This document shows positions 1 through 64,000 of a stretch of DNA of 64,000 nucleotides, piece after piece. A program made the position numbers and the translations under genes. Origin of the DNA: Fulvivirga sp. (lineage in GTDB: Bacteria > Bacteroidota > Bacteroidia > Cytophagales > Cyclobacteriaceae); assembly GCA_028280565.1 (NCBI GenBank), contig JANQLQ010000049.1, positions 28,390 through 92,389 on the forward strand. The letters are read 5' to 3'. How positions within the stretch are numbered: position 1 is the stretch's first letter; every line of letters begins with the position of its first letter. The notes under the pieces were generated by a model. The model was not told the origin of the DNA and made no database searches. It was given only the letters and a program-made list of their open reading frames with translations.

Positions 1-137
1 ATTTCATCGGAAGGAAGCTGCCTTTCGCTATTTTGCATAGACTAGGCGGTTGAAAGACTCTGCAAGTTTATTAAATAACTGTTGGAGATGATAGAGATAG
101 CGAATAATTCTTAGTTTTGTGCGATTTCGATAAAGCT

Positions 138-1148
138 ATGATTTTAATAACTGGTGCTGCAGGTTTCATAGGATTTCATCTTGCCATACGTTTGTTGGAG
201 AAAGGGGAAAGGGTTTATGGAATTGATAACTTGAATGATTATTATGATCCTGACCTTAAGCAATCTAGGCTTGAACTATTGAATGCCTCCGATAATTTCA
301 GGTTTGAAAAGCTCGACCTAGAAGATAAAGCAGGGATAGATGATCTTTTTTCTAAGGAAAAATTCCAATGTGTGATCAACTTAGCGGCACAAGCCGGGGT
401 AAGGTACTCGCTTGTCAATCCTTATGCTTACCTAGAAAGTAACTTGCATGGCTTTTTAAACATTCTTGAGGCCTGCAGGCATTCTCAAGTGGGTCACCTA
501 ATCTACGCATCGTCTAGTTCTGTTTATGGGAAAAATACTAAAATGCCGTTTTCCGTGCACGACAACGTCGATCACCCGGTATCTCTATACGCGGCCACCA
601 AGAAGTCAAATGAGTTAATGGCCCATACCTATTCCCATCTTTTTGGGTTGCCTACTACTGGGTTGAGGTTTTTTACCGTTTATGGGCCGTATGGGCGCCC
701 GGATATGGCATTGTTCTTATTTACCAAAGCCATTTTAGAAGACCAACCCATTGATGTCTATAACAACGGTGAAATGCTAAGAGATTTTACCTATGTTGAT
801 GATATTGTTTCAGGGATCGAGAACCTAATTCCTATCGTCCCTTCACCTAGTACAGGGTGGAACAGCGATAGCCCTGACCCTGCATCAAGTACAGCACCCT
901 ACAAACTTTATAACATAGGGAATAATAACCCGGTGAAGCTAATGGATTTTATCGAAGCCATAGAATCGGCTACTGGAAAAAAAGCAAAAAAGAATTTCTT
1001 GCCGATACAGCCTGGGGACGTTCCAGCTACCTATGCTGATGTGCAGGACTTGGTGAGTACAGCGGGATTTAAACCAGGTACAAGTATCCAAGAAGGAATA
1101 AGGAAATTTGTAGACTGGTACAAAGAATATTACAAAGTAACTTTTTGA
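138..1148 (+). CDS. NAD-dependent UDP-glucuronate 4-epimerase-like protein (CapI type)
   Basis: An extended short-chain dehydrogenase/reductase of about 336 residues. The NAD-binding glycine motif GAAGFIG lies near residues 6-12 and the catalytic YxxxK pair near residues 151 and 155. The stretch after the first strand ([10 protein letters not shown]) is typical of CapI-like UDP-glucuronate/UDP-galacturonate 4-epimerases, which invert C4 of UDP-uronic acids in the cytoplasm for capsule or exopolysaccharide synthesis. I chose the ATG at 138 because it begins directly at the Rossmann strand; an in-frame TTG at 117 would add seven unlikely residues. The stop is followed immediately by the ATG of the UDP-sugar dehydrogenase gene, so the two are probably co-transcribed and act in sequence. 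The exact uronic acid substrate (plain or N-acetylated) cannot be read from the sequence. Confidence 0.88.
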
Positions 1149-2399
1149 ATGGATATAATTGCAGTCGTTGGACTAGGATATGTAGGACTTCCCCTAGCCG
1201 TTGAATTTGGAAAAACCCGCAAGGTCATTGGTTTTGATATTAATGAAGCACGTATTTGTGAGTTGAAAAAGGGTGAGGATCGGACCCTTGAAGTCAATAA
1301 GCAGGAGCTTGAAGAGGCTATGGAACTGGCTTATACCAATGATCCCAATCAATTACAAGAGGCTAACATTTTTATTGTAACAGTACCTACACCCATAGAC
1401 AATTACAAGACGCCGGACCTAACTCCCTTGGAAAAAGCAAGCTCTATGGTAGGGAAAGTGCTTAAGAAGGGAGATATTGTTATTTATGAATCCACTGTAT
1501 TTCCCGGGTGTACGGAGGAAGTGTGTGTGCCCATTTTGGAAGAAATAAGCGGCTTACGGTTTAATCAAGATTTTTTCTGTGGGTACTCTCCTGAAAGGAT
1601 CAATCCCGGGGATAAGCAACATCGTTTACCTAACATTAGTAAGGTTACGAGCGGGAGTACGCCTGGGGTTGCTGAGAAAGTAGATCAACTTTACCAATCT
1701 ATCATCAAGGCCGGTACGCATAAAGCTTCTTCTATTAAAGTGGCTGAGGCTGCCAAAGTCATTGAAAATGCACAGCGTGATCTCAACATTGCTTTTGTGA
1801 ATGAATTGGCACTGATCTTTGACAAACTGGACATCGATACCCACGAAGTGCTGAACGCAGCAGGGACCAAATGGAACTTCCTGCCCTTCAAGCCCGGGCT
1901 GGTCGGGGGGCACTGCATTGGTGTTGATCCCTATTATTTAACCTACAAAGCAGAGAGCCTAGGCTACAACCCACAGGTAATCATGGCGGGTAGAAGGATC
2001 AACGATAATATGGGCATTCATGTGGCTAATAAGGTGGTGAAGTTGATGACTAAAAATGATAATCCTATCAATAACAGCCGGGCACTGGTGCTGGGTATTA
2101 CCTTTAAAGAAAATTGCCCGGATATCCGTAATAGTAAGGTCATTGATGTGGTACGTGAAATGGAAGGGTTTGGGATCAATGTGGAGGTATTTGACCCACT
2201 GGCAGATCATGCCGAGGTAAAAGAGGAGTATGGAGTTGGGCTGGTAGAACGACCTAAAGGGGAATACCACGCCATTGTCTTGGCTGTCGGGCATGAATCA
2301 TTTTTACAGTTAGGCATAGAAAATCATAAAAACGAGAAAACCGTAATTTTTGATCTTAAAGCGTTTTTCAATAAAGAACAAGTAACAGCCAGGTTATAA
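1149..2399 (+). CDS. UDP-N-acetyl-D-glucosamine 6-dehydrogenase-like nucleotide sugar dehydrogenase (TviB/WbpA type)
   Basis: A 416-residue member of the UDP-glucose/GDP-mannose dehydrogenase family. The N-terminal Rossmann motif GLGYVGLP lies at residues 8-15. The catalytic cysteine motif GGHCIGVDPYY is near residues 253-263 (Cys256), and the C-terminal domain contains GITFKENCPDIRNSK. The start (VVGLGYVGLPLAVEFGK) resembles the TviB/VipA branch that oxidises UDP-GlcNAc or UDP-GalNAc to the uronic acid in two NAD-dependent steps, rather than UDP-glucose dehydrogenase; that substrate choice is inferred from resemblance. The gene abuts the epimerase upstream and is separated by one base from galE downstream, so these three form a tight nucleotide-sugar operon. 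Its length is normal for the family and no key residue is missing. Confidence 0.9.
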   Translation: MDIIAVVGLGYVGLPLAVEFGKTRKVIGFDINEARICELKKGEDRTLEVNKQELEEAMELAYTNDPNQLQEANIFIVTVPTPIDNYKTPDLTPLEKASSMVGKVLKKGDIVIYESTVFPGCTEEVCVPILEEISGLRFNQDFFCGYSPERINPGDKQHRLPNISKVTSGSTPGVAEKVDQLYQSIIKAGTHKASSIKVAEAAKVIENAQRDLNIAFVNELALIFDKLDIDTHEVLNAAGTKWNFLPFKPGLVGGHCIGVDPYYLTYKAESLGYNPQVIMAGRRINDNMGIHVANKVVKLMTKNDNPINNSRALVLGITFKENCPDIRNSKVIDVVREMEGFGINVEVFDPLADHAEVKEEYGVGLVERPKGEYHAIVLAVGHESFLQLGIENHKNEKTVIFDLKAFFNKEQVTARL

Positions 2400-2400
2400 C

Positions 2401-3429
2401 ATGGACAACAAAAAGATAATTGTTACAGGGGGTGCCGGGTATATAGGCTCTCATACCTGTGTGGAACTGATCAATGCAGGCTTTGAACCTGTGATCATCG
2501 ACAATTTTTTCAATTCTGAAAAGTTTATCGTTGACCGGATCGAGCAAATTACAGGCTTTAAGCCTTCGGTGATCGAAGCCGATTGCGCCGATCTTAATAC
2601 ATTGTCCTCGGTGGTGGAAGACCTGGGCGGACTAGCCGGTATCATTCATTTTGCCGCCTATAAAGCCGTAGGTGAATCCACTGCCAAGCCATTGGATTAC
2701 TACTACAACAATATTGCCAGTACCACGGCGATGTTGAAGCTAATGGAGATATTTAATATTCATAACTTCGTGTTTTCTTCTTCCTGCACCGTTTATGGCC
2801 AGCCAGATGTCCTTCCTGTTACGGAAGAATCTCCCGTAAAAAAGGCTGAGTCACCTTACGGTAGGACAAAGCAGGTGTGTGAAGATGTCATTGCTGACTT
2901 TAAAAAGGCTAATGAAGACCTGAGGGCCGTTTCCCTACGATATTTTAACCCTATCGGAGCCCATCCTTCTGCGTTGATCGGGGAATTACCACTAGGTATA
3001 CCTAATAATCTAGTGCCTTTCATTACCCAGGCAGCAATAGGATTGCGAGATCACCTTACCGTATTCGGAGATGATTACGATACCCCGGACGGAACTTGCA
3101 TACGGGATTATATACATGTGGTTGATCTCGCGAAAGCCCATGTTGCGGCAATAAAATACCTAATAGATCAAGAAAAGGGACTTTACAATATTTTCAACTT
3201 GGGTACGGGACAGGGTAATTCTGTACTTGAGGTCATCAAGACTTTTGAAAAAGTGGTAGGTCAAAACCTGGATTACCGTATCGGGCCGAGACGCCCGGGA
3301 GATGTGGTGCAGGTGTACGCCGATGTCTCTAAGGCCAATGAACAACTCGGATGGAAAACTGGGCTAAGCCTGGAGGATGCCCTAAGGGATGCATGGCGTT
3401 GGGAAAATAGTTTAAAGGAGAAAAAATGA
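2401..3429 (+). CDS. galE: UDP-glucose 4-epimerase GalE
   Basis: A 342-residue extended SDR enzyme. The NAD-binding motif GGAGYIG is at residues 10-16, the SSSCTVYG region near 126-133 supplies the catalytic serine/threonine, and SPYGRTK near 151-157 gives the catalytic Tyr153 and Lys157. The sequence matches the usual GalE length and layout, including RYFNPIGAHPS and the RPGDV motif near the C-terminus. The enzyme interconverts UDP-glucose and UDP-galactose (or the N-acetyl forms) using bound NAD. It begins one base after the preceding stop and closes the three-gene uronate/galactose block. It could serve central galactose metabolism, but its position points to polysaccharide precursor supply. 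Confidence 0.92.
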   Translation: MDNKKIIVTGGAGYIGSHTCVELINAGFEPVIIDNFFNSEKFIVDRIEQITGFKPSVIEADCADLNTLSSVVEDLGGLAGIIHFAAYKAVGESTAKPLDYYYNNIASTTAMLKLMEIFNIHNFVFSSSCTVYGQPDVLPVTEESPVKKAESPYGRTKQVCEDVIADFKKANEDLRAVSLRYFNPIGAHPSALIGELPLGIPNNLVPFITQAAIGLRDHLTVFGDDYDTPDGTCIRDYIHVVDLAKAHVAAIKYLIDQEKGLYNIFNLGTGQGNSVLEVIKTFEKVVGQNLDYRIGPRRPGDVVQVYADVSKANEQLGWKTGLSLEDALRDAWRWENSLKEKK

Positions 3430-3727
3430 GGCCAGGTTGACCTTGCAACTTGTGAAGTAAATTCCGTTCGTAGAGAAAGCTTGCAGTCATATGTTTAAAA
3501 ACCAGGAATCATAAATATGAACGTTGGAAGATTTGATTTTTAACACACCAATTTGCATGTTAAATTTGGACCCCGTACTAGGTTTTCGCAAGATCAATAC
3601 TTCCTGGTTTACTCTTTAGAATTTCTGATTTCATATCTTCAATCTTTGTTTCCTGTTTCTTAAATTAAAAACATAAGGATCAATTTAAACATAACCATCA
3701 GACCATTACCTGTTTAATCGTCAAACT
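3430..3727. other. Intergenic spacer between galE and rmlA
   Basis: AT-rich spacer with no credible open frame. It contains a perfect 10-base inverted repeat (AAACCAGGAA at 3499-3508 and TTCCTGGTTT at 3601-3610) enclosing about 90 bases. Near 3625 there is a short run resembling the right arm of the cassette found between cysD and cysN. A promoter for the rml genes is expected here, but I could not identify a convincing -33/-7 pair. Confidence 0.4.
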
Positions 3728-4600
3728 ATGAAAGGTATTATACTAGCGGGTGGATCAGGGACCCGGCTTTACCCTGTCACCAAATCGATATCAAAGCAAC
3801 TGCTGCCCATTTATGATAAGCCGATGATCTACTACCCGCTATCTGTATTGATGATCGCGGGGATTAAAGATATCCTAATCATTTCCACGCCGCATGATCT
3901 CCCTCTTTTTGAAAACTTACTGGGTACAGGTCATGAATTAGGAATTAACCTAAGCTATGCAGTTCAGCCAAGCCCTGACGGACTGGCGCAAGCGTTTTTG
4001 ATCGGGGAAGAGTTCATAGGTGGAGAACCTACTTCGCTTGTACTTGGCGACAATATCTTTTATGGGTACAATTTTTCTAAAATACTTCGACAGGTCGGAA
4101 CACTGACTGGTGGTGCCACCGTATTCGGCTATTATGTGAATGATCCCGAACGATATGGGGTAGTGGATTTTGATGACGAAGGAAAAGTACTTTCTATTGA
4201 AGAAAAGCCGGCAAAACCAAAGTCCAATTACGCAGTCACAGGGTTATATTTTTACGATAGTACAGTAGTAGAAAAAGCAAAACAAGTGAAGCCCTCGGCC
4301 CGCGGGGAGTTAGAGATCACGGACCTTAACAGGTTATACTTGGAGGAAGGCACCTTAAATGTTCAATTGCTGGGAAGAGGAATGGCTTGGCTAGATACGG
4401 GGACCCACCATTCTTTACTACAGGCCTCCAACTTCGTTGAATCCATAGAAGAGCGTCAAGGATTAAAAATAGCTTGCTTGGAAGAGATTGCCTACCGGAT
4501 GGGGTACATCACCAAAGATCAACTGAAAGACCTGGCCAAACCTTTGCTGAAAAACCAATATGGGCAGTACCTGGTGAAAATAGCAGAATCAAAATTATAA
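3728..4600 (+). CDS. rmlA: Glucose-1-phosphate thymidylyltransferase RmlA
   Basis: A 290-residue nucleotidyltransferase catalysing dTTP plus glucose-1-phosphate to dTDP-glucose, the first step of dTDP-L-rhamnose synthesis. The signature GGSGTRLYP is at residues 8-16, followed by [25 protein letters not shown] gives the metal-binding aspartate, and [20 protein letters not shown] and WLDTGTH are also typical. Length and motifs match bacterial RmlA closely. It is followed 10 bases later by rmlC, then rmlD and rmlB, giving a complete rhamnose pathway in this window in the order A-C-D-B. A gap of about 300 bases upstream suggests a separate promoter from galE. Confidence 0.96.
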
Positions 4601-4610
4601 CAAGCTTACT

Positions 4611-5159
4611 ATGACGTTAACTGAAACAGGGTTTGAAGGGTTGATTGTCCTAGAACCTAGGATTTTTGAAGACCAGCGAGGGTTTTTTATGGAAAGTTAC
4701 AATCAAAAAACACTGGCGCACCTGGGCATTAACAAAGTTTTTGTACAAGATAATCATTCGAAGTCCTCCAAAGGCGTGATCCGCGGACTGCATTTTCAAA
4801 ATCACCCTTATGAACAGACCAAGCTCGTCCGTACCTTAAAAGGCAGGATACTAGATGTAGTGGTGGACATTCGAAAAAATAGCGCTACGTTCGGTAAGCA
4901 TTTTAGTATCGAGATCTCCGAAGACAACAAGAAACAGCTCCTGATCCCTCCCGGGTTTGCACATGGTTTTACAGCGCTTACGGACGACGCCCAGATCCTG
5001 TACAAATGTGATCAGTTTTACAATGCTGAATCCGAGGGAGGGCTGCTTTATAATGATCCGGAACTGAACATTGATTGGAAGATCGACCTGGCACAGGCCA
5101 TCGTATCCGAAAAAGATAAGGTCCATCCCGGTATAAAAGACCTTGATTCTACATTTTAA
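4611..5159 (+). CDS. rmlC: dTDP-4-dehydrorhamnose 3,5-epimerase RmlC
   Basis: A 182-residue cupin-fold enzyme, the usual RmlC length. The motif VIRGLHFQ around residues 57-63 carries the catalytic histidine (His61). The stretch from LVRTLKGRILDVVVDIRKNS through IPPGFAHGFTAL is characteristic, and a conserved tyrosine lies in the later ILYKCDQFYN segment. It epimerises C3 and C5 of dTDP-4-keto-6-deoxyglucose. Its stop codon overlaps the rmlD start by one base (TAATG), which supports translational coupling in the rml operon. No oddities were seen. Confidence 0.95.
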   Translation: MTLTETGFEGLIVLEPRIFEDQRGFFMESYNQKTLAHLGINKVFVQDNHSKSSKGVIRGLHFQNHPYEQTKLVRTLKGRILDVVVDIRKNSATFGKHFSIEISEDNKKQLLIPPGFAHGFTALTDDAQILYKCDQFYNAESEGGLLYNDPELNIDWKIDLAQAIVSEKDKVHPGIKDLDSTF

Positions 5160-6028
5160 TGAATATGAGGATACTCGTCACCGGGGCGAACGGCCAGCTA
5201 GGCAGCGAATTTAGAGCCTTGACCTCTCAGCATTCGGCAGAATTCATTTTTTGCGATGTTGACGAAATGGACCTGTCGCAGGAAAGTTCTATGGAGCAGT
5301 TTCTTGCCAATACCCAATCCGATCTCATCATACATTGTGGTGCATACACCCAGGTAGATGGGGCTGAGGATCAAAAGGAACTGGCCTTCGCCATAAATGC
5401 TAATGCACCTGCTGTAATAGCTCGACACTGTGCCAATACAGGGTGCCGGCTCATCCAGGTATCCACGGATTATGTGTTTGACGGTACTGGGAACATGCCC
5501 ATTTCCGAAGAAGACAGGCCCAATGCCCAATCTGTCTATGGAGCCTCTAAGTTAGAAGGCGAAAAACAAATATTATCCATACTCGATAACGCATACATTA
5601 TACGGACCTCTTGGGTATATTCTGTATATGGCAAAAATTTTGTTAAAACCATGCTTCGTCTTGGGCAAGAGCGGGATGAACTGAACGTAGTGGTGGACCA
5701 GGCAGGCACCCCTACCTATGCGGCTGACTTAGCCGCTGCAATTTTGAAGATCGTAGATCAATGGCCCAGCAATGATCAGCCGGGGATCTATCATTATTCT
5801 AACTGGGGGGTACTATCTTGGTATGATTTTGCTAAAACTATTTTTGATTTAGCGGGAGTAAAATGCCATGTGAACCCCATATCCTCGTCAGGTTTCCCGG
5901 TAAAAGCCCAGAGACCGGCTTTTTCGGTGTTAGATAAAACGAAAATTGCCAGCACATTCCACCTGGATATACCCTACTGGAGAGATAGTTTGAAGCGATG
6001 TTTGGAAGAAATCAGAAAGATGAAATAG
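5159..6028 (+). CDS. rmlD: dTDP-4-dehydrorhamnose reductase RmlD
   Basis: A 289-residue SDR-type reductase. The cofactor motif is TGANGQLG near residues 8-15. STDYVFDG around residue 103 and SVYGASKLEGE near 125 contain the catalytic Thr, Tyr and Lys. RTSWVYSVYGKNFV is also typical. It reduces dTDP-4-keto-L-rhamnose to dTDP-L-rhamnose with NAD(P)H. The start overlaps the rmlC stop by one base; a second in-frame ATG at 5165 is equally plausible. The last gene of the pathway, rmlB, follows after a spacer of about 240 bases. Confidence 0.94.
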   Translation: MNMRILVTGANGQLGSEFRALTSQHSAEFIFCDVDEMDLSQESSMEQFLANTQSDLIIHCGAYTQVDGAEDQKELAFAINANAPAVIARHCANTGCRLIQVSTDYVFDGTGNMPISEEDRPNAQSVYGASKLEGEKQILSILDNAYIIRTSWVYSVYGKNFVKTMLRLGQERDELNVVVDQAGTPTYAADLAAAILKIVDQWPSNDQPGIYHYSNWGVLSWYDFAKTIFDLAGVKCHVNPISSSGFPVKAQRPAFSVLDKTKIASTFHLDIPYWRDSLKRCLEEIRKMK

Positions 6029-6217
6029 GAAACCTGAAATCAGCGGAGTCCGGGAAAATCCTGGGGCAGTAGGAAGTCGGAGGTAGAATATTAATTTTAA
6101 CCATTTTGGTGATAACAGTTACTATCTTTTCCATGTCACGACCTTTTCTTTTCCAATTTCTTATTTTCTTGCAAACTGTGACGATCTTCTCCTGTTCATA
6201 TCTCGCTAGGGTTTGCA

Positions 6218-6247
6218 CTTTGCGCTTACTTTGCGACCTTAGCGGTT
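6218..6247 (-). repeat. Solo arm of the CTTTGCG/AGCGGTT inverted-repeat family, upstream of rmlB
   Basis: This 30-base run begins CTTTGCG and ends CTTAGCGGTT. It matches, at about 25 of 30 positions by eye, the reverse complement of the left arm of the cassette between cysC and cysD (39869-39898). No opposite arm was found in the 200 bases before it, so this looks like a solo or decayed copy. It lies 25 bases before the rmlB start and contains TTTG-like elements, so it could also contribute a promoter. Confidence 0.55.
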
Positions 6248-6272
6248 GGTAACATTGGAATCTCGTATTGAA

Positions 6273-7319
6273 ATGAAAAGTATACTCATCACCGGGGGAG
6301 CCGGATTTATAGGTTCACACGTCGTTAGGCTGTTTGTTAAAAAATATCCCAACTACAAAATTGTTAATCTCGATGCCTTGACCTATGCAGGAAACCTGGA
6401 AAACATCGTAGATATCGAGGATTCACCCAACTATAAATTCATTAAAGGGGACATCTGTGACGAATCCTTGGTGACGCAAATTTTCAAAGAAGAAAATATA
6501 ACTGATGTGATCCACTTGGCCGCAGAATCGCATGTGGATCGCTCCATCAAGGATCCCTTAAGTTTCGTAAGGACGAATGTGTTTGGTACAGTCACATTAC
6601 TCAACGCCTTTGTAAGTGCTTGGAAAGAGAACTTTGAAGGGCACGTTTTTTACCATGTTTCTACCGATGAGGTATATGGTTCCCTTGATGAAGGAGGCTA
6701 TTTCCTGGAAACCACTCCATACGACCCCCAATCTCCTTATTCTGCCTCGAAAGCAAGCTCAGATCATTTTGTGAGGGCTTATGCCAATACTTACAAACTA
6801 CCGATAAAGCTTACCAACTGTTCTAACAATTACGGCCCCAACCAATTCCCGGAAAAGCTGATCCCCTTGATGATCAATAACATTAAAAACAACCAACCCC
6901 TCCCCGTATATGGCAAAGGAGAGAATGTCCGGGATTGGCTATACGTGATAGACCACGCCCGCGCTATTGATGAAGTATTCCATAATGGCAAAATGGGTGA
7001 GACGTATAACATCGGGGGATTTAACGAATGGAAAAATATCGATATCGTCCACTTACTCTGTAGCATCATGGACAAAAAGCTAGGCCGGCAAGAAGGAGAA
7101 TCCTCCAAGCTGATTACTTTCGTTACCGACCGTGCCGGGCATGATCTGCGCTATGCCATCGACGCTTCAAAAGCCATGAACGAACTAGGCTGGAAACCTT
7201 CTTTGCAGTTTGAAGAAGGGCTGGAGAAGACCGTGGATTGGTACTTGGAGAATGAAGAGTGGCTTGAACGGGTTACTTCCGGGGCTTACCAAACGTATTA
7301 TAAGGAGCATTATGCTTGA
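6273..7319 (+). CDS. rmlB: dTDP-glucose 4,6-dehydratase RmlB
   Basis: A 348-residue dehydratase counted from the ATG at 6273, directly before the first Rossmann strand (SILITGGAGFIG). The alternative TTG at 6246 would lie inside a repeat arm and is unlikely. Typical motifs are HLAAESHVDRSI, HVSTDEVYGSL (catalytic Thr-Asp-Glu), SPYSASKASSDH (Tyr and Lys), NCSNNYGPNQFPEKLIP, and DRAGHDLRYAID near the C-terminus. The enzyme makes dTDP-4-keto-6-deoxyglucose from the RmlA product and so feeds RmlC and RmlD. It is on the same strand as rmlACD, separated from them by a repeat-bearing spacer. Length and motifs are normal. Confidence 0.96.
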   Translation: MKSILITGGAGFIGSHVVRLFVKKYPNYKIVNLDALTYAGNLENIVDIEDSPNYKFIKGDICDESLVTQIFKEENITDVIHLAAESHVDRSIKDPLSFVRTNVFGTVTLLNAFVSAWKENFEGHVFYHVSTDEVYGSLDEGGYFLETTPYDPQSPYSASKASSDHFVRAYANTYKLPIKLTNCSNNYGPNQFPEKLIPLMINNIKNNQPLPVYGKGENVRDWLYVIDHARAIDEVFHNGKMGETYNIGGFNEWKNIDIVHLLCSIMDKKLGRQEGESSKLITFVTDRAGHDLRYAIDASKAMNELGWKPSLQFEEGLEKTVDWYLENEEWLERVTSGAYQTYYKEHYA

Positions 7320-7801
7320 TGATTGAAGAGCAATAGCAAGCTAGTGTAAGCCCTACACTTCCTCTTATACTTCACGCTAGTCGTAGGTGAAGCGCAGCGA
7401 TCCTAAGATCTTACAGCATCCTCTCGGTCTACCATGAAGCCAGCAATTTTCAATCAAGACGTTAAATACACTTTATTCGCTAGCTACTTAAGACGAGGGT
7501 TGTTTTATTCATCGCACACGACGTGGTAGTTGCTGTTTCGATCTGTGGGCTAAATTAAGTCCTAGCCATAGAATGTTTGGTTAAAATGGAACGAAGGTCG
7601 ATATATTTCGCTTCGCAAACTCAACGTGCGGGTGTTCATGACCCCTCAAATGGTATGTTTTTATCCAAAAGCAACCTATTAAAATACATGCCGATGGATA
7701 TAATTCTGCAGGGTAGATATATCATTTCCTCCATTAATATGAGTATTTTGGCAAGGATGTTGATCATAAAAGAGTGTAACCCGCTGGAACCATTAAAACT
7801 T
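7320..7801. other. Intergenic region before the LPP20/ARPP-1 gene
   Basis: No credible gene was seen in these 480 bases. They include one copy of a 28-base dispersed repeat at 7381-7408. An open frame runs from 7577 into the next gene, but its N-terminal residues show no domain and the signal peptide begins only at 7802, so I treat it as untranslated leader. Confidence 0.5.
7381..7408 (+). repeat. Dispersed 28-base repeat, copy R1
   Basis: The core is TCGTAGGTGAAGCGCAGCGA followed by TCCTAAGA. Inverted copies occur at 10021-10048, 13144-13170 and about 50820-50847. R1 and R2 match at 24 of 28 positions by eye and lie in opposite orientation on the two sides of the gene at 7802-9676. All four copies lie outside intact genes. 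It is too short to be an insertion sequence and resembles a REP-type element. Confidence 0.6.
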
Positions 7802-9676
7802 ATGAAAAAAATCGCCTATCTTTTCTTCCTTCTTCTCTTCTTTGGAAACACGGCCTTTGCTCAAGTTCCCGAATGGGTAACCAATCGACCGAATAGTCCC
7901 TTGCACTATATAGGTGTGTCTTCTGCTTCTAAGAACAATACGAGTTTTCAAAAAATCGCAAAGCGAAACGCGCTGGATGACTTGCTAAGCGAAATTCGGG
8001 TTACCATCCAAAGTGTGTCTATACTGAATCAAATGGATAAGAACGGGACTTTTAGAGAAGCGTTTGAATCGACCATCAAGTCTACCGTAGCGGATGAAAT
8101 TGAAAACCTTGAACTGGTGGACTCCTACGAGGACGAACAGAATTATTGGGTCTACTACCGCATTCTAAAATCGGAATACGCTAGCCAAAAAGAGCGGAAC
8201 CGGGAAAAAGTGGAAAAGATGGCGCTGCAATTTTATGAAAAGGCGCAAAATGCCGAAGAGACAAACAACTACGTTACAGCCATCGATTTTTACCTGCAAT
8301 CCTTGTTGTCCCTCAAGGCCTACTGGGGCGAAAATATTGAAGTTACCTACAAGGGTGAATCTATCTTTTTAGCGATTGAAAGCTATACCCAATTGCAGCG
8401 GCTCTTAGATCAAATCGACCTGGTGCCCAGTGTGAGCACGATCAATTTTTCTTCAAGGGTTGAAAACAAGCCTTTGGTGGTCAAGGTGGAAGACCAAAAT
8501 AACATACCCATCACCAAGATACCTTTATTGGTGACCTATTTACCACAAAGGGCACAACTGAAAAATTATTTCACCAACGAAAACGGTGAAGCGAACATCA
8601 CGGTATCCTTAAGTAACAATGCAGATTTCAACCAAATTGAGGTCTTGTTAAACCTCAAACACTTCTCGAAGGGCAACGCTGATGACAGGTATTATCAATA
8701 CTTAATGCAGAGTTTGCGATGCCCCACACAAAAAATAGATTTGATTGTCCCAAACGCTCTTACGGCCAGCGTCAATCGTGTAGAGGGAGATTTATTTCCC
8801 TTCAATTTAGATTATGTGACGGTCGATTTTAGCAACGCTAGCGATTATACGTTCAAAAACTTGAGGCTTGTGCCCATAAGGGCAAAAGATAATTTTAGGC
8901 GAATTATAGGGAATATGGGGTACTATATTTCTATGCAGGAAGCCATAGATGCGGATAAGGTTGCTATCAGTGAGATTAATAGAGCCGGAAGGGTTAATAC
9001 CTTACTTGTACGAAACCTGTCTACGGATACGCTCTTTGTGATGGCTGGAGAGATTTTAATCGGGGGAAAACAAGACCGTGTAGTTGCCAGCGATATGCTC
9101 ATACCCCCTAATAACGGACAGTCAAAATTACCCGTTTACTGTGTAGAAAAAGGGCGTTGGGAATATGGTAACAACGGTACGAAATTTACCGAGTATTATG
9201 GCATGGCCAACGAACATTTAAGGAATATCATAGACCATAAAGGGAGTCAGCGAGAAGTGTGGAGCGAAGTTTCCAAATCAAACAAAAGAGACGGGGTGAA
9301 TAGCAGGACTGAAGCCTACACCGCACACGCCAACAATAGGAGGTTTAGACAACAAGAGCAGGAGTATATCAATTTTTTTGAAAACGTATTCAACGGCCAG
9401 GATGATATCATTGGTGTTATCGCTGTCACAGGCAACCTTATTGAGGGAGCGGATCTCTTTGTTTCGAATAGGCTCTTTATGCAAGAGTACCGCAAACTGA
9501 TTTATGCCTATACCGATGAGGCCATTACCTATGGAGCTCCCATTAGAGTTAAAAACAGCACTATTGAGAATTATATCAATCAATTACTAAACCCTCAACT
9601 GCAACAGGGTTTTGTAGAAGAAAAGGGGCAAGCTTTTAGAAGAGGAAACCAGGTAATTCATATTTCCGTGTATTGA
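7802..9676 (+). CDS. Exported two-part protein: LPP20-like N-terminus plus ARPP-1 (DUF6569-like) C-terminus
   Basis: A protein of about 624 residues. The start chosen at 7802 gives a clean signal peptide (MKKIAYLFFLLLFFGNTAFA, then Gln). Residues around 20-150 (VPEWVTNRPNSP, IAKRNALDDLLSEI, ENLELVDSYEDEQNYWVYYRI) resemble the LPP20 lipoprotein family. A helical, tetratricopeptide-like stretch follows (MALQFYEKAQNAEETNNYVTA), then a beta-rich middle. The C-terminal 250 residues carry VMAGEILIGGKQDRVVASD and PVYCVEKGRWEY, which I recognise as the ARPP-1 domain, known from proteins associated with rhodanese/phosphatase families; its function is uncertain. The gene is monocistronic, with a strong terminator about 160 bases downstream. 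The domain names are from memory; the cell role is unknown. Confidence 0.75.
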   Translation: MKKIAYLFFLLLFFGNTAFAQVPEWVTNRPNSPLHYIGVSSASKNNTSFQKIAKRNALDDLLSEIRVTIQSVSILNQMDKNGTFREAFESTIKSTVADEIENLELVDSYEDEQNYWVYYRILKSEYASQKERNREKVEKMALQFYEKAQNAEETNNYVTAIDFYLQSLLSLKAYWGENIEVTYKGESIFLAIESYTQLQRLLDQIDLVPSVSTINFSSRVENKPLVVKVEDQNNIPITKIPLLVTYLPQRAQLKNYFTNENGEANITVSLSNNADFNQIEVLLNLKHFSKGNADDRYYQYLMQSLRCPTQKIDLIVPNALTASVNRVEGDLFPFNLDYVTVDFSNASDYTFKNLRLVPIRAKDNFRRIIGNMGYYISMQEAIDADKVAISEINRAGRVNTLLVRNLSTDTLFVMAGEILIGGKQDRVVASDMLIPPNNGQSKLPVYCVEKGRWEYGNNGTKFTEYYGMANEHLRNIIDHKGSQREVWSEVSKSNKRDGVNSRTEAYTAHANNRRFRQQEQEYINFFENVFNGQDDIIGVIAVTGNLIEGADLFVSNRLFMQEYRKLIYAYTDEAITYGAPIRVKNSTIENYINQLLNPQLQQGFVEEKGQAFRRGNQVIHISVY

Positions 9677-9837
9677 AATCCCTACTCGGCACATTCCAAG
9701 CAAACTTTTTCTACACAACCGTGATGTGCTAAAACGGGTATGTTCCCGTCAGCGCTCTTTTAATCCCAGGGACCCCAAACAGGAAAACTATCAAGCCTAT
9801 TGGCAACATCATTTTAAGCAAATACCATAATGCAAGG

Positions 9838-9856
9838 CCTCCCGTTGGGAGGTTTT
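9838..9856 (+). terminator. Rho-independent terminator downstream of the LPP20/ARPP-1 gene
   Basis: A perfect six-base stem (CCTCCC / GGGAGG) with a GTT loop is followed directly by TTTT. It lies about 160 bases after the stop at 9676 on the same strand. It is the clearest intrinsic terminator noticed in the window. Confidence 0.75.
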
Positions 9857-10020
9857 CATCTTACTCTTGTCTTAATGAGCAAAATATTGAACATCAGTTG
9901 TTTTTTTAAACTTCTTGTTTCTCTATGAGGCAGTAATGCTCATGAACTTCCTTTGATCACTTGGATACAGTAGCTAAACCAGTAACTAGAGACGATGCGG
10001 ACGCTCTTGATAATTTAGGG

Positions 10021-10048
10021 TCTTAGGATCGCTACACTCCACTTACGA
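10021..10048 (-). repeat. Dispersed 28-base repeat, copy R2 (inverted)
   Basis: The reverse complement of this stretch matches copy R1 (7381-7408) at 24 of 28 positions, including an identical final TAGCGATCCTAAGA block. It lies in the gap between two accessory genes. Confidence 0.6.
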
Positions 10049-10060
10049 CCAGGGGAGATA

Positions 10061-10175
10061 AAACCTTCTCAGAGTCTCGCACAGGACCTTGGGTAAACAA
10101 ACGCTAAACTAAAAACAAAAAACCCTTGTCCATCCAGGTCTACATATCGAACACTTTGAGATGTTTAGCTGTCCC
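10061..10175 (+). repeat. Diverged repeat of about 115 bases, copy 1
   Basis: The order of short matching blocks (a CTC-AG-GTCTC run, an AGGA-CCT-GG run, AAAC-AACG, TAAAC/CAAAC with AAAAA, and ACTTTGAGATGT) is shared with 16479-16593. Similarity is partial and gapped, so this is an old duplication rather than a recent insertion. Neither copy contains an open frame of note. Confidence 0.45.
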
Positions 10176-10526
10176 TTAGCATCCTGCATGTGGTTGGATT
10201 ATATCCATCATACCCTATTCCAATGGAAGTGGAGTTTGGTGGAAGGCTATGGATTATTGTCATTCGATATCGAGGTGGAAAGTAGGCGGAAATGAGCCGC
10301 GGGTGTTTCATTTACGTGAGCTGGGATGCCCCGGAGTGTGGGTAGTGCCAAAACAAGCCTGGGTGCGCCGATCGACGAGGTCAAGGGTATGATTTCAGGG
10401 TCCAGGTACAAAAAAGCGGCATGGCGCAGAGTGGATACAAAACACTGGAAGAATGAGGAGTTGGTACTTTATTTGATTCGGTTAAAAAAGAATAAGATGT
10501 TTTTAATTATTGATAAAGGAGGAATA

Positions 10527-11675
10527 ATGTTCAAAATAATTTTAATCGTAATTCTATTGATTACTTATGATGCTTATGGACAAGAAATACTTCTCAAGAA
10601 GAGTGTTTTATTGCGGAATATTACTGCCAAGGGACAAGTATTCAGTTCTGGTAAACGATATTTTGAAGTAAGAAAAGGTACTAGAGGAGAAAGTGTAATA
10701 TCAGAAACAGGTCAAACTTATATTCTCAAAGAAAACGAACATGTCGTAGATATTCAAGGCCCATCCATTCTAACCAAAAGTGTAGAAGCTAACAAAGCTA
10801 CGTTGCACCTTTACAAACTTGATGAAAATAGTAGTATGTCCGCTATTGGGGTTACTAATATCGAGACAGGAGGAAACGCTTCTTTTCTTGGTGGCGGCTT
10901 GGTGATATTGACGGATGAATACGAGCTTTTTGGAAGATACATCAGGTTTTATTCCGATACTCTAACTGAAATTAAATCAATTAGGCCATTCGAAGATAGC
11001 GGATTCCAAAATGTAGAATACGCTGATAACAATGAGGTTATATTAGTTTTGGCGATGTCAAAGGATAAGCAAACAAAATTGTTATTGTTTGATAAAGCAA
11101 ACCTTACTCTTAAGAAAGAAAGTAATCTCTACGAAAAGATAGTTCCGAATTCAGTCAAATCTTTTGATCCTGGTTTTATAGTTTATGGTAGATCTACAGT
11201 CTCCTACATTGATAATCAAGGTAACCTGGTTTGGAGTAAAAATTTACTCCTTCCAAGGAAGGAGATAGAGGTTTTTCAAGAAAGACTATTTTTAATTACA
11301 AGAGCTGGATTAATTTGTTTAGATGCCACAACTGGAGCAATCAAGTGGCAAAGAACCATTTCTTCCTTTTATCCACATACATTAATCAGCAACGCAAATG
11401 AATTACCTAATATAGAAATCCGACCAATTGTTATGAAAGCCATTTTTGAAAAAGGCTCTAAATTGGCTTTAGTCATAGGCCAAACAAAAAAGGGTTCAAT
11501 AAACCCTACATACCCTATATACAATTCTGAATTATATGTATTCAATAATAATGGGGATGTTATATTTAATAGTCATCTAGCAGATAAATCTCACGTTATT
11601 CAATTAGAAACTCGTCAAAATACCTTTTCCATCATAAAAGATGCGGTAGTCGAAATCTATGAAAACATCAACTAA
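10527..11675 (+). CDS. Exported beta-propeller-like (PQQ-repeat-like) protein of unknown function
   Basis: A protein of about 382 residues. The ATG at 10527 is preceded by AAAGGAGG, an unusually good Shine-Dalgarno sequence for this phylum, and opens a signal peptide (MFKIILIVILLITYDAYG, then Gln). The rest is beta-rich with strands separated by short turns. GNLVWSKNLLLP and GLICLDATTGAIKWQ resemble PQQ-type propeller blades. No catalytic motif was recognised. It overlaps the start of a broken gene at 11658 by 18 bases and is architecturally similar to the protein at 11851, so the two may be distant paralogues. It is AT-rich compared with the rml genes. The function is unknown. Confidence 0.7.
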   Translation: MFKIILIVILLITYDAYGQEILLKKSVLLRNITAKGQVFSSGKRYFEVRKGTRGESVISETGQTYILKENEHVVDIQGPSILTKSVEANKATLHLYKLDENSSMSAIGVTNIETGGNASFLGGGLVILTDEYELFGRYIRFYSDTLTEIKSIRPFEDSGFQNVEYADNNEVILVLAMSKDKQTKLLLFDKANLTLKKESNLYEKIVPNSVKSFDPGFIVYGRSTVSYIDNQGNLVWSKNLLLPRKEIEVFQERLFLITRAGLICLDATTGAIKWQRTISSFYPHTLISNANELPNIEIRPIVMKAIFEKGSKLALVIGQTKKGSINPTYPIYNSELYVFNNNGDVIFNSHLADKSHVIQLETRQNTFSIIKDAVVEIYENIN

Positions 11676-11854
11676 CCTTATAATACTTCTAATCGGTTTT
11701 GGGCTTAATAGATAGTGCAATAGTGCAAATCACCCGGTCTGTAAGACCAAACGGCGTGGAACACATAATTACTGGGACTATTGGTGAATATAGGAATGAT
11801 GATCGTTTTCGCCAGGGTGTAAATATCATCGCCAATGTAACGTTCATATTATGA
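11658..11854 (+). pseudogene. Frameshifted remnant of an exported protein, resembling the N-terminus of Bacteroidota M23 peptidases
   Basis: An ATG at 11658, inside the 3-prime end of the preceding gene, encodes a signal-peptide-like MKTSTNLIILLIGFGLN before a stop at 11712. A second frame continues from about 11693 with QITRSVRPNGVEH, TGTIGEYRNDDRF and RQGVNI, and ends in a TGA that overlaps the next ATG as ATGA. The order signal peptide, then GxxGEYRxxxRFxxGVxI, resembles the N-terminal start of M23-family metallopeptidases in Bacteroidota, but the metal-binding region is absent. I read it as a truncated, frameshifted remnant. The family assignment is tentative. Confidence 0.45.
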
Positions 11855-13011
11855 AAAAACATTTTACAACGGTTGTATTACTTTTATTCGGAATGGACTT
11901 GTTTGGTCAGTTAAGCCTGGAAAAAGCTATCATACCTGGCTATAAAGAAAGGCAAATTTATGCCATAGATCAGAATCTGTTCCTAATAGGAACTAAGGGC
12001 AACTTCAAAGAAATAATATTAAATGACCAAAAAAAGGGAACGATAGGTAAAGATGAAGAAATAAGCTACTTAAACTTGGACGACCTTTTTACCATTAAAA
12101 AAGACCCATATTGTCATTTCGGTGGAGGACAATTAGAGCTTTCAAAGTACTCATTCAGTGGAAGTTTACTTAAAGAATCAAGCATGGTATATCCATGTTT
12201 TGAATCAAGTATCAGTCATTTTTTAGATGGTTCATTCCTTATTAAGGACGAGGGAGAAGAAGGGGGATATGAATTCAAGTTTTTTGATAACGATCTTAAG
12301 TATGTAAATAGTCACATTCCATTCGAAAAAGGATACCACAACTCCCATCACACCACTTCAGGTAATTTACTTTTTTTGGCAGCCAATCCAAAAGACTTAA
12401 ACAAGCGTCCAACAGTCTTTCTTTTAACTAACAAAGGCGAATTACTATTTAGGAAAAGTATGAATGGAAAAAGCGAATTACTTAAAGTTAAGAGCTCGAA
12501 AAACTATTTTGCTGTATATTGCTTTTCTTCACACACCGATCTCCACCAAATCCATATATTCGATCGAACAGGAAATACAGTTTGGTCAAAGGAGATAAGT
12601 AATCAAGTTGAAAATTGGTCATTTCTTACCGATACCCCTCAAAAACTTCTAGTAGCGGATAGCGATCAACTTGTTTTACATAGTATTGATGATGGTGCAG
12701 TGTTATACAGGAAACCATTCAGCCAGATTTTCCGGGAAGAGGGATTTAGGCGTTTCAGGAACGACCATTACCTGGAAATAATCGAAGTTATAAATTTTGG
12801 CAAAGGGTTTGCCGTGCTTTTATCAGAACCAACTGGTCTTCGGTCTTTCAAGAATAATATTTTATATATGGTGAGAGATCTTGAAAAATCAGCAGAATCT
12901 TTTACTCTAAAGCTTGACGATTCTAATGTTCAACCTTCACTTATCAGCACAACTGGAGAAATGCACATACTACTTGACAATAAAATCTTAAGCTATGGAC
13001 AAGGTAAATAG
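11851..13011 (+). CDS. Exported beta-rich (propeller-like) protein of unknown function
   Basis: A 386-residue protein with a signal peptide (MKKHFTTVVLLLFGMDLFG, then Gln) followed by repeated beta-strand segments such as IHIFDRTGNTVWSKEI and LVLHSIDDGAVLYRKPF, reminiscent of propeller blades. The C-terminal strand order is similar to that of the protein at 10527, so they are probably distant paralogues. The start overlaps the stop of the upstream remnant as ATGA. The 3-prime end overlaps the ATG of another broken gene at 12995. No enzymatic motif was recognised and the function is unknown. Confidence 0.7.
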   Translation: MKKHFTTVVLLLFGMDLFGQLSLEKAIIPGYKERQIYAIDQNLFLIGTKGNFKEIILNDQKKGTIGKDEEISYLNLDDLFTIKKDPYCHFGGGQLELSKYSFSGSLLKESSMVYPCFESSISHFLDGSFLIKDEGEEGGYEFKFFDNDLKYVNSHIPFEKGYHNSHHTTSGNLLFLAANPKDLNKRPTVFLLTNKGELLFRKSMNGKSELLKVKSSKNYFAVYCFSSHTDLHQIHIFDRTGNTVWSKEISNQVENWSFLTDTPQKLLVADSDQLVLHSIDDGAVLYRKPFSQIFREEGFRRFRNDHYLEIIEVINFGKGFAVLLSEPTGLRSFKNNILYMVRDLEKSAESFTLKLDDSNVQPSLISTTGEMHILLDNKILSYGQGK

Positions 13012-14186
13012 TGGCATTGTTTTACTGGCCGTGGTGACTTTAAACATAGTGCAAGGAACACTTACAGGACAAAAAAATGGCCATTTAAGAATACTATGGT
13101 GACGTTACTTGAGGAAAGATACCGAGAACTGTCGATGATGCCAGGTCCGCTGCGCTTTTAACTACGATCAGCGCAGAGGACTTGATCTTGGCCTATCTAC
13201 TTCCTCTAGATTGAAGTAATCCCTGTAAACTAAAAATCGTACGGGTAGTCAAGCCAAAATGAAACTGTATAGGTATATCCGTATGAGTATATTAAATCAA
13301 TGATGTAACAACCTGAACTGTATAGTGAAACCAGTATTGGACACCCGGCAAAGTACAATTAGGATTATTAAGTATCATTGTAAACCAATATCAGAATTGA
13401 TGCAAAACCTGTCAACTTTATAGGACGGTACACTCTTTTGAATTAAGAGGAAATTATGACCCATTGTTAGGTACCTGGTATAGAGCCGCGTTAATTCTTG
13501 ATGAAGATGTTGGGGAATTTGCTGTGTATGACGCACTCCTTAGAGGGCTTGCAGGAGGACTTAGGAGGATCCGTTGATTTGGATACGGCAATGAAAGCTT
13601 TCTAACAAATACTAGAGGATAAATCGAGTATGCTTTAACCGGAGAATCCGGTTGTATAACAATTAAAACTGCAAAAGGAACAAAAAAACCAATTCGATAT
13701 GGTTCTGGAAAAATGCGTGCACGTCATATAATGTCTACCGCTAATATCTACCGCGGCTAGAGATAAATTAAGAGACAAGTTTTTGGCAAAAAGGGATGCA
13801 CTTGATAAAAGGTAAAATAGTCTAAGAGGTTTTGAAAAATAACCTCCAAAATATTTAAAAAAGTTAATACTGATATTGAACTATTACATATGATTCCTAA
13901 TGGACGAATGATAAAGTTCTATAAAATCTTTATCACTCCTTGAGATTAGACGACTTAGCTAATGATACATATGAATTAAAAAAACATCAAGAGGGTCTTA
14001 GTCTGACCCCTTATGAAATCGAGATCCGTCATTCACACCTAGACAAGTAAAGTCTCAAAACCGGTTAGCTAAAAAAGGGATAAGCCAGATATAAGGGGCA
14101 AGAACGTAGGTTTAAGTAGAGCAGGTCAATTGGAATGGGATTTAAAGGCAGTAGGATTAAAAAAACGCTTGATTAAAAGTAAATGA
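12995..14186 (+). pseudogene. Decayed exported-protein gene with conserved junctions to both neighbours
   Basis: The start at 12995 lies inside the preceding gene and encodes a signal-peptide-like start (MDKVNSGIVLLAVVTLNIVQ) that meets a stop near 13100. Open fragments then appear in shifting frames: one from about 13437 containing ELRGNYDPLLGTWYRA and EFAVYDALLRG, one near 13630 with YALTGESGCITIK, one near 13990 with GLSLTPYEIEIRHSHLDK, and a last one with LSRAGQLEWDLKAVG. The last ends in a TGA overlapping the next gene as ATGA. The span fits one gene of about 395 codons broken by several indels. YDPLLG recalls RHS-type proteins, but this is weak and the family is not recognised. Confidence 0.55.
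13144..13170 (-). repeat. Dispersed 28-base repeat, copy R3 (inverted)
   Basis: It reads GGTCCGCTGCGCTT then TTAACTACGATCA, the reverse complement of the R1/R4 core with a few changes. It lies inside the decayed gene at 12995-14186, so insertion of this element may have contributed to its inactivation. Confidence 0.5.
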
Positions 14187-15322
14187 TTAGTAAATCCATG
14201 TTTTACAAATTATTCATTATCATAACCTTGGTTGCTTTTGGTAATTTATCATACGCCCAAGAAAGCATTAAGTTTTTGGAATTTGAACTTGATATCCCAC
14301 TTCTCAGAAATATGAATTTTCAAGTCAAGGCGAATCCTAAGTCCATAGAGAGAGCATTTGTGCGATGTGAGCAACTGCCATTTACTAAGACTTTAGAAAC
14401 TTTAGATAGTTTGAAATACGCCCTTCGTTTGGTCGATTGGCCTTATTTTGAACTTATAAAAGCCTATATAAATACATATCAAAAGGATGAAAATCATTCT
14501 AGCTTCCTTTTATGGTATTTTTTGGGGAAAAGTGGCTACAAAACATATTTGAATTTTAAGAAAAGTAAATTGCGAGTATACGTGTCGTCTGATGATAAGG
14601 TCTTTGGCCTGCCAAAAATTGGAAATAAATATTGCTTGAATTGTACAAATCAGTCAATCAGCGTTTCCTTGTCTGGATTGGATTATTTCTCCACTGGTAG
14701 AAATTTTGAATTCGCTATAGATCAAATTCCTTTAATAAAAGAGCCACAGAAAATTGAGAAAAACATCACTATTAATTCCAATTTGCTTTTGGACTCATTC
14801 CATGTAAACTTTACAATTAATAAAAGTTGGGTAACTTTTTTAACAGGTTATCCAAACCTGGAATTATCCAAGTTATACAATACTCCAATGTCTGTCGAGG
14901 CTCAATCCCTGGTTGATGAGTTAAGGTCTATCGCCAATAATCTGACGACTCTGGACGCTGTACGGCTATTGCTGTCTTTTGCCAGGAATCATTCGAGCTA
15001 CATGCCGGACGAAGATCTATTTGGTAAAGAAAAATGGATGACCCCGGAAGAAGCGCTTTTTTATCCATCGGGAGATTGTGATGATAAGTCCTCTCTATTT
15101 TACTATTTAGTGAAAGAGGTTTTAAACCTACAAACTGTGATCTTAGTATATGATAAAGCAGATCATGTAAACGTTGCTATACAATTAAACGATTTTGGAA
15201 CTCCAAACCTGGTTATTGATGGTAATCCATACTATATCTGTGAAACTACTGATTCATCTGATTTAGAAGATATTGGTGAAAACGTACTACATACTAAATA
15301 TAGATATCGAATTTTAAAATGA
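14183..15322 (+). CDS. Exported transglutaminase-like protein
   Basis: A 379-residue protein with an N-terminal hydrophobic export signal ending near residue 25 (LSYAQ). The start at 14183 overlaps the preceding stop as ATGA; an ATG at 14198 is also possible. The C-terminal third contains LDAVRLLLSFARNHSSYMPDED, YPSGDCDDKSSLFYYLV, DKADHVNVAIQL and LVIDGNPYY. This is the Cys, His, Asp order of a transglutaminase/cysteine-peptidase-like fold (Cys in GDCDDKS, His in DHVNVA, Asp in VIDGN). In Bacteroidota such domains often occur in envelope proteins. The substrate is unknown. The N-terminal half is beta-rich and unrecognised. Confidence 0.7.
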   Translation: MISKSMFYKLFIIITLVAFGNLSYAQESIKFLEFELDIPLLRNMNFQVKANPKSIERAFVRCEQLPFTKTLETLDSLKYALRLVDWPYFELIKAYINTYQKDENHSSFLLWYFLGKSGYKTYLNFKKSKLRVYVSSDDKVFGLPKIGNKYCLNCTNQSISVSLSGLDYFSTGRNFEFAIDQIPLIKEPQKIEKNITINSNLLLDSFHVNFTINKSWVTFLTGYPNLELSKLYNTPMSVEAQSLVDELRSIANNLTTLDAVRLLLSFARNHSSYMPDEDLFGKEKWMTPEEALFYPSGDCDDKSSLFYYLVKEVLNLQTVILVYDKADHVNVAIQLNDFGTPNLVIDGNPYYICETTDSSDLEDIGENVLHTKYRYRILK

Positions 15323-15618
15323 GCTACTGTCGCTTGGATGTGTCAAGAGACATACAGACGCTTGACTTAGGAAGATAAATTCCCGGCCTACGAAGAGTAT
15401 CCTGCAAGGGAATCCGGGGTTTTCACTCTCTATACAGATTGTGGTAGAAATTATGCTTCAGAGGGTGAGTTATTGGACAATAGACGATGTTGAGGCTATT
15501 CATGACAATATAGAAATAATAATGTGGGGGTGACAATCCACTGCCAGGAGGATTCAAAAAAACAGCCTACATCGAATTCAAAAGATACCAAGGGAGCATT
15601 GTTACTCAAAGTTACTAA
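15319..15618 (+). pseudogene. Short decayed coding remnant between two exported-protein genes
   Basis: An ATG at 15319 overlaps the preceding stop as ATGA and runs only 19 codons. Coding-like fragments follow in other frames: EEYPARESGVFTLYTDCGRN near 15390-15450, and GGDNPLPGGFKKTAYIEFKR near 15530-15590, ending at a TAA at 15616-15618. No family was recognised. The pattern is the same as at 12995: the start junction is conserved while the interior has lost its frame. Confidence 0.4.
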
Positions 15619-15635
15619 ATTACTAGCCATTAAAT

Positions 15636-16472
15636 ATGAGAGTCTTAATTGCTATCCTACTACTGTTCATAACAGTCAATGTCCATGGTCAACCGGAAAA
15701 GAATTTCTTTTCCGGTGGCTGGCAAATGTGTGATACGGAAGGGTATTTAGAATTGCACTTTTTTGATGAACAGCTCTATTTTTGTGCGGACTACTCCCCA
15801 TTTGGTTTTTCGTCAATCTATGCCTTTACAAGTGATACTATACATTATTTCTTACCTAAACCGGGTGGCTTAGAAAAAATTGATGTTCCGTACAGGGTGA
15901 TAAGCTATGATACAGTACTTTTTTTAAAAGGTGATTTAAATTATTTTGATAGTACATTAGCCGTCAGGTTAAAGCCAGCCGACGTTAGACCCCTTATTAT
16001 GAGTGAAGAGGAAATTGTTACAAAGGCTAAAGAAATCTCAAAATTTGAAGAAGACTTAATATCTCGATCAAAAGAATTTGTTTGCTTAGATCCTCCGTTA
16101 CACTACCAAAACCCTAATTTGGGAAGTCAAATTCTTGGACATTGGTATTATGGCAACGATAAACGTTACATTGAAGTTTTGATAGATTCTTCTAAAGCAT
16201 GGTTTGTCAGGGATTCAATTGTTGAAGAATACAACTATCAACTAAGTAGTCGAGATCATATCGTGTTTAATCCTATCAGTGATGAAAATTCCATAGAATT
16301 TCGTTATGTAAGAATATATAATAATGAATTTAGAGCACGACTTAAGAATGGTTTTTATATTAAAGTAAGAAGATTATCCAAAATTAATGAGGAAGTGAAT
16401 ACGATAAATCAAGTCGCAAAGGGTTATGAACAGAGGAGGCATAAGTACTATAATGGTATAAAAAAGAGATGA
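15636..16472 (+). CDS. Exported protein of unknown function
   Basis: A 278-residue protein with a signal peptide (MRVLIAILLLFITVNVHG, then Gln). The mature part has two similar halves by layout, each with a short GxW motif: GGWQMCDTEGYLELHFFDEQLYF near residue 27 and GHWYYGNDKRYIEVLIDSSKAWF near residue 168. Both resemble a strand-turn-strand unit as in lipocalin-like META or DUF folds. No catalytic residues were recognised. A perfect 10-base hairpin (15692-15716) lies in the early coding sequence. The function is unknown. The gene ends the accessory run of exported proteins. Confidence 0.65.
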   Translation: MRVLIAILLLFITVNVHGQPEKNFFSGGWQMCDTEGYLELHFFDEQLYFCADYSPFGFSSIYAFTSDTIHYFLPKPGGLEKIDVPYRVISYDTVLFLKGDLNYFDSTLAVRLKPADVRPLIMSEEEIVTKAKEISKFEEDLISRSKEFVCLDPPLHYQNPNLGSQILGHWYYGNDKRYIEVLIDSSKAWFVRDSIVEEYNYQLSSRDHIVFNPISDENSIEFRYVRIYNNEFRARLKNGFYIKVRRLSKINEEVNTINQVAKGYEQRRHKYYNGIKKR

Positions 16473-17404
16473 GTTTTCAACCTCCCCAGGTCTCTCGTAG
16501 AGGATCCTGGACAAACGAGCCACAAACCAAAAAATGATAAACTTTTCTCCCTTACAACAGCATGCCGACAACTTTGAGATGTGCATCTTTCGGCTTGCCT
16601 GCCATAAAGGACTTCCTCTTTTTGAAATAGAGAATTTCTACAATATCGTATGCCCTTGGTTTGATATTATTGAAGTAGGTGGGTTACTTTATTGGATAAC
16701 ACTAAAGTAGCCTAGACCTTTTACAGGAGACCTTGTGGAGGGTGATGTAAAACATCAAATCACCATTAGGGAACTCACTATTTCTGAGGCACGGGCGCAT
16801 CACCGGCTCGATTATTCGGAAAATATAAAGCAACAAAATGTAAGCTAATTTTACTTAACTATACAAAAGCGACTGGAGGCTGACCTATTAGTATAGTTTT
16901 TAGACAAATTAAGGCAAAAAAAGTGATTTATGTCAGTGTAATATCTGGCCTGCATAAAAAACATTTTTGTTCCCGATCATTGACTAACTTATACTCAGAA
17001 ACGGTCGCTTAACGTGAGCCGACCATTTTATGATTGTATCACCCTAACCCCTAAACCAATGAAAAAAATTATCTTATTGTATACTGCCTGTGGCATCCCG
17101 TTCCGGTTAGCATAAACCCGCTCAGGCGTATCCACTGCAATCGGTTATTAAAAGATCAAAGACCTGTTGTTTGATTTAACTGGCAGAATACGGGTATTTA
17201 AAGATCGGCCATCATACTATCCACAGTATTATGTGTGACATATGCTAAATCCCAACATTAGGTTTAAATCCTATGCCACAAGGGTAGCATTTGGACATTC
17301 CTAGTTCTGCAACCTACGTTAGCTGGATTCAAATTACAGTTGATGAACATAGCAAGTACTGCTCTACTCAAATCACTAAGTGAAACGTATCAAAACACAT
17401 TAAA
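16473..17404. other. Gap of about 930 bases with a repeat and coding remnants
   Basis: No intact gene was seen. It includes copy 2 of the diverged repeat (16479-16593), an imperfect 10-base inverted repeat near 16681-16710, a signal-peptide-like start at 17059 (MKKIILLYTACGIPF) that stops after 18 codons, and a short open stretch near 17155-17240 (IKDLLFDLTGRIRVFKDRP). These look like debris of one or more lost genes. The promoter for the tandem array at 17405 should lie at the right end, but I could not identify it. Confidence 0.45.
16479..16593 (+). repeat. Diverged repeat of about 115 bases, copy 2
   Basis: It matches 10061-10175 in the order of short blocks, including ACTTTGAGATGT near the right end. 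It directly follows the stop of the gene ending at 16472. The two copies bracket the decaying run of exported-protein genes (10.5-16.5 kb), which could reflect an ancient insertion or duplication boundary. Confidence 0.45.
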
Positions 17405-18241
17405 ATGAAAACTACTTTCACAATCCTATTCAACCTATTTTTTTTAATAGGTGTAACAGCACAGAATAACCCCGTCACATTTGATCCTGGGGAGGCAGCT
17501 GGCGGCGATATTTTTGGTATTAAAGCTACGGAGACAGGGAACAACACCACTAAATTCCATATCTACAAAAATTTCACGAATGACGCTACAGACCAGGAAA
17601 AACTGGTGATCACAGCCGATGGCAGCGTAGGAATAGGCACAGCAAACCCCGATGCTACTTTTCATATTTACTCTGCTGGGAACGTGGGGAATGGTAATGT
17701 TCTTTCTTCTTTTATGATCGGTAAAACTAACGGGCCAGGAATACGAGCGATCCAGCAGGCTGTCGATGATGATGTACAATCTCTTTTCTCCAGGGTGAAA
17801 TCGTCCCAGGTGTTTACTGATAACAGTTTTGAAGCTATGCGGATACATGCTAATGGCAATGTAGGGATAGGCACTACCAACCCTACTTCAAAACTCTCGG
17901 TAAAAGGCCGCATTCACGCAGAAGAAGTAAAAGTAGATCTTAATGTTCCCCGTCCAGATTATGTTTTTGAGGAGGATTACGACCTCACCACCTTAGAAAG
18001 CCTTCAGAATTACATCCGGGAAAACAAACACCTACCGGAAGTTCCTTCAGCCGCCGAAATGAAAGAAAATGGGGTTGATCTCGGGGTGATGAATATGTTG
18101 CTGTTGAAAAAGATTGAGGAACTTACCCTTTACTTAATTGACGAAGCTAACCATCGCAAAGCACAAAAAGCTTTGATCCAGCAACTGCTCCAAAGAATAC
18201 AAGAATTAGAAATCCAACTCGAAAACTACGATAAGCCATGA
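17405..18241 (+). CDS. Exported GIGT-repeat protein with conserved C-terminal cassette, paralogue 1 of 5
   Basis: A 278-residue protein with a signal peptide (MKTTFTILFNLFFLIGVTAQ). GSVGIGTANP and GNVGIGTTNP repeats follow; these occur in phage-tail-fibre-like and adhesin-like proteins of Bacteroidota. The last 110 residues form a conserved cassette: KGRIHAEEVKVDL, PDYVFEEDYDL, LQNYIRENKHLPEVPSAAEM, LGVMNMLLLKKIEELTLY, then a predicted coiled coil. The cassette sits where S74-type chaperone domains are found in tail fibres, but no Ser/Lys dyad was recognised. The stop overlaps the next start by four bases (ATGA). It is probably a surface or secreted structural protein; the role is inferred only. 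Confidence 0.75.
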   Translation: MKTTFTILFNLFFLIGVTAQNNPVTFDPGEAAGGDIFGIKATETGNNTTKFHIYKNFTNDATDQEKLVITADGSVGIGTANPDATFHIYSAGNVGNGNVLSSFMIGKTNGPGIRAIQQAVDDDVQSLFSRVKSSQVFTDNSFEAMRIHANGNVGIGTTNPTSKLSVKGRIHAEEVKVDLNVPRPDYVFEEDYDLTTLESLQNYIRENKHLPEVPSAAEMKENGVDLGVMNMLLLKKIEELTLYLIDEANHRKAQKALIQQLLQRIQELEIQLENYDKP

Positions 18242-19143
18242 AGACGATCTTTTCCTTTCTTGCTTTTTTATGTTGTGTAACGGTAACGGTGCATTCTCAA
18301 AATACCTTTCCAACCTCGGGTAACGTGGGGATTGGTACTCTTAATCCGCAGGTAAAGTTAGATGTCGTTGGGCCGGTACGCTTTAACTTCGGGAGACTTA
18401 CACATTCAGGTAATTTGCCGAATGATAACAACGCCACATTTGTAAATACAGCCTCTACTGGATATGGAATTTATTCCAAAGGAGGGGCAGGTACAAGATA
18501 CTCCTTCCATTTTGAGAACCAGGAAGGGGTTTCAGTTTTGATTGGCAAAGGAAACGGGAATGTGGGGATAGGTACGGTTAATCCACAAGCCAAGTTAGAA
18601 GTAATAGGATCTGTAAGATTTTCTGGTGCTAGGTTGACACATTCAGGTGATATTCCTAATGACAACAATGCGGTGTTTGTTAATACTTCAGGTTTGGGCT
18701 ATGGCCTTTATTCAAAAGGAGGAATCGATTCGAGATACTCCTTCCATTTTGAAAACCAACAAGGACTATCTGTTTTGTATGGACGAGGTGACGGTAAAAT
18801 TGGTGTTGGTACCACAGCTCCCGATGCTCGGCTCACCGTCAAAGGAGACATCCATGCCGAAGAAGTCCGTGTAGATCTGACAGTCCCCGGTCCGGATTAC
18901 GTTTTTGAAGAAGATTACGACCTGCCTACGCTGGAAAGCCTCAAAGAATATGTCCAAGAAAATAAGCATTTACCAGGAACCCCTTCCGCTGCTGAAATGG
19001 AGGTAAACGGGATTGATCTCGGGGTGATGAATATGCTTTTGCTAAAGAAAGTGGAGGAGCTGACACTTTATGTGATTGAGTTAAAGGAGGAGAACAAGAT
19101 GCAAAATGAACTTATCCAAGAAATGATCTATAACCAAAAATAA
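18238..19143 (+). CDS. Exported GIGT-repeat protein, paralogue 2 of 5
   Basis: A 301-residue protein with a signal peptide (MKTIFSFLAFLCCVTVTVHSQ). It contains an internal duplication of about 75-80 residues. GNVGIGTLNPQVKLDVVGPVRF through YSKGGAGTRYSFHFENQEG is repeated as GNVGIGTVNPQAKLEVIGSVRF through YSKGGIDSRYSFHFENQQG. The shared C-terminal cassette follows (KGDIHAEEVRVDL, PDYVFEEDYDLPTL, ENKHLPGTPSAAEM, LGVMNMLLLKKVEELTLYVIE). The start overlaps the previous stop as ATGA, and the next gene starts one base after its stop. The internal repeat and the shared cassette suggest growth of the array by duplication. Confidence 0.75.
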   Translation: MKTIFSFLAFLCCVTVTVHSQNTFPTSGNVGIGTLNPQVKLDVVGPVRFNFGRLTHSGNLPNDNNATFVNTASTGYGIYSKGGAGTRYSFHFENQEGVSVLIGKGNGNVGIGTVNPQAKLEVIGSVRFSGARLTHSGDIPNDNNAVFVNTSGLGYGLYSKGGIDSRYSFHFENQQGLSVLYGRGDGKIGVGTTAPDARLTVKGDIHAEEVRVDLTVPGPDYVFEEDYDLPTLESLKEYVQENKHLPGTPSAAEMEVNGIDLGVMNMLLLKKVEELTLYVIELKEENKMQNELIQEMIYNQK

Positions 19144-19144
19144 A

Positions 19145-20179
19145 ATGAAGAGAACACTTACCATTTGCTTAGCCATGTGCCTTAGCTACCTCTCTTTTTC
19201 TCAATGGAATGGAGGGACTGGCCCTAACCAAATTGATGGACTGATCGAACGAAATGGAAATGTAAAAGCCAATAACCTCTTTTTTGGAAAATATGGTGGT
19301 TCCATACTTGGCAATCCTGATCCTTTCGCGATTTATTCAGATGCGATCAGTGCTGAACAAGACCTTTTGCTTTTTGGGAATCATGACGCCGTTTTGCATC
19401 TAAGGGTTTGGGATGGAGACCTTAAGATAGGCTCCAGTCCAAATGCAATAATTCATAATGATGGATCTGCTTTTTTCAATGGAAAACTTGGGATTGCAAC
19501 TTCTAATCCAGTGGAAAGACTTGATCTAGGCTTAGATTCCAAAATAAACATCAAGATCGGTCGATGGGCTTCAGTGGGAGTTACCGGTAGCGGCATTGCG
19601 ACAATAATCGGCAATAACGCAAAAGCCAGTACTACCCTAGATAACACCATGGAATTCATGACAACTACTGTTGATGGTGCTAAGGCTATAAAAATGCAAT
19701 ATAATGAAGGGATATCCTTTCACACCTACAGGGGTAGTGTTACATCCGGGCAGGCTTTTGATGGTTATGAAAGGATGAGAATAAACAATAACGGTAACGT
19801 TCTTATTGGCAAAACCTCTCAAGCTAACCCGGCCTACAGGCTGGACATAGCCGGCTCGGTGAGAGCCAACGAAATTGTGGTCAATACCACGGGGGCAGAC
19901 TATGTCTTTAAAGCAGATTACACACGGAAAAGCTTAAGGGAGGTTGAAAGCTTTATCCAGGAGAACGGTCACCTGCCGGGTATCCCTTCGGCCGAAGAAA
20001 TGCAAGAAAGTGGGATGGCTGTGGGAGAACTGAATACCAAGCTGTTGGAGAAGATTGAAGAGTTAACATTGTATGTGATCGAGTTAGAGAGAGAAAACTC
20101 TGCTTTAAAAGAAAACCTATTTAAAATCGATGAATTAGCCAATAGGTTAAAGTCTCTCGAAAATGCTCTTAACGAGTGA
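19145..20179 (+). CDS. Exported GIGT-repeat protein, paralogue 3 of 5 (most divergent)
   Basis: A 344-residue protein with a signal peptide (MKRTLTICLAMCLSYLSFSQ). The N-terminal half differs from its neighbours (GTGPNQIDGLIERNGNVKANNLFFG). Only degenerate repeat motifs remain (GKLGIATSNPVERLDLG, GNVLIGKTSQANPAYRLDIAG). The C-terminal cassette is recognisable but altered: ANEIVVNTTGADYVFKADYTRKSL, FIQENGHLPGIPSAEEMQ, VGELNTKLLEKIEELTLYVIELE, then a long coiled coil with a leucine periodicity. This form is close to the general Bacteroidota version of the cassette. It probably has the same type of surface role as the other four. Confidence 0.72.
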   Translation: MKRTLTICLAMCLSYLSFSQWNGGTGPNQIDGLIERNGNVKANNLFFGKYGGSILGNPDPFAIYSDAISAEQDLLLFGNHDAVLHLRVWDGDLKIGSSPNAIIHNDGSAFFNGKLGIATSNPVERLDLGLDSKINIKIGRWASVGVTGSGIATIIGNNAKASTTLDNTMEFMTTTVDGAKAIKMQYNEGISFHTYRGSVTSGQAFDGYERMRINNNGNVLIGKTSQANPAYRLDIAGSVRANEIVVNTTGADYVFKADYTRKSLREVESFIQENGHLPGIPSAEEMQESGMAVGELNTKLLEKIEELTLYVIELERENSALKENLFKIDELANRLKSLENALNE

Positions 20180-20388
20180 ACCTGGTTTTTGTGTTAGGGC
20201 CTTACTCCCCAGCGGTTATAAGACACCCACTTTCATCGATTGATATCCATCGTGAATCAAAGTGTAAAAAAACTGCCTTGATCAATCGTAAACATTCAGC
20301 AAGTAGCCTGGATGAGTATGACCGACTTGAATTGACAGTTAAATGTCTATACAATAGTAAATTTTAAAGTAGTCAAAATCCCTTTATC

Positions 20389-21402
20389 ATGAAAAAAGCT
20401 GTAGTTGTAATATTCTTATCCTTTTGGTCAACATTAGCATTTACTCAAAACACATTCCCTTCTTCCGGCAATGTAGGGATCGGTACCTCTACACCCGGGG
20501 CGCTCTTGGATATAAGCTCACCCGGTGACGGGGCAGACTTGTTAAGGTTTGCGATAGATCGTCCTTGGGTCTTTCGTCAGCAAGGCTCAGGTGCGACAAC
20601 AAGCTTGGTCCTTAAGTCGCTGAATGCTGATAAATTCTTTATTATCAAAGATGACCTGGATCACGATGTTTTTCGTATCCAGTCCACCGAAGGTTCTGCC
20701 TTTTTCAAAGGTAATATGGGCATAGGGCAGTTAAATGCCACTACCAAGTTAGAGGTGCGCGAATCAAAAAGCTTGGCGGACATTAATGCCAATAACGTAG
20801 TAGATGTTTTGAAAGTGAACTTATCCATCCAGGATGGTTTTGTCCCTGGTGATGCAGAGAATAGGATTGTTTTTGATCACCAACAGTGGGGCAGTGGAGG
20901 TTCACGTACTTTTTCTGCCATTGGCTCCGCAAAAGAGGCGGATTCCGGGGGGCTTTATGGTGGCGGACGTCTTGTTTTCTACACCTTGGCAGGGGACCCG
21001 GGAGGGCAAACTGGCCCGGGCATGTCAGAAAGGATGCGGATCAATAGGGAAGGAAATGTAAGCATCGGTACCCCTTCGGCTGATGCGAAACTGACCGTAA
21101 AAGGTGACATCCACGCCGAAGAAGTCCGCGTGGACCTCACTGTACCTGGCCCGGATTATGTTTTTGAAGAAGACTATGATCTACCCACATTAAAGAGCCT
21201 TCAAAGCTATATCCAGGAAAATAAGCATTTGCCGGAGGTGCCCCCAGCGCGTACGATGGAGGAGAGTGGGATCGACTTAGGGGTAATGAACATGCTGTTA
21301 CTCAAGAAAGTAGAGGAACTAACACTGCATTTGATCCAACAAAATGAAAACATGGAGAGAATGCAAGATGAGATTGATGAACTAAAAAAAGCTAAAAAAT
21401 GA
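20389..21402 (+). CDS. Exported GIGT-repeat protein, paralogue 4 of 5
   Basis: A 337-residue protein with a signal peptide (MKKAVVVIFLSFWSTLAFTQ). It has GNVGIGTSTPGALLDISSPG near the N-terminus, a unique middle (residues about 50-220), and GNVSIGTPSADAKLTVKGDIHAEEV leading into the C-terminal cassette. That cassette is nearly the same as in paralogue 2 (VRVDLTVPGPDYVFEEDYDL). A coiled coil ends the protein. A 209-base spacer separates it from paralogue 3, so it may have its own promoter. The four-base ATGA overlap with paralogue 5 indicates coupling. Confidence 0.75.
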   Translation: MKKAVVVIFLSFWSTLAFTQNTFPSSGNVGIGTSTPGALLDISSPGDGADLLRFAIDRPWVFRQQGSGATTSLVLKSLNADKFFIIKDDLDHDVFRIQSTEGSAFFKGNMGIGQLNATTKLEVRESKSLADINANNVVDVLKVNLSIQDGFVPGDAENRIVFDHQQWGSGGSRTFSAIGSAKEADSGGLYGGGRLVFYTLAGDPGGQTGPGMSERMRINREGNVSIGTPSADAKLTVKGDIHAEEVRVDLTVPGPDYVFEEDYDLPTLKSLQSYIQENKHLPEVPPARTMEESGIDLGVMNMLLLKKVEELTLHLIQQNENMERMQDEIDELKKAKK

Positions 21403-22397
21403 AACCAATCGCTATTTTACCGATCCTAATTTGTTCATTTACCGGGTTATTTGGACAACAAGGTACTATCATATTTAACAATTCTGCCACGCCAGGTCTA
21501 AACTCCATCGGGCCATTCGATGCCAACAAGAGTCTTCGTCTCAATGGCGAAAGGAATATTGAACTGGTGATCAACGAAGAAAATCAATACGGGGATGCTG
21601 CACTGAACATCTGGAAAGACGGTATAGGAACGGTCCCGTTTTTCAGGGTGCAAAACGATGGAAGGGTCGGGATCGGTACGGCCACACCTTCTCAAAGATT
21701 AGAGATATTTAATCAATCCCCCTTTAATATGAATGAGGGTAGTGAATTCCAGGATCACATCTCCCTGCATTCGGTTGAACATGGTCAAGGAAGTTTTTTT
21801 GGAGGGATAACGTGGAGGTCAGCGGCCGGCCGGCGTCGCGCCGCTATTGCAGCTACGCGTGAACATCCGGATGCCGATTTCATTGGCCTGGCCTTTTTTA
21901 CACGAGGAACGGACGGCCCAGGGCCTATGTATGAAAGTATGAGGATCACAAGGAATGGCGCCGTTGGGATCGGTACTACTGCTCCCGATGCTACGCTTGC
22001 CGTAAAAGGCGATATCCACGCCGAAGAAGTACGAGTGGATCTTAATGTACCCGGTCCTGATTATGTTTTCGAGGAAGATTATGACTTGCCTTCTCTTAGC
22101 AGCGTTCAAAACCATATTCGTAAATACAGACATCTCCCAGGAATCCCTCCGGCAAAAGTAATGGAAGCAAACGGGATAGAGGTGGGTAAAATGAATATGC
22201 TGCTCTTAAAAAAAGTTGAAGAGCTCACTTTGTATGTCATACAGCAGGAGGGAAAGATCACCGAGTTGAGAGAAGGGCAAAATTCAAAAGAGAAAGACTT
22301 AGAAGTTAAAATCAATAGACTCATGCTTCAGCAAGGGGAATTATTAGAAAGGCTGGAGGCCCAAGGTCGAAGGATAAAAGAACTAAGTAGCAATTAA
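21399..22397 (+). CDS. Exported GIGT-repeat protein, paralogue 5 of 5
   Basis: A 332-residue protein with a signal peptide (MKPIAILPILICSFTGLFGQ). The repeats GRVGIGTATPSQRLEIFNQ and GAVGIGTTAPDATLAVKGDI flank a unique middle that includes a short arginine-rich turn (AAGRRRAAIAATREH). The C-terminal cassette matches the family (EEVRVDLNVPGPDYVFEEDYDL, HLPGIPPAKVMEANGIEV, KMNMLLLKKVEELTLYVIQQ). It ends in the longest coiled coil of the five (about 50 residues). It overlaps paralogue 4 by four bases. It is the last of the tandem set; a type IX-sorted protein follows 83 bases later. Confidence 0.75.
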   Translation: MKPIAILPILICSFTGLFGQQGTIIFNNSATPGLNSIGPFDANKSLRLNGERNIELVINEENQYGDAALNIWKDGIGTVPFFRVQNDGRVGIGTATPSQRLEIFNQSPFNMNEGSEFQDHISLHSVEHGQGSFFGGITWRSAAGRRRAAIAATREHPDADFIGLAFFTRGTDGPGPMYESMRITRNGAVGIGTTAPDATLAVKGDIHAEEVRVDLNVPGPDYVFEEDYDLPSLSSVQNHIRKYRHLPGIPPAKVMEANGIEVGKMNMLLLKKVEELTLYVIQQEGKITELREGQNSKEKDLEVKINRLMLQQGELLERLEAQGRRIKELSSN

Positions 22398-22480
22398 TGT
22401 GTATATACACGTGAGTTGTTAGATCCTCGGATTTTAAATTTTAAAACACAATCAAACATTTCAACCACCCGAATTTTAAG

Positions 22481-23692
22481 ATGATGAAAAGTTTAATAAG
22501 TATTACTGTAATCTTTGTTGTTCTACATACCATGGTGTATGGGGTAGACGTCGAATTTACCATTAAGAATAATGTCGGTGATCCAATCATTATTAATTCT
22601 GACAAAACATTTTCTGCCGAGATCATATTGAAATCAACACGCTCTACGCCCCATGGACAACTGGAGATATTCTTAAGGAATCCGGATGGAAACGCCGAAA
22701 GAGTATACTATTGCGGTGGGAGCCTTTGTGTAAGAGCCGAGAACTGGATATGGGCAGACAATTTAAGTTCGTATGTTTTTTTGGCGGAAAATATATCGTT
22801 TGATGTAGAGACAGCGATACATCAGCAGGGTTATGGCCAGCTATTTGCCAGGTTTAGGACAAGCTCAGGGACAAATCATAACAGCGAATCCTATGAAACA
22901 TTGAAAGATACCGTCAAACCGCTTCCTGTAAGTAATTTGAGGGGAGATGAAATCACGAGTAACAGCTTTACTTTACGATGGAACACGGGTGCGGATAATG
23001 TCGGTGTTGAGGGATATAGGATTTTCCAGGGAAGTGCTAAAGTCGGTGAAACGGCGAGTAATTTCTTAGCGCTTAGTGACCTTACAAGCTGTACCTCGTA
23101 CACGCTTTCCGTGGAATCCTATGATAAGGTGGGCAATGTATCTTCTAGGTCCACCACCACGGTACAGACCACCTCCGGTCAGCCACAAACGGTAGTTTTA
23201 AACACAGATAGAACAAATGATGTCACCTTAAGCGTAGAAGCAATAACCCAGGTGACGCTAGTGAACGGTTTTGTTTTCAAAGCAGCGTCCAGTTCACATT
23301 CCTTTTCAGCAAGGATAGTGAGTGATGCGTGCCAATCGGCATCTCCAGGTCGCCTGGCATATTTTGGCGATATTAATCGAGAGCCAATAGAAGATGACCA
23401 GGGTGCCGAAACTGTTACTGAACCTGGAGTATTGGGTAATCCCTGGGGTGAAACGAGTTTTCATATTTATCCTAATCCTACCCATCGTTACTTAAACATA
23501 GCCTGTAATGAAAATGGATTTTTCAAGGTGGTGGTGATCTCACAAACGGGTGTGATCGCTAAAGAGTTCGATGCCTTTGGACGTTTGTTTACCCTCGATG
23601 TATCTGCTCTCAAAAATGGAGTCTATTGGGTAAAAGTGATAAAACCGGGGCATAACAGTGCTGAGGTTTTTAAGCTTGCTGTCAACCATTAG
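22481..23692 (+). CDS. Secreted fibronectin type III protein with type IX secretion sorting domain
   Basis: A 403-residue protein. A hydrophobic N-terminal signal (MMKSLISITVIFVVLHTMVYG) is followed by a beta-rich domain of about 120 residues. Residues about 147-232 form a fibronectin type III domain (PLPVSNLRGDEITSNSFTLRW, GYRIFQG, YTLSVESYDKVGNVSSRST). A short segment, NDVTLSVEAITQVTLVNGFVFKA, then resembles the three-strand coathanger stack seen before sorting domains. The C-terminal 75 residues (FHIYPNPTHRYLNIAC to GVYWVKV) are a type A sorting domain, so export by the type IX system and anchoring or release at the cell surface are expected. Its position after the five-gene array suggests a shared surface function, but this is inference. 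Confidence 0.8.
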   Translation: MMKSLISITVIFVVLHTMVYGVDVEFTIKNNVGDPIIINSDKTFSAEIILKSTRSTPHGQLEIFLRNPDGNAERVYYCGGSLCVRAENWIWADNLSSYVFLAENISFDVETAIHQQGYGQLFARFRTSSGTNHNSESYETLKDTVKPLPVSNLRGDEITSNSFTLRWNTGADNVGVEGYRIFQGSAKVGETASNFLALSDLTSCTSYTLSVESYDKVGNVSSRSTTTVQTTSGQPQTVVLNTDRTNDVTLSVEAITQVTLVNGFVFKAASSSHSFSARIVSDACQSASPGRLAYFGDINREPIEDDQGAETVTEPGVLGNPWGETSFHIYPNPTHRYLNIACNENGFFKVVVISQTGVIAKEFDAFGRLFTLDVSALKNGVYWVKVIKPGHNSAEVFKLAVNH

Positions 23693-23880
23693 ATGACTCA
23701 ATATGACTTTTATTCTTCACATAACCCTACAGGTGTTCCCCATTCGTGAAATTAGGGTACGCTAAGGAGCCTTAGAATGGAGGGGGGAAGCCTGAGATCT
23801 TTAAGGCCTTGGCACTGAAAAAACGTTCTGCCATGTGGAAAAACTTATCTATCTTAGCAAGCTAATAGCGAAAAAAGTAG

Positions 23881-24993
23881 ATGAAAAAAGCGCTTATTAC
23901 AGGTATTACCGGTCAAGATGGGGCTTATTTGGCAGAGTTCTTACTCAATAAGGGGTATGAAGTACATGGCATAAAAAGGAGAAGCTCCCTGTTCAATACG
24001 GACAGGATCGACCATTTGTACCAAGATCCCCATGAACAGGATTTGAGGTTAAAATTACACTATGGAGACCTCACGGATTCAGCCAATATTATCCGGATTA
24101 TCCAAGAGGTGCAACCGGATGAGATCTATAACTTGGGGGCCATGTCACATGTAAAAGTCAGCTTCGATGCCCCGGAATATACAGCGAATGTCGACGGTTT
24201 GGGTACGCTACGCATTTTAGAAGCAGTGCGTTTGCTAGGATTGACCCAGAAAACAAAAATATATCAAGCGAGTACCTCGGAGCTCTACGGGCTAGTGCAG
24301 GAAGTGCCGCAAAAGGAAACGACACCCTTTTATCCTAGGTCGCCTTATGCTGCAGCTAAGCTCTACGGCTATTGGATCACCGTAAACTACAGGGAGGCTT
24401 ACGGCATGTTCGCTACAAACGGTATACTTTTCAACCACGAGTCCCCATTGAGAGGCGAGACTTTCGTTACCCGGAAGATCACTCGTGCCGCGGCTCGAAT
24501 TGCGCTGGGACTTCAAGACACCCTATACCTCGGGAACCTGGACGCTAAAAGAGACTGGGGTCATGCCAAGGACTATGTAGAAGCGATGTGGCTCATCCTC
24601 CAACAAAAGGAACCAGAAGACTTTGTCATAGCTACAGGTATAACAACGACAGTAAGAGAATTTGTACTCAAAGTTTTTACTGCATTGGGGATAGCCCTGG
24701 AGTTTGAAGGCAAAGAAGATAACGAGATCGCTCGTGTGGCTGGGTTTACAGATCCTGCTTTTAAGGTGAAAGAAGGACAAGTAGTAGTAAAAGTGGATCC
24801 CACCTATTACAGGCCTACCGAGGTAGACTTGCTGATCGGGGACCCGACTAAAGCAAAAGAAAAGTTAGGCTGGCAACCCAAGTATAACTTGGACCAACTG
24901 GTAGAAGATATGGTCCGAGCTGACATTGAGCTATTTAAAAAAGACCAATATCTCCACGAAGGAGGCCATAAGATCCTGAATTATCACGAATAG
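23881..24993 (+). CDS. gmd: GDP-mannose 4,6-dehydratase Gmd
   Basis: A 370-residue SDR dehydratase. The motif [16 protein letters not shown] lies at residues 7-22, followed by [35 protein letters not shown] (catalytic Thr/Ser and Glu) and [12 protein letters not shown] (Tyr and Lys). [16 protein letters not shown] is diagnostic for Gmd. It converts GDP-mannose to GDP-4-keto-6-deoxymannose. The stop overlaps the GTG start of the GDP-fucose synthase gene by one base (TAGTG), so the two are translationally coupled. Length and motifs are fully normal. Confidence 0.96.
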
Positions 24994-25931
24994 TGAATAA
25001 AAACGCTAAAATATACATTGCCGGTCATAAGGGTATGGTGGGCTCAGCCATTTTGAGAAGGCTGCAAAAAGAAGGTTTTGAAAATTTTGTTCTTCGGTCT
25101 TCCAAAGAGCTGGATTTAAGGGTACAACAAGACGTTGAAAACTTCTTTAAGGAAGAAAAGCCGGAATACGTTTTCCTAGCTGCTGCCAAAGTCGGGGGTA
25201 TCCTTGCTAACAATACTTATCGTGCGGAATTCTTGTATGATAACTTAATGATCCAAAACAATGTAATCCACCAGGCCTATGTTAACGGAGTAAAAAAGCT
25301 ACTGTTCCTTGGGTCGTCTTGCATTTATCCCAAGCATGCTCCCCAACCCTTAAAAGAAGAGTACCTACTAACAGGGGAATTAGAGCCTACCAATGAGCCC
25401 TACGCCATAGCCAAAATTGCAGGTATAAAGATGTGCGACGCTTACCGGGATCAATATGGCTGTAATTTTATTTCCGCCATGCCTACTAATTTGTATGGCC
25501 CGAATGATAATTATGATCTTAAAACTTCCCATGTGCTGCCGGCTCTAATACGGAAGTTCCATGAGGCCAAGGTAGAAAATAAGCCTTTCGTGGAGGTTTG
25601 GGGAACGGGTTCGCCGAGGCGGGAGTTTATGCATGTGGATGATTTGGCGGGTGCTTGTTTGTTTCTGATGGAGAATTATAATGAACCGGGGTTTGTGAAT
25701 GTAGGTACGGGGGTAGATGTGACGATCAAGGAGTTAGCGGAGATGATCAGGGATATTGTTGGGTATGTGGGGAAAATCCAGTGGGATACTTCTAAACCGG
25801 ATGGGACACCTAGGAAGTTGATGGATGTTTCATTGTTAGGCAAAATGGAATGGGAAAGCAGGATTGATCTGGAAGAAGGTTTGAGGTTAGAAATAGAGAG
25901 TTTAGCCTCAATTTTGAAACATGAAGTTTAG
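24993..25931 (+). CDS. fcl: GDP-L-fucose synthase Fcl
   Basis: A 312-residue SDR epimerase/reductase that begins with GTG at the gmd stop. Motifs: [14 protein letters not shown] near residue 10, [22 protein letters not shown] near 63-84, [19 protein letters not shown], and [14 protein letters not shown] (Tyr and Lys). [13 protein letters not shown] and [11 protein letters not shown] are also typical. It completes GDP-L-fucose synthesis from the Gmd product by 3,5-epimerisation and NADPH-dependent reduction. The last third of the gene is richer in G and in GGG/GTG codons than the rest, a mild shift I could not explain. GDP-fucose would feed the glycosyltransferases downstream. Confidence 0.95.
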
Positions 25932-26236
25932 TCCCTTCATCCAATAAATTATAGGTAAGATCTTTTAAAAATCGAGAATAACCTTTCCTGAGATCTGTTG
26001 TACTTCGAATCTTTGTTAAGCTTTAATCGCAGTTTTTGTATACCAGTATTAGGAAGTGGATCTTAAACCATAAGCTAGATAGAATGTGCCCTTACATTAG
26101 TTGGGGAGAATCTTTTTTGAGTGAAATTAATGATGTACCAAAGACGCAAAGGAATTATCATTTACCGATCTAATTATTGAAGTTGAGAAGAAGTAGTTAA
26201 GAATACTTAAAATTGAAATAATCCATATAAAGTGGT
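25932..26236. other. AT-rich intergenic spacer before the glycosyltransferase block
   Basis: No gene was seen. Near 26143 there is a short CCAAAGACGCAAAGGA run that resembles one end of the CTTTGCG-type repeat arms. Base composition falls sharply to AT-rich here and stays so until about 37.2 kb, so this spacer marks a compositional boundary. Confidence 0.45.
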
Positions 26237-26992
26237 ATGAGCAACCAGAAAAATGAAGTCCGTGAATTTTATAATCAATTTGCCTATGATGTCTTGTTAG
26301 AAGACCTTAAACTACCTAATAGAAGACAGCTAGAAGTAATAAAGTTATGCAAGAACTTTGTTCATAAGAAATCAAGGGTCTTAGAAATTGGCTGCGGTAT
26401 CGGTATAATAACAAAAGCATTGGCCAGCAGTGTTGGTGAGATCAAGGGTTTGGATATTAGTGATAAAAACATTCAAATAGCAAGTAAAATTTCTAGTGCT
26501 AAGAACATTTCATTTTACTGTATTAACATTATTGAAGATAACTTAGAAAGTTTAAAGAACTATGATTTTGTAATATTGGCTGATGTGATTGAGCATATTC
26601 CCCTTGACAGACATGAAGAATTATTCGAGAAAATTTGGGATGTCACCAATGAGAATGCATCGGTTATATTAACCTACCCATCTCCTGAATACCAAGTTTT
26701 TTTGAGGGAAAAAAATCCAAGTGCATTGCAGATTATTGATGAAGTTATTCAAGTCAATTCTATTTTGTCTTCAAGTCAAATGAACTTAAGGTACTTTTCT
26801 TATAAAAGTGTTTTTGGGAACCTAAATAACTACTGTCACCTTGTCTTAACAAAGACAACGAAATTCGTTAAAAAAGGAAAAAAGTATTCTTTTTTCAATA
26901 AAATTCAATTTAAGCTTCAATCTATGACTTGGAGAGTCCAGAACCTGCTTGCTTATAGGAAATTGAAAAATCTTAGGTCTAGACAAGCTTAA
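26237..26992 (+). CDS. Class I SAM-dependent methyltransferase
   Basis: A 251-residue protein with the SAM-binding motif I VLEIGCGIG near residues 49-57, followed by IKGLDISD (motif II acidic residue) and DFVILADVIEHIP, the typical post-motif II and III region. It starts with a short helical region (EVREFYNQFAY) common in methyltransferases of polysaccharide loci. A target in the neighbouring glycan pathway (a sugar hydroxyl or carboxyl group) is likely but unproven. The C-terminal 40 residues are basic and may contact the membrane or another protein. Codon use is AT-rich like the genes downstream. Confidence 0.8.
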   Translation: MSNQKNEVREFYNQFAYDVLLEDLKLPNRRQLEVIKLCKNFVHKKSRVLEIGCGIGIITKALASSVGEIKGLDISDKNIQIASKISSAKNISFYCINIIEDNLESLKNYDFVILADVIEHIPLDRHEELFEKIWDVTNENASVILTYPSPEYQVFLREKNPSALQIIDEVIQVNSILSSSQMNLRYFSYKSVFGNLNNYCHLVLTKTTKFVKKGKKYSFFNKIQFKLQSMTWRVQNLLAYRKLKNLRSRQA

Positions 26993-27047
26993 GCTTCAAT
27001 TAAAATTGAATGTTTGGTAATAAATTCATTCTCCCTTTATAGTAAAT

Positions 27048-28214
27048 ATGCATAAACCAAAAATCGCGGTTTATACGCGGAATTATCTGAATAATTCCAT
27101 GACTTTTATTTTTAGACAAATAAAACAAATGGATAGTTCGTATGATATACATGTTTTTACAACAGAGATTCGAAATCTCAATAAGTTTAAACGATCAAAC
27201 ATTCATTGCTTCAAAAGAAGTTATGTTGAGGAAATCATAAGTAAAATAAAAACCAAATTCTTTGGTAAATATCAAAACTTATCTTTCAGACAGATTAACT
27301 CTTTTTCAGCCCTGATAGACGAGAATAAAATAGAGTTAATTCACGCTCATTTTGGGTATGGAGCCCTACAAATCTATCCTATTGCGAAAAAAAAACATAT
27401 CCCGTTGTTAGTCCATTTTCATGGAGTAGATGCTTCACTGATGTTAAAAAAAAAGAATTATGTCGAACAGCTAAGGGAAATGATGAAATATGCTAAAGCA
27501 ATAGCAGTTTCTAAACATATTGCTGCGAACCTAATAGATGCAGGCATTCCCGAAGATAGGATTGAGGTTCAATACTTAGGCATACCAATTGAGCTTTTCA
27601 AGTATGTCAAGAGAACTAGCCCTTCCAAATTGATAAAAACTCATCGCAATTTACAGTTTATCCAAGTGTCAAACTTTGTTGAAAAAAAGGGGCATATTTA
27701 TTCAATCCTTGCATTTCAAAAATTATTAAACATTTGCCCAGGAGCACATTTAAATTTGATTGGAGAGGGGCCACTTTTGCATTCCTGTAAAAAAGTAGTC
27801 CACAAAAATGGTCTCTCTAATAAGATAAAGTTCCTAGGGGTAAAGAATTCTGAAGAGGTGGCAGAAATAATGAAAAAATCAGACATTTTCCTGCACCATA
27901 GTATAACAAGTAAAAAGGGAGATCAAGAAGGGTTACCTACAGTGCTGATGGAGGCAATGTCAACCGGGATGATAATAATAAGCACATTTCATAGTGGAAT
28001 CCCTGAACTGGTAAAAAATGGATTCAATGGATTCTTAGTCAGGGAAAAGGACATAGAGGGATATTTTTTCGCGATGAAAGAAGTTTTACAACTTGGTGAT
28101 GATAGAATAAATCAAAATGCCAGGAAAACAGTTGTGTCTAGCTTCAGATTGGATAAAAATACTGAATATTTAAAGAAAAAATATTCAGATACTATCACTA
28201 AAAAACAATTTTGA
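27048..28214 (+). CDS. GT4-family glycosyltransferase
   Basis: A 388-residue GT-B glycosyltransferase. In the N-terminal domain, ELIHAHFGYGALQI and LVHFHGVDA match WcaL-type colanic acid glycosyltransferases. The C-terminal domain has FIQVSNFVEKKGH, NLIGEGPLL and KIKFLGVKN. DQEGLPTVLMEAMSTGM (EX7E-type motif) then HSGIPELVKNGFNGFLV are the donor-binding hallmarks of family GT4. It should transfer a sugar from a nucleotide donor to a lipid-linked intermediate at the inner face of the inner membrane. Donor and acceptor cannot be read from sequence; GDP-fucose from the upstream genes is one possibility. Confidence 0.86.
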   Translation: MHKPKIAVYTRNYLNNSMTFIFRQIKQMDSSYDIHVFTTEIRNLNKFKRSNIHCFKRSYVEEIISKIKTKFFGKYQNLSFRQINSFSALIDENKIELIHAHFGYGALQIYPIAKKKHIPLLVHFHGVDASLMLKKKNYVEQLREMMKYAKAIAVSKHIAANLIDAGIPEDRIEVQYLGIPIELFKYVKRTSPSKLIKTHRNLQFIQVSNFVEKKGHIYSILAFQKLLNICPGAHLNLIGEGPLLHSCKKVVHKNGLSNKIKFLGVKNSEEVAEIMKKSDIFLHHSITSKKGDQEGLPTVLMEAMSTGMIIISTFHSGIPELVKNGFNGFLVREKDIEGYFFAMKEVLQLGDDRINQNARKTVVSSFRLDKNTEYLKKKYSDTITKKQF

Positions 28215-28482
28215 ATTTTTTTCCTGCCTTTCGATAACTTCGTAATAGGTAGTTGTCCAACAGCTTATGTAAACATGCAATATTCACTGTTCAAATGCCC
28301 CTGACATTCATTGTTGGACTCAATAAGCTTTTCATTCTAGGGGGTAGCCTATTGTCAATAAGATGATATGATGAGTGCCTAAATTTTAAGGATGCAAAAA
28401 AGACTTCACTTCATGCCGTTTAAAACCATATATCAGCATTGATGTATAAAAACAAAAAATACGATGATTGATTGTTGTCCAT

Positions 28483-29904
28483 ATGAACATTAAAAAGCAA
28501 GTTTTCTCAGGGGTCAAATGGACTACAATATCGACCATATTTGTAGCTGTTGCTAATCTTATTAAAATCTCAGTTTTAACCCGTTTTTTAAATGAGTCTG
28601 ATTTTGGTCTTATGGCCATTGTTTCTATAGTCATTGGTTTTGGTGATATGTTCATGGACTTGGGGCTCACTTCAGCCATTTTGTATAAACAAGAAATAAA
28701 GAAAAATGAATACTCCAGTCTGTACTGGTTTAATTTGGTTTTTAGCATCCTTGTTTTTCTGGTGATTTGGATATTTACACCCTTTATTTCTTCCTTCTAT
28801 AATGAACCCGAATTAAATCAACTCATTCCTCTTACAGGGGTTAATGTCATTGCATCCGGTCTGGGTAGACAATTCAAGACTATCGATCAAAAAAAAATGA
28901 GGTTTCAGTCTATTTCAATAATAGAGATTTTGGCAGCCTTAGCTTCATTAGTCTTATCTATCATTTTGGCAATTTTAGGATTTGGCATTTATGCATTGGT
29001 CTATTCTGTGATATTGCAGCTAAGCGTAAGCAATATTATCTTTTTGCTGAAAGGCACAAAGTTGGAAGGTCTTTTGTTTTACTTTGACTTTCGAGATGTA
29101 AAACCATTTCTGAAAATAGGTATTTATCGTGTCGGTGGACAAATCGTAAACTATTTCAGCCGTGATTTGGACATTCTGATAATAGGTAAACTGTTTGGTA
29201 CAGAAATATTAGGAGGATATAGTTTGGCGAAGCAGCTCGTGCGTCGGCCCCTGAGCATAGTGGATTACGTTGTTTCCAGAGTCTCAAACTCAATTTTACC
29301 AAAATTCCAAGACAACAAAGAAAAATTAGGTGCTCATATTTCTGAAATTTTGACAAAACTGAGCCTGGTAAATGCACTAGTATATGGACTAATAGCTATA
29401 GCGGCTTCTAGTTTGGTACATATTCTTTATGGAAAAGAATACTATAATATTGTCACAATAGTCCAAATATTTGCGCCAATTGTCTTCTTAAGGTCCATGG
29501 CCGGACAAGTAGGAGTCCTTGTCATAGCCAAAGGAAGAACAGATTTAGAGTTTTATTGGAATATCTTGACATTTTTTGTGTATCCCCTTGCCATTTATTT
29601 GGGTTCTGCTTACCAAATTCAAGGAGTTACTATTGCATTGTTAATTACTCAACTTATTATGATGGTACCGATATGGTATTTTTTTTATAACAAATTAATC
29701 GGGTACGAATTGATTAAATATTTAAGGATAATTTGTAACCCTCTTGTTATTGGCTTTGTTGCTTTTTCCTTTTATAGTTTTGCTGAAGACTATGGTATTT
29801 TCATGCAATTTTTGTCGTCTATTATTTTGTGCTTGATGCTGTTAGCATATGGGTATTACTATGATAATGACGTTTCAATGGTTTTAAAAAAGGTGTTCAA
29901 ATAA
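28483..29904 (+). CDS. Polysaccharide flippase (Wzx-like, oligosaccharide translocase)
   Basis: A protein of about 473 residues from the ATG at 28483 (the TTG at 28468 is a weaker choice). It has about 12-14 hydrophobic segments in the pattern of polysaccharide transporters of the MVF superfamily. FSGVKWTTISTIFVAVANLIKI opens the protein, and FGLMAIVSIVIGFGDMFMDLGL is typical of the second helix pair. It probably flips the lipid-linked repeat unit from the cytoplasmic to the periplasmic face. It ends four bases before the asparagine-synthase-like gene, so the two are co-transcribed. Confidence 0.85.
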   Translation: MNIKKQVFSGVKWTTISTIFVAVANLIKISVLTRFLNESDFGLMAIVSIVIGFGDMFMDLGLTSAILYKQEIKKNEYSSLYWFNLVFSILVFLVIWIFTPFISSFYNEPELNQLIPLTGVNVIASGLGRQFKTIDQKKMRFQSISIIEILAALASLVLSIILAILGFGIYALVYSVILQLSVSNIIFLLKGTKLEGLLFYFDFRDVKPFLKIGIYRVGGQIVNYFSRDLDILIIGKLFGTEILGGYSLAKQLVRRPLSIVDYVVSRVSNSILPKFQDNKEKLGAHISEILTKLSLVNALVYGLIAIAASSLVHILYGKEYYNIVTIVQIFAPIVFLRSMAGQVGVLVIAKGRTDLEFYWNILTFFVYPLAIYLGSAYQIQGVTIALLITQLIMMVPIWYFFYNKLIGYELIKYLRIICNPLVIGFVAFSFYSFAEDYGIFMQFLSSIILCLMLLAYGYYYDNDVSMVLKKVFK

Positions 29905-29908
29905 TACT

Positions 29909-31630
29909 ATGTCTGGGTTTGTTTTTGTTTATGGTAAATTAAAATACGAGTCATCTTATGATAGCGATGACTTTATCTTAAATGATAAGATTATTGGAGA
30001 TAATTACGTCATTCATCGAAGTACATTGAGCAAATTTATTGAAGATAAAGTTTTCTATAATAGTGAAGGGTATATCGTTGTTATTGAAGGCATAATTGTT
30101 AACAAGGCTGAGCTGTTAGGGAACAGTACAAGTTGGAGCCAAAGAGTTATTGAACTTTATCAATTGCATGGTGACTCGTTTTATAAAGATTTTAGGGGAT
30201 CTTTTTCTGGATTGATTTATGACAAAAAACAAGAAAAGTGGATAATATTCTCTGACCAAATTGGCAGTAAGCACATTTATTATTCTAAGATGAGTGGTGA
30301 AAGATACATTTTTGCCTCAAATATTAGCGAGGTATATCGAGTGTTAGATTTAAACAATGTTACAAATTCATTAGATACAAATGCTGCTTATATGTTACTG
30401 TCCTATGGTTATATGCTGGGGGATCGCACATTGTCAACTACCATTAAAAGGGTTGAGCCTGGGAGCTATCTTAAAATTCAAAGGGACCAACTTTCTAAAC
30501 ATGAATACTTCAGGTTTACTAATATCCCAGACAGCAGATTGACAGAGGATGATATTATTGAACAAGCAGATTTCCTTTTCCAACAAGCCATAAGGAGACA
30601 GTTTGAAAAAGATTTAGAGTATGGATACAAGCACTTCGTTTCTTTAAGTGGGGGGTTGGATTCAAGAATGACCTCTTACGTAGGAAATAAACTAGGTTAT
30701 AAGAACCAGTTAAATTTTACATTTTCTCAAACTAATTATCTCGATGAGACTATTCCGAAAAAGATTGCCGAGGATTTGAGACATGAGTGGATTTTTAAAT
30801 CATTGGATAACGGGCTTTTTTTGCTAGATGTGGACTACATTACATCAATCACAGGAGGAAATGTATTGTATTATAGCCTAGCTCATATCATGAGTTTGTA
30901 TAAGTATACTGATTTTACTCTTTTAGGAATTGTACACTCTGGACAATTAGGGGATGTAATTTTAGGTACGTACAGCACTAACCCTTACCACATAAACGAT
31001 TTTGACCCTGGCAGCGGCGCCTTTTCAAACAAATATTTGGATCAGATAGAATTTTCGGACCTTAACATGTCTTATGAAAATGAGGAAATGTTTAAGATGT
31101 ATTCTAGGGGATTTAATGGGATCAATTCTAGCGCACTTGCTACCCATCAATTCACCGAAACACTTTCCCCATTTTGCGATGTAGACTTTATGGATTTTGT
31201 TCTTAAAATCCCATTAAAGCTTCGATTCAACCATTATATTTATATTAAACTGATACGTAAGAAGTATCCAAAACTTGCTGGTTATATATGGGAAAGAACA
31301 AAGCGAAGGCCAACAAAAGTGCCACATAAAATAAGCTTTAAAGGAAAATACATAACGCTACAGGATCTTCCGGTTAAGTTATTGGAAAAAGTAAAACTGA
31401 GGAAATCACCTATGCTTACAAAAAAGCATATGAACCCCTTCGGTTATTGGTATAAAACCAATGAAGAATTAAGACTCTACTTTGATCAATACTTAAAAGA
31501 TAGCATAGATGTTCTAGATAGTAACCCTGCCCTAAAGCAAGACTGTTATCGACTTTATTCGAACGGAAATGCCAGGGAGAAAATTCAAGTGATATCACTT
31601 CTTTCCGCTGTTGATAGGTTCTTTAAATAG
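29909..31630 (+). CDS. Asparagine-synthase-like protein lacking the glutaminase cysteine
   Basis: A 573-residue protein in two parts. The N-terminal part (residues 1 to about 200) has the class II glutamine amidotransferase fold features: FRGSFSGLIYD and FSDQIGSKHIYY. The catalytic Cys2 is replaced by serine (MSGF in place of MCGI). The C-terminal part is an ATP-pyrophosphatase domain with the PP-loop SLSGGLDSRM near residues 246-255. Canonical AsnB makes asparagine from aspartate using glutamine. Loss of Cys2 suggests direct use of ammonia or an amine, or another amide-forming reaction, for instance on a uronic acid. AsnB-like proteins are frequent in polysaccharide loci. Which reaction applies is not visible here. 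Confidence 0.78.
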   Translation: MSGFVFVYGKLKYESSYDSDDFILNDKIIGDNYVIHRSTLSKFIEDKVFYNSEGYIVVIEGIIVNKAELLGNSTSWSQRVIELYQLHGDSFYKDFRGSFSGLIYDKKQEKWIIFSDQIGSKHIYYSKMSGERYIFASNISEVYRVLDLNNVTNSLDTNAAYMLLSYGYMLGDRTLSTTIKRVEPGSYLKIQRDQLSKHEYFRFTNIPDSRLTEDDIIEQADFLFQQAIRRQFEKDLEYGYKHFVSLSGGLDSRMTSYVGNKLGYKNQLNFTFSQTNYLDETIPKKIAEDLRHEWIFKSLDNGLFLLDVDYITSITGGNVLYYSLAHIMSLYKYTDFTLLGIVHSGQLGDVILGTYSTNPYHINDFDPGSGAFSNKYLDQIEFSDLNMSYENEEMFKMYSRGFNGINSSALATHQFTETLSPFCDVDFMDFVLKIPLKLRFNHYIYIKLIRKKYPKLAGYIWERTKRRPTKVPHKISFKGKYITLQDLPVKLLEKVKLRKSPMLTKKHMNPFGYWYKTNEELRLYFDQYLKDSIDVLDSNPALKQDCYRLYSNGNAREKIQVISLLSAVDRFFK

Positions 31631-31686
31631 ATAAGTTTCCGTTGCTGAAGTACTTTGAGTAATCGTAGGATTGAATAGTTAACATC

Positions 31687-32928
31687 ATGATTTCGACTTT
31701 TGTATTTTCAATTCTTAGCCTCTACTATTTCTCTCTAGGCTTACTACCTTTTATACCCAAGTATCGCTTGATGTCCATAAAGCTTTTTTTGATATCTCTT
31801 TTTACTGTGCCGACCGGTTCCTTTCTAGTCAAGTTTTACTTTATCAACCAGGTGTATGCCTGGTATTTTTATTTGTTCGGTACCACGTTGGTTTATTTCT
31901 TTCAAATTCTAAAAAACAAGAAAATAAATCGATTTGCCGCTAATAGCACTATTGGTTTTGTCCTCTTCTTAGTGCTATCTCTTATTTATACTGGTTTAGT
32001 TAATAATAAGGATGCTATTCACATACTTATAGACCTTAAGACAGCTTTATTGATCCTATTTGGGATTATTATTTCGGTTCAGTACAAGGGAATGCTGAAT
32101 GACTTTTTTGAAAATAAAATGTGGAAGAGGGCACTTCTTTTCAACTTCCTATTAGACTCTCTCTTTTTCTTCTTGAATTACAGTTTTAGCATTTCATATA
32201 TACTAACGAATGATGAACATTATTTAATAAATAATGTCGCCAGGTATGCAGATTTGAGCTTACCTTTTTTGGTTTTGTATATCATGTATAAGTATACAAA
32301 AAGTCAGTCTTATAAGCTGTCCGAGCTAATATATGTGATTTTGCCTATAATATATTCTGGTAACAGGACTCTCTTAATGGCGGTTGTTCTTATCTTTATT
32401 CTATACATTTTTCGGCTCAGGATTACCAAGATGATCTACTATGGTGTGGCAATAGTTGTGGTTCTCACTTTGGTCGGTTACGCAGTCCTTGTGGCTGAAA
32501 ATGACTCCATATTAGGCAGGACAAAGATTTTATACAAACCCGACGAGGTTTTTAAAAAGATCTCTAAGCGCTATGAGCCGTTTATGTTAGAAGTTGAGAC
32601 ATGGGAAAACCCAATGTATTGGATTTTTGGCAAAGGAATTGGCCAGTCTTTCTATATACCATGGTTTGAATACAGGAAAAATATAAGTAATTACAATCCA
32701 TACCTTGACAATATATACTTATCTCTATATGTTAAAATGGGCCTATTAAGCCTAATGGTATATTTTTTCTTATTGCTTTATTTTAATTATTTGTCAAACA
32801 ATACGACCTACGTTACTATACTAATGCTGTACCTACTTTTTATGGGAATCACAACAGCTTTTGTTTACCAATCTTACTTTTTTATTTTTTTGCTATCACC
32901 CATCCTCTTCTTTAGAGTTTCGAAATGA
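31687..32928 (+). CDS. Polysaccharide polymerase-like integral membrane protein (Wzy-like)
   Basis: A 413-residue protein with about ten to twelve hydrophobic segments and one longer polar loop around residues 275-345. That loop contains MYWIFGKGIGQSFY and NPYLDNIYLSLYVKMGLL, a layout typical of Wzy and O-antigen ligase families (a GxGxG-like turn followed by a conserved asparagine and a final set of helices). Such proteins join lipid-linked repeat units in the periplasm. Sequence identity between Wzy proteins is generally low, so the call rests on topology and position between the AsnB-like and GT4 genes. Confidence 0.68.
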   Translation: MISTFVFSILSLYYFSLGLLPFIPKYRLMSIKLFLISLFTVPTGSFLVKFYFINQVYAWYFYLFGTTLVYFFQILKNKKINRFAANSTIGFVLFLVLSLIYTGLVNNKDAIHILIDLKTALLILFGIIISVQYKGMLNDFFENKMWKRALLFNFLLDSLFFFLNYSFSISYILTNDEHYLINNVARYADLSLPFLVLYIMYKYTKSQSYKLSELIYVILPIIYSGNRTLLMAVVLIFILYIFRLRITKMIYYGVAIVVVLTLVGYAVLVAENDSILGRTKILYKPDEVFKKISKRYEPFMLEVETWENPMYWIFGKGIGQSFYIPWFEYRKNISNYNPYLDNIYLSLYVKMGLLSLMVYFFLLLYFNYLSNNTTYVTILMLYLLFMGITTAFVYQSYFFIFLLSPILFFRVSK

Positions 32929-33063
32929 AAATCAAAATTTATCATTGCTATACTATATTCAAGACTTCCCAAGATTATGTCTGCAACAGGAATGTCTGCA
33001 GATCGAAAGGTGGCTATTAAAGACTTAAATTACCCAATTAACGTATAAATTTGTTGTAAAATC

Positions 33064-34293
33064 GTGAATATAAAAGTTCTTCATATATTTTATAATTCAT
33101 ACCCTAATATCAGTGGTGCCAGTACACGAAATAGGGATATTGTAGAGAGTCAAATATCAACCAGGGAGCTACTGCCTATTGCAATAACAGCACCCTTTCA
33201 AAAACCTTTAAGTAGAAGAGTAGAAAGGATAAATGGAGTAACCCACATAAGAACAACAAGTCTTAAGGGTAACTTGGGAATTTCTGAAAATAAATCATCT
33301 CTATTTATTAAGGCAAGAAAAGTGTTATCGCTTTTATGTTTTTTATGGAAAACGATCAGTATTGCAAGAAAAGTCAAACCGGATATTATTCATTCTCATT
33401 CTATTTTTTTTTGCGGCCTTACAGGTTTTTTTACGGCACGTATATTAAGACTACCCTGTTTATATGAAGTAAGGTCGCTCTGGGAAGAAAGGGGCTATGC
33501 TAAGAATAGATCAATGATTGGTCGATTACAATATAAACTAATACTCTTTCTTGAGAATTTTTCGATCAAGTCATCGGACCTTTTGGTAGTAATAAATAAA
33601 AATCTAAAGCACGAAATATTAAGTAGATCAATAATTGATAAGAAAAAAGTACATGTTGTTAATAACGCAGTGAATCTTGATAAGATCCATAAAGGAATTC
33701 CGCAAAACGCATTTTTATCTAAGGGTTTTGAAAATTTAACCTTTGGATATATAGGTACTGTTGCACCCATAGAAGGGCTTTTATATTTGCTTCAAGCGTT
33801 CAAAGAATTGAGTTACAACGGTATTACGAATGAGTTGTTAATCTATGGAAATGGAAAGGAAACAAGTAAATTAGAGCAATTCCTTGATAATAACTCTTTG
33901 CCTAATGTCAAATTGATGGGAGCGATTGCCCCAAATAATATTTGGCAAGCATACGAAAAAATTGATGTTATTATTAACCCTCGAGTGAGTGAAAAGATAA
34001 CAAATCAGGTAACACCACTAAAGACATTGGAGGCGATGGCATACCGAAAGTTAGTTTTGGTAAGTAATGTAGGAGGACTTTTGGAATTGGTTGAGCATAT
34101 GAAAACAGGCATTGTATTCAAATCGGACTCTGTGAGCAGTATAGTTCAGGCCATAAAAGAGATCAAAAAACTAGACAACAAGGTTTTACAACAAATAATC
34201 ACGACTGCACGGTTATATATTCAAGAAAAAAGGAGTTGGAATAGAAATGCCGAAACGTACCTAGAACTCTATAAAAGTCTTGTAAATGATTAA
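33064..34293 (+). CDS. GT4-family glycosyltransferase (WbuB-like)
   Basis: A 409-residue GT-B enzyme starting with GTG. The N-terminal domain contains PDIIHSHSIFFCGLTGFFTA and LYEVRSLWEERG, like WbuB-type amino-sugar transferases. The C-terminal domain has LTFGYIGTVAPIEGLLYLLQAF, LLIYGNGKE, VINPRVSEK and PLKTLEAMAYRKLVLVSNVGG, the donor-binding portion of GT4. It overlaps the next gene by eight bases, supporting translational coupling. The sugar donor is unknown. It belongs to the AT-rich block and probably arrived with its neighbours. Confidence 0.85.
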   Translation: MNIKVLHIFYNSYPNISGASTRNRDIVESQISTRELLPIAITAPFQKPLSRRVERINGVTHIRTTSLKGNLGISENKSSLFIKARKVLSLLCFLWKTISIARKVKPDIIHSHSIFFCGLTGFFTARILRLPCLYEVRSLWEERGYAKNRSMIGRLQYKLILFLENFSIKSSDLLVVINKNLKHEILSRSIIDKKKVHVVNNAVNLDKIHKGIPQNAFLSKGFENLTFGYIGTVAPIEGLLYLLQAFKELSYNGITNELLIYGNGKETSKLEQFLDNNSLPNVKLMGAIAPNNIWQAYEKIDVIINPRVSEKITNQVTPLKTLEAMAYRKLVLVSNVGGLLELVEHMKTGIVFKSDSVSSIVQAIKEIKKLDNKVLQQIITTARLYIQEKRSWNRNAETYLELYKSLVND

Positions 34294-35554
34294 GATTGAG
34301 TCATTAGACACCAGTGTAATTCTTAAATACGGACTGTTGATGTTGTTAATATTGCTTCCGTACCACTATAGATATGCTAGTATTACCATAGTAATAATGT
34401 CATTCGGGTGGCTGTTATATCTTTTTTGCGACAATGAATCAGGTAGAACATGGATTCGGATTACCACATTTTTACTACCAGCGATATTTTTATTATATAT
34501 ACTTTCTGCATTCTACTCAAGTGATTTAGAAAAAAGCTTATTCCTACTTGAAAAAAGTCTATCATTTATTATTTTTCCTGTAATTTTCTTATCAATATCG
34601 CCATATTTTCCTGATAAATATTATTTCGTTGTAAAGCAAATATTTATTGGATCAGTTTTAGTTGCAATTCTATTTTGTTGGTCAGCAACTGCTTATGACA
34701 TGTATGAAGATGGTGCCTCCTTTAAGCACCTATTTCATTTTAAATATTCATATAGAAATCTTCATAAATACCTAACTATATCAGGCATTCATTTCGCATT
34801 ATTTATTATTACAGGTATAATTTTTTGTCTTGACAATCTTTTGTCTAGGACGATAATAAAACCGCTGAATCCCAATATCTTGTTAACTTTGGTGTTCACC
34901 ATGTTTCTTTTACACCTTGGGTCAAGAATGTCATTGGTAATTCTAATTTTCGTGTTTATCCTGTTTTTTACAATAAAATTCTATCAAACTAAATCCATAA
35001 AGATAATTATTGTATTCATAATGTTATTGACAATTATAGTAATCTCGGCAGTGAATATGCCATATCTAAAAATTAGGATTTTGGAATATGGATTGTCATT
35101 TGACGATAAAAAAATCACATTAATTGAAAAAAGGATTCCACGTTGGAATGCTGCGTTGGATGTAATTCGTGAGAACTGGATTATTGGGGTAGGGTCTGGA
35201 GATACTCAAGAAGAGCTTTTGAAGGCATATGATACATACAGCCTAGAAGATGCCAAAGCGGGAAAGCTAAATGCTCATAACCAATATATTCAAATGGCTC
35301 TAATGAGTGGTGTTGTAGGTTTGCTTATTTTTGTTCTTGTTTTGGGCTGGCAAGTATATTTATCTATAAAGTACAAAAGTTTCACTTGGTTGGCTTTTAT
35401 ATTATGTGTAATTATGGCCTCAATGACAGAATCCTTGTTGCATAGGCAAAAAAGTATAATTCTATTTTCACTTTTTACATGCATGTTTATAAAATTTTAT
35501 GAAAGAGAGAAAAGAAGTGGTGGCTTTGGTGTATGGATTCGGGGATCACAATGA
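34286..35554 (+). CDS. O-antigen ligase/polymerase-family membrane protein (Wzy_C type)
   Basis: A 422-residue protein with about ten to twelve hydrophobic segments. After the eighth or so comes a periplasmic loop with RIPRWNAALDVIRENWIIGVGSG and, further on, LNAHNQYIQMALMSGVVGLL. This matches the Wzy_C/WaaL signature (R-W, GxGxG-like turn, HNxYLQ). Such enzymes ligate undecaprenyl-linked glycan to an acceptor or polymerise repeat units. Together with the gene at 31687 it gives two candidates for polymerase and ligase roles; this one has the more ligase-like motif. It overlaps the upstream glycosyltransferase gene by eight bases. Confidence 0.75.
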   Translation: MIKIESLDTSVILKYGLLMLLILLPYHYRYASITIVIMSFGWLLYLFCDNESGRTWIRITTFLLPAIFLLYILSAFYSSDLEKSLFLLEKSLSFIIFPVIFLSISPYFPDKYYFVVKQIFIGSVLVAILFCWSATAYDMYEDGASFKHLFHFKYSYRNLHKYLTISGIHFALFIITGIIFCLDNLLSRTIIKPLNPNILLTLVFTMFLLHLGSRMSLVILIFVFILFFTIKFYQTKSIKIIIVFIMLLTIIVISAVNMPYLKIRILEYGLSFDDKKITLIEKRIPRWNAALDVIRENWIIGVGSGDTQEELLKAYDTYSLEDAKAGKLNAHNQYIQMALMSGVVGLLIFVLVLGWQVYLSIKYKSFTWLAFILCVIMASMTESLLHRQKSIILFSLFTCMFIKFYEREKRSGGFGVWIRGSQ

Positions 35555-36241
35555 ACAAATGTGCAGATCTGGAAGAATTGTGACATAAAATAGAATGTAT
35601 TTGTTATGACTTACAATGCACTTACCAAGTAACCAAAGAATTCTACAAATTAGATGCACGGTTCAAGTCCTAACAGTTTCTTTTTGCGTAACGATAAATG
35701 TGATTAGGTTCAATGTTAGTTGTGTTTTTATTGCGTAGTGGTGAGTTAAAATCAACAAAACGTTATTCTTATTTTTTATTGTAATATTACCTTTTTTTTG
35801 ATTGACATATTTCTTTCTAACCATTTTGACGAACAGACTGAAATGACATTTCAAAAATCCAACACTTTAGACAAAAGTTATTTTGAGGAAGAAGATCCAA
35901 AAAGAGGATAATGGTGCGTGGTTGAACCCATAAAAAGAGCCGTGTTGTCGATCATTTTAGGTTAGAAGCTTAATTTTTTCAATAACGTTATCAAAATAAA
36001 CGATTGGAAATAGTATACAAATGCAACACTCACCAGGAATTCTTAGTCCTTTTGGACTCTCAATGGACTCATAAGTTTGCTATTTGTTTGTCTTGTAAAT
36101 ACTATAATGGAAAGACTTTATCGGTTTGGTATTGATACTGAAGTTCTCGTTTTTTGCTTGGTAAACGTCTCAGATCTAAAATGGAGTAGTTTTCTACAAA
36201 GAAATCTCTTTTAATTTGCAACCCTAGACTAATGAATAATA
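35555..36241. other. AT-rich gap of nearly 690 bases inside the polysaccharide locus
   Basis: No credible gene was seen. Open frames here are short and of low complexity. A T-arm-like GGTTCAAGTCC occurs near 35660, but no tRNA cloverleaf could be drawn. The gap separates the ligase-like gene from the Alg14/Alg13-type pair and may be debris of lost genes or a site of past insertion. Confidence 0.4.
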
Positions 36242-36736
36242 TTGAAAAAGAGTAAGAAAGTTATTTTGATTTATGGTACTGGGGGACATTATGAGCAGAT
36301 GAATAGATTTATAGAAGGAGCAAAAAAAAAGACAGACAAATATGAATTTATAAGTATTTGTGTAAAAAGCTTGCAGGCTCCATTAACACCTGTTTATTAT
36401 TATGCGAGGTCTCCTTTTAAACCAGAGAAACATAGCTTTGTCAAGTCATTTTTGGGTCTGCCTTTATTCTTTGTTTCATTACTAAGAACTTCTTTGCAGA
36501 TTGTTGTCAACCATAAATTTTCATATGTTGTGAGTACGGGTCCAGGATTATCGATTTTATATTGTTTATTTTTCAAACTTCTTGGAAAAAAGATTGTCCA
36601 TCTGGAAACATGGTCTCGTTTCAAAACAAAATCAAATACGGGTAGATGGATGTACTATATTGCAGATCATTTTTTTGTACAAAATAAATCATTAAAAAAA
36701 ATTTACCCAAAATCGATTTATGCAGGACGTTTGTAA
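36242..36736 (+). CDS. Alg14/PssD-like membrane-anchoring subunit of a split glycosyltransferase
   Basis: A 164-residue protein resembling Alg14, PssD and EpsE-type subunits. It starts with IYGTGGHYEQMNRFI (the loop that contacts the Alg13-like partner), has a central hydrophobic segment around residues 75-105 (FLGLPLFFVSLLRTSLQIVV), and then VSTGPGLSILYCLFFKLLGKKIVHLETWSR, typical of the family. The partner follows at 36720 with a 17-base overlap. The only start in this frame is TTG at 36242. An ATG ten bases upstream (36232) is in another frame and reaches a stop after seven codons, so either TTG is used or a single-base error or mutation is present. Confidence 0.8.
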   Translation: MKKSKKVILIYGTGGHYEQMNRFIEGAKKKTDKYEFISICVKSLQAPLTPVYYYARSPFKPEKHSFVKSFLGLPLFFVSLLRTSLQIVVNHKFSYVVSTGPGLSILYCLFFKLLGKKIVHLETWSRFKTKSNTGRWMYYIADHFFVQNKSLKKIYPKSIYAGRL

Positions 36737-37181
36737 AAAGATCTTCTTAACTGTAGGAACGACTAATTTTGATAAACTCGTCAGGTTCTGTGATAATAAT
36801 TTCCCGACTTGTTCATATAAGTTTGTTTTTCAAATAGGCAATGGGAAGTATTTACCAAGTAATCATCATTATTTCAGGTTCACAGATAAGATTGACTTTT
36901 ATTTTCAAAACGCTGATATCATAGTTACACACGCCGGTGCAGGAACAGTATATAAACTTCTTGAGGCAGGCGAAAAGATAATAATAGTACCGAATCTGCA
37001 TTTAAAAGATAATCATCAATTAGAACTTGCGGAATTTGTCCATGATAACGCTTATGCCCCCGTCGTATTTGACTTTGCTACGTTGCCTTCTGTTGTTGAA
37101 TGCTATGATCAAGGCAACTATGAACCATATGGAAATGACAATCTTTTTTTGATAGAAAAAATATTGAAATACTTAAAATAG
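36720..37181 (+). CDS. Alg13/PssE-like catalytic subunit of a split glycosyltransferase
   Basis: A 153-residue GT28 C-terminal-domain protein. IFLTVGTTNFDKLVRF near residue 8 and the donor-binding segment IIVTHAGAGTVYKLLEAGEKIIIVPN (around residues 68-93) are typical of Alg13, PssE and EpsF-type subunits. The chain also has KDNHQLELAEF, as in MurG-like enzymes. It forms the active enzyme with the Alg14-like protein encoded just upstream (17-base overlap). It usually adds the second sugar (a glucuronosyl or hexosyl residue) to a polyprenyl-diphosphate-linked sugar. That fits the WecA-like gene just downstream and the UDP-uronate genes at the left end. Confidence 0.83.
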   Translation: MQDVCKKIFLTVGTTNFDKLVRFCDNNFPTCSYKFVFQIGNGKYLPSNHHYFRFTDKIDFYFQNADIIVTHAGAGTVYKLLEAGEKIIIVPNLHLKDNHQLELAEFVHDNAYAPVVFDFATLPSVVECYDQGNYEPYGNDNLFLIEKILKYLK

Positions 37182-37241
37182 GGGAATACTAAAGAATTCT
37201 GGAATTTCATTTAGAGAATTCACATACTTGCCATTATTAAT

Positions 37242-37249
37242 TACCTTTG
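37242..37249 (+). promoter_or_regulatory. Candidate -7 box (TAnnTTTG) upstream of the WecA-like gene
   Basis: TACCTTTG fits the Bacteroidota sigma-factor -7 consensus TAnnTTTG and lies 19 bases before the ATG at 37268. No convincing -33 TTTG was found at the normal distance, so this is tentative. Confidence 0.35.
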
Positions 37250-37267
37250 CGCGTCAAATAAGTCTGA

Positions 37268-38323
37268 ATGACCGCCATATTCCTAGCCATAGCTACTTCA
37301 TTCATCATTACTTTCTTGATCATACCAGTGATCATCAAATTTTCCAAGCGGAAAAGCAAGATGATGGATATACCCGGCAGAAGAAAGATCCACAAAAAAG
37401 TGACACCTTCCTTAGGAGGGATTGGCATTTTTATGGGTCTAATGGTAGCACTCTCCGTTTGGCTGCCTTTCGAGGCATTTCAACAATACAAATTCATCCT
37501 CGCAGGGTTACTTATCCTATTTTTCATAGGCCTTCGTGATGATGTGGTCCCTCTTAAACCGATTTATAAACTACTGGCGCAAATAATAGCTGCGGCCATG
37601 GTTATCAACCTGGCCGGGATAAAGCTAGATTCCTTTTACGGGCTGTTTGGAGTATATGAATTAAACCCAGTGCTGAGTCAGCTCTTTAGCATCTTTACCA
37701 TCATCGTCATCACCAATTCCTTTAACCTGATTGATGGGCTGGATGGACTGGCAGGTACCATTGCCACCATAGCCCTTACCACCTTCGGCATATGGTTTTA
37801 CCTAGTAGGAGATGAGTGGACCAGCTTATTAGCATTGAGCATGACTGGCGCAGTGATCGCGTTTTTGACCTTTAACTGGGACCCTTCCAAGATCTTTATG
37901 GGGGATACCGGAGCCTTATCGATTGGTTTCCTTTTTGCGGTTTTGTCGATCAAGTTTATTGATGTCAACTATCACCTTCCAATTGAAAATGTTTACAGGT
38001 TTAACGCTTCTGTGACTACCGGGATCTGCATTATTATCATTCCCCTGTTTGATACTCTAAGGATTTTTATTTTGAGATTATCCAAAAAGCAATCTCCTTT
38101 TACCCCTGATAAAAACCATATGCATCATGCGCTCATGCGAATGGGGATGACGCATTCGCAAACCGCCCTCTCTTTGGGTACATTGAACCTGGTCTATGTA
38201 GCAATAGCGTTGTTTGGCAAGAACGTAGAGGACGCGGTTTTGCTACCTACTGTGCTGATCTTTTCGGTGCTTTTGAGCCTCACGTTAGACTTCCTGATCG
38301 TACGGAAATTGAATCGATCCTGA
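37268..38323 (+). CDS. wecA: Undecaprenyl-phosphate sugar-1-phosphate transferase (WecA/TagO type)
   Basis: A 351-residue integral membrane protein of the MraY/WecA family with about 10-11 membrane segments. The key motifs are visible: RRKIHKKVTPSLGGIGIFMG near residues 38-57, NSFNLIDGLDGLAGTIA near 150 (active-site DGLDG), NWDPSKIFMGDTGALSIGF near 203-222, and DKNHMHHALMRMG near 279-291 (metal-binding HHxxH-like region). It transfers HexNAc-1-phosphate from a UDP-sugar to undecaprenyl phosphate and so primes glycan assembly. It is the only priming enzyme in the window. It lies just after the AT-rich block and has ordinary composition. Confidence 0.88.
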   Translation: MTAIFLAIATSFIITFLIIPVIIKFSKRKSKMMDIPGRRKIHKKVTPSLGGIGIFMGLMVALSVWLPFEAFQQYKFILAGLLILFFIGLRDDVVPLKPIYKLLAQIIAAAMVINLAGIKLDSFYGLFGVYELNPVLSQLFSIFTIIVITNSFNLIDGLDGLAGTIATIALTTFGIWFYLVGDEWTSLLALSMTGAVIAFLTFNWDPSKIFMGDTGALSIGFLFAVLSIKFIDVNYHLPIENVYRFNASVTTGICIIIIPLFDTLRIFILRLSKKQSPFTPDKNHMHHALMRMGMTHSQTALSLGTLNLVYVAIALFGKNVEDAVLLPTVLIFSVLLSLTLDFLIVRKLNRS

Positions 38324-38333
38324 GGGTGGCTTA

Positions 38334-38363
38334 AACTGCAAAGAGCGCGAAGGTGGCGCCAAG
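38334..38363 (+). repeat. Solo arm of the CTTTGCG/AGCGGTT inverted-repeat family, after wecA
   Basis: This 30-base stretch, AACTGCAAAGAGCGCGAAGG and on, matches the left arm at 39869-39898 at about 23 of 30 positions. It starts 11 bases after the WecA-like stop codon, the same kind of placement as the arm at the cysC stop. No matching right arm was seen before cysQ. Confidence 0.5.
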
Positions 38364-38424
38364 GATAGATGGATAAACTACGTTGATGTGACATATTTTA
38401 AGGGTAGGTTATGACAGGCAGTTT

Positions 38425-39213
38425 TTACTTGAATCCAAGACATAAAAACCCGGTATTCAATAAGTTTTCTTTATTGTAACCAAACCTATCCGGCCCCGTC
38501 TCTATCATCACCGTACCGCCAGCAGCTTCCAGCACGGCCTGTCCCGCGGCTGTATCCCACTCCATAGTAGGGCCAAAGCGGTAATAAACATCTGCCTTGC
38601 CCTCCGCTACCATACAGAATTTTAATGAGCTACCTACGGAAATGCTATCCTGTATTTGGTATTTGTTCAATACGCCTTCTTCTTCCGGGGAAGCGTGGGA
38701 CTTACTTCTGACCGCCACTTTTTTATTCACGCCATTTACAGTCAGTACTGACTTTTGCCCTTTTACAATTTTATAGGCTTCTTCTTGCAGGCCGACATAT
38801 ACGGTATCTAGCACAGGAGCATAGATAAATCCTGCTATTGGATACTTTTTGTTGATCAAAGCCACATTAACGGTAAATTCACCGTTACGATTAATAAACT
38901 CTTTGGTGCCATCCAACGGATCTACCAGCCAAAAAAGCTCGAAGTCTTTCCGGGTTTCATAGTTAAGTTGGTCTCCTTCTTCTGAGATAATGGGGATTTC
39001 CGGATATAGATCTTTAAGCCCTTGTTCAATCACTTCGTGGGAGGCTTTATCGGCCAGAGTCAAAGGAGAGTTATCTGCTTTGAAGTCCACCACTTTGGAG
39101 AAATCGGGATCGTTGTAGATCTTAAGGATCTCATTACCAGCTTTTTTGACAAGCTCTATTAGCTCGGTTTCTTTGATATTGTCCATTGGCTTAGTTTGAA
39201 CCGCTAAAGTCAT
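38425..39213 (-). CDS. cysQ: 3-prime(2-prime),5-prime-bisphosphate nucleotidase CysQ
   Basis: A 262-residue member of the inositol monophosphatase-like family. The metal-binding motifs are present: ISEEGDQ near residue 75, FWLVDPLDGTKEFINRNGEFTVNVAL around 93-118 (the DPLDGT signature), and MEWDTAAGQAVLEAAGG near 220-235. It hydrolyses PAP to AMP and so removes the by-product of PAPS-dependent sulfation or reduction. It is divergent from cysC by 64 bases, and a shared regulatory region is likely. A second ATG at 39186 (residue 10) is an alternative start that would sit closer to the family norm. Confidence 0.92.
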   Translation of the reverse strand: MTLAVQTKPMDNIKETELIELVKKAGNEILKIYNDPDFSKVVDFKADNSPLTLADKASHEVIEQGLKDLYPEIPIISEEGDQLNYETRKDFELFWLVDPLDGTKEFINRNGEFTVNVALINKKYPIAGFIYAPVLDTVYVGLQEEAYKIVKGQKSVLTVNGVNKKVAVRSKSHASPEEEGVLNKYQIQDSISVGSSLKFCMVAEGKADVYYRFGPTMEWDTAAGQAVLEAAGGTVMIETGPDRFGYNKENLLNTGFLCLGFK

Positions 39214-39251
39214 AAAGATGATCTTGATTTACAAATTGTTACTGTAAATTG

Positions 39252-39259
39252 TAGCTTTG
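39252..39259 (+). promoter_or_regulatory. Candidate -7 box (TAnnTTTG) for cysC
   Basis: TAGCTTTG lies 18 bases before the cysC ATG, in the 64-base divergent spacer with cysQ. It fits TAnnTTTG, but the -33 element is not clear. Confidence 0.4.
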
Positions 39260-39277
39260 CGCTTTACTTTTAAAAGA

Positions 39278-39877
39278 ATGGCGGATAACATACACCCAAT
39301 TTTTGATTCGATCCTTGGGACAGGTCAAAAGGAGAAATTGGTACAGCAAAGGTCCTGCGTGGTGTGGATGGTAGGTCTATCGGGCTCGGGGAAGAGTACA
39401 CTGGCCCGTGCGTTGGAGAATTCCTTGCATGATAAGGGGTTTCTTACTGCGCTACTGGACGGGGATAATCTAAGGACAGGCTTGAATAACAATCTAGGAT
39501 TCTCGGAAGAAGATCGAACGGAAAATATAAGGAGGGCTGCCGAAGCGGCAAAACTGCTGGCGAGCAATGGGGTCATTACGATCTGTTCCTTGATCAGCCC
39601 GTTGGACGCTATTCGTGAGATGGCCAGGTCGATTATAGGGGAGAAATACATAGAAGTGTTTATCGACTGCCCGCTGGAGGTGTGTGAGGCTCGGGATGTG
39701 AAAGGCCTTTATGCAAAGGCTAGGAAGGGGCTTATTCCTAATTTTACGGGGATTGACTCGCCCTTTGAAGCGCCTAAGAATGCGGATATTGTGGTGAAGA
39801 CGGCGGAACAAGATTTGGAAAGCTCTTTGGATGAGTTGGTCGGTGAAATACTACCAAGGATATCTTTTAACCGCTAA
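39278..39877 (+). CDS. cysC: Adenylyl-sulfate kinase CysC
   Basis: A protein of about 199 residues from the ATG at 39278; the TTG at 39257 would add seven residues and overlap the promoter candidate. The Walker A motif GLSGSGKST lies near residues 33-41, LLDGDNLRTGLNNNLGF near 59-75 gives the APS-binding loop, and ENIRRAAEAAKLL follows. VKGLYAKARKGLIPNFTGID near 150 is the family signature. It phosphorylates APS to PAPS. Its last codons and TAA lie within the left arm of an inverted-repeat cassette (39869-39898), so that the arm encodes the final residues Asn-Arg and the stop. The original 3-prime end may therefore have been altered by the insertion. Confidence 0.93.
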   Translation: MADNIHPIFDSILGTGQKEKLVQQRSCVVWMVGLSGSGKSTLARALENSLHDKGFLTALLDGDNLRTGLNNNLGFSEEDRTENIRRAAEAAKLLASNGVITICSLISPLDAIREMARSIIGEKYIEVFIDCPLEVCEARDVKGLYAKARKGLIPNFTGIDSPFEAPKNADIVVKTAEQDLESSLDELVGEILPRISFNR

Positions 39878-39898
39878 GGGCGCTAAGGTAACGCAAAG
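39869..39898 (+). repeat. Left arm of inverted-repeat cassette (GxxExxY element)
   Basis: A 30-base arm beginning AACCGCTAAGGGCGCTAAGG, paired with its reverse complement at 40196-40225 (about 25 of 30 positions). It overlaps the cysC stop codon (39875-39877). The pair encloses a GxxExxY-type pseudogene and could form a long RNA stem. Confidence 0.7.
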
Positions 39899-39901
39899 AG
39901 G

Positions 39902-40194
39902 ATGACTGAGAATGAGATCTCAAAGATTGTTGTGGATACAGCAATCACCGTGTACGGACAACTTGACCCAGGGATTTTGGAGTCACCTTATAAAGAAGTT
40001 CAATTGGATTGTGGGTACCGGGTGGATAAAATAAAGTGATCCTCGAGATCAAAGCGGTGGAAGCATTAAATGATGTGCACATGGCCCAAATTTTGACATA
40101 CCTAAAGCTTCCTTGTAGCAAGTTGGGATTTCCAATGAATTTTAATGTTGAACTCATGAAGGATGGACTTAAAAGAATAGCCAACAATCTTTAA
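39902..40194 (+). pseudogene. GxxExxY-family (PD-(D/E)XK nuclease-like) pseudogene
   Basis: The ATG at 39902 opens ENEISKIVVDTAITVYGQLD then PGILESPYKE, the start of GxxExxY-family proteins (PD-(D/E)XK superfamily, PDDEXK_3), including the G..E..Y signature. The reading then jumps directly to VQLDCGYRVD, so about 20-25 residues that normally lie between are missing, consistent with deletion between similar short sequences (VYEE and VYKE-like). A frameshift follows before ILEIKAVEALNDVH (which carries the nuclease ExK) and LTYLKL, and the gene ends at TAA 40192-40194. Its borders lie 3 and 1 bases inside the inverted arms. The family call is strong; the product is inactive. Confidence 0.8.
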
Positions 40195-40195
40195 T

Positions 40196-40225
40196 CTTTG
40201 CATTACCTTGGCGTTCTTTGCGGTT
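40196..40225 (-). repeat. Right arm of inverted-repeat cassette (GxxExxY element)
   Basis: A 30-base arm starting CTTTGCATTACC and ending CTTTGCGGTT, the inverted partner of 39869-39898. It begins one base after the pseudogene stop and lies 26 bases before the cysD start, so it may also modify cysD expression. Confidence 0.7.
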
Positions 40226-40251
40226 TACCTAAAACTTACATAAATAAGTAG

Positions 40252-41157
40252 ATGAAAGCGTATAACTTAACTCATCTTAAAGAATTAGAAGCAGAAGCTA
40301 TTTTCGTGATCCGGGAGGTAGCGGCGCAGTTTGAGAATCCAGCCATTCTCTTTTCGGGAGGCAAGGATTCGATCACCGTGGCTCATTTGGCAAGAAAAGC
40401 CTTTTACCCGAGCAAAGTGCCTTTTCCGCTGGTTCATATCGATACCGGTCATAACTTCCCGGAAACTATCGAATTCAGGGATAAATTTATCGAAGAGCTT
40501 GGTGCCGAGTTGATCGTAGGTTCCGTTCAAAAATCGATTGATGAAGGGAAGGCAGTGGAAGAGAAAGGTTACAATGCGAGTAGAAATGCACTTCAAACAG
40601 TAACCCTACTTGAGACTATAGAGAGCAACAAGTTTGACGCCTGTATGGGTGGTGCCCGTAGGGATGAAGAAAAAGCAAGGGCCAAAGAGCGTTTTTTTTC
40701 ACATCGAGACGAGTTTGGACAGTGGGATCCTAAAAACCAACGCCCTGAGCTTTGGAACCTATTCAATGGTAAAAAACATTTTGGAGAGAACTTCCGGGTG
40801 TTTCCCATCAGTAACTGGACAGAAATGGATGTCTGGCAATACATTCTCATGGAAGGAATAGAGCTTCCTTCGCTTTATTTTTCACATGAACGTCCTGTTT
40901 TTGTGAGGGAAGGCGTGATCATGGCAAGCAACGGGATAGTACCACAAAGAGATACGGAAGAGACTGTGACCAAGACCATCCGTTTCAGGACGATAGGGGA
41001 TATGACCTGTACCGGCGCTATCGAATCTACAGCGGCTTCTTTGGAAGATATTATTGAAGAGGTAGCTTCGTCCAGGTTGACGGAACGAGGAACTCGTGCA
41101 GATGACAAACGCTCTGAGGCAGCAATGGAGGATAGGAAAAAACAAGGATATTTTTAA
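40252..41157 (+). CDS. cysD: Sulfate adenylyltransferase subunit 2 CysD
   Basis: A 301-residue PP-loop ATP-pyrophosphatase. LFSGGKDSITVAHLA near residues 33-47 is the PP-loop. PFPLVHIDTGHNFPETIEFRD, FDACMGGARRDEEKARAKER, FRVFPISNWTEMDVWQYI and the C-terminal RGTRADDKRSEAAMEDRKKQ with GYF are all family hallmarks. It forms the ATP sulfurylase with CysN, making APS from sulfate and ATP. The gene is intact and of normal length although both flanking spacers contain inserted cassettes. Its stop TAA (41155-41157) is adjacent to, and shares one base with, the left arm of the second cassette. Confidence 0.96.
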   Translation: MKAYNLTHLKELEAEAIFVIREVAAQFENPAILFSGGKDSITVAHLARKAFYPSKVPFPLVHIDTGHNFPETIEFRDKFIEELGAELIVGSVQKSIDEGKAVEEKGYNASRNALQTVTLLETIESNKFDACMGGARRDEEKARAKERFFSHRDEFGQWDPKNQRPELWNLFNGKKHFGENFRVFPISNWTEMDVWQYILMEGIELPSLYFSHERPVFVREGVIMASNGIVPQRDTEETVTKTIRFRTIGDMTCTGAIESTAASLEDIIEEVASSRLTERGTRADDKRSEAAMEDRKKQGYF

Positions 41158-41183
41158 AATCAGAAATCAGAAATCAGAAATTT
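41157..41183 (+). repeat. Left arm of inverted-repeat cassette (four-helix-bundle element)
   Basis: Three tandem copies of AAATCAG lead into AAATTT. The reverse complement recurs at 41591-41617 with about 23 of 27 positions matching. It starts on the last base of the cysD stop codon. Confidence 0.7.
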
Positions 41184-41219
41184 AGGTTTGCTGGCGATTA
41201 TAAATGATTTTAGGTAACT

Positions 41220-41565
41220 ATGGATCCTAAACAACCTAATTTACAGTTGCGGACTAAAAAATTTGCATTGAATGTTGTTAGGTTATTCAAACTATTACCG
41301 AATAGCACCGAGGCACAAATTTTGGGAAAACAATTGCTACGGAGTGGAACCTCTGTAGGGGCTAATACTCGATCCGCATTTAGAGGGAGGAGTACAAAAG
41401 AATTCAAAGCAAAGATCGGGATTGTAATTGAAGAGGCGGATGAATCCATATTTTGGCTAGAAGTATTAGAAGAATCCGGGACTTTTCAGCATGACCTATA
41501 TTAAAGAACTCATAAAAGAAGCAGAATCATTGGTCTCAATTTTCGTATCCATCATAAAAAAATAG
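41220..41565 (+). pseudogene. Frameshifted four-helix-bundle protein (23S rRNA intervening-sequence family)
   Basis: The first frame (41220-41504) encodes LRTKKFALNVVRLFKLLP, LGKQLLRSGTSVGANTRSA and KIGIVIEEADESIFWLEVL, the hallmarks of the four-helix-bundle family (PF05635, first known from intervening sequences in 23S rRNA). It stops after 94 residues. The normal C-terminal helix continues in the +1 frame from about 41500 (IKELIKEAESLVSIFVSIIK) and ends at TAG 41563-41565. A single indel near 41495-41502 therefore broke the gene. The intact protein would have about 115 residues. The whole unit lies between inverted arms. It is not part of sulfate metabolism. Confidence 0.82.
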
Positions 41566-41590
41566 AAAAGCGAGAATGGCACGTTTTTTC

Positions 41591-41617
41591 ATATTTCTGA
41601 TTTCAGATTTCATATTT
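41591..41617 (-). repeat. Right arm of inverted-repeat cassette (four-helix-bundle element)
   Basis: It reads ATATTTCTGATTTCAGATTT then CATATTT, the inverted partner of 41157-41183. It ends eight bases before the cysN ATG, so any RNA stem formed by the two arms would sit directly against the cysN start. Confidence 0.7.
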
Positions 41618-41625
41618 AAAGCATC

Positions 41626-42912
41626 ATGATACAAGAAAACAATCAACCAGGCGCAAAAGGTTACCTAGATATGGAACTCCTGCGATTCACTACAGCAGGA
41701 AGTGTTGATGATGGTAAAAGTACCTTAATCGGGCGTTTGCTCTATGATTCAAAGTCAATTTTTGAAGACCAGTACGAGGCTATCGAAGAGTCTAGTAAGC
41801 GTAAGGGGGATGAAAATGTCAACCTGGCACTACTTACGGATGGGCTGAGGGCTGAACGCGAACAGGGGATCACCATAGATGTAGCCTATCGCTATTTTGC
41901 TACACCCAAGCGTAAGTTTATCATCGCAGATACCCCGGGTCATATCCAATATACGCGGAATATGGTCACCGGCGCCTCTACGGCTAATTTAGCGCTGATC
42001 CTCGTGGATGCGCGCAAGGGAGTGGTGGAACAAACGCATCGACATACGTTCATTGCGGCCTTGTTAGGTATTCCTCATGTAGTTTTCTGTATCAATAAAA
42101 TGGATCTTGTAGATTACGATGAAGATACTTACAACAAGATCAAGGAAGATATTGAGTCCTTTTCGTCAAAACTTGATGTAAAAGATATTCGCTTCATCCC
42201 CATCAGCGCTCTAAAAGGGGACAATGTCGTGAATGAGTCTGAAAACACGCCATGGTATAAAGGAGGCACTTTGCTCTACCTTTTGGAAAACATTCACATT
42301 GGCAGTGACCATAACCATATAGACTGTCGTTTTCCAGTGCAATACGTCGTTCGGCCACAGTCTGATAAGTTCCATGACTATCGCGGGTATGCAGGTCGTA
42401 TCGCTGGTGGTATTTTCAAACCCGGGGACGAGGTAGTAGTGCTTCCCTCGGGTTTTTCCAGTAAGATCAAAAGCATCGAGACGTATGAAACAGAACTGGA
42501 TGAAGCTTTTGCGCCAATGTCGGTGACCATACAACTCGATGATGATATTGATATCAGCAGGGGAGACATGATCGTACGTGATCATAACAGGCCCCACGTG
42601 GATCAAGACATCGATATTATGCTATGCTGGATGAATGAGCAGGCGTTAATACCCAACGGAAAATATGGCATAAAGCACACTACCAATGATGCCCGGTGCC
42701 TGGTCAAGCACATCCACTACAAAGTGGACATCAATACTTTGCATAGGCTCGAAGAAGATAAAAGCATCAAAATGAACGACATTGCGAGGGTGACATTAAG
42801 AACTACGAAACCGTTGTTTTACGACCGCTATAGCCGCAACCGGATCACCGGAAGCGTCGTTTTAATTGATGAAGGCACTAATGAAACCGTAGCTGCAGGG
42901 ATGATCATATGA
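41626..42912 (+). CDS. cysN: Sulfate adenylyltransferase subunit 1 CysN (GTPase)
   Basis: A 428-residue translation-factor-like GTPase. TTAGSVDDGKSTLIGRLLYD near residues 27-46 is the P-loop, EREQGITIDVAYRYF gives switch I, IIADTPGHIQYTRNM gives switch II (DxPGH), and INKMDLVDYD is the NKxD motif. Two beta-barrel domains follow, ending in RNRITGSVVLIDEGTNETV. It drives APS formation with CysD by GTP hydrolysis. There is no C-terminal CysC fusion; cysC is separate upstream. At 428 residues it is slightly shorter than many CysN proteins but has all motifs. Confidence 0.95.
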   Translation: MIQENNQPGAKGYLDMELLRFTTAGSVDDGKSTLIGRLLYDSKSIFEDQYEAIEESSKRKGDENVNLALLTDGLRAEREQGITIDVAYRYFATPKRKFIIADTPGHIQYTRNMVTGASTANLALILVDARKGVVEQTHRHTFIAALLGIPHVVFCINKMDLVDYDEDTYNKIKEDIESFSSKLDVKDIRFIPISALKGDNVVNESENTPWYKGGTLLYLLENIHIGSDHNHIDCRFPVQYVVRPQSDKFHDYRGYAGRIAGGIFKPGDEVVVLPSGFSSKIKSIETYETELDEAFAPMSVTIQLDDDIDISRGDMIVRDHNRPHVDQDIDIMLCWMNEQALIPNGKYGIKHTTNDARCLVKHIHYKVDINTLHRLEEDKSIKMNDIARVTLRTTKPLFYDRYSRNRITGSVVLIDEGTNETVAAGMII

Positions 42913-42969
42913 TTTTCATACTGCACAGTATTTGATGGTTCATCAAAAAATGAAACTAACACCTAGTTA

Positions 42970-43432
42970 ATGGTCCGATCAGTCTATATTGACACTTCAA
43001 TAGTAGGCGGATTGTTCGATGATGAATTTCAACTTTGGACAGAGTTGTTCTTTGACGAAGTTCACTCGGGTAATTATAAAGTAGCGGTTTCGGATATTTT
43101 GTTGAAAGAGCTAAGAAGGGCTCCAAGGAACGTTAGGGACTATTTGGACCAGCTTCATAATGATAAAATGGTTACCATTGTACTTAACCGTGATGCTGAA
43201 CAATTGGCGGACCTTATATTTACAGGAAAAAATTGTTGGCCCCAAGAGCCTGGTGGATTGCCAGCACATAGCTACAGCAACAGTACATAACATTGAAGTG
43301 CTAGTAAGTTGGAACTTTAAGCACATTTTTAATCTTGATAAGATAAGATTGTACAATTCGGTAAATTTGCGGGAAGGGTATAGAACTATCGAAATACGGA
43401 CGCCTAGGGAACTTTTACATCATGGGAACTAA
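42970..43432 (+). pseudogene. PIN-domain (VapC-like) toxin gene with frameshift
   Basis: Frame 1 from the ATG at 42970 encodes VRSVYIDTSIVGGLFDDEF (first PIN aspartate) and ILLKELRRAP (glutamate), then derails at about 43213-43219. The rest of the fold continues in the +1 frame: QEKIVGPKSLVDCQHIATA, with the third acidic residue, and VLVSWNFKHIFN. It ends LREGYRTIEIRTPRELLHH at a TAA at 43430-43432. One extra base explains the break. The joined protein would be about 154 residues. Its 3-prime end overlaps a small basic/acidic ORF (43422-43583) by 11 bases, as in toxin-antitoxin pairs. Either the toxin is dead or the frame is bypassed. Confidence 0.75.
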
Positions 43433-43583
43433 AACAAAAAAGAAATTCGATGCTGTCAAGATGATGAGAGATATTCGTGACAAAATTGATCGAGAACTCT
43501 TAGACATGACCGTGGAAGAAAGGCAAGAATACTATGAAAAGCAAAGAAAAGAGTTTGAACAGTGGAAAAAGTCTAAAGGCTAG
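43422..43583 (+). CDS. Small protein, candidate antitoxin partner of the PIN-domain gene
   Basis: A 53-residue charged protein (starts MGTKTKKKFDAVKMMRDIRD, then DKIDRELLDMTVEERQEYY and a lysine-rich tail KKSKG). It overlaps the PIN-domain gene end by 11 bases, a common toxin-antitoxin arrangement, here with the antitoxin second. The sequence looks like one or two helices that could bind a toxin; no DNA-binding motif was recognised. It is intact although its partner is frameshifted. A family resemblance is felt but not established. Confidence 0.6.
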   Translation: MGTKTKKKFDAVKMMRDIRDKIDRELLDMTVEERQEYYEKQRKEFEQWKKSKG

Positions 43584-43640
43584 GCTATAAATCTGATGCA
43601 TTAGGGTACACTGCAAAGACAGATATACTACCAAGATACC

Positions 43641-44666
43641 ATGCAAGAAAAAGTAGATGCCATATTAGAAGAAATTAAAAGGTCCACGGCTTCCAGTTCA
43701 CAAGAGCTAGAAGAGTACAGGCTGAAGTTTATCTCGAAAAAGAGTATTATCGGTGAGCTGTTTAACGAGATGAAGAGCATTCCTAATGACCAGAAAAAGG
43801 CTTTTGGGATGAAGCTCAACGAACTCAAGCAAAGTGCGCAGGCCAGGTTTAAAGAGCTTATCGATTCTGTGAACAACCACCAGGCTGATACGCCTGCGGA
43901 TCACGTAGATCTTACCTTACCCCCGGCGGGGAATGAGCCAGGCAGCATACACCCATTGAGTTATATGCGCTATAAGATCATAGAGATATTTGAAAGGATC
44001 GGGTTCAACGTAGCTGACGGGCCGGAAATAGAGGACGATTGGCATAATTTTACCGCGCTGAACTTCCCGGAAAACCACCCGGCAAGGGAAATGCAAGATA
44101 CTTTCTTTATCGAACGTGATCCGGACATCCTGCTGAGGACTCATACTTCCAATGTACAAATACGGCTGATGGAAAATCAAAAGCCCCCCGTGCGGTCGAT
44201 CATGCCCGGTAGGGTCTTCAGGAATGAAGCTATATCGGCCAGGGCGCATTGTGTGTTCCACCAGGTGGAAGGGTTGTATGTAGATAAGAACGTAAGCTTC
44301 ATTGACCTGAAGCATACGCTTTACCATTTCGCCAAGGAAATGTTCGGTAAGGATACCAAGGTGAGGTACAGGCCTTCTTATTTCCCTTTTACAGAACCTA
44401 GCGCGGAGATTGACATATCTTGCCAGATCTGTGGAGGTAAGGGGTGCCAACTTTGTAAGTATACCGGCTGGGTAGAGATCGCCGGCTCGGGCATGGTAGA
44501 CCCCAATGTATTGGCTAATTGTGGTATAGATCCCCAAGAATACACGGGATTTGCCTTTGGTATGGGCATCGAGCGTATCACACAATTGAAATTCAGGGTG
44601 AATGACCTCCGGCTTTATACTGAAAACGATGTGCGATTCTTGAAGCAATTCAGAACTCTCCATTGA
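43641..44666 (+). CDS. pheS: Phenylalanine-tRNA ligase alpha subunit PheS
   Basis: A 341-residue class II aminoacyl-tRNA synthetase subunit. An N-terminal coiled-coil of about 80 residues (for tRNA binding) precedes the catalytic core. The core motifs are GFNVADGPEIEDDWHNFTAL, HPAREMQDTFF, LLRTHTSNVQIR, GRVFRNEAISARAHCVFHQV (motif 2), RYRPSYFPFTEPSAEIDISC and GFAFGMGIERI (motif 3). It charges tRNA-Phe together with PheT, which is not in this window. The start follows the PIN/antitoxin debris by about 57 bases. The next gene starts on the stop codon (TGATG). Confidence 0.97.
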   Translation: MQEKVDAILEEIKRSTASSSQELEEYRLKFISKKSIIGELFNEMKSIPNDQKKAFGMKLNELKQSAQARFKELIDSVNNHQADTPADHVDLTLPPAGNEPGSIHPLSYMRYKIIEIFERIGFNVADGPEIEDDWHNFTALNFPENHPAREMQDTFFIERDPDILLRTHTSNVQIRLMENQKPPVRSIMPGRVFRNEAISARAHCVFHQVEGLYVDKNVSFIDLKHTLYHFAKEMFGKDTKVRYRPSYFPFTEPSAEIDISCQICGGKGCQLCKYTGWVEIAGSGMVDPNVLANCGIDPQEYTGFAFGMGIERITQLKFRVNDLRLYTENDVRFLKQFRTLH

Positions 44667-45523
44667 TGGAACTAGCCAGTATCCGGCAAATAGCAGTAGT
44701 AGGGGCGGGGACCATGGGCCTGGGGATAGCTCAAATTGCAGCCATGGCCGGGTTCAAAACCCTGCTTTATGATATCGACTCCCATTCGTTGGCAAAGGCG
44801 GAGAAAAGCATCACGAAAAACTTAGAGAAAGGTATAGAAAAAGGGAAAGTAACTGCCGAGCAGAAAAAACATACCCTGTCTAACCTTGCTTTTTCAACAA
44901 AGTTTGAAGATATCCGGGCCGATTTTGTAATTGAGGCCATTGTAGAGCAGCTGGAGGTCAAGCGAGACCTGTTTTCCAGGCTTGAAGGCCAGAATGCCAA
45001 AACATGTATTTTAGCTTCTAACACTTCCTCTATTCCCATCACCCAAATCGCATCGGCATTGGAAGAACCTAGCCGGTTTGTCGGGATGCATTTTTTTAAT
45101 CCTGCCCACATTATGAAACTGGTAGAGGTAATTTCAGGTGCAGCTACGAGCGATGAGGTAGCGCTGGTGACCCAGCAATTGGCAGAAAAATTGGGTAAAG
45201 TAGCGGTAATGGCGAAAGATTCCCCGGGTTTCATCGTTAATCGTGTAGCACGCCATTTTTACGTAGAAAGCCTCAAGGCTTTAGAAGAAGGAGTTGCAGA
45301 TGTCCAAACGATCGATAAATTACTGAAATCTTCGGGATTTAAAATGGGACCGTTTGCGTTAATGGATCTTATCGGGGTAGATACCAATTTTTCGGTGACG
45401 ACCTCCATGTTCCGGGCGTTCCATGGCGATAGTAAATTCAGACCGAGCCGAATACAGCAGCAAAAAGTAGATGCCGGTCATCATGGGAGGAAGTCCGGGA
45501 AAGGATTTTATGAATATGAATAA
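44666..45523 (+). CDS. 3-hydroxybutyryl-CoA (3-hydroxyacyl-CoA) dehydrogenase
   Basis: A protein of about 285 residues. The NAD-binding motif VVGAGTMGLGIAQIAAMAG lies near residues 9-27, VIEAIVEQLEVKRDLF near 88-103, ILASNTSSIPITQIA near 112-126 and RFVGMHFFNPAHIMKLVEVI near 133-152 (with the catalytic His). DSPGFIVNRV and the C-terminal domain with GPFALMDLIGVD follow. It catalyses NAD-dependent interconversion of 3-hydroxyacyl-CoA and 3-oxoacyl-CoA. The ATG at 44666 overlaps the pheS TGA by one base, so the two are read together even though their functions are unrelated. Confidence 0.93.
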   Translation: MELASIRQIAVVGAGTMGLGIAQIAAMAGFKTLLYDIDSHSLAKAEKSITKNLEKGIEKGKVTAEQKKHTLSNLAFSTKFEDIRADFVIEAIVEQLEVKRDLFSRLEGQNAKTCILASNTSSIPITQIASALEEPSRFVGMHFFNPAHIMKLVEVISGAATSDEVALVTQQLAEKLGKVAVMAKDSPGFIVNRVARHFYVESLKALEEGVADVQTIDKLLKSSGFKMGPFALMDLIGVDTNFSVTTSMFRAFHGDSKFRPSRIQQQKVDAGHHGRKSGKGFYEYE

Positions 45524-45956
45524 AGCATTATTAGCCATTGTCTTAGGTGTGGCATCAGTCACTTTTACAGGTTGTGATAATAATGAGGTGGTGGATGAAT
45601 TACCTCCCGCGGTTTTCAATGATATTTTTATAGATCTGAGTTTACCCCAGTATCAAGATCTATCGCGTAATGGAGGTTTTGAATATCTTAGTGCAGGCCT
45701 TCGGGGAATAATCGTATACCGTGAAAATGCTAGCACCTACCATGCGATCGAGCAAAACTGTACCTTTTTACCTTTTGAAGCAGGCTCAACCGTGGATGTA
45801 GACAATGGCATACGCTTAAGAGATCCGTCATGTGGCTCTGTCTTCACATTACCAGGAGGGTTGCCGATTGGCGGTCCGGCGGTAGTACCTTTGCGCAAAT
45901 ACCGAGTCGATTTTGACGGAACTAGGCTCATCATTTCTGACGAAGTTATAAACTAA
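45510..45956 (+). CDS. Small Rieske-like lipoprotein lacking the iron-sulfur ligands
   Basis: A protein of about 148 residues (or 146 from a second ATG at 45516) with a lipoprotein signal ending ASVTFTGCDN, the cysteine being the lipid site. The mature part has a Rieske-like order of strands: GLRGIIVYRENASTYHAIEQNC, then DNGIRLRDPSCGSVFTLPGGLP and PAVVPLRKYRVDFDG. The normal Rieske ligand motifs CxH and CxxH are missing, with single cysteines in their place. Similar small lipoproteins are common in Bacteroidota; their role is unknown. It overlaps the preceding gene by 14 bases and is in the same operon as the dehydrogenase. Confidence 0.68.
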   Translation: MNMNKALLAIVLGVASVTFTGCDNNEVVDELPPAVFNDIFIDLSLPQYQDLSRNGGFEYLSAGLRGIIVYRENASTYHAIEQNCTFLPFEAGSTVDVDNGIRLRDPSCGSVFTLPGGLPIGGPAVVPLRKYRVDFDGTRLIISDEVIN

Positions 45957-46041
45957 TACCCCCAGTCCTTCCACGTTTCATAAACTTGGAAGACCTAGAG
46001 GTACTCCAAAACCTATTAATTTTCCGAGAAACTTCACTCAC

Positions 46042-47364
46042 TCAAATCGCCGGGTTTGGCGGCGTATTCGTATTATTATTGATCTCCGAATTAGGGTATG
46101 GGTACAAGTTCCGGTTCCGTTCCTCGCCCGGTTCATTGGGACCAGGCCGGTTGAATCTTTTACTATCCTCCAACTTTAAACCGCTCATAAACAATTCTAT
46201 ACAACGGTTTTTATAGATTTCCAGTAAAATTGCATCTTCGTCCATAGGCCCGGGATATTCCTCTAAACCGGCACCGATTCCGAAAATGTCATCTGCAGCT
46301 GTTTTTGTTAATACCCGGTTCAATTCGATGATCGCGTTGTCCAAGTCTTCAGAGCGGGCATAGGCCTCTGCTTTTATCAAAAGAACCTCTCCTGGTAAGT
46401 ATACGGGTACGGCCTCCGTTTCTACATCGAAAAAGCCTGCACCAAATGCCGTCAAAGTTGAATCTGTGTCTGAAAACTTCCTGAAAGTACTATCTGTCTC
46501 GGCGTAAAATGCTAACCTATGATCCCCAGGATCGGGTGTTAGCTCGCCACTAAGTCCTAAGTTTAGGTCACGGGGCTGATAGCGATTATTGGAGATGATA
46601 GCCTCAGCTAATGGGTTTAAGTTCAGGTCGTCAAACCCAAAAACGGAAGGAACGGTTAAGTCTACGCGATCAGCAGCGGTAATAGCCGCTGTATAGTCCC
46701 CATTTATCAAGTAGAACCGTGCTAATAGTGCATTCACGGTGTTTTCAAGGTCAATGGTCTGTGGCGTGTTGTCATAAAACTCTTGGCTGATCGTGGTGGT
46801 GTTCAGGATTGTCCTGGCATTTTCCAGCGTATTGATCACATTGGAAAGTACAGCTTGCCGATCACTAAAAGAGGCATTTTGGCCTCTTTCTAATGGAACT
46901 TGCTCAAAAAATTGGATTAATGTACCATTGGCCAAAGCGATGAAAATTGAGGCGTAAACTTCTATACCTGCTGCCACCTCGGGGTCATTCACCACGCCGA
47001 GATTATCGATCACAAGCTGCGACTGGTAGCGAGTAAGTAAAGATTGTTCCCAGAGATTGGACAAAACACGATTTTCAGGAAGCAGGTTGTTTTTACCCCT
47101 GGAGATGTCGAACTCATCGGCATTCCCGGCATTAACTACAAATAGTCCGCCGGTGGTCAGTTCTGCCCCTGACACTGCGTTATATAATGGACTAAGCCGA
47201 CCTACGGTCCATTGTTCTTGGGCGCCAACTACAGCCGAGATCAAGCCAGCCGTGTTACTAAAAACCTCGTCGTCTTTTAAGGTAGAAGGGTCTTCAAATT
47301 CTTCATTACAGCTACTGGATAAAGCTATGATGATACCCGTTAAATATATAATTGATCTTTTCAT
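46042..47364 (-). CDS. RagB/SusD-family nutrient-uptake outer membrane lipoprotein
   Basis: A 440-residue lipoprotein; the signal MKRSIIYLTGIIIALSSSC ends in the lipid cysteine near residue 19. It has the helical TPR-like architecture of SusD proteins: LFVVNAGNADEFDISRG, ARTILNTTTISQEFYDN, ALLARFYLINGDYTAAITAADRVD, then VLLIKAEAYARSEDLDNAIIEL and a C-terminal ILLEIYKNRCIELFMSGLKLED (typical SusD end with RxxELF). It binds a glycan or peptide at the surface and hands it to its SusC partner, encoded five bases upstream. No CAZyme lies adjacent on this strand, so the ligand cannot be guessed from immediate neighbours. Confidence 0.9.
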   Translation of the reverse strand: MKRSIIYLTGIIIALSSSCNEEFEDPSTLKDDEVFSNTAGLISAVVGAQEQWTVGRLSPLYNAVSGAELTTGGLFVVNAGNADEFDISRGKNNLLPENRVLSNLWEQSLLTRYQSQLVIDNLGVVNDPEVAAGIEVYASIFIALANGTLIQFFEQVPLERGQNASFSDRQAVLSNVINTLENARTILNTTTISQEFYDNTPQTIDLENTVNALLARFYLINGDYTAAITAADRVDLTVPSVFGFDDLNLNPLAEAIISNNRYQPRDLNLGLSGELTPDPGDHRLAFYAETDSTFRKFSDTDSTLTAFGAGFFDVETEAVPVYLPGEVLLIKAEAYARSEDLDNAIIELNRVLTKTAADDIFGIGAGLEEYPGPMDEDAILLEIYKNRCIELFMSGLKLEDSKRFNRPGPNEPGEERNRNLYPYPNSEINNNTNTPPNPAI

Positions 47365-47369
47365 TTTCT

Positions 47370-50300
47370 TTAGAAGTTAGCGCTGATCGTAAAAGTATAG
47401 GTCCTGGGAAGTGGCACTGTGCCAAAATTTACCGCTCTCACTACATTGCTTTGCCCTCCTGAATTCACCTCGGGATCAAAGCTCGTAAAATCATCTATGG
47501 AAAAAAGGTTTCGTCCACTGATAGCGATATTGACGTTGTTAAATACGCCTAAAACCTCCCCTAGGGAGTACCGGATATAAGCCTCGCGGAGCTTGGTGAA
47601 CGAGCCATCACGTATCCTAAATTCGGAGACCCCATATAGCGCTTGGATATAGCCTTTCGGCACTTCACCCCGGAGCTCTGCCTCTGCTAACTTACCTATG
47701 CCTACCCCTTGTCGTGTCCGGTAGTCGGCATCCCAAACGTCCACCCCCTGTACAGACTCAAATACTACCCCGAAATTCAGCTTCTTGTAGCGGAAATCAC
47801 TGCCAAACCCGAGGGTAAAATCAGGATTCGGATCTCCCACTACTCTTTCCAGTACTTCCCCTTCTGGGTTTCCTTCACTATCGCGTTGTGGCTGGCCGGT
47901 ATCTACGTTGCCACGCTCAAATTGAAGATATCCTTCCTCGGACAGTAACTCATCACCGTTCTCGTCCCTTGCGAAATAACTGCCAAAAAACACCGACAAA
48001 GGCTCTCCTTCAATGATCCTAATCGGGGCCACGGCTTGGTTATTGATCGTTAAAGCATCCCCGGTGCCAAAGTTTATCCTCGTCACTTCGTTCCTGTTTC
48101 GAGCATAATTTGCCCATAATGACCATTCGAAGTCATTTGTTTTAAGAGGTACAGCATTTACCACGAGTTCTATCCCTTGGTTTTCCATAGAACCCACATT
48201 GGTCAGCACACTATTTGCGCCTTCCGAAGCAGCTAATTCGATGTTCAGTATAAGATCGTCGATTTCTTGGGCGTAGTAGTTGAAAGTTAAGCCCAGCCGA
48301 CCTTGGAGTAAAGAAAGATCCGTACCAAATTCAAACTCCTTTTGTCTTTCCACAGCGATGTCTTCGTTTCCGAATTGATCACGAAGCAGGGTTACAGAAG
48401 TGGCTCCTTGCAGCGAGTTCGGATTATAACGGGTAAAACGGTCAAAAGCGCTAATGGCGGTTAAATTCCCCGCTTCGCCGTAGGATCCGCGCAGTTTGAC
48501 AGTACTAAGAACGTTGGACAGCGGTGAGTTTTGAAAAAACTCCTCCTCGGAGATCACATAACTGGCTCCTATCTTAGGATAAAAGTTGTTACGATTGTCC
48601 TCTGAAAATACCGTGGACCCATCGATACGGCCTGCAAGCGTAAGGAACAGTTTTTCATCCCAGCCTAAAGTTTCTTGCACGAACCATCCCCATATGCGCT
48701 GGCGAACATCCGTTCTTCGGGGCTCAAGTATGATGTTCGCCCCAGCTACATTACTTACGTTGGGCGTTAACCTGCGTCCTTGACTAAGGGTGAACAATCC
48801 CTGTGAATATTGGAAGTTATAACCTACAGTGGTATTGGAAGTAATGGAATTGGATAAATTCTTAAAGTAAGAAATATTGATATCACTGTTGAGTTGGAAA
48901 TTGTTGGCGTTTGCTACTGAAGCGTAACCATCCGGGAAAAAAGCGATGTTAACCCCATCGTAAGGGACAGGCGCTAAATAGGTATTTCCCTCCTGGTTAT
49001 AGCTATCCAACCCGAAGAGGTAATCGATGGTGAGTCCCGCTACCGGTGTGTAAGTAGCTTGGAAATTACCGATCACCCGGTTCGTTTCTTGCGTAATATC
49101 GTATTCCTCGATGATCGTTAATGGGTTGATCCGTGTGGGTTCTACCGCCAATAGGTTGCCAAACTGGTCGCGTTCTTCAATATTGTAAATGTTATTCGTG
49201 ATATTGATCGAGTTGATAGGGCTGTAAAATACATTTCCGTCGGGTTTTTCATTGGAAAAACTGTTGATGTAATTGACGCCAAAATTGATCTTAAGGTCAT
49301 CCCTAAGCCGTTGTGTTAATGAAAGCTTAGCGCTGATCCTCCTGAAATCAGTGTTTTTGATGATGCCTTCGTTTCGCATATAGGCCAGTGAAGTAAAGTA
49401 CGTTGTATTCTCAGTGCCTCCCCGGGCTGAGAGATAATTATCTGTTCCAAACCCGGTATCAAAGATTTGGTCCTGGTAGTCATATCGAGTCACGGGAAAT
49501 TCTTCGTTAGAGAGGGGGTTAAGCAAGGGAAACAATCGCTGCTCGGGACTTCCAATGATCACCGGGAAACGGTTGGTAGGTACTTCCTTCCTTAGTTCGT
49601 TTATGTTAAAGCTGGATGAAAAAGAGTATTGTGGCGCCCCGGCTTCTCCCTTTTTAGTGGTGATCAATATCACCCCGTTACTTGCTCGTGATCCGTAAAT
49701 GGCCGCGGCGGCCGCCCCATTGATCACCTCCAGCCTTTCGATATCATTGGGGTTAATATCCGCCATACGGTTTTGACCTACCTGGGCATCGCGCTCGTCT
49801 ATGCTGGTGTTGGTCACATTTGTGGTACTATTGTCCAGCACGACCCCATCGATAATGTATAGCGGCTCTGATGACCCGGAAATAGTACTTGGGCCTCGCA
49901 GTCTCACCGAAAACCCCCCGGCCGGGTCCCCTGAATTCTGTGTGATCTGTGCGCCTGCTATTTTACCTTGCAGGCCGTTGAAAAGACTCTGGGGTGTGGC
50001 CTTGGTCAACTCGTCAGATTTTACCGTGGAAATAGCATTGCCTAGCTCCTTTCGTGTCGAGGTAACGGATGAGCCGATCACCACGATCTCGTCTAAGCCT
50101 AGGATGTCTTGCCGTAGTACAATGTTAAACGAGGTCCTGCCCTGTACATTTTCACGAACGGTCTTAAAGCCTACAAAACTGAATTCAAGAATAGCAGTAG
50201 ATGCATCATTGACCGCTAGGTTGAAATTGCCGTCGAGGTCCGTGACCGTTCCTGTGGACGTGCCCACAATAAGTACCGAAACTCCCGGTAAAGCTTCCCC

Positions 50301-50405
50301 GCTTTCGTCTGTTACGTTTCCTGTTACCGTAGTGTCCTGGGCCACTAGGGGCACCGTGAAAGCACTGGTGAGTAAGATAAGTAAACCAATGTAGCGTTTC
50401 TTCAT
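47370..50405 (-). CDS. SusC/RagA-family TonB-linked outer membrane protein
   Basis: A 1011-residue receptor from the ATG at 50405 (the upstream extension to 50480 lacks a signal). A signal peptide (MKKRYIGLLILLTSAFTVPLVAQ) is followed by a carboxypeptidase-regulatory-like domain (VTGNVTDESGEALPGVSVL to about residue 95). The TonB-linking region (GLDEIVVIGS) is next, then the plug domain (STRKELGNAISTVKSDEL and LYIIDGVVLDN) with ERLEVINGAAAAAIYGSRASNG, the SusC hallmark. A beta-barrel with a terminal aromatic strand (PRTYTFTISANF) ends the protein. It imports the ligand bound by the SusD-like partner. It is separated from the DeoR-like gene upstream by about 610 bases. Confidence 0.95.
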   Translation of the reverse strand: MKKRYIGLLILLTSAFTVPLVAQDTTVTGNVTDESGEALPGVSVLIVGTSTGTVTDLDGNFNLAVNDASTAILEFSFVGFKTVRENVQGRTSFNIVLRQDILGLDEIVVIGSSVTSTRKELGNAISTVKSDELTKATPQSLFNGLQGKIAGAQITQNSGDPAGGFSVRLRGPSTISGSSEPLYIIDGVVLDNSTTNVTNTSIDERDAQVGQNRMADINPNDIERLEVINGAAAAAIYGSRASNGVILITTKKGEAGAPQYSFSSSFNINELRKEVPTNRFPVIIGSPEQRLFPLLNPLSNEEFPVTRYDYQDQIFDTGFGTDNYLSARGGTENTTYFTSLAYMRNEGIIKNTDFRRISAKLSLTQRLRDDLKINFGVNYINSFSNEKPDGNVFYSPINSINITNNIYNIEERDQFGNLLAVEPTRINPLTIIEEYDITQETNRVIGNFQATYTPVAGLTIDYLFGLDSYNQEGNTYLAPVPYDGVNIAFFPDGYASVANANNFQLNSDINISYFKNLSNSITSNTTVGYNFQYSQGLFTLSQGRRLTPNVSNVAGANIILEPRRTDVRQRIWGWFVQETLGWDEKLFLTLAGRIDGSTVFSEDNRNNFYPKIGASYVISEEEFFQNSPLSNVLSTVKLRGSYGEAGNLTAISAFDRFTRYNPNSLQGATSVTLLRDQFGNEDIAVERQKEFEFGTDLSLLQGRLGLTFNYYAQEIDDLILNIELAASEGANSVLTNVGSMENQGIELVVNAVPLKTNDFEWSLWANYARNRNEVTRINFGTGDALTINNQAVAPIRIIEGEPLSVFFGSYFARDENGDELLSEEGYLQFERGNVDTGQPQRDSEGNPEGEVLERVVGDPNPDFTLGFGSDFRYKKLNFGVVFESVQGVDVWDADYRTRQGVGIGKLAEAELRGEVPKGYIQALYGVSEFRIRDGSFTKLREAYIRYSLGEVLGVFNNVNIAISGRNLFSIDDFTSFDPEVNSGGQSNVVRAVNFGTVPLPRTYTFTISANF

Positions 50406-51018
50406 AGTGTGATTTTTTAGGTATGGTAATGGAAATAAGTGAATTTGGCTAGGAAATCCAAGAAAATACTGCAAAATCAAGCATAAAATTGCAAATTCAA
50501 AAATTGAAGAATGGTGAGTGATTTTTTGAAAGTTATACCCTTACTATTGATTTTTTGGATGTTTTGAGCATTAGGATTAGTATATTAATAAGTTGAAAAT
50601 TGGAAACCAGGGAATTGGAAGATTTTGATGTATGCGGCTTTAGGTCAATATTATTTTTAAAATCTTGCAAATTATTGAAGTATCCGGCTAAGTACCAGGG
50701 TATTGATGTCTTGAGTAGTCCTTGGCAAATGGTGAAATTTATTTCTTTCCGTAGGATATTGGGCGCAGGCTACCGGTGCGAAGGTGGTCGTTTGATGTTT
50801 TCTGCACTCTACTGGTCATAGGACCGCTGCGCTTAACCTACGACTAGGTTGATTTCTGCTTTCTGCAAGGACTCCCGTGGAGAGTTAGTGAGATCTTTTT
50901 TGGTTATGGGTTGTAGGTGAGAACCCTTTTGCCAACTGGCAACTGGACGAGAACTTCTGAATATCGAAAACATAATTCATTATGTACACTGTCCGTCAAT
51001 TGACATGCGACTGGACAT
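50406..51018. other. Intergenic region between susC and the DeoR-like gene
   Basis: No gene was seen. The open frame 50600-50821 has no recognisable features. The region carries copy R4 of the 28-base repeat and, at about 50933-50950, a GCCAACTGGCAACTGG run like the short tandem runs seen near 63.6 kb. The susC promoter should lie close to 50405, but a clear CAAAnnTA (minus-strand -7) was not found. Confidence 0.45.
50820..50847 (-). repeat. Dispersed 28-base repeat, copy R4 (inverted)
   Basis: It reads AGGACCGCTGCGCTTAACCT then ACGACTAG, the reverse complement of the R1 core (7381-7408) with a few changes. It lies 40 kb from R1-R3, showing that the element is dispersed rather than local. 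Confidence 0.6.
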
Positions 51019-51768
51019 TTAAAGGAGATTCACACCACTGTTTTGATAAGAGGCCAGTTGTTCATGGTTAGGGTCAAGCTCTGTGATCAGCATATCCAGG
51101 GCCTGCACATCACATACTTTATACTTTTGTACAGAGTTCAGTTTCTCAGAAATGGTAAGCGCTATTACTTTTTTTGTGGCGTTGATCATTGCTTTTTTCA
51201 TTTGCACTACCTCCCAGTCAAACTCTGTGAGACCGCTATTGGGATCTAGAAACCCCGTTCCTAAAAAACAAATATCTGCTTGTATTTCCGACAAAGTGTT
51301 GATCACACTCCCTCCTACAGCGATTTTGGCTTCCCGGGAGAGTTTGCCGCCAATAAAGATTGTCTCGCTGTTTTCATGGTTGAGCAATTCCAACGCGGTA
51401 GTAAGGCTTGGAGTAAAAAAAGTAGCTTTAAGCTGTTCGGGAAGGGACCGGGCCAGCTCAAGATTTGTGGTGCCTCCACTCATAAGGATCACCTGTCCAT
51501 CTTTTATCAGCCCCGATGCCTTTTTGGCGATCTTGGCCTTGCTATCGTGGGCATAGATCTTGTTCTCTTGGTAGTGGTTCAGGTTGTACCCGTTAGAGAT
51601 GGCCCCGCCATGTACTTTCCGGATCATGCCCTGCTCATCGAGCTCTTTCAGGTCTCTCCTAACCGTATCTTCGGATACATTTAGCTGTTGGGTCAGGTCC
51701 GTAAGAAGTACCCGGCTGTGTATCCTTACTTCATTTAATATATAGTTATGCCTTTCTTCTTTGAGCAT
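51019..51768 (-). CDS. DeoR/GlpR-family transcriptional regulator
   Basis: A 249-residue protein from the ATG at 51768; the longer open frame to 51990 has no conserved content. The N-terminal helix-turn-helix (ILNEVRIHSRVLLTDLTQQL, SEDTVRRDLKELDEQG, IRKVHGGA) is the DeoR hallmark. The sugar-phosphate-sensing C-terminal domain has LMSGGTTNLELARSLP, IFIGGKLSREAKIAVG and FLGTGFLDPNSGLTEFDWEV. Members respond to phosphorylated sugars. It is divergent from the nagB-type fusion gene, so it probably controls the amino-sugar cluster, with glucosamine- or N-acetylglucosamine-6-phosphate as a reasonable but unproven effector. Confidence 0.9.
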   Translation of the reverse strand: MLKEERHNYILNEVRIHSRVLLTDLTQQLNVSEDTVRRDLKELDEQGMIRKVHGGAISNGYNLNHYQENKIYAHDSKAKIAKKASGLIKDGQVILMSGGTTNLELARSLPEQLKATFFTPSLTTALELLNHENSETIFIGGKLSREAKIAVGGSVINTLSEIQADICFLGTGFLDPNSGLTEFDWEVVQMKKAMINATKKVIALTISEKLNSVQKYKVCDVQALDMLITELDPNHEQLASYQNSGVNLL

Positions 51769-52037
51769 GTATAAGCTTGTTTTTAGGTTTCCCGGCCAGG
51801 GGGCAGGTTGTTTTCCGGGCATCATGTGCAAATTAAAGCTAATAAAAATTTTAAAAGTAGAATGCCGATTAATGCGTTTTTTTGAATATATTTCCGGCAA
51901 AAAGTGGCAATAGTGGGCTAACCATTTCGGACGGTAGGCAGGATATTTTGGAGGCGCGATATATAAACCAGGGATGACCTTATGCGTCATTAGCCATGAT
52001 TGTGCACTTTTATGATCACAAATTAATTAACAAGCCC

Positions 52038-54005
52038 ATGTCATCCGTCAAAAAAACATCCGTTATGAACAAAGATCCACAGGTACAGGGGGTCTTTTAT
52101 GACCAAGAGTCGAAAAAACTTGAGAAGATCGATACCTCGGTCTATGAAAATTCGGTTTCCGCATCACAGGCTGTGGCAGAACGAATTGCACGATTGGTCA
52201 AAGACAAAGCGGCAAAAGGGGAGTATGCTGTCCTAGGGTTAGCAACAGGATCTACACCTACAGGACTATATGATCTGCTGGTCCAAATGCATCAAAAAGG
52301 GGAACTAAGTTTTAAAAATGTGATCACCTTTAACCTGGATGAATACTATCCTATCAACCCGGAGTCACTTCAAAGTTACATCCGGTTTATGAAAGAGCAT
52401 TTGTTTGATCATATAGACATAGATCCGGCCAATATTCATATCCCTGACGGATCCTTGCCAAGAGAGCAAGTGGCTGCCTACTGTAGTGGTTATGAAGATG
52501 CTATCGATAAGCTGGGGGGCATTGATCTCCAAATATTAGGCATAGGTCGTACAGGACATATTGGTTTTAACGAGCCCGGTTCCACTTTACAATCCAAGAC
52601 CCGGCTGATCCGCTTGGATAAAATCACCAGGATGGACGCCGCCAGTGATTTCTTTGGTGAAGAAAATGTGCCTCAAAAAGCCATAACCATGGGAGTAGGC
52701 ACTATTATGAAAGCTAAAAAAGTGTTGCTCATGGCTTGGGGTGAGGGAAAAGCCCCGGTGATAAAAGAAGCAGTGGAAGGACTCGTTAAAGATTCTATTC
52801 CCGCTTCCTTCCTCCAGCAGCATCCTGATGCAGAGATCATCTTGGATAAGGCTGCTGCCGCGGAGCTTACACGGTTCAAAACCCCGTGGTTGGTGGACCT
52901 TCCTCACTGGACAGACGAGTTACGCAAAAAGGCGGTCATTTGGCTCTCCGAAAAAATGAATAAAGTTATCCTCAAGCTGACCAACGAAGATTACAATGAA
53001 TACGGAATGAGCGAACTGCTGGTGGACCAAGGGCCTGCTGAGAACATTAATGTCCGTGTCTTTAACGAGCTGCAACATACCATAACGGGATGGCCGGGTG
53101 GAAAGCCCAAGGCGGATGATTCCCAAAGGCCGGAACGTGCCGAGCCTCATCCTAAGCGGGTGGTCATCTTCAGCCCTCACCCGGACGATGACGTGATCTC
53201 TATGGGCGGTACGCTGATCCGGTTAGTAGACCAAGGGCACGAGGTGCACGTGGCCTACCAGACCTCGGGTAATATCGCGGTCTTTGACGACGATGTACTA
53301 CGCTTTGTAGACTTTGCCGTGGATTTTGATGAGAAATTTGACGAAAGTAAATCACAGTCGCAGTCGATGTTCAAGAAGATCAAAGAGTTTATAGAGCAAA
53401 AACAACCCGGGCAGGTCGATCTTCCCGAGATCCAGGTGATCAAAGGGATGATCCGGCGGGGGGAAGCGAAAGCGGCTTGTCGGTATTGTGGTGTAAAAAT
53501 GGAAAATGTTCATTTCTTGGATATGCCTTTTTACGAAACAGGCACCGTTAAAAAGAAACCTTTAGGCGAGGAGGATGTCAAGATCATTACAGACCTGCTG
53601 CAGGAAGTGAAACCTCACCAAGTATACGCCGCTGGTGATCTTTCTGACCCTCACGGGACACACCGGGTGTGCTTAGAGGCTATTTTCCGGTCTATTCATG
53701 GAATGAAGGGGAAGGCGGATTGGCTCAAAGATACCTACGTGTGGCTCTATCGTGGGGCTTGGCAAGAATGGGATGTTGCGGAAATAGAAATGGCAGTGCC
53801 GATAGGCCCACGGGAGCTGATGCAAAAAAGACGTGCTATTTTCAAACACCAATCCCAGAAAGACAGGGCCCTCTTCCCGGGCAATGACAGCCGGGAGTTT
53901 TGGCAAAGGGCAGAAGATAGGAACCAGGCTACAGCCGTATTATACGATCATTTGGGATTGCCGGAATACGAAGCTATCGAGGCGTTTGTCCGGTGGAAGT
54001 TTTAG
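52038..54005 (+). CDS. nagB: Glucosamine-6-phosphate deaminase fused to a PIG-L/LmbE-type deacetylase-like domain
   Basis: A protein of about 655 residues (ATG 52038; an ATG at 51996 would add 14 residues). Residues about 30-275 are NagB: AVLGLATGSTPTGLYDLL, ITFNLDEYYPI, GIGRTGHIGFNEPGS. This part converts glucosamine-6-phosphate to fructose-6-phosphate and ammonia. From about residue 370, RVVIFSPHPDDDVISMGGTLIRL is the zinc-binding HPDDD motif of PIG-L/LmbE deacetylases, with ASDLSDPHGTHR-like text (AAGDLSDPHGTHRVCLEAI) near 535 completing the site. The fusion is known in Bacteroidota. The second domain may deacetylate an N-acetyl sugar, but its substrate is unproven. It heads the recycling operon. 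Confidence 0.9.
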   Translation: MSSVKKTSVMNKDPQVQGVFYDQESKKLEKIDTSVYENSVSASQAVAERIARLVKDKAAKGEYAVLGLATGSTPTGLYDLLVQMHQKGELSFKNVITFNLDEYYPINPESLQSYIRFMKEHLFDHIDIDPANIHIPDGSLPREQVAAYCSGYEDAIDKLGGIDLQILGIGRTGHIGFNEPGSTLQSKTRLIRLDKITRMDAASDFFGEENVPQKAITMGVGTIMKAKKVLLMAWGEGKAPVIKEAVEGLVKDSIPASFLQQHPDAEIILDKAAAAELTRFKTPWLVDLPHWTDELRKKAVIWLSEKMNKVILKLTNEDYNEYGMSELLVDQGPAENINVRVFNELQHTITGWPGGKPKADDSQRPERAEPHPKRVVIFSPHPDDDVISMGGTLIRLVDQGHEVHVAYQTSGNIAVFDDDVLRFVDFAVDFDEKFDESKSQSQSMFKKIKEFIEQKQPGQVDLPEIQVIKGMIRRGEAKAACRYCGVKMENVHFLDMPFYETGTVKKKPLGEEDVKIITDLLQEVKPHQVYAAGDLSDPHGTHRVCLEAIFRSIHGMKGKADWLKDTYVWLYRGAWQEWDVAEIEMAVPIGPRELMQKRRAIFKHQSQKDRALFPGNDSREFWQRAEDRNQATAVLYDHLGLPEYEAIEAFVRWKF

Positions 54006-54014
54006 CAGCCACTG

Positions 54015-55571
54015 ATGCGCTGCTGGGGTGATATTCTATTGACGGGGAAGGTGGCCTTCCTTTTAATGGTATTTACTTCGGGCTGTTCTATCCTTTCCTA
54101 CGGTCCGCCCAACTCACCGGAACCTAAACATGAGTTTCGCGCAGTTTGGATCGCTACCGTGGTAAATATCGATTGGCCTAGCGAGAAGACGCTTACCACC
54201 GCAGAACAACAGCGCGAGTTCATTGATATCCTGGCGTTTTATCAAGAGCTTAATTTTAACGCTGTGGTTGTCCAGGTCCGGGCTGCTGGTGACGCATTTT
54301 ATTCTTCGTCGTATGAGCCATGGTCAAAGTATTTGACCGGTGAGGAAGGGAGAGCGCCCGCCCCGTATTACGATCCACTGGAATGGATGATTGCCGAAGC
54401 TCACCAGCGTGGGTTCGAATTCCATGCTTGGTTCAACCCCTATCGCGCTACTTTTGATAAAGACACCCTTTCATTAGCCCCTAACCACGCTTTTAATGCA
54501 CATCGGCCTTGGGTAATAGAATACGGTAAGCGATTCTACTTTAATCCCGGGCTCCCCGAGGTGAGGCGGTACACTACCGATGTGATCATGGAAGTCGTAA
54601 ATCGGTATGATATAGACGGCGTTCATTTCGATGACTATTTCTATCCCTACAAAGTGAAAGGAGAGACGTTTGATGACAGCGCTGCTTTTACAAGTTATGG
54701 CACGGGTATGGGCCTTGAAGACTGGCGCCGGGCGAACGTAGATAGTTTGATCAAGAACATATCCGATAGCTTGCGCGCCGTAAAGCCATGGGTCCAATTC
54801 GGTATCAGCCCTTTCGGGGTTTGGAGAAATGCCTCCGTGGACTCGCTGGGTTCGGATACCCGGGCCGGTCAAACTACCTATGATGACCTGTATGCAGACC
54901 CGCTGAAATGGATGGAATACGATTGGATCGACAATGTTATCCCGCAATTGTATTGGAGTATGGATTACCCGCCGGCATCGCATCGTACATTGATAAAATG
55001 GTGGTCAGGTCAAGCGTACCAAGGGCATTTGTACGTAGGAAACGGGATCTATAAAGTCAAAAATAACAGCGATAAGGCCTGGCGTAAATATCGCGAGGTA
55101 TTGGATCAGCTCACCATGGCCAGGAATGAACCAGCAGTAAGCGGAAATGTTTTTTTTAGCGCTAGATCGCTCCGGGGTGAGCATGCACCATTAGCCAAAA
55201 AAATAAAAAGAAAAAAGTACCGTTACCCGGCGCTACCGCCTTCCTCCCCGTTCACCGGAAAAAGTACTGTGGATAGACCAGCAATACGCATGGCAAACTG
55301 GCAAGCACAGCCTGTTACTATCCATCTGAAACCACCTAATGAAGCTGTACGCTTTATGCTGGTATACGGGGCAAAGAAGAATAGAAAGCTGGACGTTCAA
55401 AACCCGCGCTCGATCATGCTGAAAAAATACATTGAAAGTGGTCCAGGTGTTATCGTTTCATTAGATAAAAAGAGGTTGAAAGGGCTAGGTCAATTAGCAT
55501 TTACCTTTATTGATAAGTACGGTAAAGAAAGTACCCCGGTGGTATTGCCAATAGGACATAACGTGAACTAA
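54015..55571 (+). CDS. GH10-like lipoprotein glycosidase (GHL10, YngK-like)
   Basis: A 518-residue lipoprotein with a lipobox ending VFTSGCS near residue 24. The catalytic-fold region starts HEFRAVWIATVVNIDWPS and continues with LNFNAVVVQVRAAGDAFY, YDPLEWMIAEAHQRGFEFHAWF then NPYRA, RYDIDGVHFDDYFYPY and GISPFGVWRN, all hallmarks of the GHL10/DUF187 family of TIM barrels. Family members are thought to cleave peptidoglycan or related glycans (for example denuded glycan strands); the exact substrate here is not known. It begins 9 bases after the nagB-type gene. The cell-envelope location fits the first step of muropeptide recycling. Confidence 0.85.
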   Translation: MRCWGDILLTGKVAFLLMVFTSGCSILSYGPPNSPEPKHEFRAVWIATVVNIDWPSEKTLTTAEQQREFIDILAFYQELNFNAVVVQVRAAGDAFYSSSYEPWSKYLTGEEGRAPAPYYDPLEWMIAEAHQRGFEFHAWFNPYRATFDKDTLSLAPNHAFNAHRPWVIEYGKRFYFNPGLPEVRRYTTDVIMEVVNRYDIDGVHFDDYFYPYKVKGETFDDSAAFTSYGTGMGLEDWRRANVDSLIKNISDSLRAVKPWVQFGISPFGVWRNASVDSLGSDTRAGQTTYDDLYADPLKWMEYDWIDNVIPQLYWSMDYPPASHRTLIKWWSGQAYQGHLYVGNGIYKVKNNSDKAWRKYREVLDQLTMARNEPAVSGNVFFSARSLRGEHAPLAKKIKRKKYRYPALPPSSPFTGKSTVDRPAIRMANWQAQPVTIHLKPPNEAVRFMLVYGAKKNRKLDVQNPRSIMLKKYIESGPGVIVSLDKKRLKGLGQLAFTFIDKYGKESTPVVLPIGHNVN

Positions 55572-55582
55572 AAATAATAGGT

Positions 55583-56062
55583 ATGCAAGATATGTTGGTG
55601 AGACTCACGGACCTTCCTCATACCCGTGAGCTGGAAGAGAGTTTAGCAAAGCAGGGGGTTGTGTTTAGGAGACCGATCGCTCCTGAAAAAAGAATATTAG
55701 TAGAATGGACCAAGGCTAACTTTAGCGACTACTGGGCCAGTGAGATGGATGTGGCCTTTTCGCACCATCCCGTAACCTGTTTCGTAGCCCAATCCGAGGG
55801 TCAACCCGTGGGTTTTTCGTGCTATGAAACTACCTCCAAGAATTTCTTCGGACCTACCGGTGTGCTTCCTGCCTATCGGGGCATCGGTATTGGTAAGGTG
55901 TTATTGATTAAAGCTTTAATGTCTTTGAGGGCATTGGGCTATGCGTATGCCGTTATCGGTGGTGTCGGCCCTGCCGCTTATTATCAAAAAGTAGTAGGGG
56001 CCGTGATCATCGAAGGGTCTGGGCGAAGCGTGTACCAGGACTTATTAAGGAAAGATGGCTAA
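55583..56062 (+). CDS. GNAT-family N-acetyltransferase
   Basis: A 159-residue protein with the GNAT acetyl-CoA-binding segment: VGFSCYETTSKNFFGPTGVLP, then AYRGIGIGKVLLIKALMSLRA (the Q/RxxGxG/A loop) and AVIGGVGPAAYYQKVVG. The substrate is unknown. It sits between the GH10-like gene (12-base gap) and the AmpG-like permease gene (8-base overlap), so it is part of the same operon. It could acetylate an amino sugar or a peptide amine in the recycling pathway; this is inference from context only. Confidence 0.82.
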   Translation: MQDMLVRLTDLPHTRELEESLAKQGVVFRRPIAPEKRILVEWTKANFSDYWASEMDVAFSHHPVTCFVAQSEGQPVGFSCYETTSKNFFGPTGVLPAYRGIGIGKVLLIKALMSLRALGYAYAVIGGVGPAAYYQKVVGAVIIEGSGRSVYQDLLRKDG

Positions 56063-57323
56063 AGCCAAACCCATTACTCCTTGGGCATGGGTGCCCTCTT
56101 TGTACTTCGCCGAAGGGCTGCCTTACATTATTGTTACAGCGCTTTCGGTAGTCATGTACAAGCGATTGAACTTGGGGAATGCTGAAATTGCCCTGTATAC
56201 CAGTTGGCTTTACCTGCCTTGGGTGATCAAACCTTTTTGGAGCCCCATTGTAGATTTAAAAAGTACAAAAAGGAAATGGTTTTTAGTGCTTCAATTGATT
56301 TTAGCGCTAACGATCTTGGGGGTGGCAATTTCTTTACGGCTCAATGCCTGGCTTTCGTTCAGTTTATTTTTCTTTTGGCTCGCAGCTTTTAGTTCTGCAA
56401 CCCACGATATTGCCGCCGACGGTTTCTATATGATCGGGTTAAAGGAGAAGCAACAATCCTTTTTTATCGGGGTGAGAAGTACTTTTTACCGTATAGCCCT
56501 TATTACCGGGCAAGGGCTTATTGTCATCCTGGCAGGTCATTTTGAAGAATCTTACCAAGATAACCACAAAGCTTGGTCAATTACGTTGTTATGGGTAGCG
56601 GCAGGTATGTTTTTACTTACGGCTTATAATTTCATAGCTGTACCGAGAAAAGAGGCTGCAGTGCCGATGAAAGGGAATCCCTTGAAAGGTTTTTTCGAGG
56701 TGTTCATCTCCTTTTTTCAAAAAAAGGAGATTGTTGTGGCCATAGGCTACATCCTCTTGTACCGGCTAGGGGAGTCTCAATTGGTGAAGATGGCTTCCCC
56801 GTTTTTGTTAGATACTCGGCAGCGTGGCGGGTTGGAACTGTCTACCCAGCAAGTGGGGTTTATTTATGGGACCCTCGGTTTCATAGCCTTGTCGTTAGGA
56901 GGGATTTTAGGAGGCTTCTTGATCTCCCGGGATGGACTTGGAAAATGGATATGGAAAATGGCATTAACATTGAATCTACCCAATATTTTGTACGTGTTGC
57001 TGGCCTATTTTCAGCCGCAGGCCGTAGGATGGGTAATGGGGGCCGTGGTAGTAGAGCAGTTTGGCTACGGGTTTGGGTTTACTTCTTTTATGCTGTATCT
57101 GATCTTCTTAGCAGAAGGAGAGACCAAAACCGCCCACTATGCCATTGCCACCGGGTTGATGGCCTTAGGTATGATGGTGCCGGGCATGGTGAGTGGCTAT
57201 TTACAAGAATGGATGGGATATAGGTTTTTCTTCGCTTGGGTGATGGTGGCGGCATTGCCAGGCATTTACATGATCAAATTTTTGACCTATCCAAGTGAAT
57301 ATGGCAAGCAAGAAAACGGGTAA
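56055..57323 (+). CDS. MFS permease, AmpG-like (muropeptide importer)
   Basis: A 422-residue protein with about 12 membrane segments. Its first residues (PSLYFAEGLPYIIVTALSVV), then LYTSWLYLPWVIKPFWSPIVD and ATHDIAADGFYM, are AmpG-family hallmarks: the EGxP motif, the KPFW motif and the DIAxDG motif. AmpG imports anhydro-muropeptides (GlcNAc-anhydroMurNAc-peptides) from the periplasm in Gram-negative bacteria. It overlaps the GNAT gene by eight bases and is two bases from the NagZ-like gene, giving a logical import-then-cleave order. Confidence 0.85.
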   Translation: MAKAKPITPWAWVPSLYFAEGLPYIIVTALSVVMYKRLNLGNAEIALYTSWLYLPWVIKPFWSPIVDLKSTKRKWFLVLQLILALTILGVAISLRLNAWLSFSLFFFWLAAFSSATHDIAADGFYMIGLKEKQQSFFIGVRSTFYRIALITGQGLIVILAGHFEESYQDNHKAWSITLLWVAAGMFLLTAYNFIAVPRKEAAVPMKGNPLKGFFEVFISFFQKKEIVVAIGYILLYRLGESQLVKMASPFLLDTRQRGGLELSTQQVGFIYGTLGFIALSLGGILGGFLISRDGLGKWIWKMALTLNLPNILYVLLAYFQPQAVGWVMGAVVVEQFGYGFGFTSFMLYLIFLAEGETKTAHYAIATGLMALGMMVPGMVSGYLQEWMGYRFFFAWVMVAALPGIYMIKFLTYPSEYGKQENG

Positions 57324-57325
57324 CT

Positions 57326-58951
57326 ATGGAGAATAACCAAACCTTATCCCAGCAGCAGAAGGTAGGACAGCTGTTTTTCCCTGCGGCGTTCATTAATGAC
57401 TCCGATGAGAACATCAAAACGCTGGAAAGATTGATTCGTGAATGTTGGATCGGGGGGCTTACCTTTTTTCACAGTCCTCAAATGGCGGCTACTAACTATG
57501 AAAAACGACGTGACATTCCCCGTAATGATGAAAGTTGCCAAAGGTTAAAGGAACTCATCCAGCACTATCAAAGTGTGGCCAACTATCCACTACTGGTGAG
57601 CATCGACGCTGAATGGGGACTAGCCATGCGGGTGGAAAACGCGGAGCAGTACCCCTATGCGCTCTCGCTAGGAGCCTCGCAGGATCCTTACCTGGTCTTT
57701 GAGACCGGCGAAGCGGTGGCGAAAGACCTTAAAGCCGTAGGTATTCATCTCAACTTAGCCCCTGTATTGGACATCAACCTTGATCCTGCCAACCCTGTTA
57801 TCGGGTACCGGTCTTTCGGGCAAGACAAGCAAAGAGTGGCAAAGTTAGCACTGGCATTTTATCGTGGGCTGCGGTCGGTTGGTATTTTAGGTTGCGCCAA
57901 GCACTTCCCGGGGCATGGCGATACGGCGGTAGACTCCCACCTAGGGCTGCCTGTTATTCGTAAATCCAGTAAGGAACTGTTTGAACAAGACTTATTCCCT
58001 TTTGTAGAAGCCATAGAATTAGGCATTGATTGTGTTATGCCCGGGCACCTGGCCGTGCCAGCATTGAACGAAGGACAAATTTTGCCCTCTTCACTATCCA
58101 AAAGCGTGGTTACCGGCCTTTTAAGAGATCACCTGGGCTATGAAGGCGTTGTCATAACGGATGCGTTGAATATGAAAGCAGTAGCGGATAGGTTTGAACA
58201 CCCCGGTGAGCTTGAACTTGCCGCACTGGATGCAGGTAATGATGTACTGTCATTTTCATCAAATATTCCTGCGGCCATCGAACTTATTTCGCAGCGATAC
58301 CCTTCTGAGCAGTTGGAGCGAAGCTTTACTCGGGTGGATCAGCTTAAACATAAGGCGGGCTTGTTCAACTCCCCGCCTCGAAAAGATAGGGCAGCTTCTT
58401 CTAGTCCCCAAGATCCACAAACGTTGAGGGAGCAACTGGCGCTATCGATCATCACAATTGTCAAGAAGGGTACGCTCATTTCAGCCGGTGGGTCAGAAAA
58501 AGTTGCCTGTGTTAGTGTCTACAAACCCACGAAGCAAGCGGTCTTTTGCAAAATTATATCAGCTTTTAAGAGTATACCCATATATGAGATGGTCCAGTTT
58601 TCAAGGGGAAACGGCATGATCTTACAAGAATCACTAGGCCAGTACGAACGTATAATTATTGCTCTTTATGTCCCGAGTGTAAAGCCTATGAATAAGTTTG
58701 GAATGTCACAAAGTTTCCTGGACTGGCTGACCGTAATGATGCGAAAGAAAAGAATAGATCTCGTGATATTTGGTAATCCATATTCCTTACGGCATATTAA
58801 CTTTGAATTAGCCGGGCAAGTGATCCTGGCCTATCAAGATCTAAAAGAGTTCGAAAAGAAGGCCGCTGAGTATCTTTTTGGTAAGGTGGAGGTCAATGGA
58901 AAGTTACCTGTAACAATAGATGAAACAGCAGCTGGCGAGGGCCAGGGATAA
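57326..58951 (+). CDS. GH3-family beta-N-acetylhexosaminidase (NagZ-like)
   Basis: A 541-residue glycosidase. The GH3 N-domain contains LLVSIDAEWGLAMRV (substrate site), GIHLNLAPVLDINLDP, CAKHFPGHGDTAVDSHLGLP near 192-211 (the KHFPGHGDT loop with the His/Asp dyad of NagZ) and GVVITDALNMKAVADRF near 278-294, whose aspartate is the expected nucleophile. A C-terminal domain of about 180 residues follows, as in longer Bacteroidota members. It cleaves GlcNAc from GlcNAc-anhydroMurNAc. The lack of a signal peptide supports cytoplasmic action after AmpG import. Confidence 0.9.
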   Translation: MENNQTLSQQQKVGQLFFPAAFINDSDENIKTLERLIRECWIGGLTFFHSPQMAATNYEKRRDIPRNDESCQRLKELIQHYQSVANYPLLVSIDAEWGLAMRVENAEQYPYALSLGASQDPYLVFETGEAVAKDLKAVGIHLNLAPVLDINLDPANPVIGYRSFGQDKQRVAKLALAFYRGLRSVGILGCAKHFPGHGDTAVDSHLGLPVIRKSSKELFEQDLFPFVEAIELGIDCVMPGHLAVPALNEGQILPSSLSKSVVTGLLRDHLGYEGVVITDALNMKAVADRFEHPGELELAALDAGNDVLSFSSNIPAAIELISQRYPSEQLERSFTRVDQLKHKAGLFNSPPRKDRAASSSPQDPQTLREQLALSIITIVKKGTLISAGGSEKVACVSVYKPTKQAVFCKIISAFKSIPIYEMVQFSRGNGMILQESLGQYERIIIALYVPSVKPMNKFGMSQSFLDWLTVMMRKKRIDLVIFGNPYSLRHINFELAGQVILAYQDLKEFEKKAAEYLFGKVEVNGKLPVTIDETAAGEGQG

Positions 58952-58998
58952 TACTCTACCATAGCCTTGACGCGGCACTAACAATAAATAGTGATACA

Positions 58999-59673
58999 AT
59001 GAATACAAACGAAGTGCTAGAGTCATGGCAGGTCAATGCCGCAGAATGGATCAAAACACTTGAGGGGGGTAATATTGCTTCAAGGAAGGTCACAAACCCA
59101 GCTATTTTCGATACTATAAAAGACTTCCAGCCCTCGAGTATACTGGACTTGGGGTGTGGAGAAGGCTGGCTTACCCGTACACTGAATCAAACTGGAATAA
59201 AAGCTGTGGGCATCGACGGTACTAACCCACTCATAGAAGTTGCCAAAAGCAAAGGAGGGGGTGATTTTTTCGTCCAGTCCTATGAAGAGATCCTCTATGG
59301 GAAAAAGGTGATGGGGGCTCCATATGAGGCAGTAGTTTTTAACTTCTGTTTATACCTAAAAGAGGAAACGCCCGCGCTGTTGACGAACATATCGTCTTTT
59401 TTAGAAGGGCGAAAGCTGGTTTTTATACAAACTCTTCATCCCTACTTTGCCATCACGCAAGGGATAGACTACAGGGATCAGTGGCTAGATGATGCCTGGA
59501 AGGGACTACATGGAGGCTTTACATCACCCCACCGTTGGTATTACCGGACGATGGCTGGATGGATGGAGACGATTGCTGATAGCGGGCTAAAGGTCCTGTC
59601 CATTGAAGAGCCACTTGTTCCGGGGGGTACCCGGCCTGCCTCTGTCATTTTTACGTTGACCAGCATTTCATGA
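58999..59673 (+). CDS. Class I SAM-dependent methyltransferase
   Basis: A 224-residue protein with SAM motif I SSILDLGCGEGWLTRTL near residues 45-61, AVGIDGTNPLIEVAK (motif II), and a later FNFCLYLKEE and FIQTLHPYF typical of motif III regions. The substrate is unknown. It overlaps anmK by four bases (ATGA), so it is co-translated with the recycling genes, but there is no obvious methylation step in that pathway; it may be an unrelated passenger. Composition matches the neighbours. Confidence 0.82.
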   Translation: MNTNEVLESWQVNAAEWIKTLEGGNIASRKVTNPAIFDTIKDFQPSSILDLGCGEGWLTRTLNQTGIKAVGIDGTNPLIEVAKSKGGGDFFVQSYEEILYGKKVMGAPYEAVVFNFCLYLKEETPALLTNISSFLEGRKLVFIQTLHPYFAITQGIDYRDQWLDDAWKGLHGGFTSPHRWYYRTMAGWMETIADSGLKVLSIEEPLVPGGTRPASVIFTLTSIS

Positions 59674-60746
59674 TCAACGACAGTTACCGAGTAATTGGCT
59701 TAATGTCAGGCACTTCACTGGATGGCTTGGATATCGCCTTTTGCAGTTTTGAGTTCGACGGGGAGCAGTGGTCCTTTCAGCTTGAGGCATCAAAAAGTGT
59801 GTCCTATGAAGGCTCCCTTAGGAAACGTTTACAGCAGGGTGTGGAATTGTCATCTTTGGAGCTTTTAGGGCTGGACCGGGAGTATGGGGTGTGGCTGGGC
59901 CAGCAGGTGGATGCATTTGTGCGAGAAAACCAAGTGCAAGCGGATTTTGTGGCGAGTCATGGTCATACGGTGTTCCATCAACCTTGGAAGGACATCACGT
60001 ACCAGGTAGGTTCAGGCCAATGGCTGGCCAATGCCTGCGGGCTGGAAGTGGTATGCGATTTTCGGACCAAGGATGTGTCACTCGGCGGCCAGGGAGCCCC
60101 GCTAGTACCGATCGGTGACAAGTATCTCTTCCCGGGATATGATTTTTGCCTGAACCTCGGGGGCATTGCCAACGTGTCCTTTACGGAAAAAGGTGATCGC
60201 CTCGCCTATGACATTGGTATTGCCAATATGCTCCTGAACTATTTGGCCGGTCAATTGGGAAAAACGTATGATCGTGACGGTCAACACGCGGCTGCCGGCA
60301 CATGTGAAAAGCAACTTTTTGACGAACTCAACGGCCTTTCTTACTATGCAGCGCCTTACCCGAAATCCACGGGTTACGAATGGTTTTTCGAGGAGATCTT
60401 GCCGCTGATCAAAAAAAGCCCTTCGTCCGTGGCTGATAAACTGAATACTTCCGTGCATCACATCGCTTACCAGGTGGCCCGGGCCATTCAAAAGTCTCGT
60501 AAGGACGGCAAGGTCTTGGTGACTGGGGGAGGAGCTCGCAATATCTTTTTGATCGAGACTTTACGTCATTACTTGCAAGATGCTTTCGAGGTGATCGTGC
60601 CGGAAGGTTCGATCATAGATTTTAAAGAGGCGATCGTTTTTGCTTTTATGGGCGTATTAAAAAAACGCCACGAGGTAAACTGCCTTCGATCTGTGACAGG
60701 AGCGCTAAAAGATAGTAGCTCAGGGGTAATATTTACCCCCTCCTAG
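59670..60746 (+). CDS. anmK: Anhydro-N-acetylmuramic acid kinase AnmK
   Basis: A 358-residue kinase of the ASKHA superfamily. Motifs: IGLMSGTSLDGLDIAFC near residues 9-25, FVASHGHTVFHQP near 89-101, VCDFRTKDVSLGGQGAPLVP near 126-145, CLNLGGIANVSF and VLVTGGGARNIFLIETL near 283-299. It cleaves the 1,6-anhydro bond and phosphorylates to give MurNAc-6-phosphate. It closes the operon after AmpG-like and NagZ-like genes, completing most of the muropeptide recycling route; a MurQ etherase was not seen. Its stop codon TAG (60744-60746) lies at the left edge of a repeat of about 275 bases. Confidence 0.95.
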   Translation: MINDSYRVIGLMSGTSLDGLDIAFCSFEFDGEQWSFQLEASKSVSYEGSLRKRLQQGVELSSLELLGLDREYGVWLGQQVDAFVRENQVQADFVASHGHTVFHQPWKDITYQVGSGQWLANACGLEVVCDFRTKDVSLGGQGAPLVPIGDKYLFPGYDFCLNLGGIANVSFTEKGDRLAYDIGIANMLLNYLAGQLGKTYDRDGQHAAAGTCEKQLFDELNGLSYYAAPYPKSTGYEWFFEEILPLIKKSPSSVADKLNTSVHHIAYQVARAIQKSRKDGKVLVTGGGARNIFLIETLRHYLQDAFEVIVPEGSIIDFKEAIVFAFMGVLKKRHEVNCLRSVTGALKDSSSGVIFTPS

Positions 60747-61018
60747 TATTACTTTTTCATGTTCAATTATCTAATAAACAGGCATTTAATGATAGAGAGG
60801 CCGGTTAGGCATCCTTATCAAAAACAACAAAACCTTCTTTATCGTCATTCCTGCCGGCCTTGCAGGGTGAGCGATGCGCGAGAGCATGAACCTGCTGTGT
60901 CGTTGAACGTAAACCTTTTTTTTAAGTGTGCTGGGTTTTGTTTCACGACTTCACAGATTCCTTGTCACGCCTAGCCCAACGCACAGGCTGCAAGCAATGA
61001 CGATGTTAGGAAGTAAGG
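60743..61018 (+). repeat. Intergenic repeat of about 275 bases, copy A
   Basis: It shares the layout of 63726-64000. A CTAGTAxTACTTTxTCA start leads, after about 100 bases of lower similarity, into a 160-base core (60843-61002 here, 63827-63986 in copy B) that is very similar. The core begins CGTCATTCCTGCCGGCCTTG and ends CAAGCAATGACG, so its ends are inverted (CGTCATTCC / GGAATGACG type). It has no transposase and looks like a MITE-type or large palindromic repeat. The left edge covers the anmK stop codon. Confidence 0.7.
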
Positions 61019-61539
61019 ATGACCGTTATATTTATGGTATTAGGATCGATTTAGACAGAAATGTTAATGGCCATTCCTTTCTTTCCGGCGAGTAAAAGGA
61101 TGGAGGTCATAAGCCTAATGATCAATAACTTAAAATCTGGCAAAGCCGTACTAGTGCTACTTTGTCACCTTCAACGTTTTAGTAATCCATTATTTAACTA
61201 TAAAAGTCAGCTTAGGGCATTATTCAGTCCATAGTATTGAGTCATGAGTATTGAGTGGTAAGTCCGTAGAGACTGTAGAACTTAGCGTCTAAATTTTACT
61301 ATGAAATGAAAACCTGTTATGCTGTCGGTTCCCTATTTCCCGGCGTTTTTGAGGTGAAAAAGGCCCGTTTGGCCGGAAGCATGGTCTACGGTTGTGGTGC
61401 AACTAATACCCTTCGGAAAGAAAACAAATTTCACTACTTGCCCGTAGCCTACTCAAGACTAAAGACTCACGACTCAATACTTTAACCTAGTAAAGCAGTA
61501 CTAGGCTCACGATACTTCGTATCTGCGTTCTTTCAAAAC
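60747..61539. other. Intergenic region of about 790 bases rich in repeats
   Basis: No gene was seen. It holds repeat copy A, a partial third start of the same repeat near 61151-61175 (CTAGTGCTACTTTGTCACCT), and an inverted-repeat unit without a gene (61233-61481). Several short hairpins occur, for example near 61360-61380. It separates the recycling operon from the LysR-like gene, which is on the opposite strand. Confidence 0.5.
61233..61481. repeat. Inverted-repeat-bounded unit without a gene
   Basis: The left arm (61233-61256, AGTATTGAGTCATGAGTATT then GAGT) and the right arm (61451-61481, ending GACTCAATACT) are inverted and match at about 21 of 24 positions at the outer ends. They enclose 194 bases without an open frame. 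The arms are short tandem runs of GAGTATT-like units, similar in style to the AAATCAG runs at the four-helix-bundle cassette. Confidence 0.55.
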
Positions 61540-62439
61540 CTAGGCTTTGTACATCCCGGAAATATTCCGCTTCAGGTGGTTAATAAAATTATCGAGGTAT
61601 TGGGGTTGTTCAGGACGTTTCAGCGTAATCGCATACCAACTTCTAAACAGCCCCTTTTTTGTTACCGGTATGAGCGCTAGGTGGTTTGAATGAAGGTACG
61701 GCTGAATGATCCATGTAGCAAACACCTTAACCCCCATCCGGGCTTTGATCATTTCCACTGCTGCCTCCGTGATCTGCATGGCTGTCACCTTTTTAGGCCG
61801 AATCCCGGCTGGAATAAGGACTTGTCGAAACAGCGTGGTAGACTCTAAAGGATAAGAATGGATCAGGACATGCTCGTCCGCAAAATCTCCGGGTTTAATG
61901 TATTTTTTTTTCGTCCAAGGATGATCTGTGGGTACTACGGCCATCATTTCATCGGTAAACAGCTGGACCGGTTGGATATTTGGATTATCCACCTGCCCAC
62001 TTACAATAGCCACATCCAACTTACCTTCCAGGATGTATTTAACCGGCTCGTTATTAGTTTCAGGGAATATTTCTATTTCAACATTGGGGAATTCCTTATT
62101 AAAATCTGCCATAAGTGAAGGTAGCCAATGATAACATGTGTAACATTCCGTAGCTATCCTCACCGTGCCTGTGCCGCCGCTGATGTACTTCCTCACGGAA
62201 ACCTGTGCGTCATCCAACTCCTTCAAAATCTTTTCCGCTGATTCTAATACGATCTTACCAGCCCCCGTTAATACCAACTTTTTGTTGACCCTGTGGAATA
62301 GGGGAGCGCCAAGTTGGGTTTCAGCTTCTTTTAGTTGATGGCTAAGGGCAGATTGGGAGAGATACAATGTCTCCATAGCCTTAGTCAAGCTTCCTTTTTC
62401 AGCCACTTCTTTTACCAATCTTAAGTGTCTCAACTCCAT
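61540..62439 (-). CDS. LysR-family transcriptional regulator
   Basis: A 299-residue regulator. The N-terminal winged helix-turn-helix (ELRHLRLVKEVAEKGSLTKA, LSQSALSHQLKEAETQLGAP, LFHRVNKKLVLTGAGK) is the LysR hallmark. A linker helix leads to a substrate-binding domain (VRIATECYTCYHWLPSLMAD, KLDVAIVSGQVDNPNI, MMAVVPTDHPW). The divergent gene (62638) encodes an EamA exporter, with about 200 bases between them. That arrangement usually means LysR control of the transporter. The YTCYHWLP segment resembles MetR-type regulators, so a sulfur-amino-acid or related ligand is possible but speculative. Confidence 0.9.
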   Translation of the reverse strand: MELRHLRLVKEVAEKGSLTKAMETLYLSQSALSHQLKEAETQLGAPLFHRVNKKLVLTGAGKIVLESAEKILKELDDAQVSVRKYISGGTGTVRIATECYTCYHWLPSLMADFNKEFPNVEIEIFPETNNEPVKYILEGKLDVAIVSGQVDNPNIQPVQLFTDEMMAVVPTDHPWTKKKYIKPGDFADEHVLIHSYPLESTTLFRQVLIPAGIRPKKVTAMQITEAAVEMIKARMGVKVFATWIIQPYLHSNHLALIPVTKKGLFRSWYAITLKRPEQPQYLDNFINHLKRNISGMYKA

Positions 62440-62637
62440 AGGTCAGCAAGTTTCGGGTTTTAATAGACGTTAAACGCCCTTATCTTTAATTAGAAATTTT
62501 CATGAAAATAAGAAAATTAATTCATTCAATTCATGAAAAGAAAAGAAATCCATCCCGTTACATTCGAATATCGCGGTTGAGAACGGGTACATTACCTGGT
62601 TTTGAGCTTACTGTTTTTCATTAAATCGATAGATATT

Positions 62638-63543
62638 ATGCGACTTAAAAATTTTCTACTGCTTTTATTCCTGGCGTCGCTATGGGGCCCATCTTTCCTT
62701 TTTATCAAAATTGCGGTAGTGGAGATCCCACCTATCACACTGGCCGCATGGCGCATCTTCGTTGCCGCTATTGTGATCAATATTTATTTATATGCCCGGG
62801 GCGGTGCATTCATAAAGGATATCCAATTTTGGAAACACGTGACGATTGCCGGTTTTTTTGCCCATGCGTTACCTTTTGTGCTTATCAATTGGGGAGAACA
62901 ATTCATTGATAGCGCCTTGGCCTCTATCCTGAATGGACTGACCCCGATATTCACGATCGTAATGGCAAACTTTGTGATCCAGGATGATAGGATGGACCTG
63001 GGGAAAGTGATCGGGGCGATCTTCGGTTTTATCGGCCTGGTGATACTCGTGCTTCCCAGCCTAGTGTCAGGTTTCCAGGCCAATACTATGGGTATATTCG
63101 CGGTGGGAATTGCGGCGGCAAGCTATGGGGTAGCCCTCGTATATGCCCGGCTGAATCTCAAAGGAACAAAACCTGTTTATGCCCCGGCTTCCCAGCTTTT
63201 GGTCACCTCGATCTACCTTCTGCCCTTTTCACTGGCTGTAGATGGCCCGGTAAAGGTGATGGATCTCTCATGGGCAGCATTGGGGTCTGTATTAGTATTA
63301 GCCATATTAGGCACGGCGCTGGCTTTTGTGATCTACTATAAACTACTTGACTCTTCCAGCGCTTCTTATCTTTCGCTAGTCACCTACTTGATCCCCCTGT
63401 ATGGAGTGGTTTTAGGAGTTACATTGTTAGACGAGACACTTACCATGAATACTATCCTGGGGGCCGTACTTATTCTACTCGGTATCGGGGTAGTGAACAG
63501 TAAACTAGAACATCGAGTAAAAAGTAAATGGAAGACCAACTAG
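62638..63543 (+). CDS. EamA/DMT-superfamily transporter
   Basis: A protein of about 301 residues from the ATG at 62638 (the TTG at 62602 is less likely). There are ten predicted membrane segments in two EamA repeats. It begins FLLLLFLASLWGPSFLFIKIAV, a typical first helix, with WRIFVAAIVINIYLY next and SALASILNGLTPIFTIVMAN as the signature fourth segment. The second half starts at about FAVGIAAASYGVALVYAR. Such permeases export or import metabolites and amino acids; the substrate is unknown. It is divergent from the LysR gene. Confidence 0.9.
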   Translation: MRLKNFLLLLFLASLWGPSFLFIKIAVVEIPPITLAAWRIFVAAIVINIYLYARGGAFIKDIQFWKHVTIAGFFAHALPFVLINWGEQFIDSALASILNGLTPIFTIVMANFVIQDDRMDLGKVIGAIFGFIGLVILVLPSLVSGFQANTMGIFAVGIAAASYGVALVYARLNLKGTKPVYAPASQLLVTSIYLLPFSLAVDGPVKVMDLSWAALGSVLVLAILGTALAFVIYYKLLDSSSASYLSLVTYLIPLYGVVLGVTLLDETLTMNTILGAVLILLGIGVVNSKLEHRVKSKWKTN

Positions 63544-63603
63544 TGTGCAGTCACACGTTAATTGTAGGGTAGGGTACATGATTTATGTTTGCGGTTCTTG
63601 ATC

Positions 63604-63672
63604 AGTCGGCAATAGGCAAAGAGCAGTTGGCAAAATAGGGGGTTGCCGATTACTTATTCTAGGCTGCCGACT
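63604..63672. repeat. Small inverted-repeat unit without a gene
   Basis: The outer AGTCGGCA (63604-63611) pairs with TGCCGACT (63665-63672), and the inner TTGGCAA (63627-63633) with TTGCCGA (63643-63649) imperfectly. This resembles a minimal arm pair with no cargo. Confidence 0.5.
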
Positions 63673-63725
63673 TTAAGTAGGGGGACCAAGAAAAGTTTAA
63701 CTGTCAAAGCAGATGTGACCGGACA

Positions 63726-64000
63726 CTAGTACTACTTTGTCACATTCAATTATTTGATAGACAGTGATTAAGCGAAAAATAAGACCGTTGGGTAGCCTCA
63801 TCAAAAACGAAAAAAAACTTCTTTATCGTCATTCCTGTCGGCCTTGCAGGGTGAGCGATGCGCGAGAGCAGGAATCTGCTGTGTCGTTGAACGTGAATCT
63901 TCTTTTGAGTGTACTGGGTTTTCGTTTCACGACTTCGCAGATTCCTTGTCACGCCTAGCCCAACGCACAAGCCGCAAGGAATGACGAGGGTAGAAAGTAA
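63726..64000 (+). repeat. Intergenic repeat of about 275 bases, copy B (may run past the window)
   Basis: It has the same layout as copy A, with the core at 63827-63986 beginning CGTCATTCCTGTCGG and ending CCGCAAGGAATGACG, a clear imperfect inverted repeat. Copies A and B lie in the same orientation and bracket the LysR and EamA genes. Copy B may continue to the right of the window end. Confidence 0.7.

Follow-up and report, generated by a model that had tools for sequence, protein, structure and literature searches.

The cysD-cysN spacer of the window, a stretch of 64,000 nucleotides from Fulvivirga sp. to which all positions below refer, holds a broken gene of the four-helix-bundle (23S rRNA intervening-sequence protein, S23) family between two inverted arrays of the heptamer AAATCAG. 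The element measures 461 nt from array to array. The features of the locus are listed below.

40252-41157, + strand: cysD, the upstream host gene; ORF with NCBIfam match TIGR02039 CysD (E 1.3e-127)
41155-41157, + strand: TAA stop codon of cysD, whose last base is the first base of the left array
41157-41181, + strand: left arm, 3.6 copies of AAATCAG with 100% matches (TRF); pairing stretch 41154-41181
41220-41504, + strand: four-helix-bundle (23S rRNA IVP / S23) gene, 94 open codons, truncated by a frameshift; PF05635 (E 3.9e-13), TIGR02436 (E 1.5e-18)
41500-41565, + strand: C-terminal helix of the four-helix gene, left as a remnant in another frame, read from the sequence; resembles the C-terminus of the intact ortholog L035
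41587-41617, + strand: right arm, 4.4 heptamers with 83% matches (TRF), complementary to the left arm; pairing stretch 41593-41620
41626-42912, + strand: cysN, the downstream host gene; ORF with NCBIfam match TIGR02034 CysN (E 2e-171)

The best inverted pair (41154-41181 / 41593-41620) is 28 nt long and 86% complementary and starts inside the cysD stop; between the right array and the start of cysN lie 8 bases. A preliminary description of this DNA had placed a frameshifted gene of the 23S rRNA intervening-sequence family between cysD and cysN, flanked by inverted AAATCAG arms, of which the left begins at the final base of the cysD stop codon and the right ends eight bases before cysN; the family matches, the array coordinates and the assignments of both flanking ORFs agree with it. 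The frameshift, put near 41500, is visible in an ORF that stops at 41504 with the C-terminal helix readable one frame over: the window protein ends in FQHDLY, a point past which L035 continues, and the family match of the gene spans one TAA. Two consecutive copies of AAATCAG (at most 2 mismatches) occur six times in the window, where 1.14 would be expected, and four of these lie within the arms. The arm score of the element is 36; of 2880 placements made elsewhere in the loci surveyed, 5 reach 34. PF05635 was the sole family found in the single ORF of the element at E <= 0.001, with the REP-associated Y1 transposase absent at that threshold, and an Rfam search of the window gave no match.

L035, from Fulvivirga imtechensis, occupies the same junction and is the closest named relative found (73% identity in the best segment). 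Its structure model (pLDDT 94.7) has four helices, and its best PDB matches are 2rld of the S23 family (E 2.4e-6) and 2gsc, Xcc0516 (E 6.4e-3); the model suggests that the protein probably forms an S23 pentamer. Lower-ranked matches to Avd of diversity-generating retroelements (8ub7_E, TM 0.74; 4dwl_D, TM 0.75) have weak E values of 0.14-0.16, and at the sequence-profile level no Avd was found at E up to 0.1. A likeness of PF05635 to Avd has already been remarked upon (PMC10053308). The two may have the monomer fold in common; the element differs in holding no reverse transcriptase and no template or variable repeats, and its direct neighbours are cysD and cysN.

The same junction was compared in relatives. 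CysD matches were obtained in 45 of 58 genomes, and 30 CysD loci were retrieved, from which five without a recognised cysD end and two without cysN in reach were dropped, leaving 23 readable spacers, the window's included. Nineteen of them, 11-222 nt long, have neither gene nor hairpin, so that the empty sites for which the preliminary description had proposed to look are the common state. The four-helix gene is present in three: the window, a congener (G002) carrying the same stretch, and a member of another genus (L021). The remaining spacer, from a sister species (CysD 94%), carries a gene-less 78-nt hairpin with like heptamers (fold z -3.81 for the stretch). In total, 11 distinct loci with the gene between cysD and cysN were found, in Cytophagales and Flavobacteriales according to the record titles. 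The preliminary description would have abandoned its reading had relatives kept this gene without arms; arms score at least 30 at seven of the 11 loci and fall to 22-28 at the other four, a result that goes in part against that reading. One copy (L142) belongs to a distant protein lineage with 19-24% identity to the other cysD-cysN copies, and the junction was therefore occupied at least twice. As a check on vertical descent at this junction, identities of CysD and of the four-helix protein were compared, and they are weakly correlated (rho 0.37, p 0.05, from pairs that are not independent).

A survey of arms beside four-helix-bundle genes, also proposed in the preliminary description, was carried out on 166 merged genes with their flanks, taken from 55 loci of named genomes and from genomes of the window's genus and family. 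Loci L035-L089 were sampled by likeness to the window gene, L090-L119 as top family matches, one per genome, and L120-L187 as the copies of six genomes rich in such genes; metagenome bins make up many of the named loci. After exclusion of 22 genes (16 partial, 6 at contig edges) 144 were usable. Arms were called when the complementary arms had a local score of at least 30, with 2880 placements elsewhere in the same loci as control. Ninety-four of the 144 genes are armed, against 13 of the 2880 control placements, and 50 have no arms above the threshold. The repeat period is 7 in 78 of the 94 and 8 in 12; collapsed to 60 distinct sites, period 7 is found in 48 and period 8 in 8, site-collapsed counts being used because recurrent sites repeat orthologs. 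The armed fractions of usable named loci are 27/32 in Bacteroidota, 2/2 in Nitrospirota, 2/2 in Acidobacteriota, 3/3 in Chloroflexota, 1/1 each in Cyanobacteriota, Planctomycetota and Sumerlaeota, 2/3 in deltaproteobacterial lines, 1/3 in Patescibacteria and 0/2 in Verrucomicrobiota; in the genomes of the window's genus and family the fraction is 54/94. A heptamer-armed gene is no curiosity of the window site.

The repeat unit varies from element to element (AAATCAG, AAAGCTG, GATTTGC, GATTGCC, GTGCGGA, GTACCAA, AGACACA and others), yet both arms of any one element match each other. The window's genome (9.05 Mb) contains four four-helix genes, of which L001, L003 and L004 lie above the arm threshold and L002 below it. 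Copies of an insertion sequence or MITE in one genome would have like terminal repeats; the arms of the first three differ, but these may not be copies of one element, L001 and L004 falling in distant protein clades. L003, between metH and metF (recorded also as L188), is a second broken four-helix gene, with long period-8 arms and a nested inverted pair.

Armed elements between two genes of one strand were predominantly in sense orientation (60 sense vs 7 antisense, p 1.3e-11; site-collapsed 35 vs 6), and convergent junctions were occupied more often than divergent ones (21 vs 2; site-collapsed 14 vs 1). All of these orientation classes are rough, the simple ORF caller having been wrong at three of the seven cysD-cysN loci with arms (L045, L047 and L173, truly codirectional). 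The residual spacer of the sense elements has a median of 18 nt. Junctions recur: fadB-fadA was found at 16 loci, fadA-acyl-CoA dehydrogenase at 8, sucB-lpd at 8, metH-metF at 3 (one in the window's genome) and trpG-trpD at 2, the gene names having been verified with NCBIfam on one representative per gene. Sites cluster on the protein tree (11 changes vs a shuffled mean of 33.7; 0 of 200 shuffles as low), and fadB-fadA and cysD-cysN each hold more than one protein lineage. Stable RNA genes are neighbours in three cases, namely between two tRNA genes (L039), between tmRNA and tRNA genes (L057) and before the SRP RNA (L088), and an Rfam search of 80 loci out of the set of 166 merged genes placed none (0/80) in rRNA. 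Family matches were also found in 24 plasmid records; armed elements lie in Planktothrix between drmD and a neighbour with the annotation pglX or mmeI, and in Pseudanabaena between csx2 and cas1, and a Bernardetia plasmid copy has an arm score of 19.

Targeting of stop codons was considered and dropped. In half of the sense elements (30/60) the left arm begins no more than 6 nt from the stop of the preceding gene; if elements were placed uniformly in the residual spacer, 28.2 would be expected to do so. Spacers this short thus account for the proximity, and targeted insertion is unsupported. When all armed loci preceded by a sense gene are taken (84), 44 have a left arm starting at this distance, and in 14 the array reaches back into the preceding gene by more than 6 nt.

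The protein of intact relatives is under purifying selection (median dN/dS 0.116 over 52 pairs, 51 of them below 0.5, the pairs not being independent). Arms at one site vary in sequence and copy number while the genes remain alike; arms evolve faster than genes. In the Planktothrix plasmids, heptamer numbers differ between No.66 and PCC7805 at 96.8% identity over 3.1 kb, and the arrays of NIES-204 and PCC7805 are identical at 99.4% identity; an empty site within the species was not seen, the element being present in all 3 records found. Across sites the arm heptamers follow the protein lineage: the 6-mer likeness of arms of related proteins at different sites is 0.060 vs 0.039 by chance (0 of 2000 permutations), a difference to which base composition and mis-called sites may contribute.

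Inverted array pairs were also sought by a content-blind scan of 1.19 Mb, in stretches mostly picked for having four-helix genes. Period 7 gave 12 rows and period 8 gave 6, periods 5, 6, 9, 10 and 11 gave 0, 1, 1, 2 and 0, and shuffles gave 0; a stricter version of the scan retained 2 pairs. Twelve of the 18 rows of period 7 or 8 enclose no four-helix gene, and several fill an intercistronic gap. In the window's genome the AAATCAG triplet (3 mismatches) occurs 33 times vs 12 for the reversed pattern, and gene-less inverted AAATCAG pairs of 106-266 nt stand at 10 places; the interiors of some of these are homologous (89% over 102 nt).

A second inverted period-7 pair lies in the window itself at 61233-61263 / 61451-61481, with AGTATTG/AGTCATG units and no four-helix gene, near a gene which we take to be of LysR type. 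Its 24-base end motif has 51 matches in the genome (3 mismatches) vs 0 for the reversed pattern, and its interior is homologous to L315 (87% over 183 nt) and also to L310, L314 and L316; these matches make the pair a member of a MITE-like family, about 240 nt long, that is dispersed in the genome and ends in heptamers. In three loci of the same genome that lie at contig ends or close to them (L252, L255, L265), AAATCAG arrays are followed by a common sequence containing TGGCRTCCGG or something like it; this may be one end of an insertion sequence that landed next to the arrays and was left unassembled. In another chromosome (G106) a triplet of the unit GGAGACC has 170 overlapping matches vs 0 for the reversed pattern, and some of its arrays exceed 10 units.

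The predicted RNA fold of 41150-41630 (481 nt) pairs the arms, with a modest z of -1.89 for the whole spacer. Mismatches in the arms of armed elements show no excess of G.U (86) over A.C (104), and in the sense elements A.C is the commoner (42 G.U vs 71 A.C, p 0.008); these wobble counts, read beside a tRNA positive control that is too small (9 distinct tRNAs, 28 pairs counted), go against pairing maintained by selection on the sense RNA and give no support for such selection.

The nearest known counterpart is the rRNA intervening sequence (IVS). In Coxiella it has a 28-bp terminal stem and tandem heptamers adjacent to the paired ends and is cleaved by RNase III in vitro, and its S23 protein is probably not produced in vivo; for rRNA IVSs the function of the S23 protein is described as unknown and their origin and movement as unclear (PMC4990558). 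The IVSs of Coxiella and Leptospira share with the window element the S23-family ORF, complementary termini of about 28 nt and tandem heptamers adjoining the ORF start, and at 428-444 nt are close to its 461 nt (PMC4990558). The differences are that the window element lies between protein genes, outside 16S and 23S rRNA, that its heptamer arrays make up both arms, that the design recurs in many operons, and that its stem is a predicted one. It is built like an rRNA IVS but is not one by membership, because it is located outside rRNA; the class of elements seems to be a wider one, with rRNA as one of its habitats. The matches listed in our literature search, a search with most subscription journals beyond its scope, include no report of heptamer-armed S23 elements outside rRNA. 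Cyanobacterial STRRs are intergenic tandem heptanucleotide repeats, from which the window heptamers differ in being inverted and paired around a four-helix gene; among the matches listed (titles and starts of abstracts) none ties STRR heptamers to S23 genes.

We prefer to regard the window element as a decayed copy of a hitch-hiking element that rides on the transcript of its host, a reading to which we give about an even chance. In the messenger RNA of cysD-cysN the arms would pair, as predicted by folding, and RNase III would cut the stem there. The four-helix gene would have no promoter of its own and would be expressed from the host operon. The insertion would be tolerated because a cut between two cistrons, like the helix-loop cut in rRNA, should cost the host little, and the protein may recognise the heptamer stem of its own lineage; at the window only arms and a remnant are left because the protein is broken. 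The sense orientation, the scarcity of divergent junctions, the positions between cistrons or beside stable RNAs and the likeness to the Coxiella IVS argue for this transcript-riding reading, at odds we would call roughly balanced. The preliminary description had likewise proposed an IVS-like element in a protein operon; family, paired arms, operon location, empty sites and the arm survey (94/144) uphold that proposal, and the wobble test, which detects no selection on a sense-RNA stem, does not.

The absence of a G.U excess in the arms would suit a second, less probable reading, in which the element is mobile at the level of DNA. The paired arrays would then be the ends of the element, on which, as hairpins or as inverted termini, a recombinase or polymerase acts in trans, the four-helix protein a binding factor, and RNA folding incidental. 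REPIN/RAYT systems have such a design, a gene flanked by short inverted repeats with shorter gene-less inverted pairs dispersed between genes, and the gene-less hairpins would be non-autonomous in the way that REPINs are to RAYTs. The intergenic gene-less pairs scattered through the window's genome, at 10 places and in part with homologous interiors, are a shared feature, and the gene-less majority of the period-7/8 pairs (12/18), found in stretches mostly chosen for four-helix genes, and the tracking of protein lineage by the arms point the same way. The window element differs from REPIN/RAYT in its four-helix bundle in place of a Y1 transposase, in arms that vary between elements and in arrays of period 7-8; unlike known transposon ends, the arms differ within one genome and at one site, and the sole ORF matches PF05635 only. 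DNA ends alone leave the sense bias of 60 vs 7 unexplained, although a need of expression would explain it. The transcript-riding reading is kept ahead of the DNA-level one because it explains habitat and family together.

Repeat drift is improbable. The heptamer arrays would be intergenic microsatellites, their complementarity kept by template switching in replication (quasipalindrome correction), which the four-helix genes merely tolerate or attract. The heptamer numbers that differ between Planktothrix No.66 and PCC7805, the variation of arms at one site beside genes that are alike and the symmetric mismatches of the arms would fit such drift. It is opposed by a period held at 7-8, the tie to one protein family (94/144 vs 13/2880), lineage-linked heptamers and an arm separation of about 400 nt, which is far for template switching. 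That the hairpin sets the CysD:CysN ratio as a host device, with the four-helix protein regulating itself, is highly improbable, since the recurrence of junctions (cysD-cysN at 11 distinct loci, fadB-fadA at 16, sucB-lpd at 8) is outweighed by the 19 of 23 readable spacers in relatives without gene and hairpin, the two distant protein lineages at cysD-cysN, the broken window copy and the varying arms.

The transcript-riding reading can be widened, with considerably less assurance, to the proposal that S23/four-helix proteins are the specificity proteins of widespread selfish elements that live in transcripts. Each lineage would read its own 7- or 8-base unit in the paired arms, gene and arms would move jointly into operon junctions, rRNA IVSs would be copies that landed in rRNA loops, and gene-less heptamer hairpins would be non-autonomous offspring. 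If it is true that the armed gene commonly occupies operon junctions across several phyla, ordinary operons become a place to study the role of the protein and the movement of the element, since relatives offer empty sites for comparison and no ribosomal constraint acts on the site. The S23-Avd likeness and the heptamer repeats would then merge into one question, whether the protein reads the seven-base unit.

Downstream of cysN, two ORFs overlap in different frames (42970-43290 and 43160-43432); they look like a single PIN-like gene, now broken, with a small ORF behind it, which together may be the remains of a toxin-antitoxin pair.
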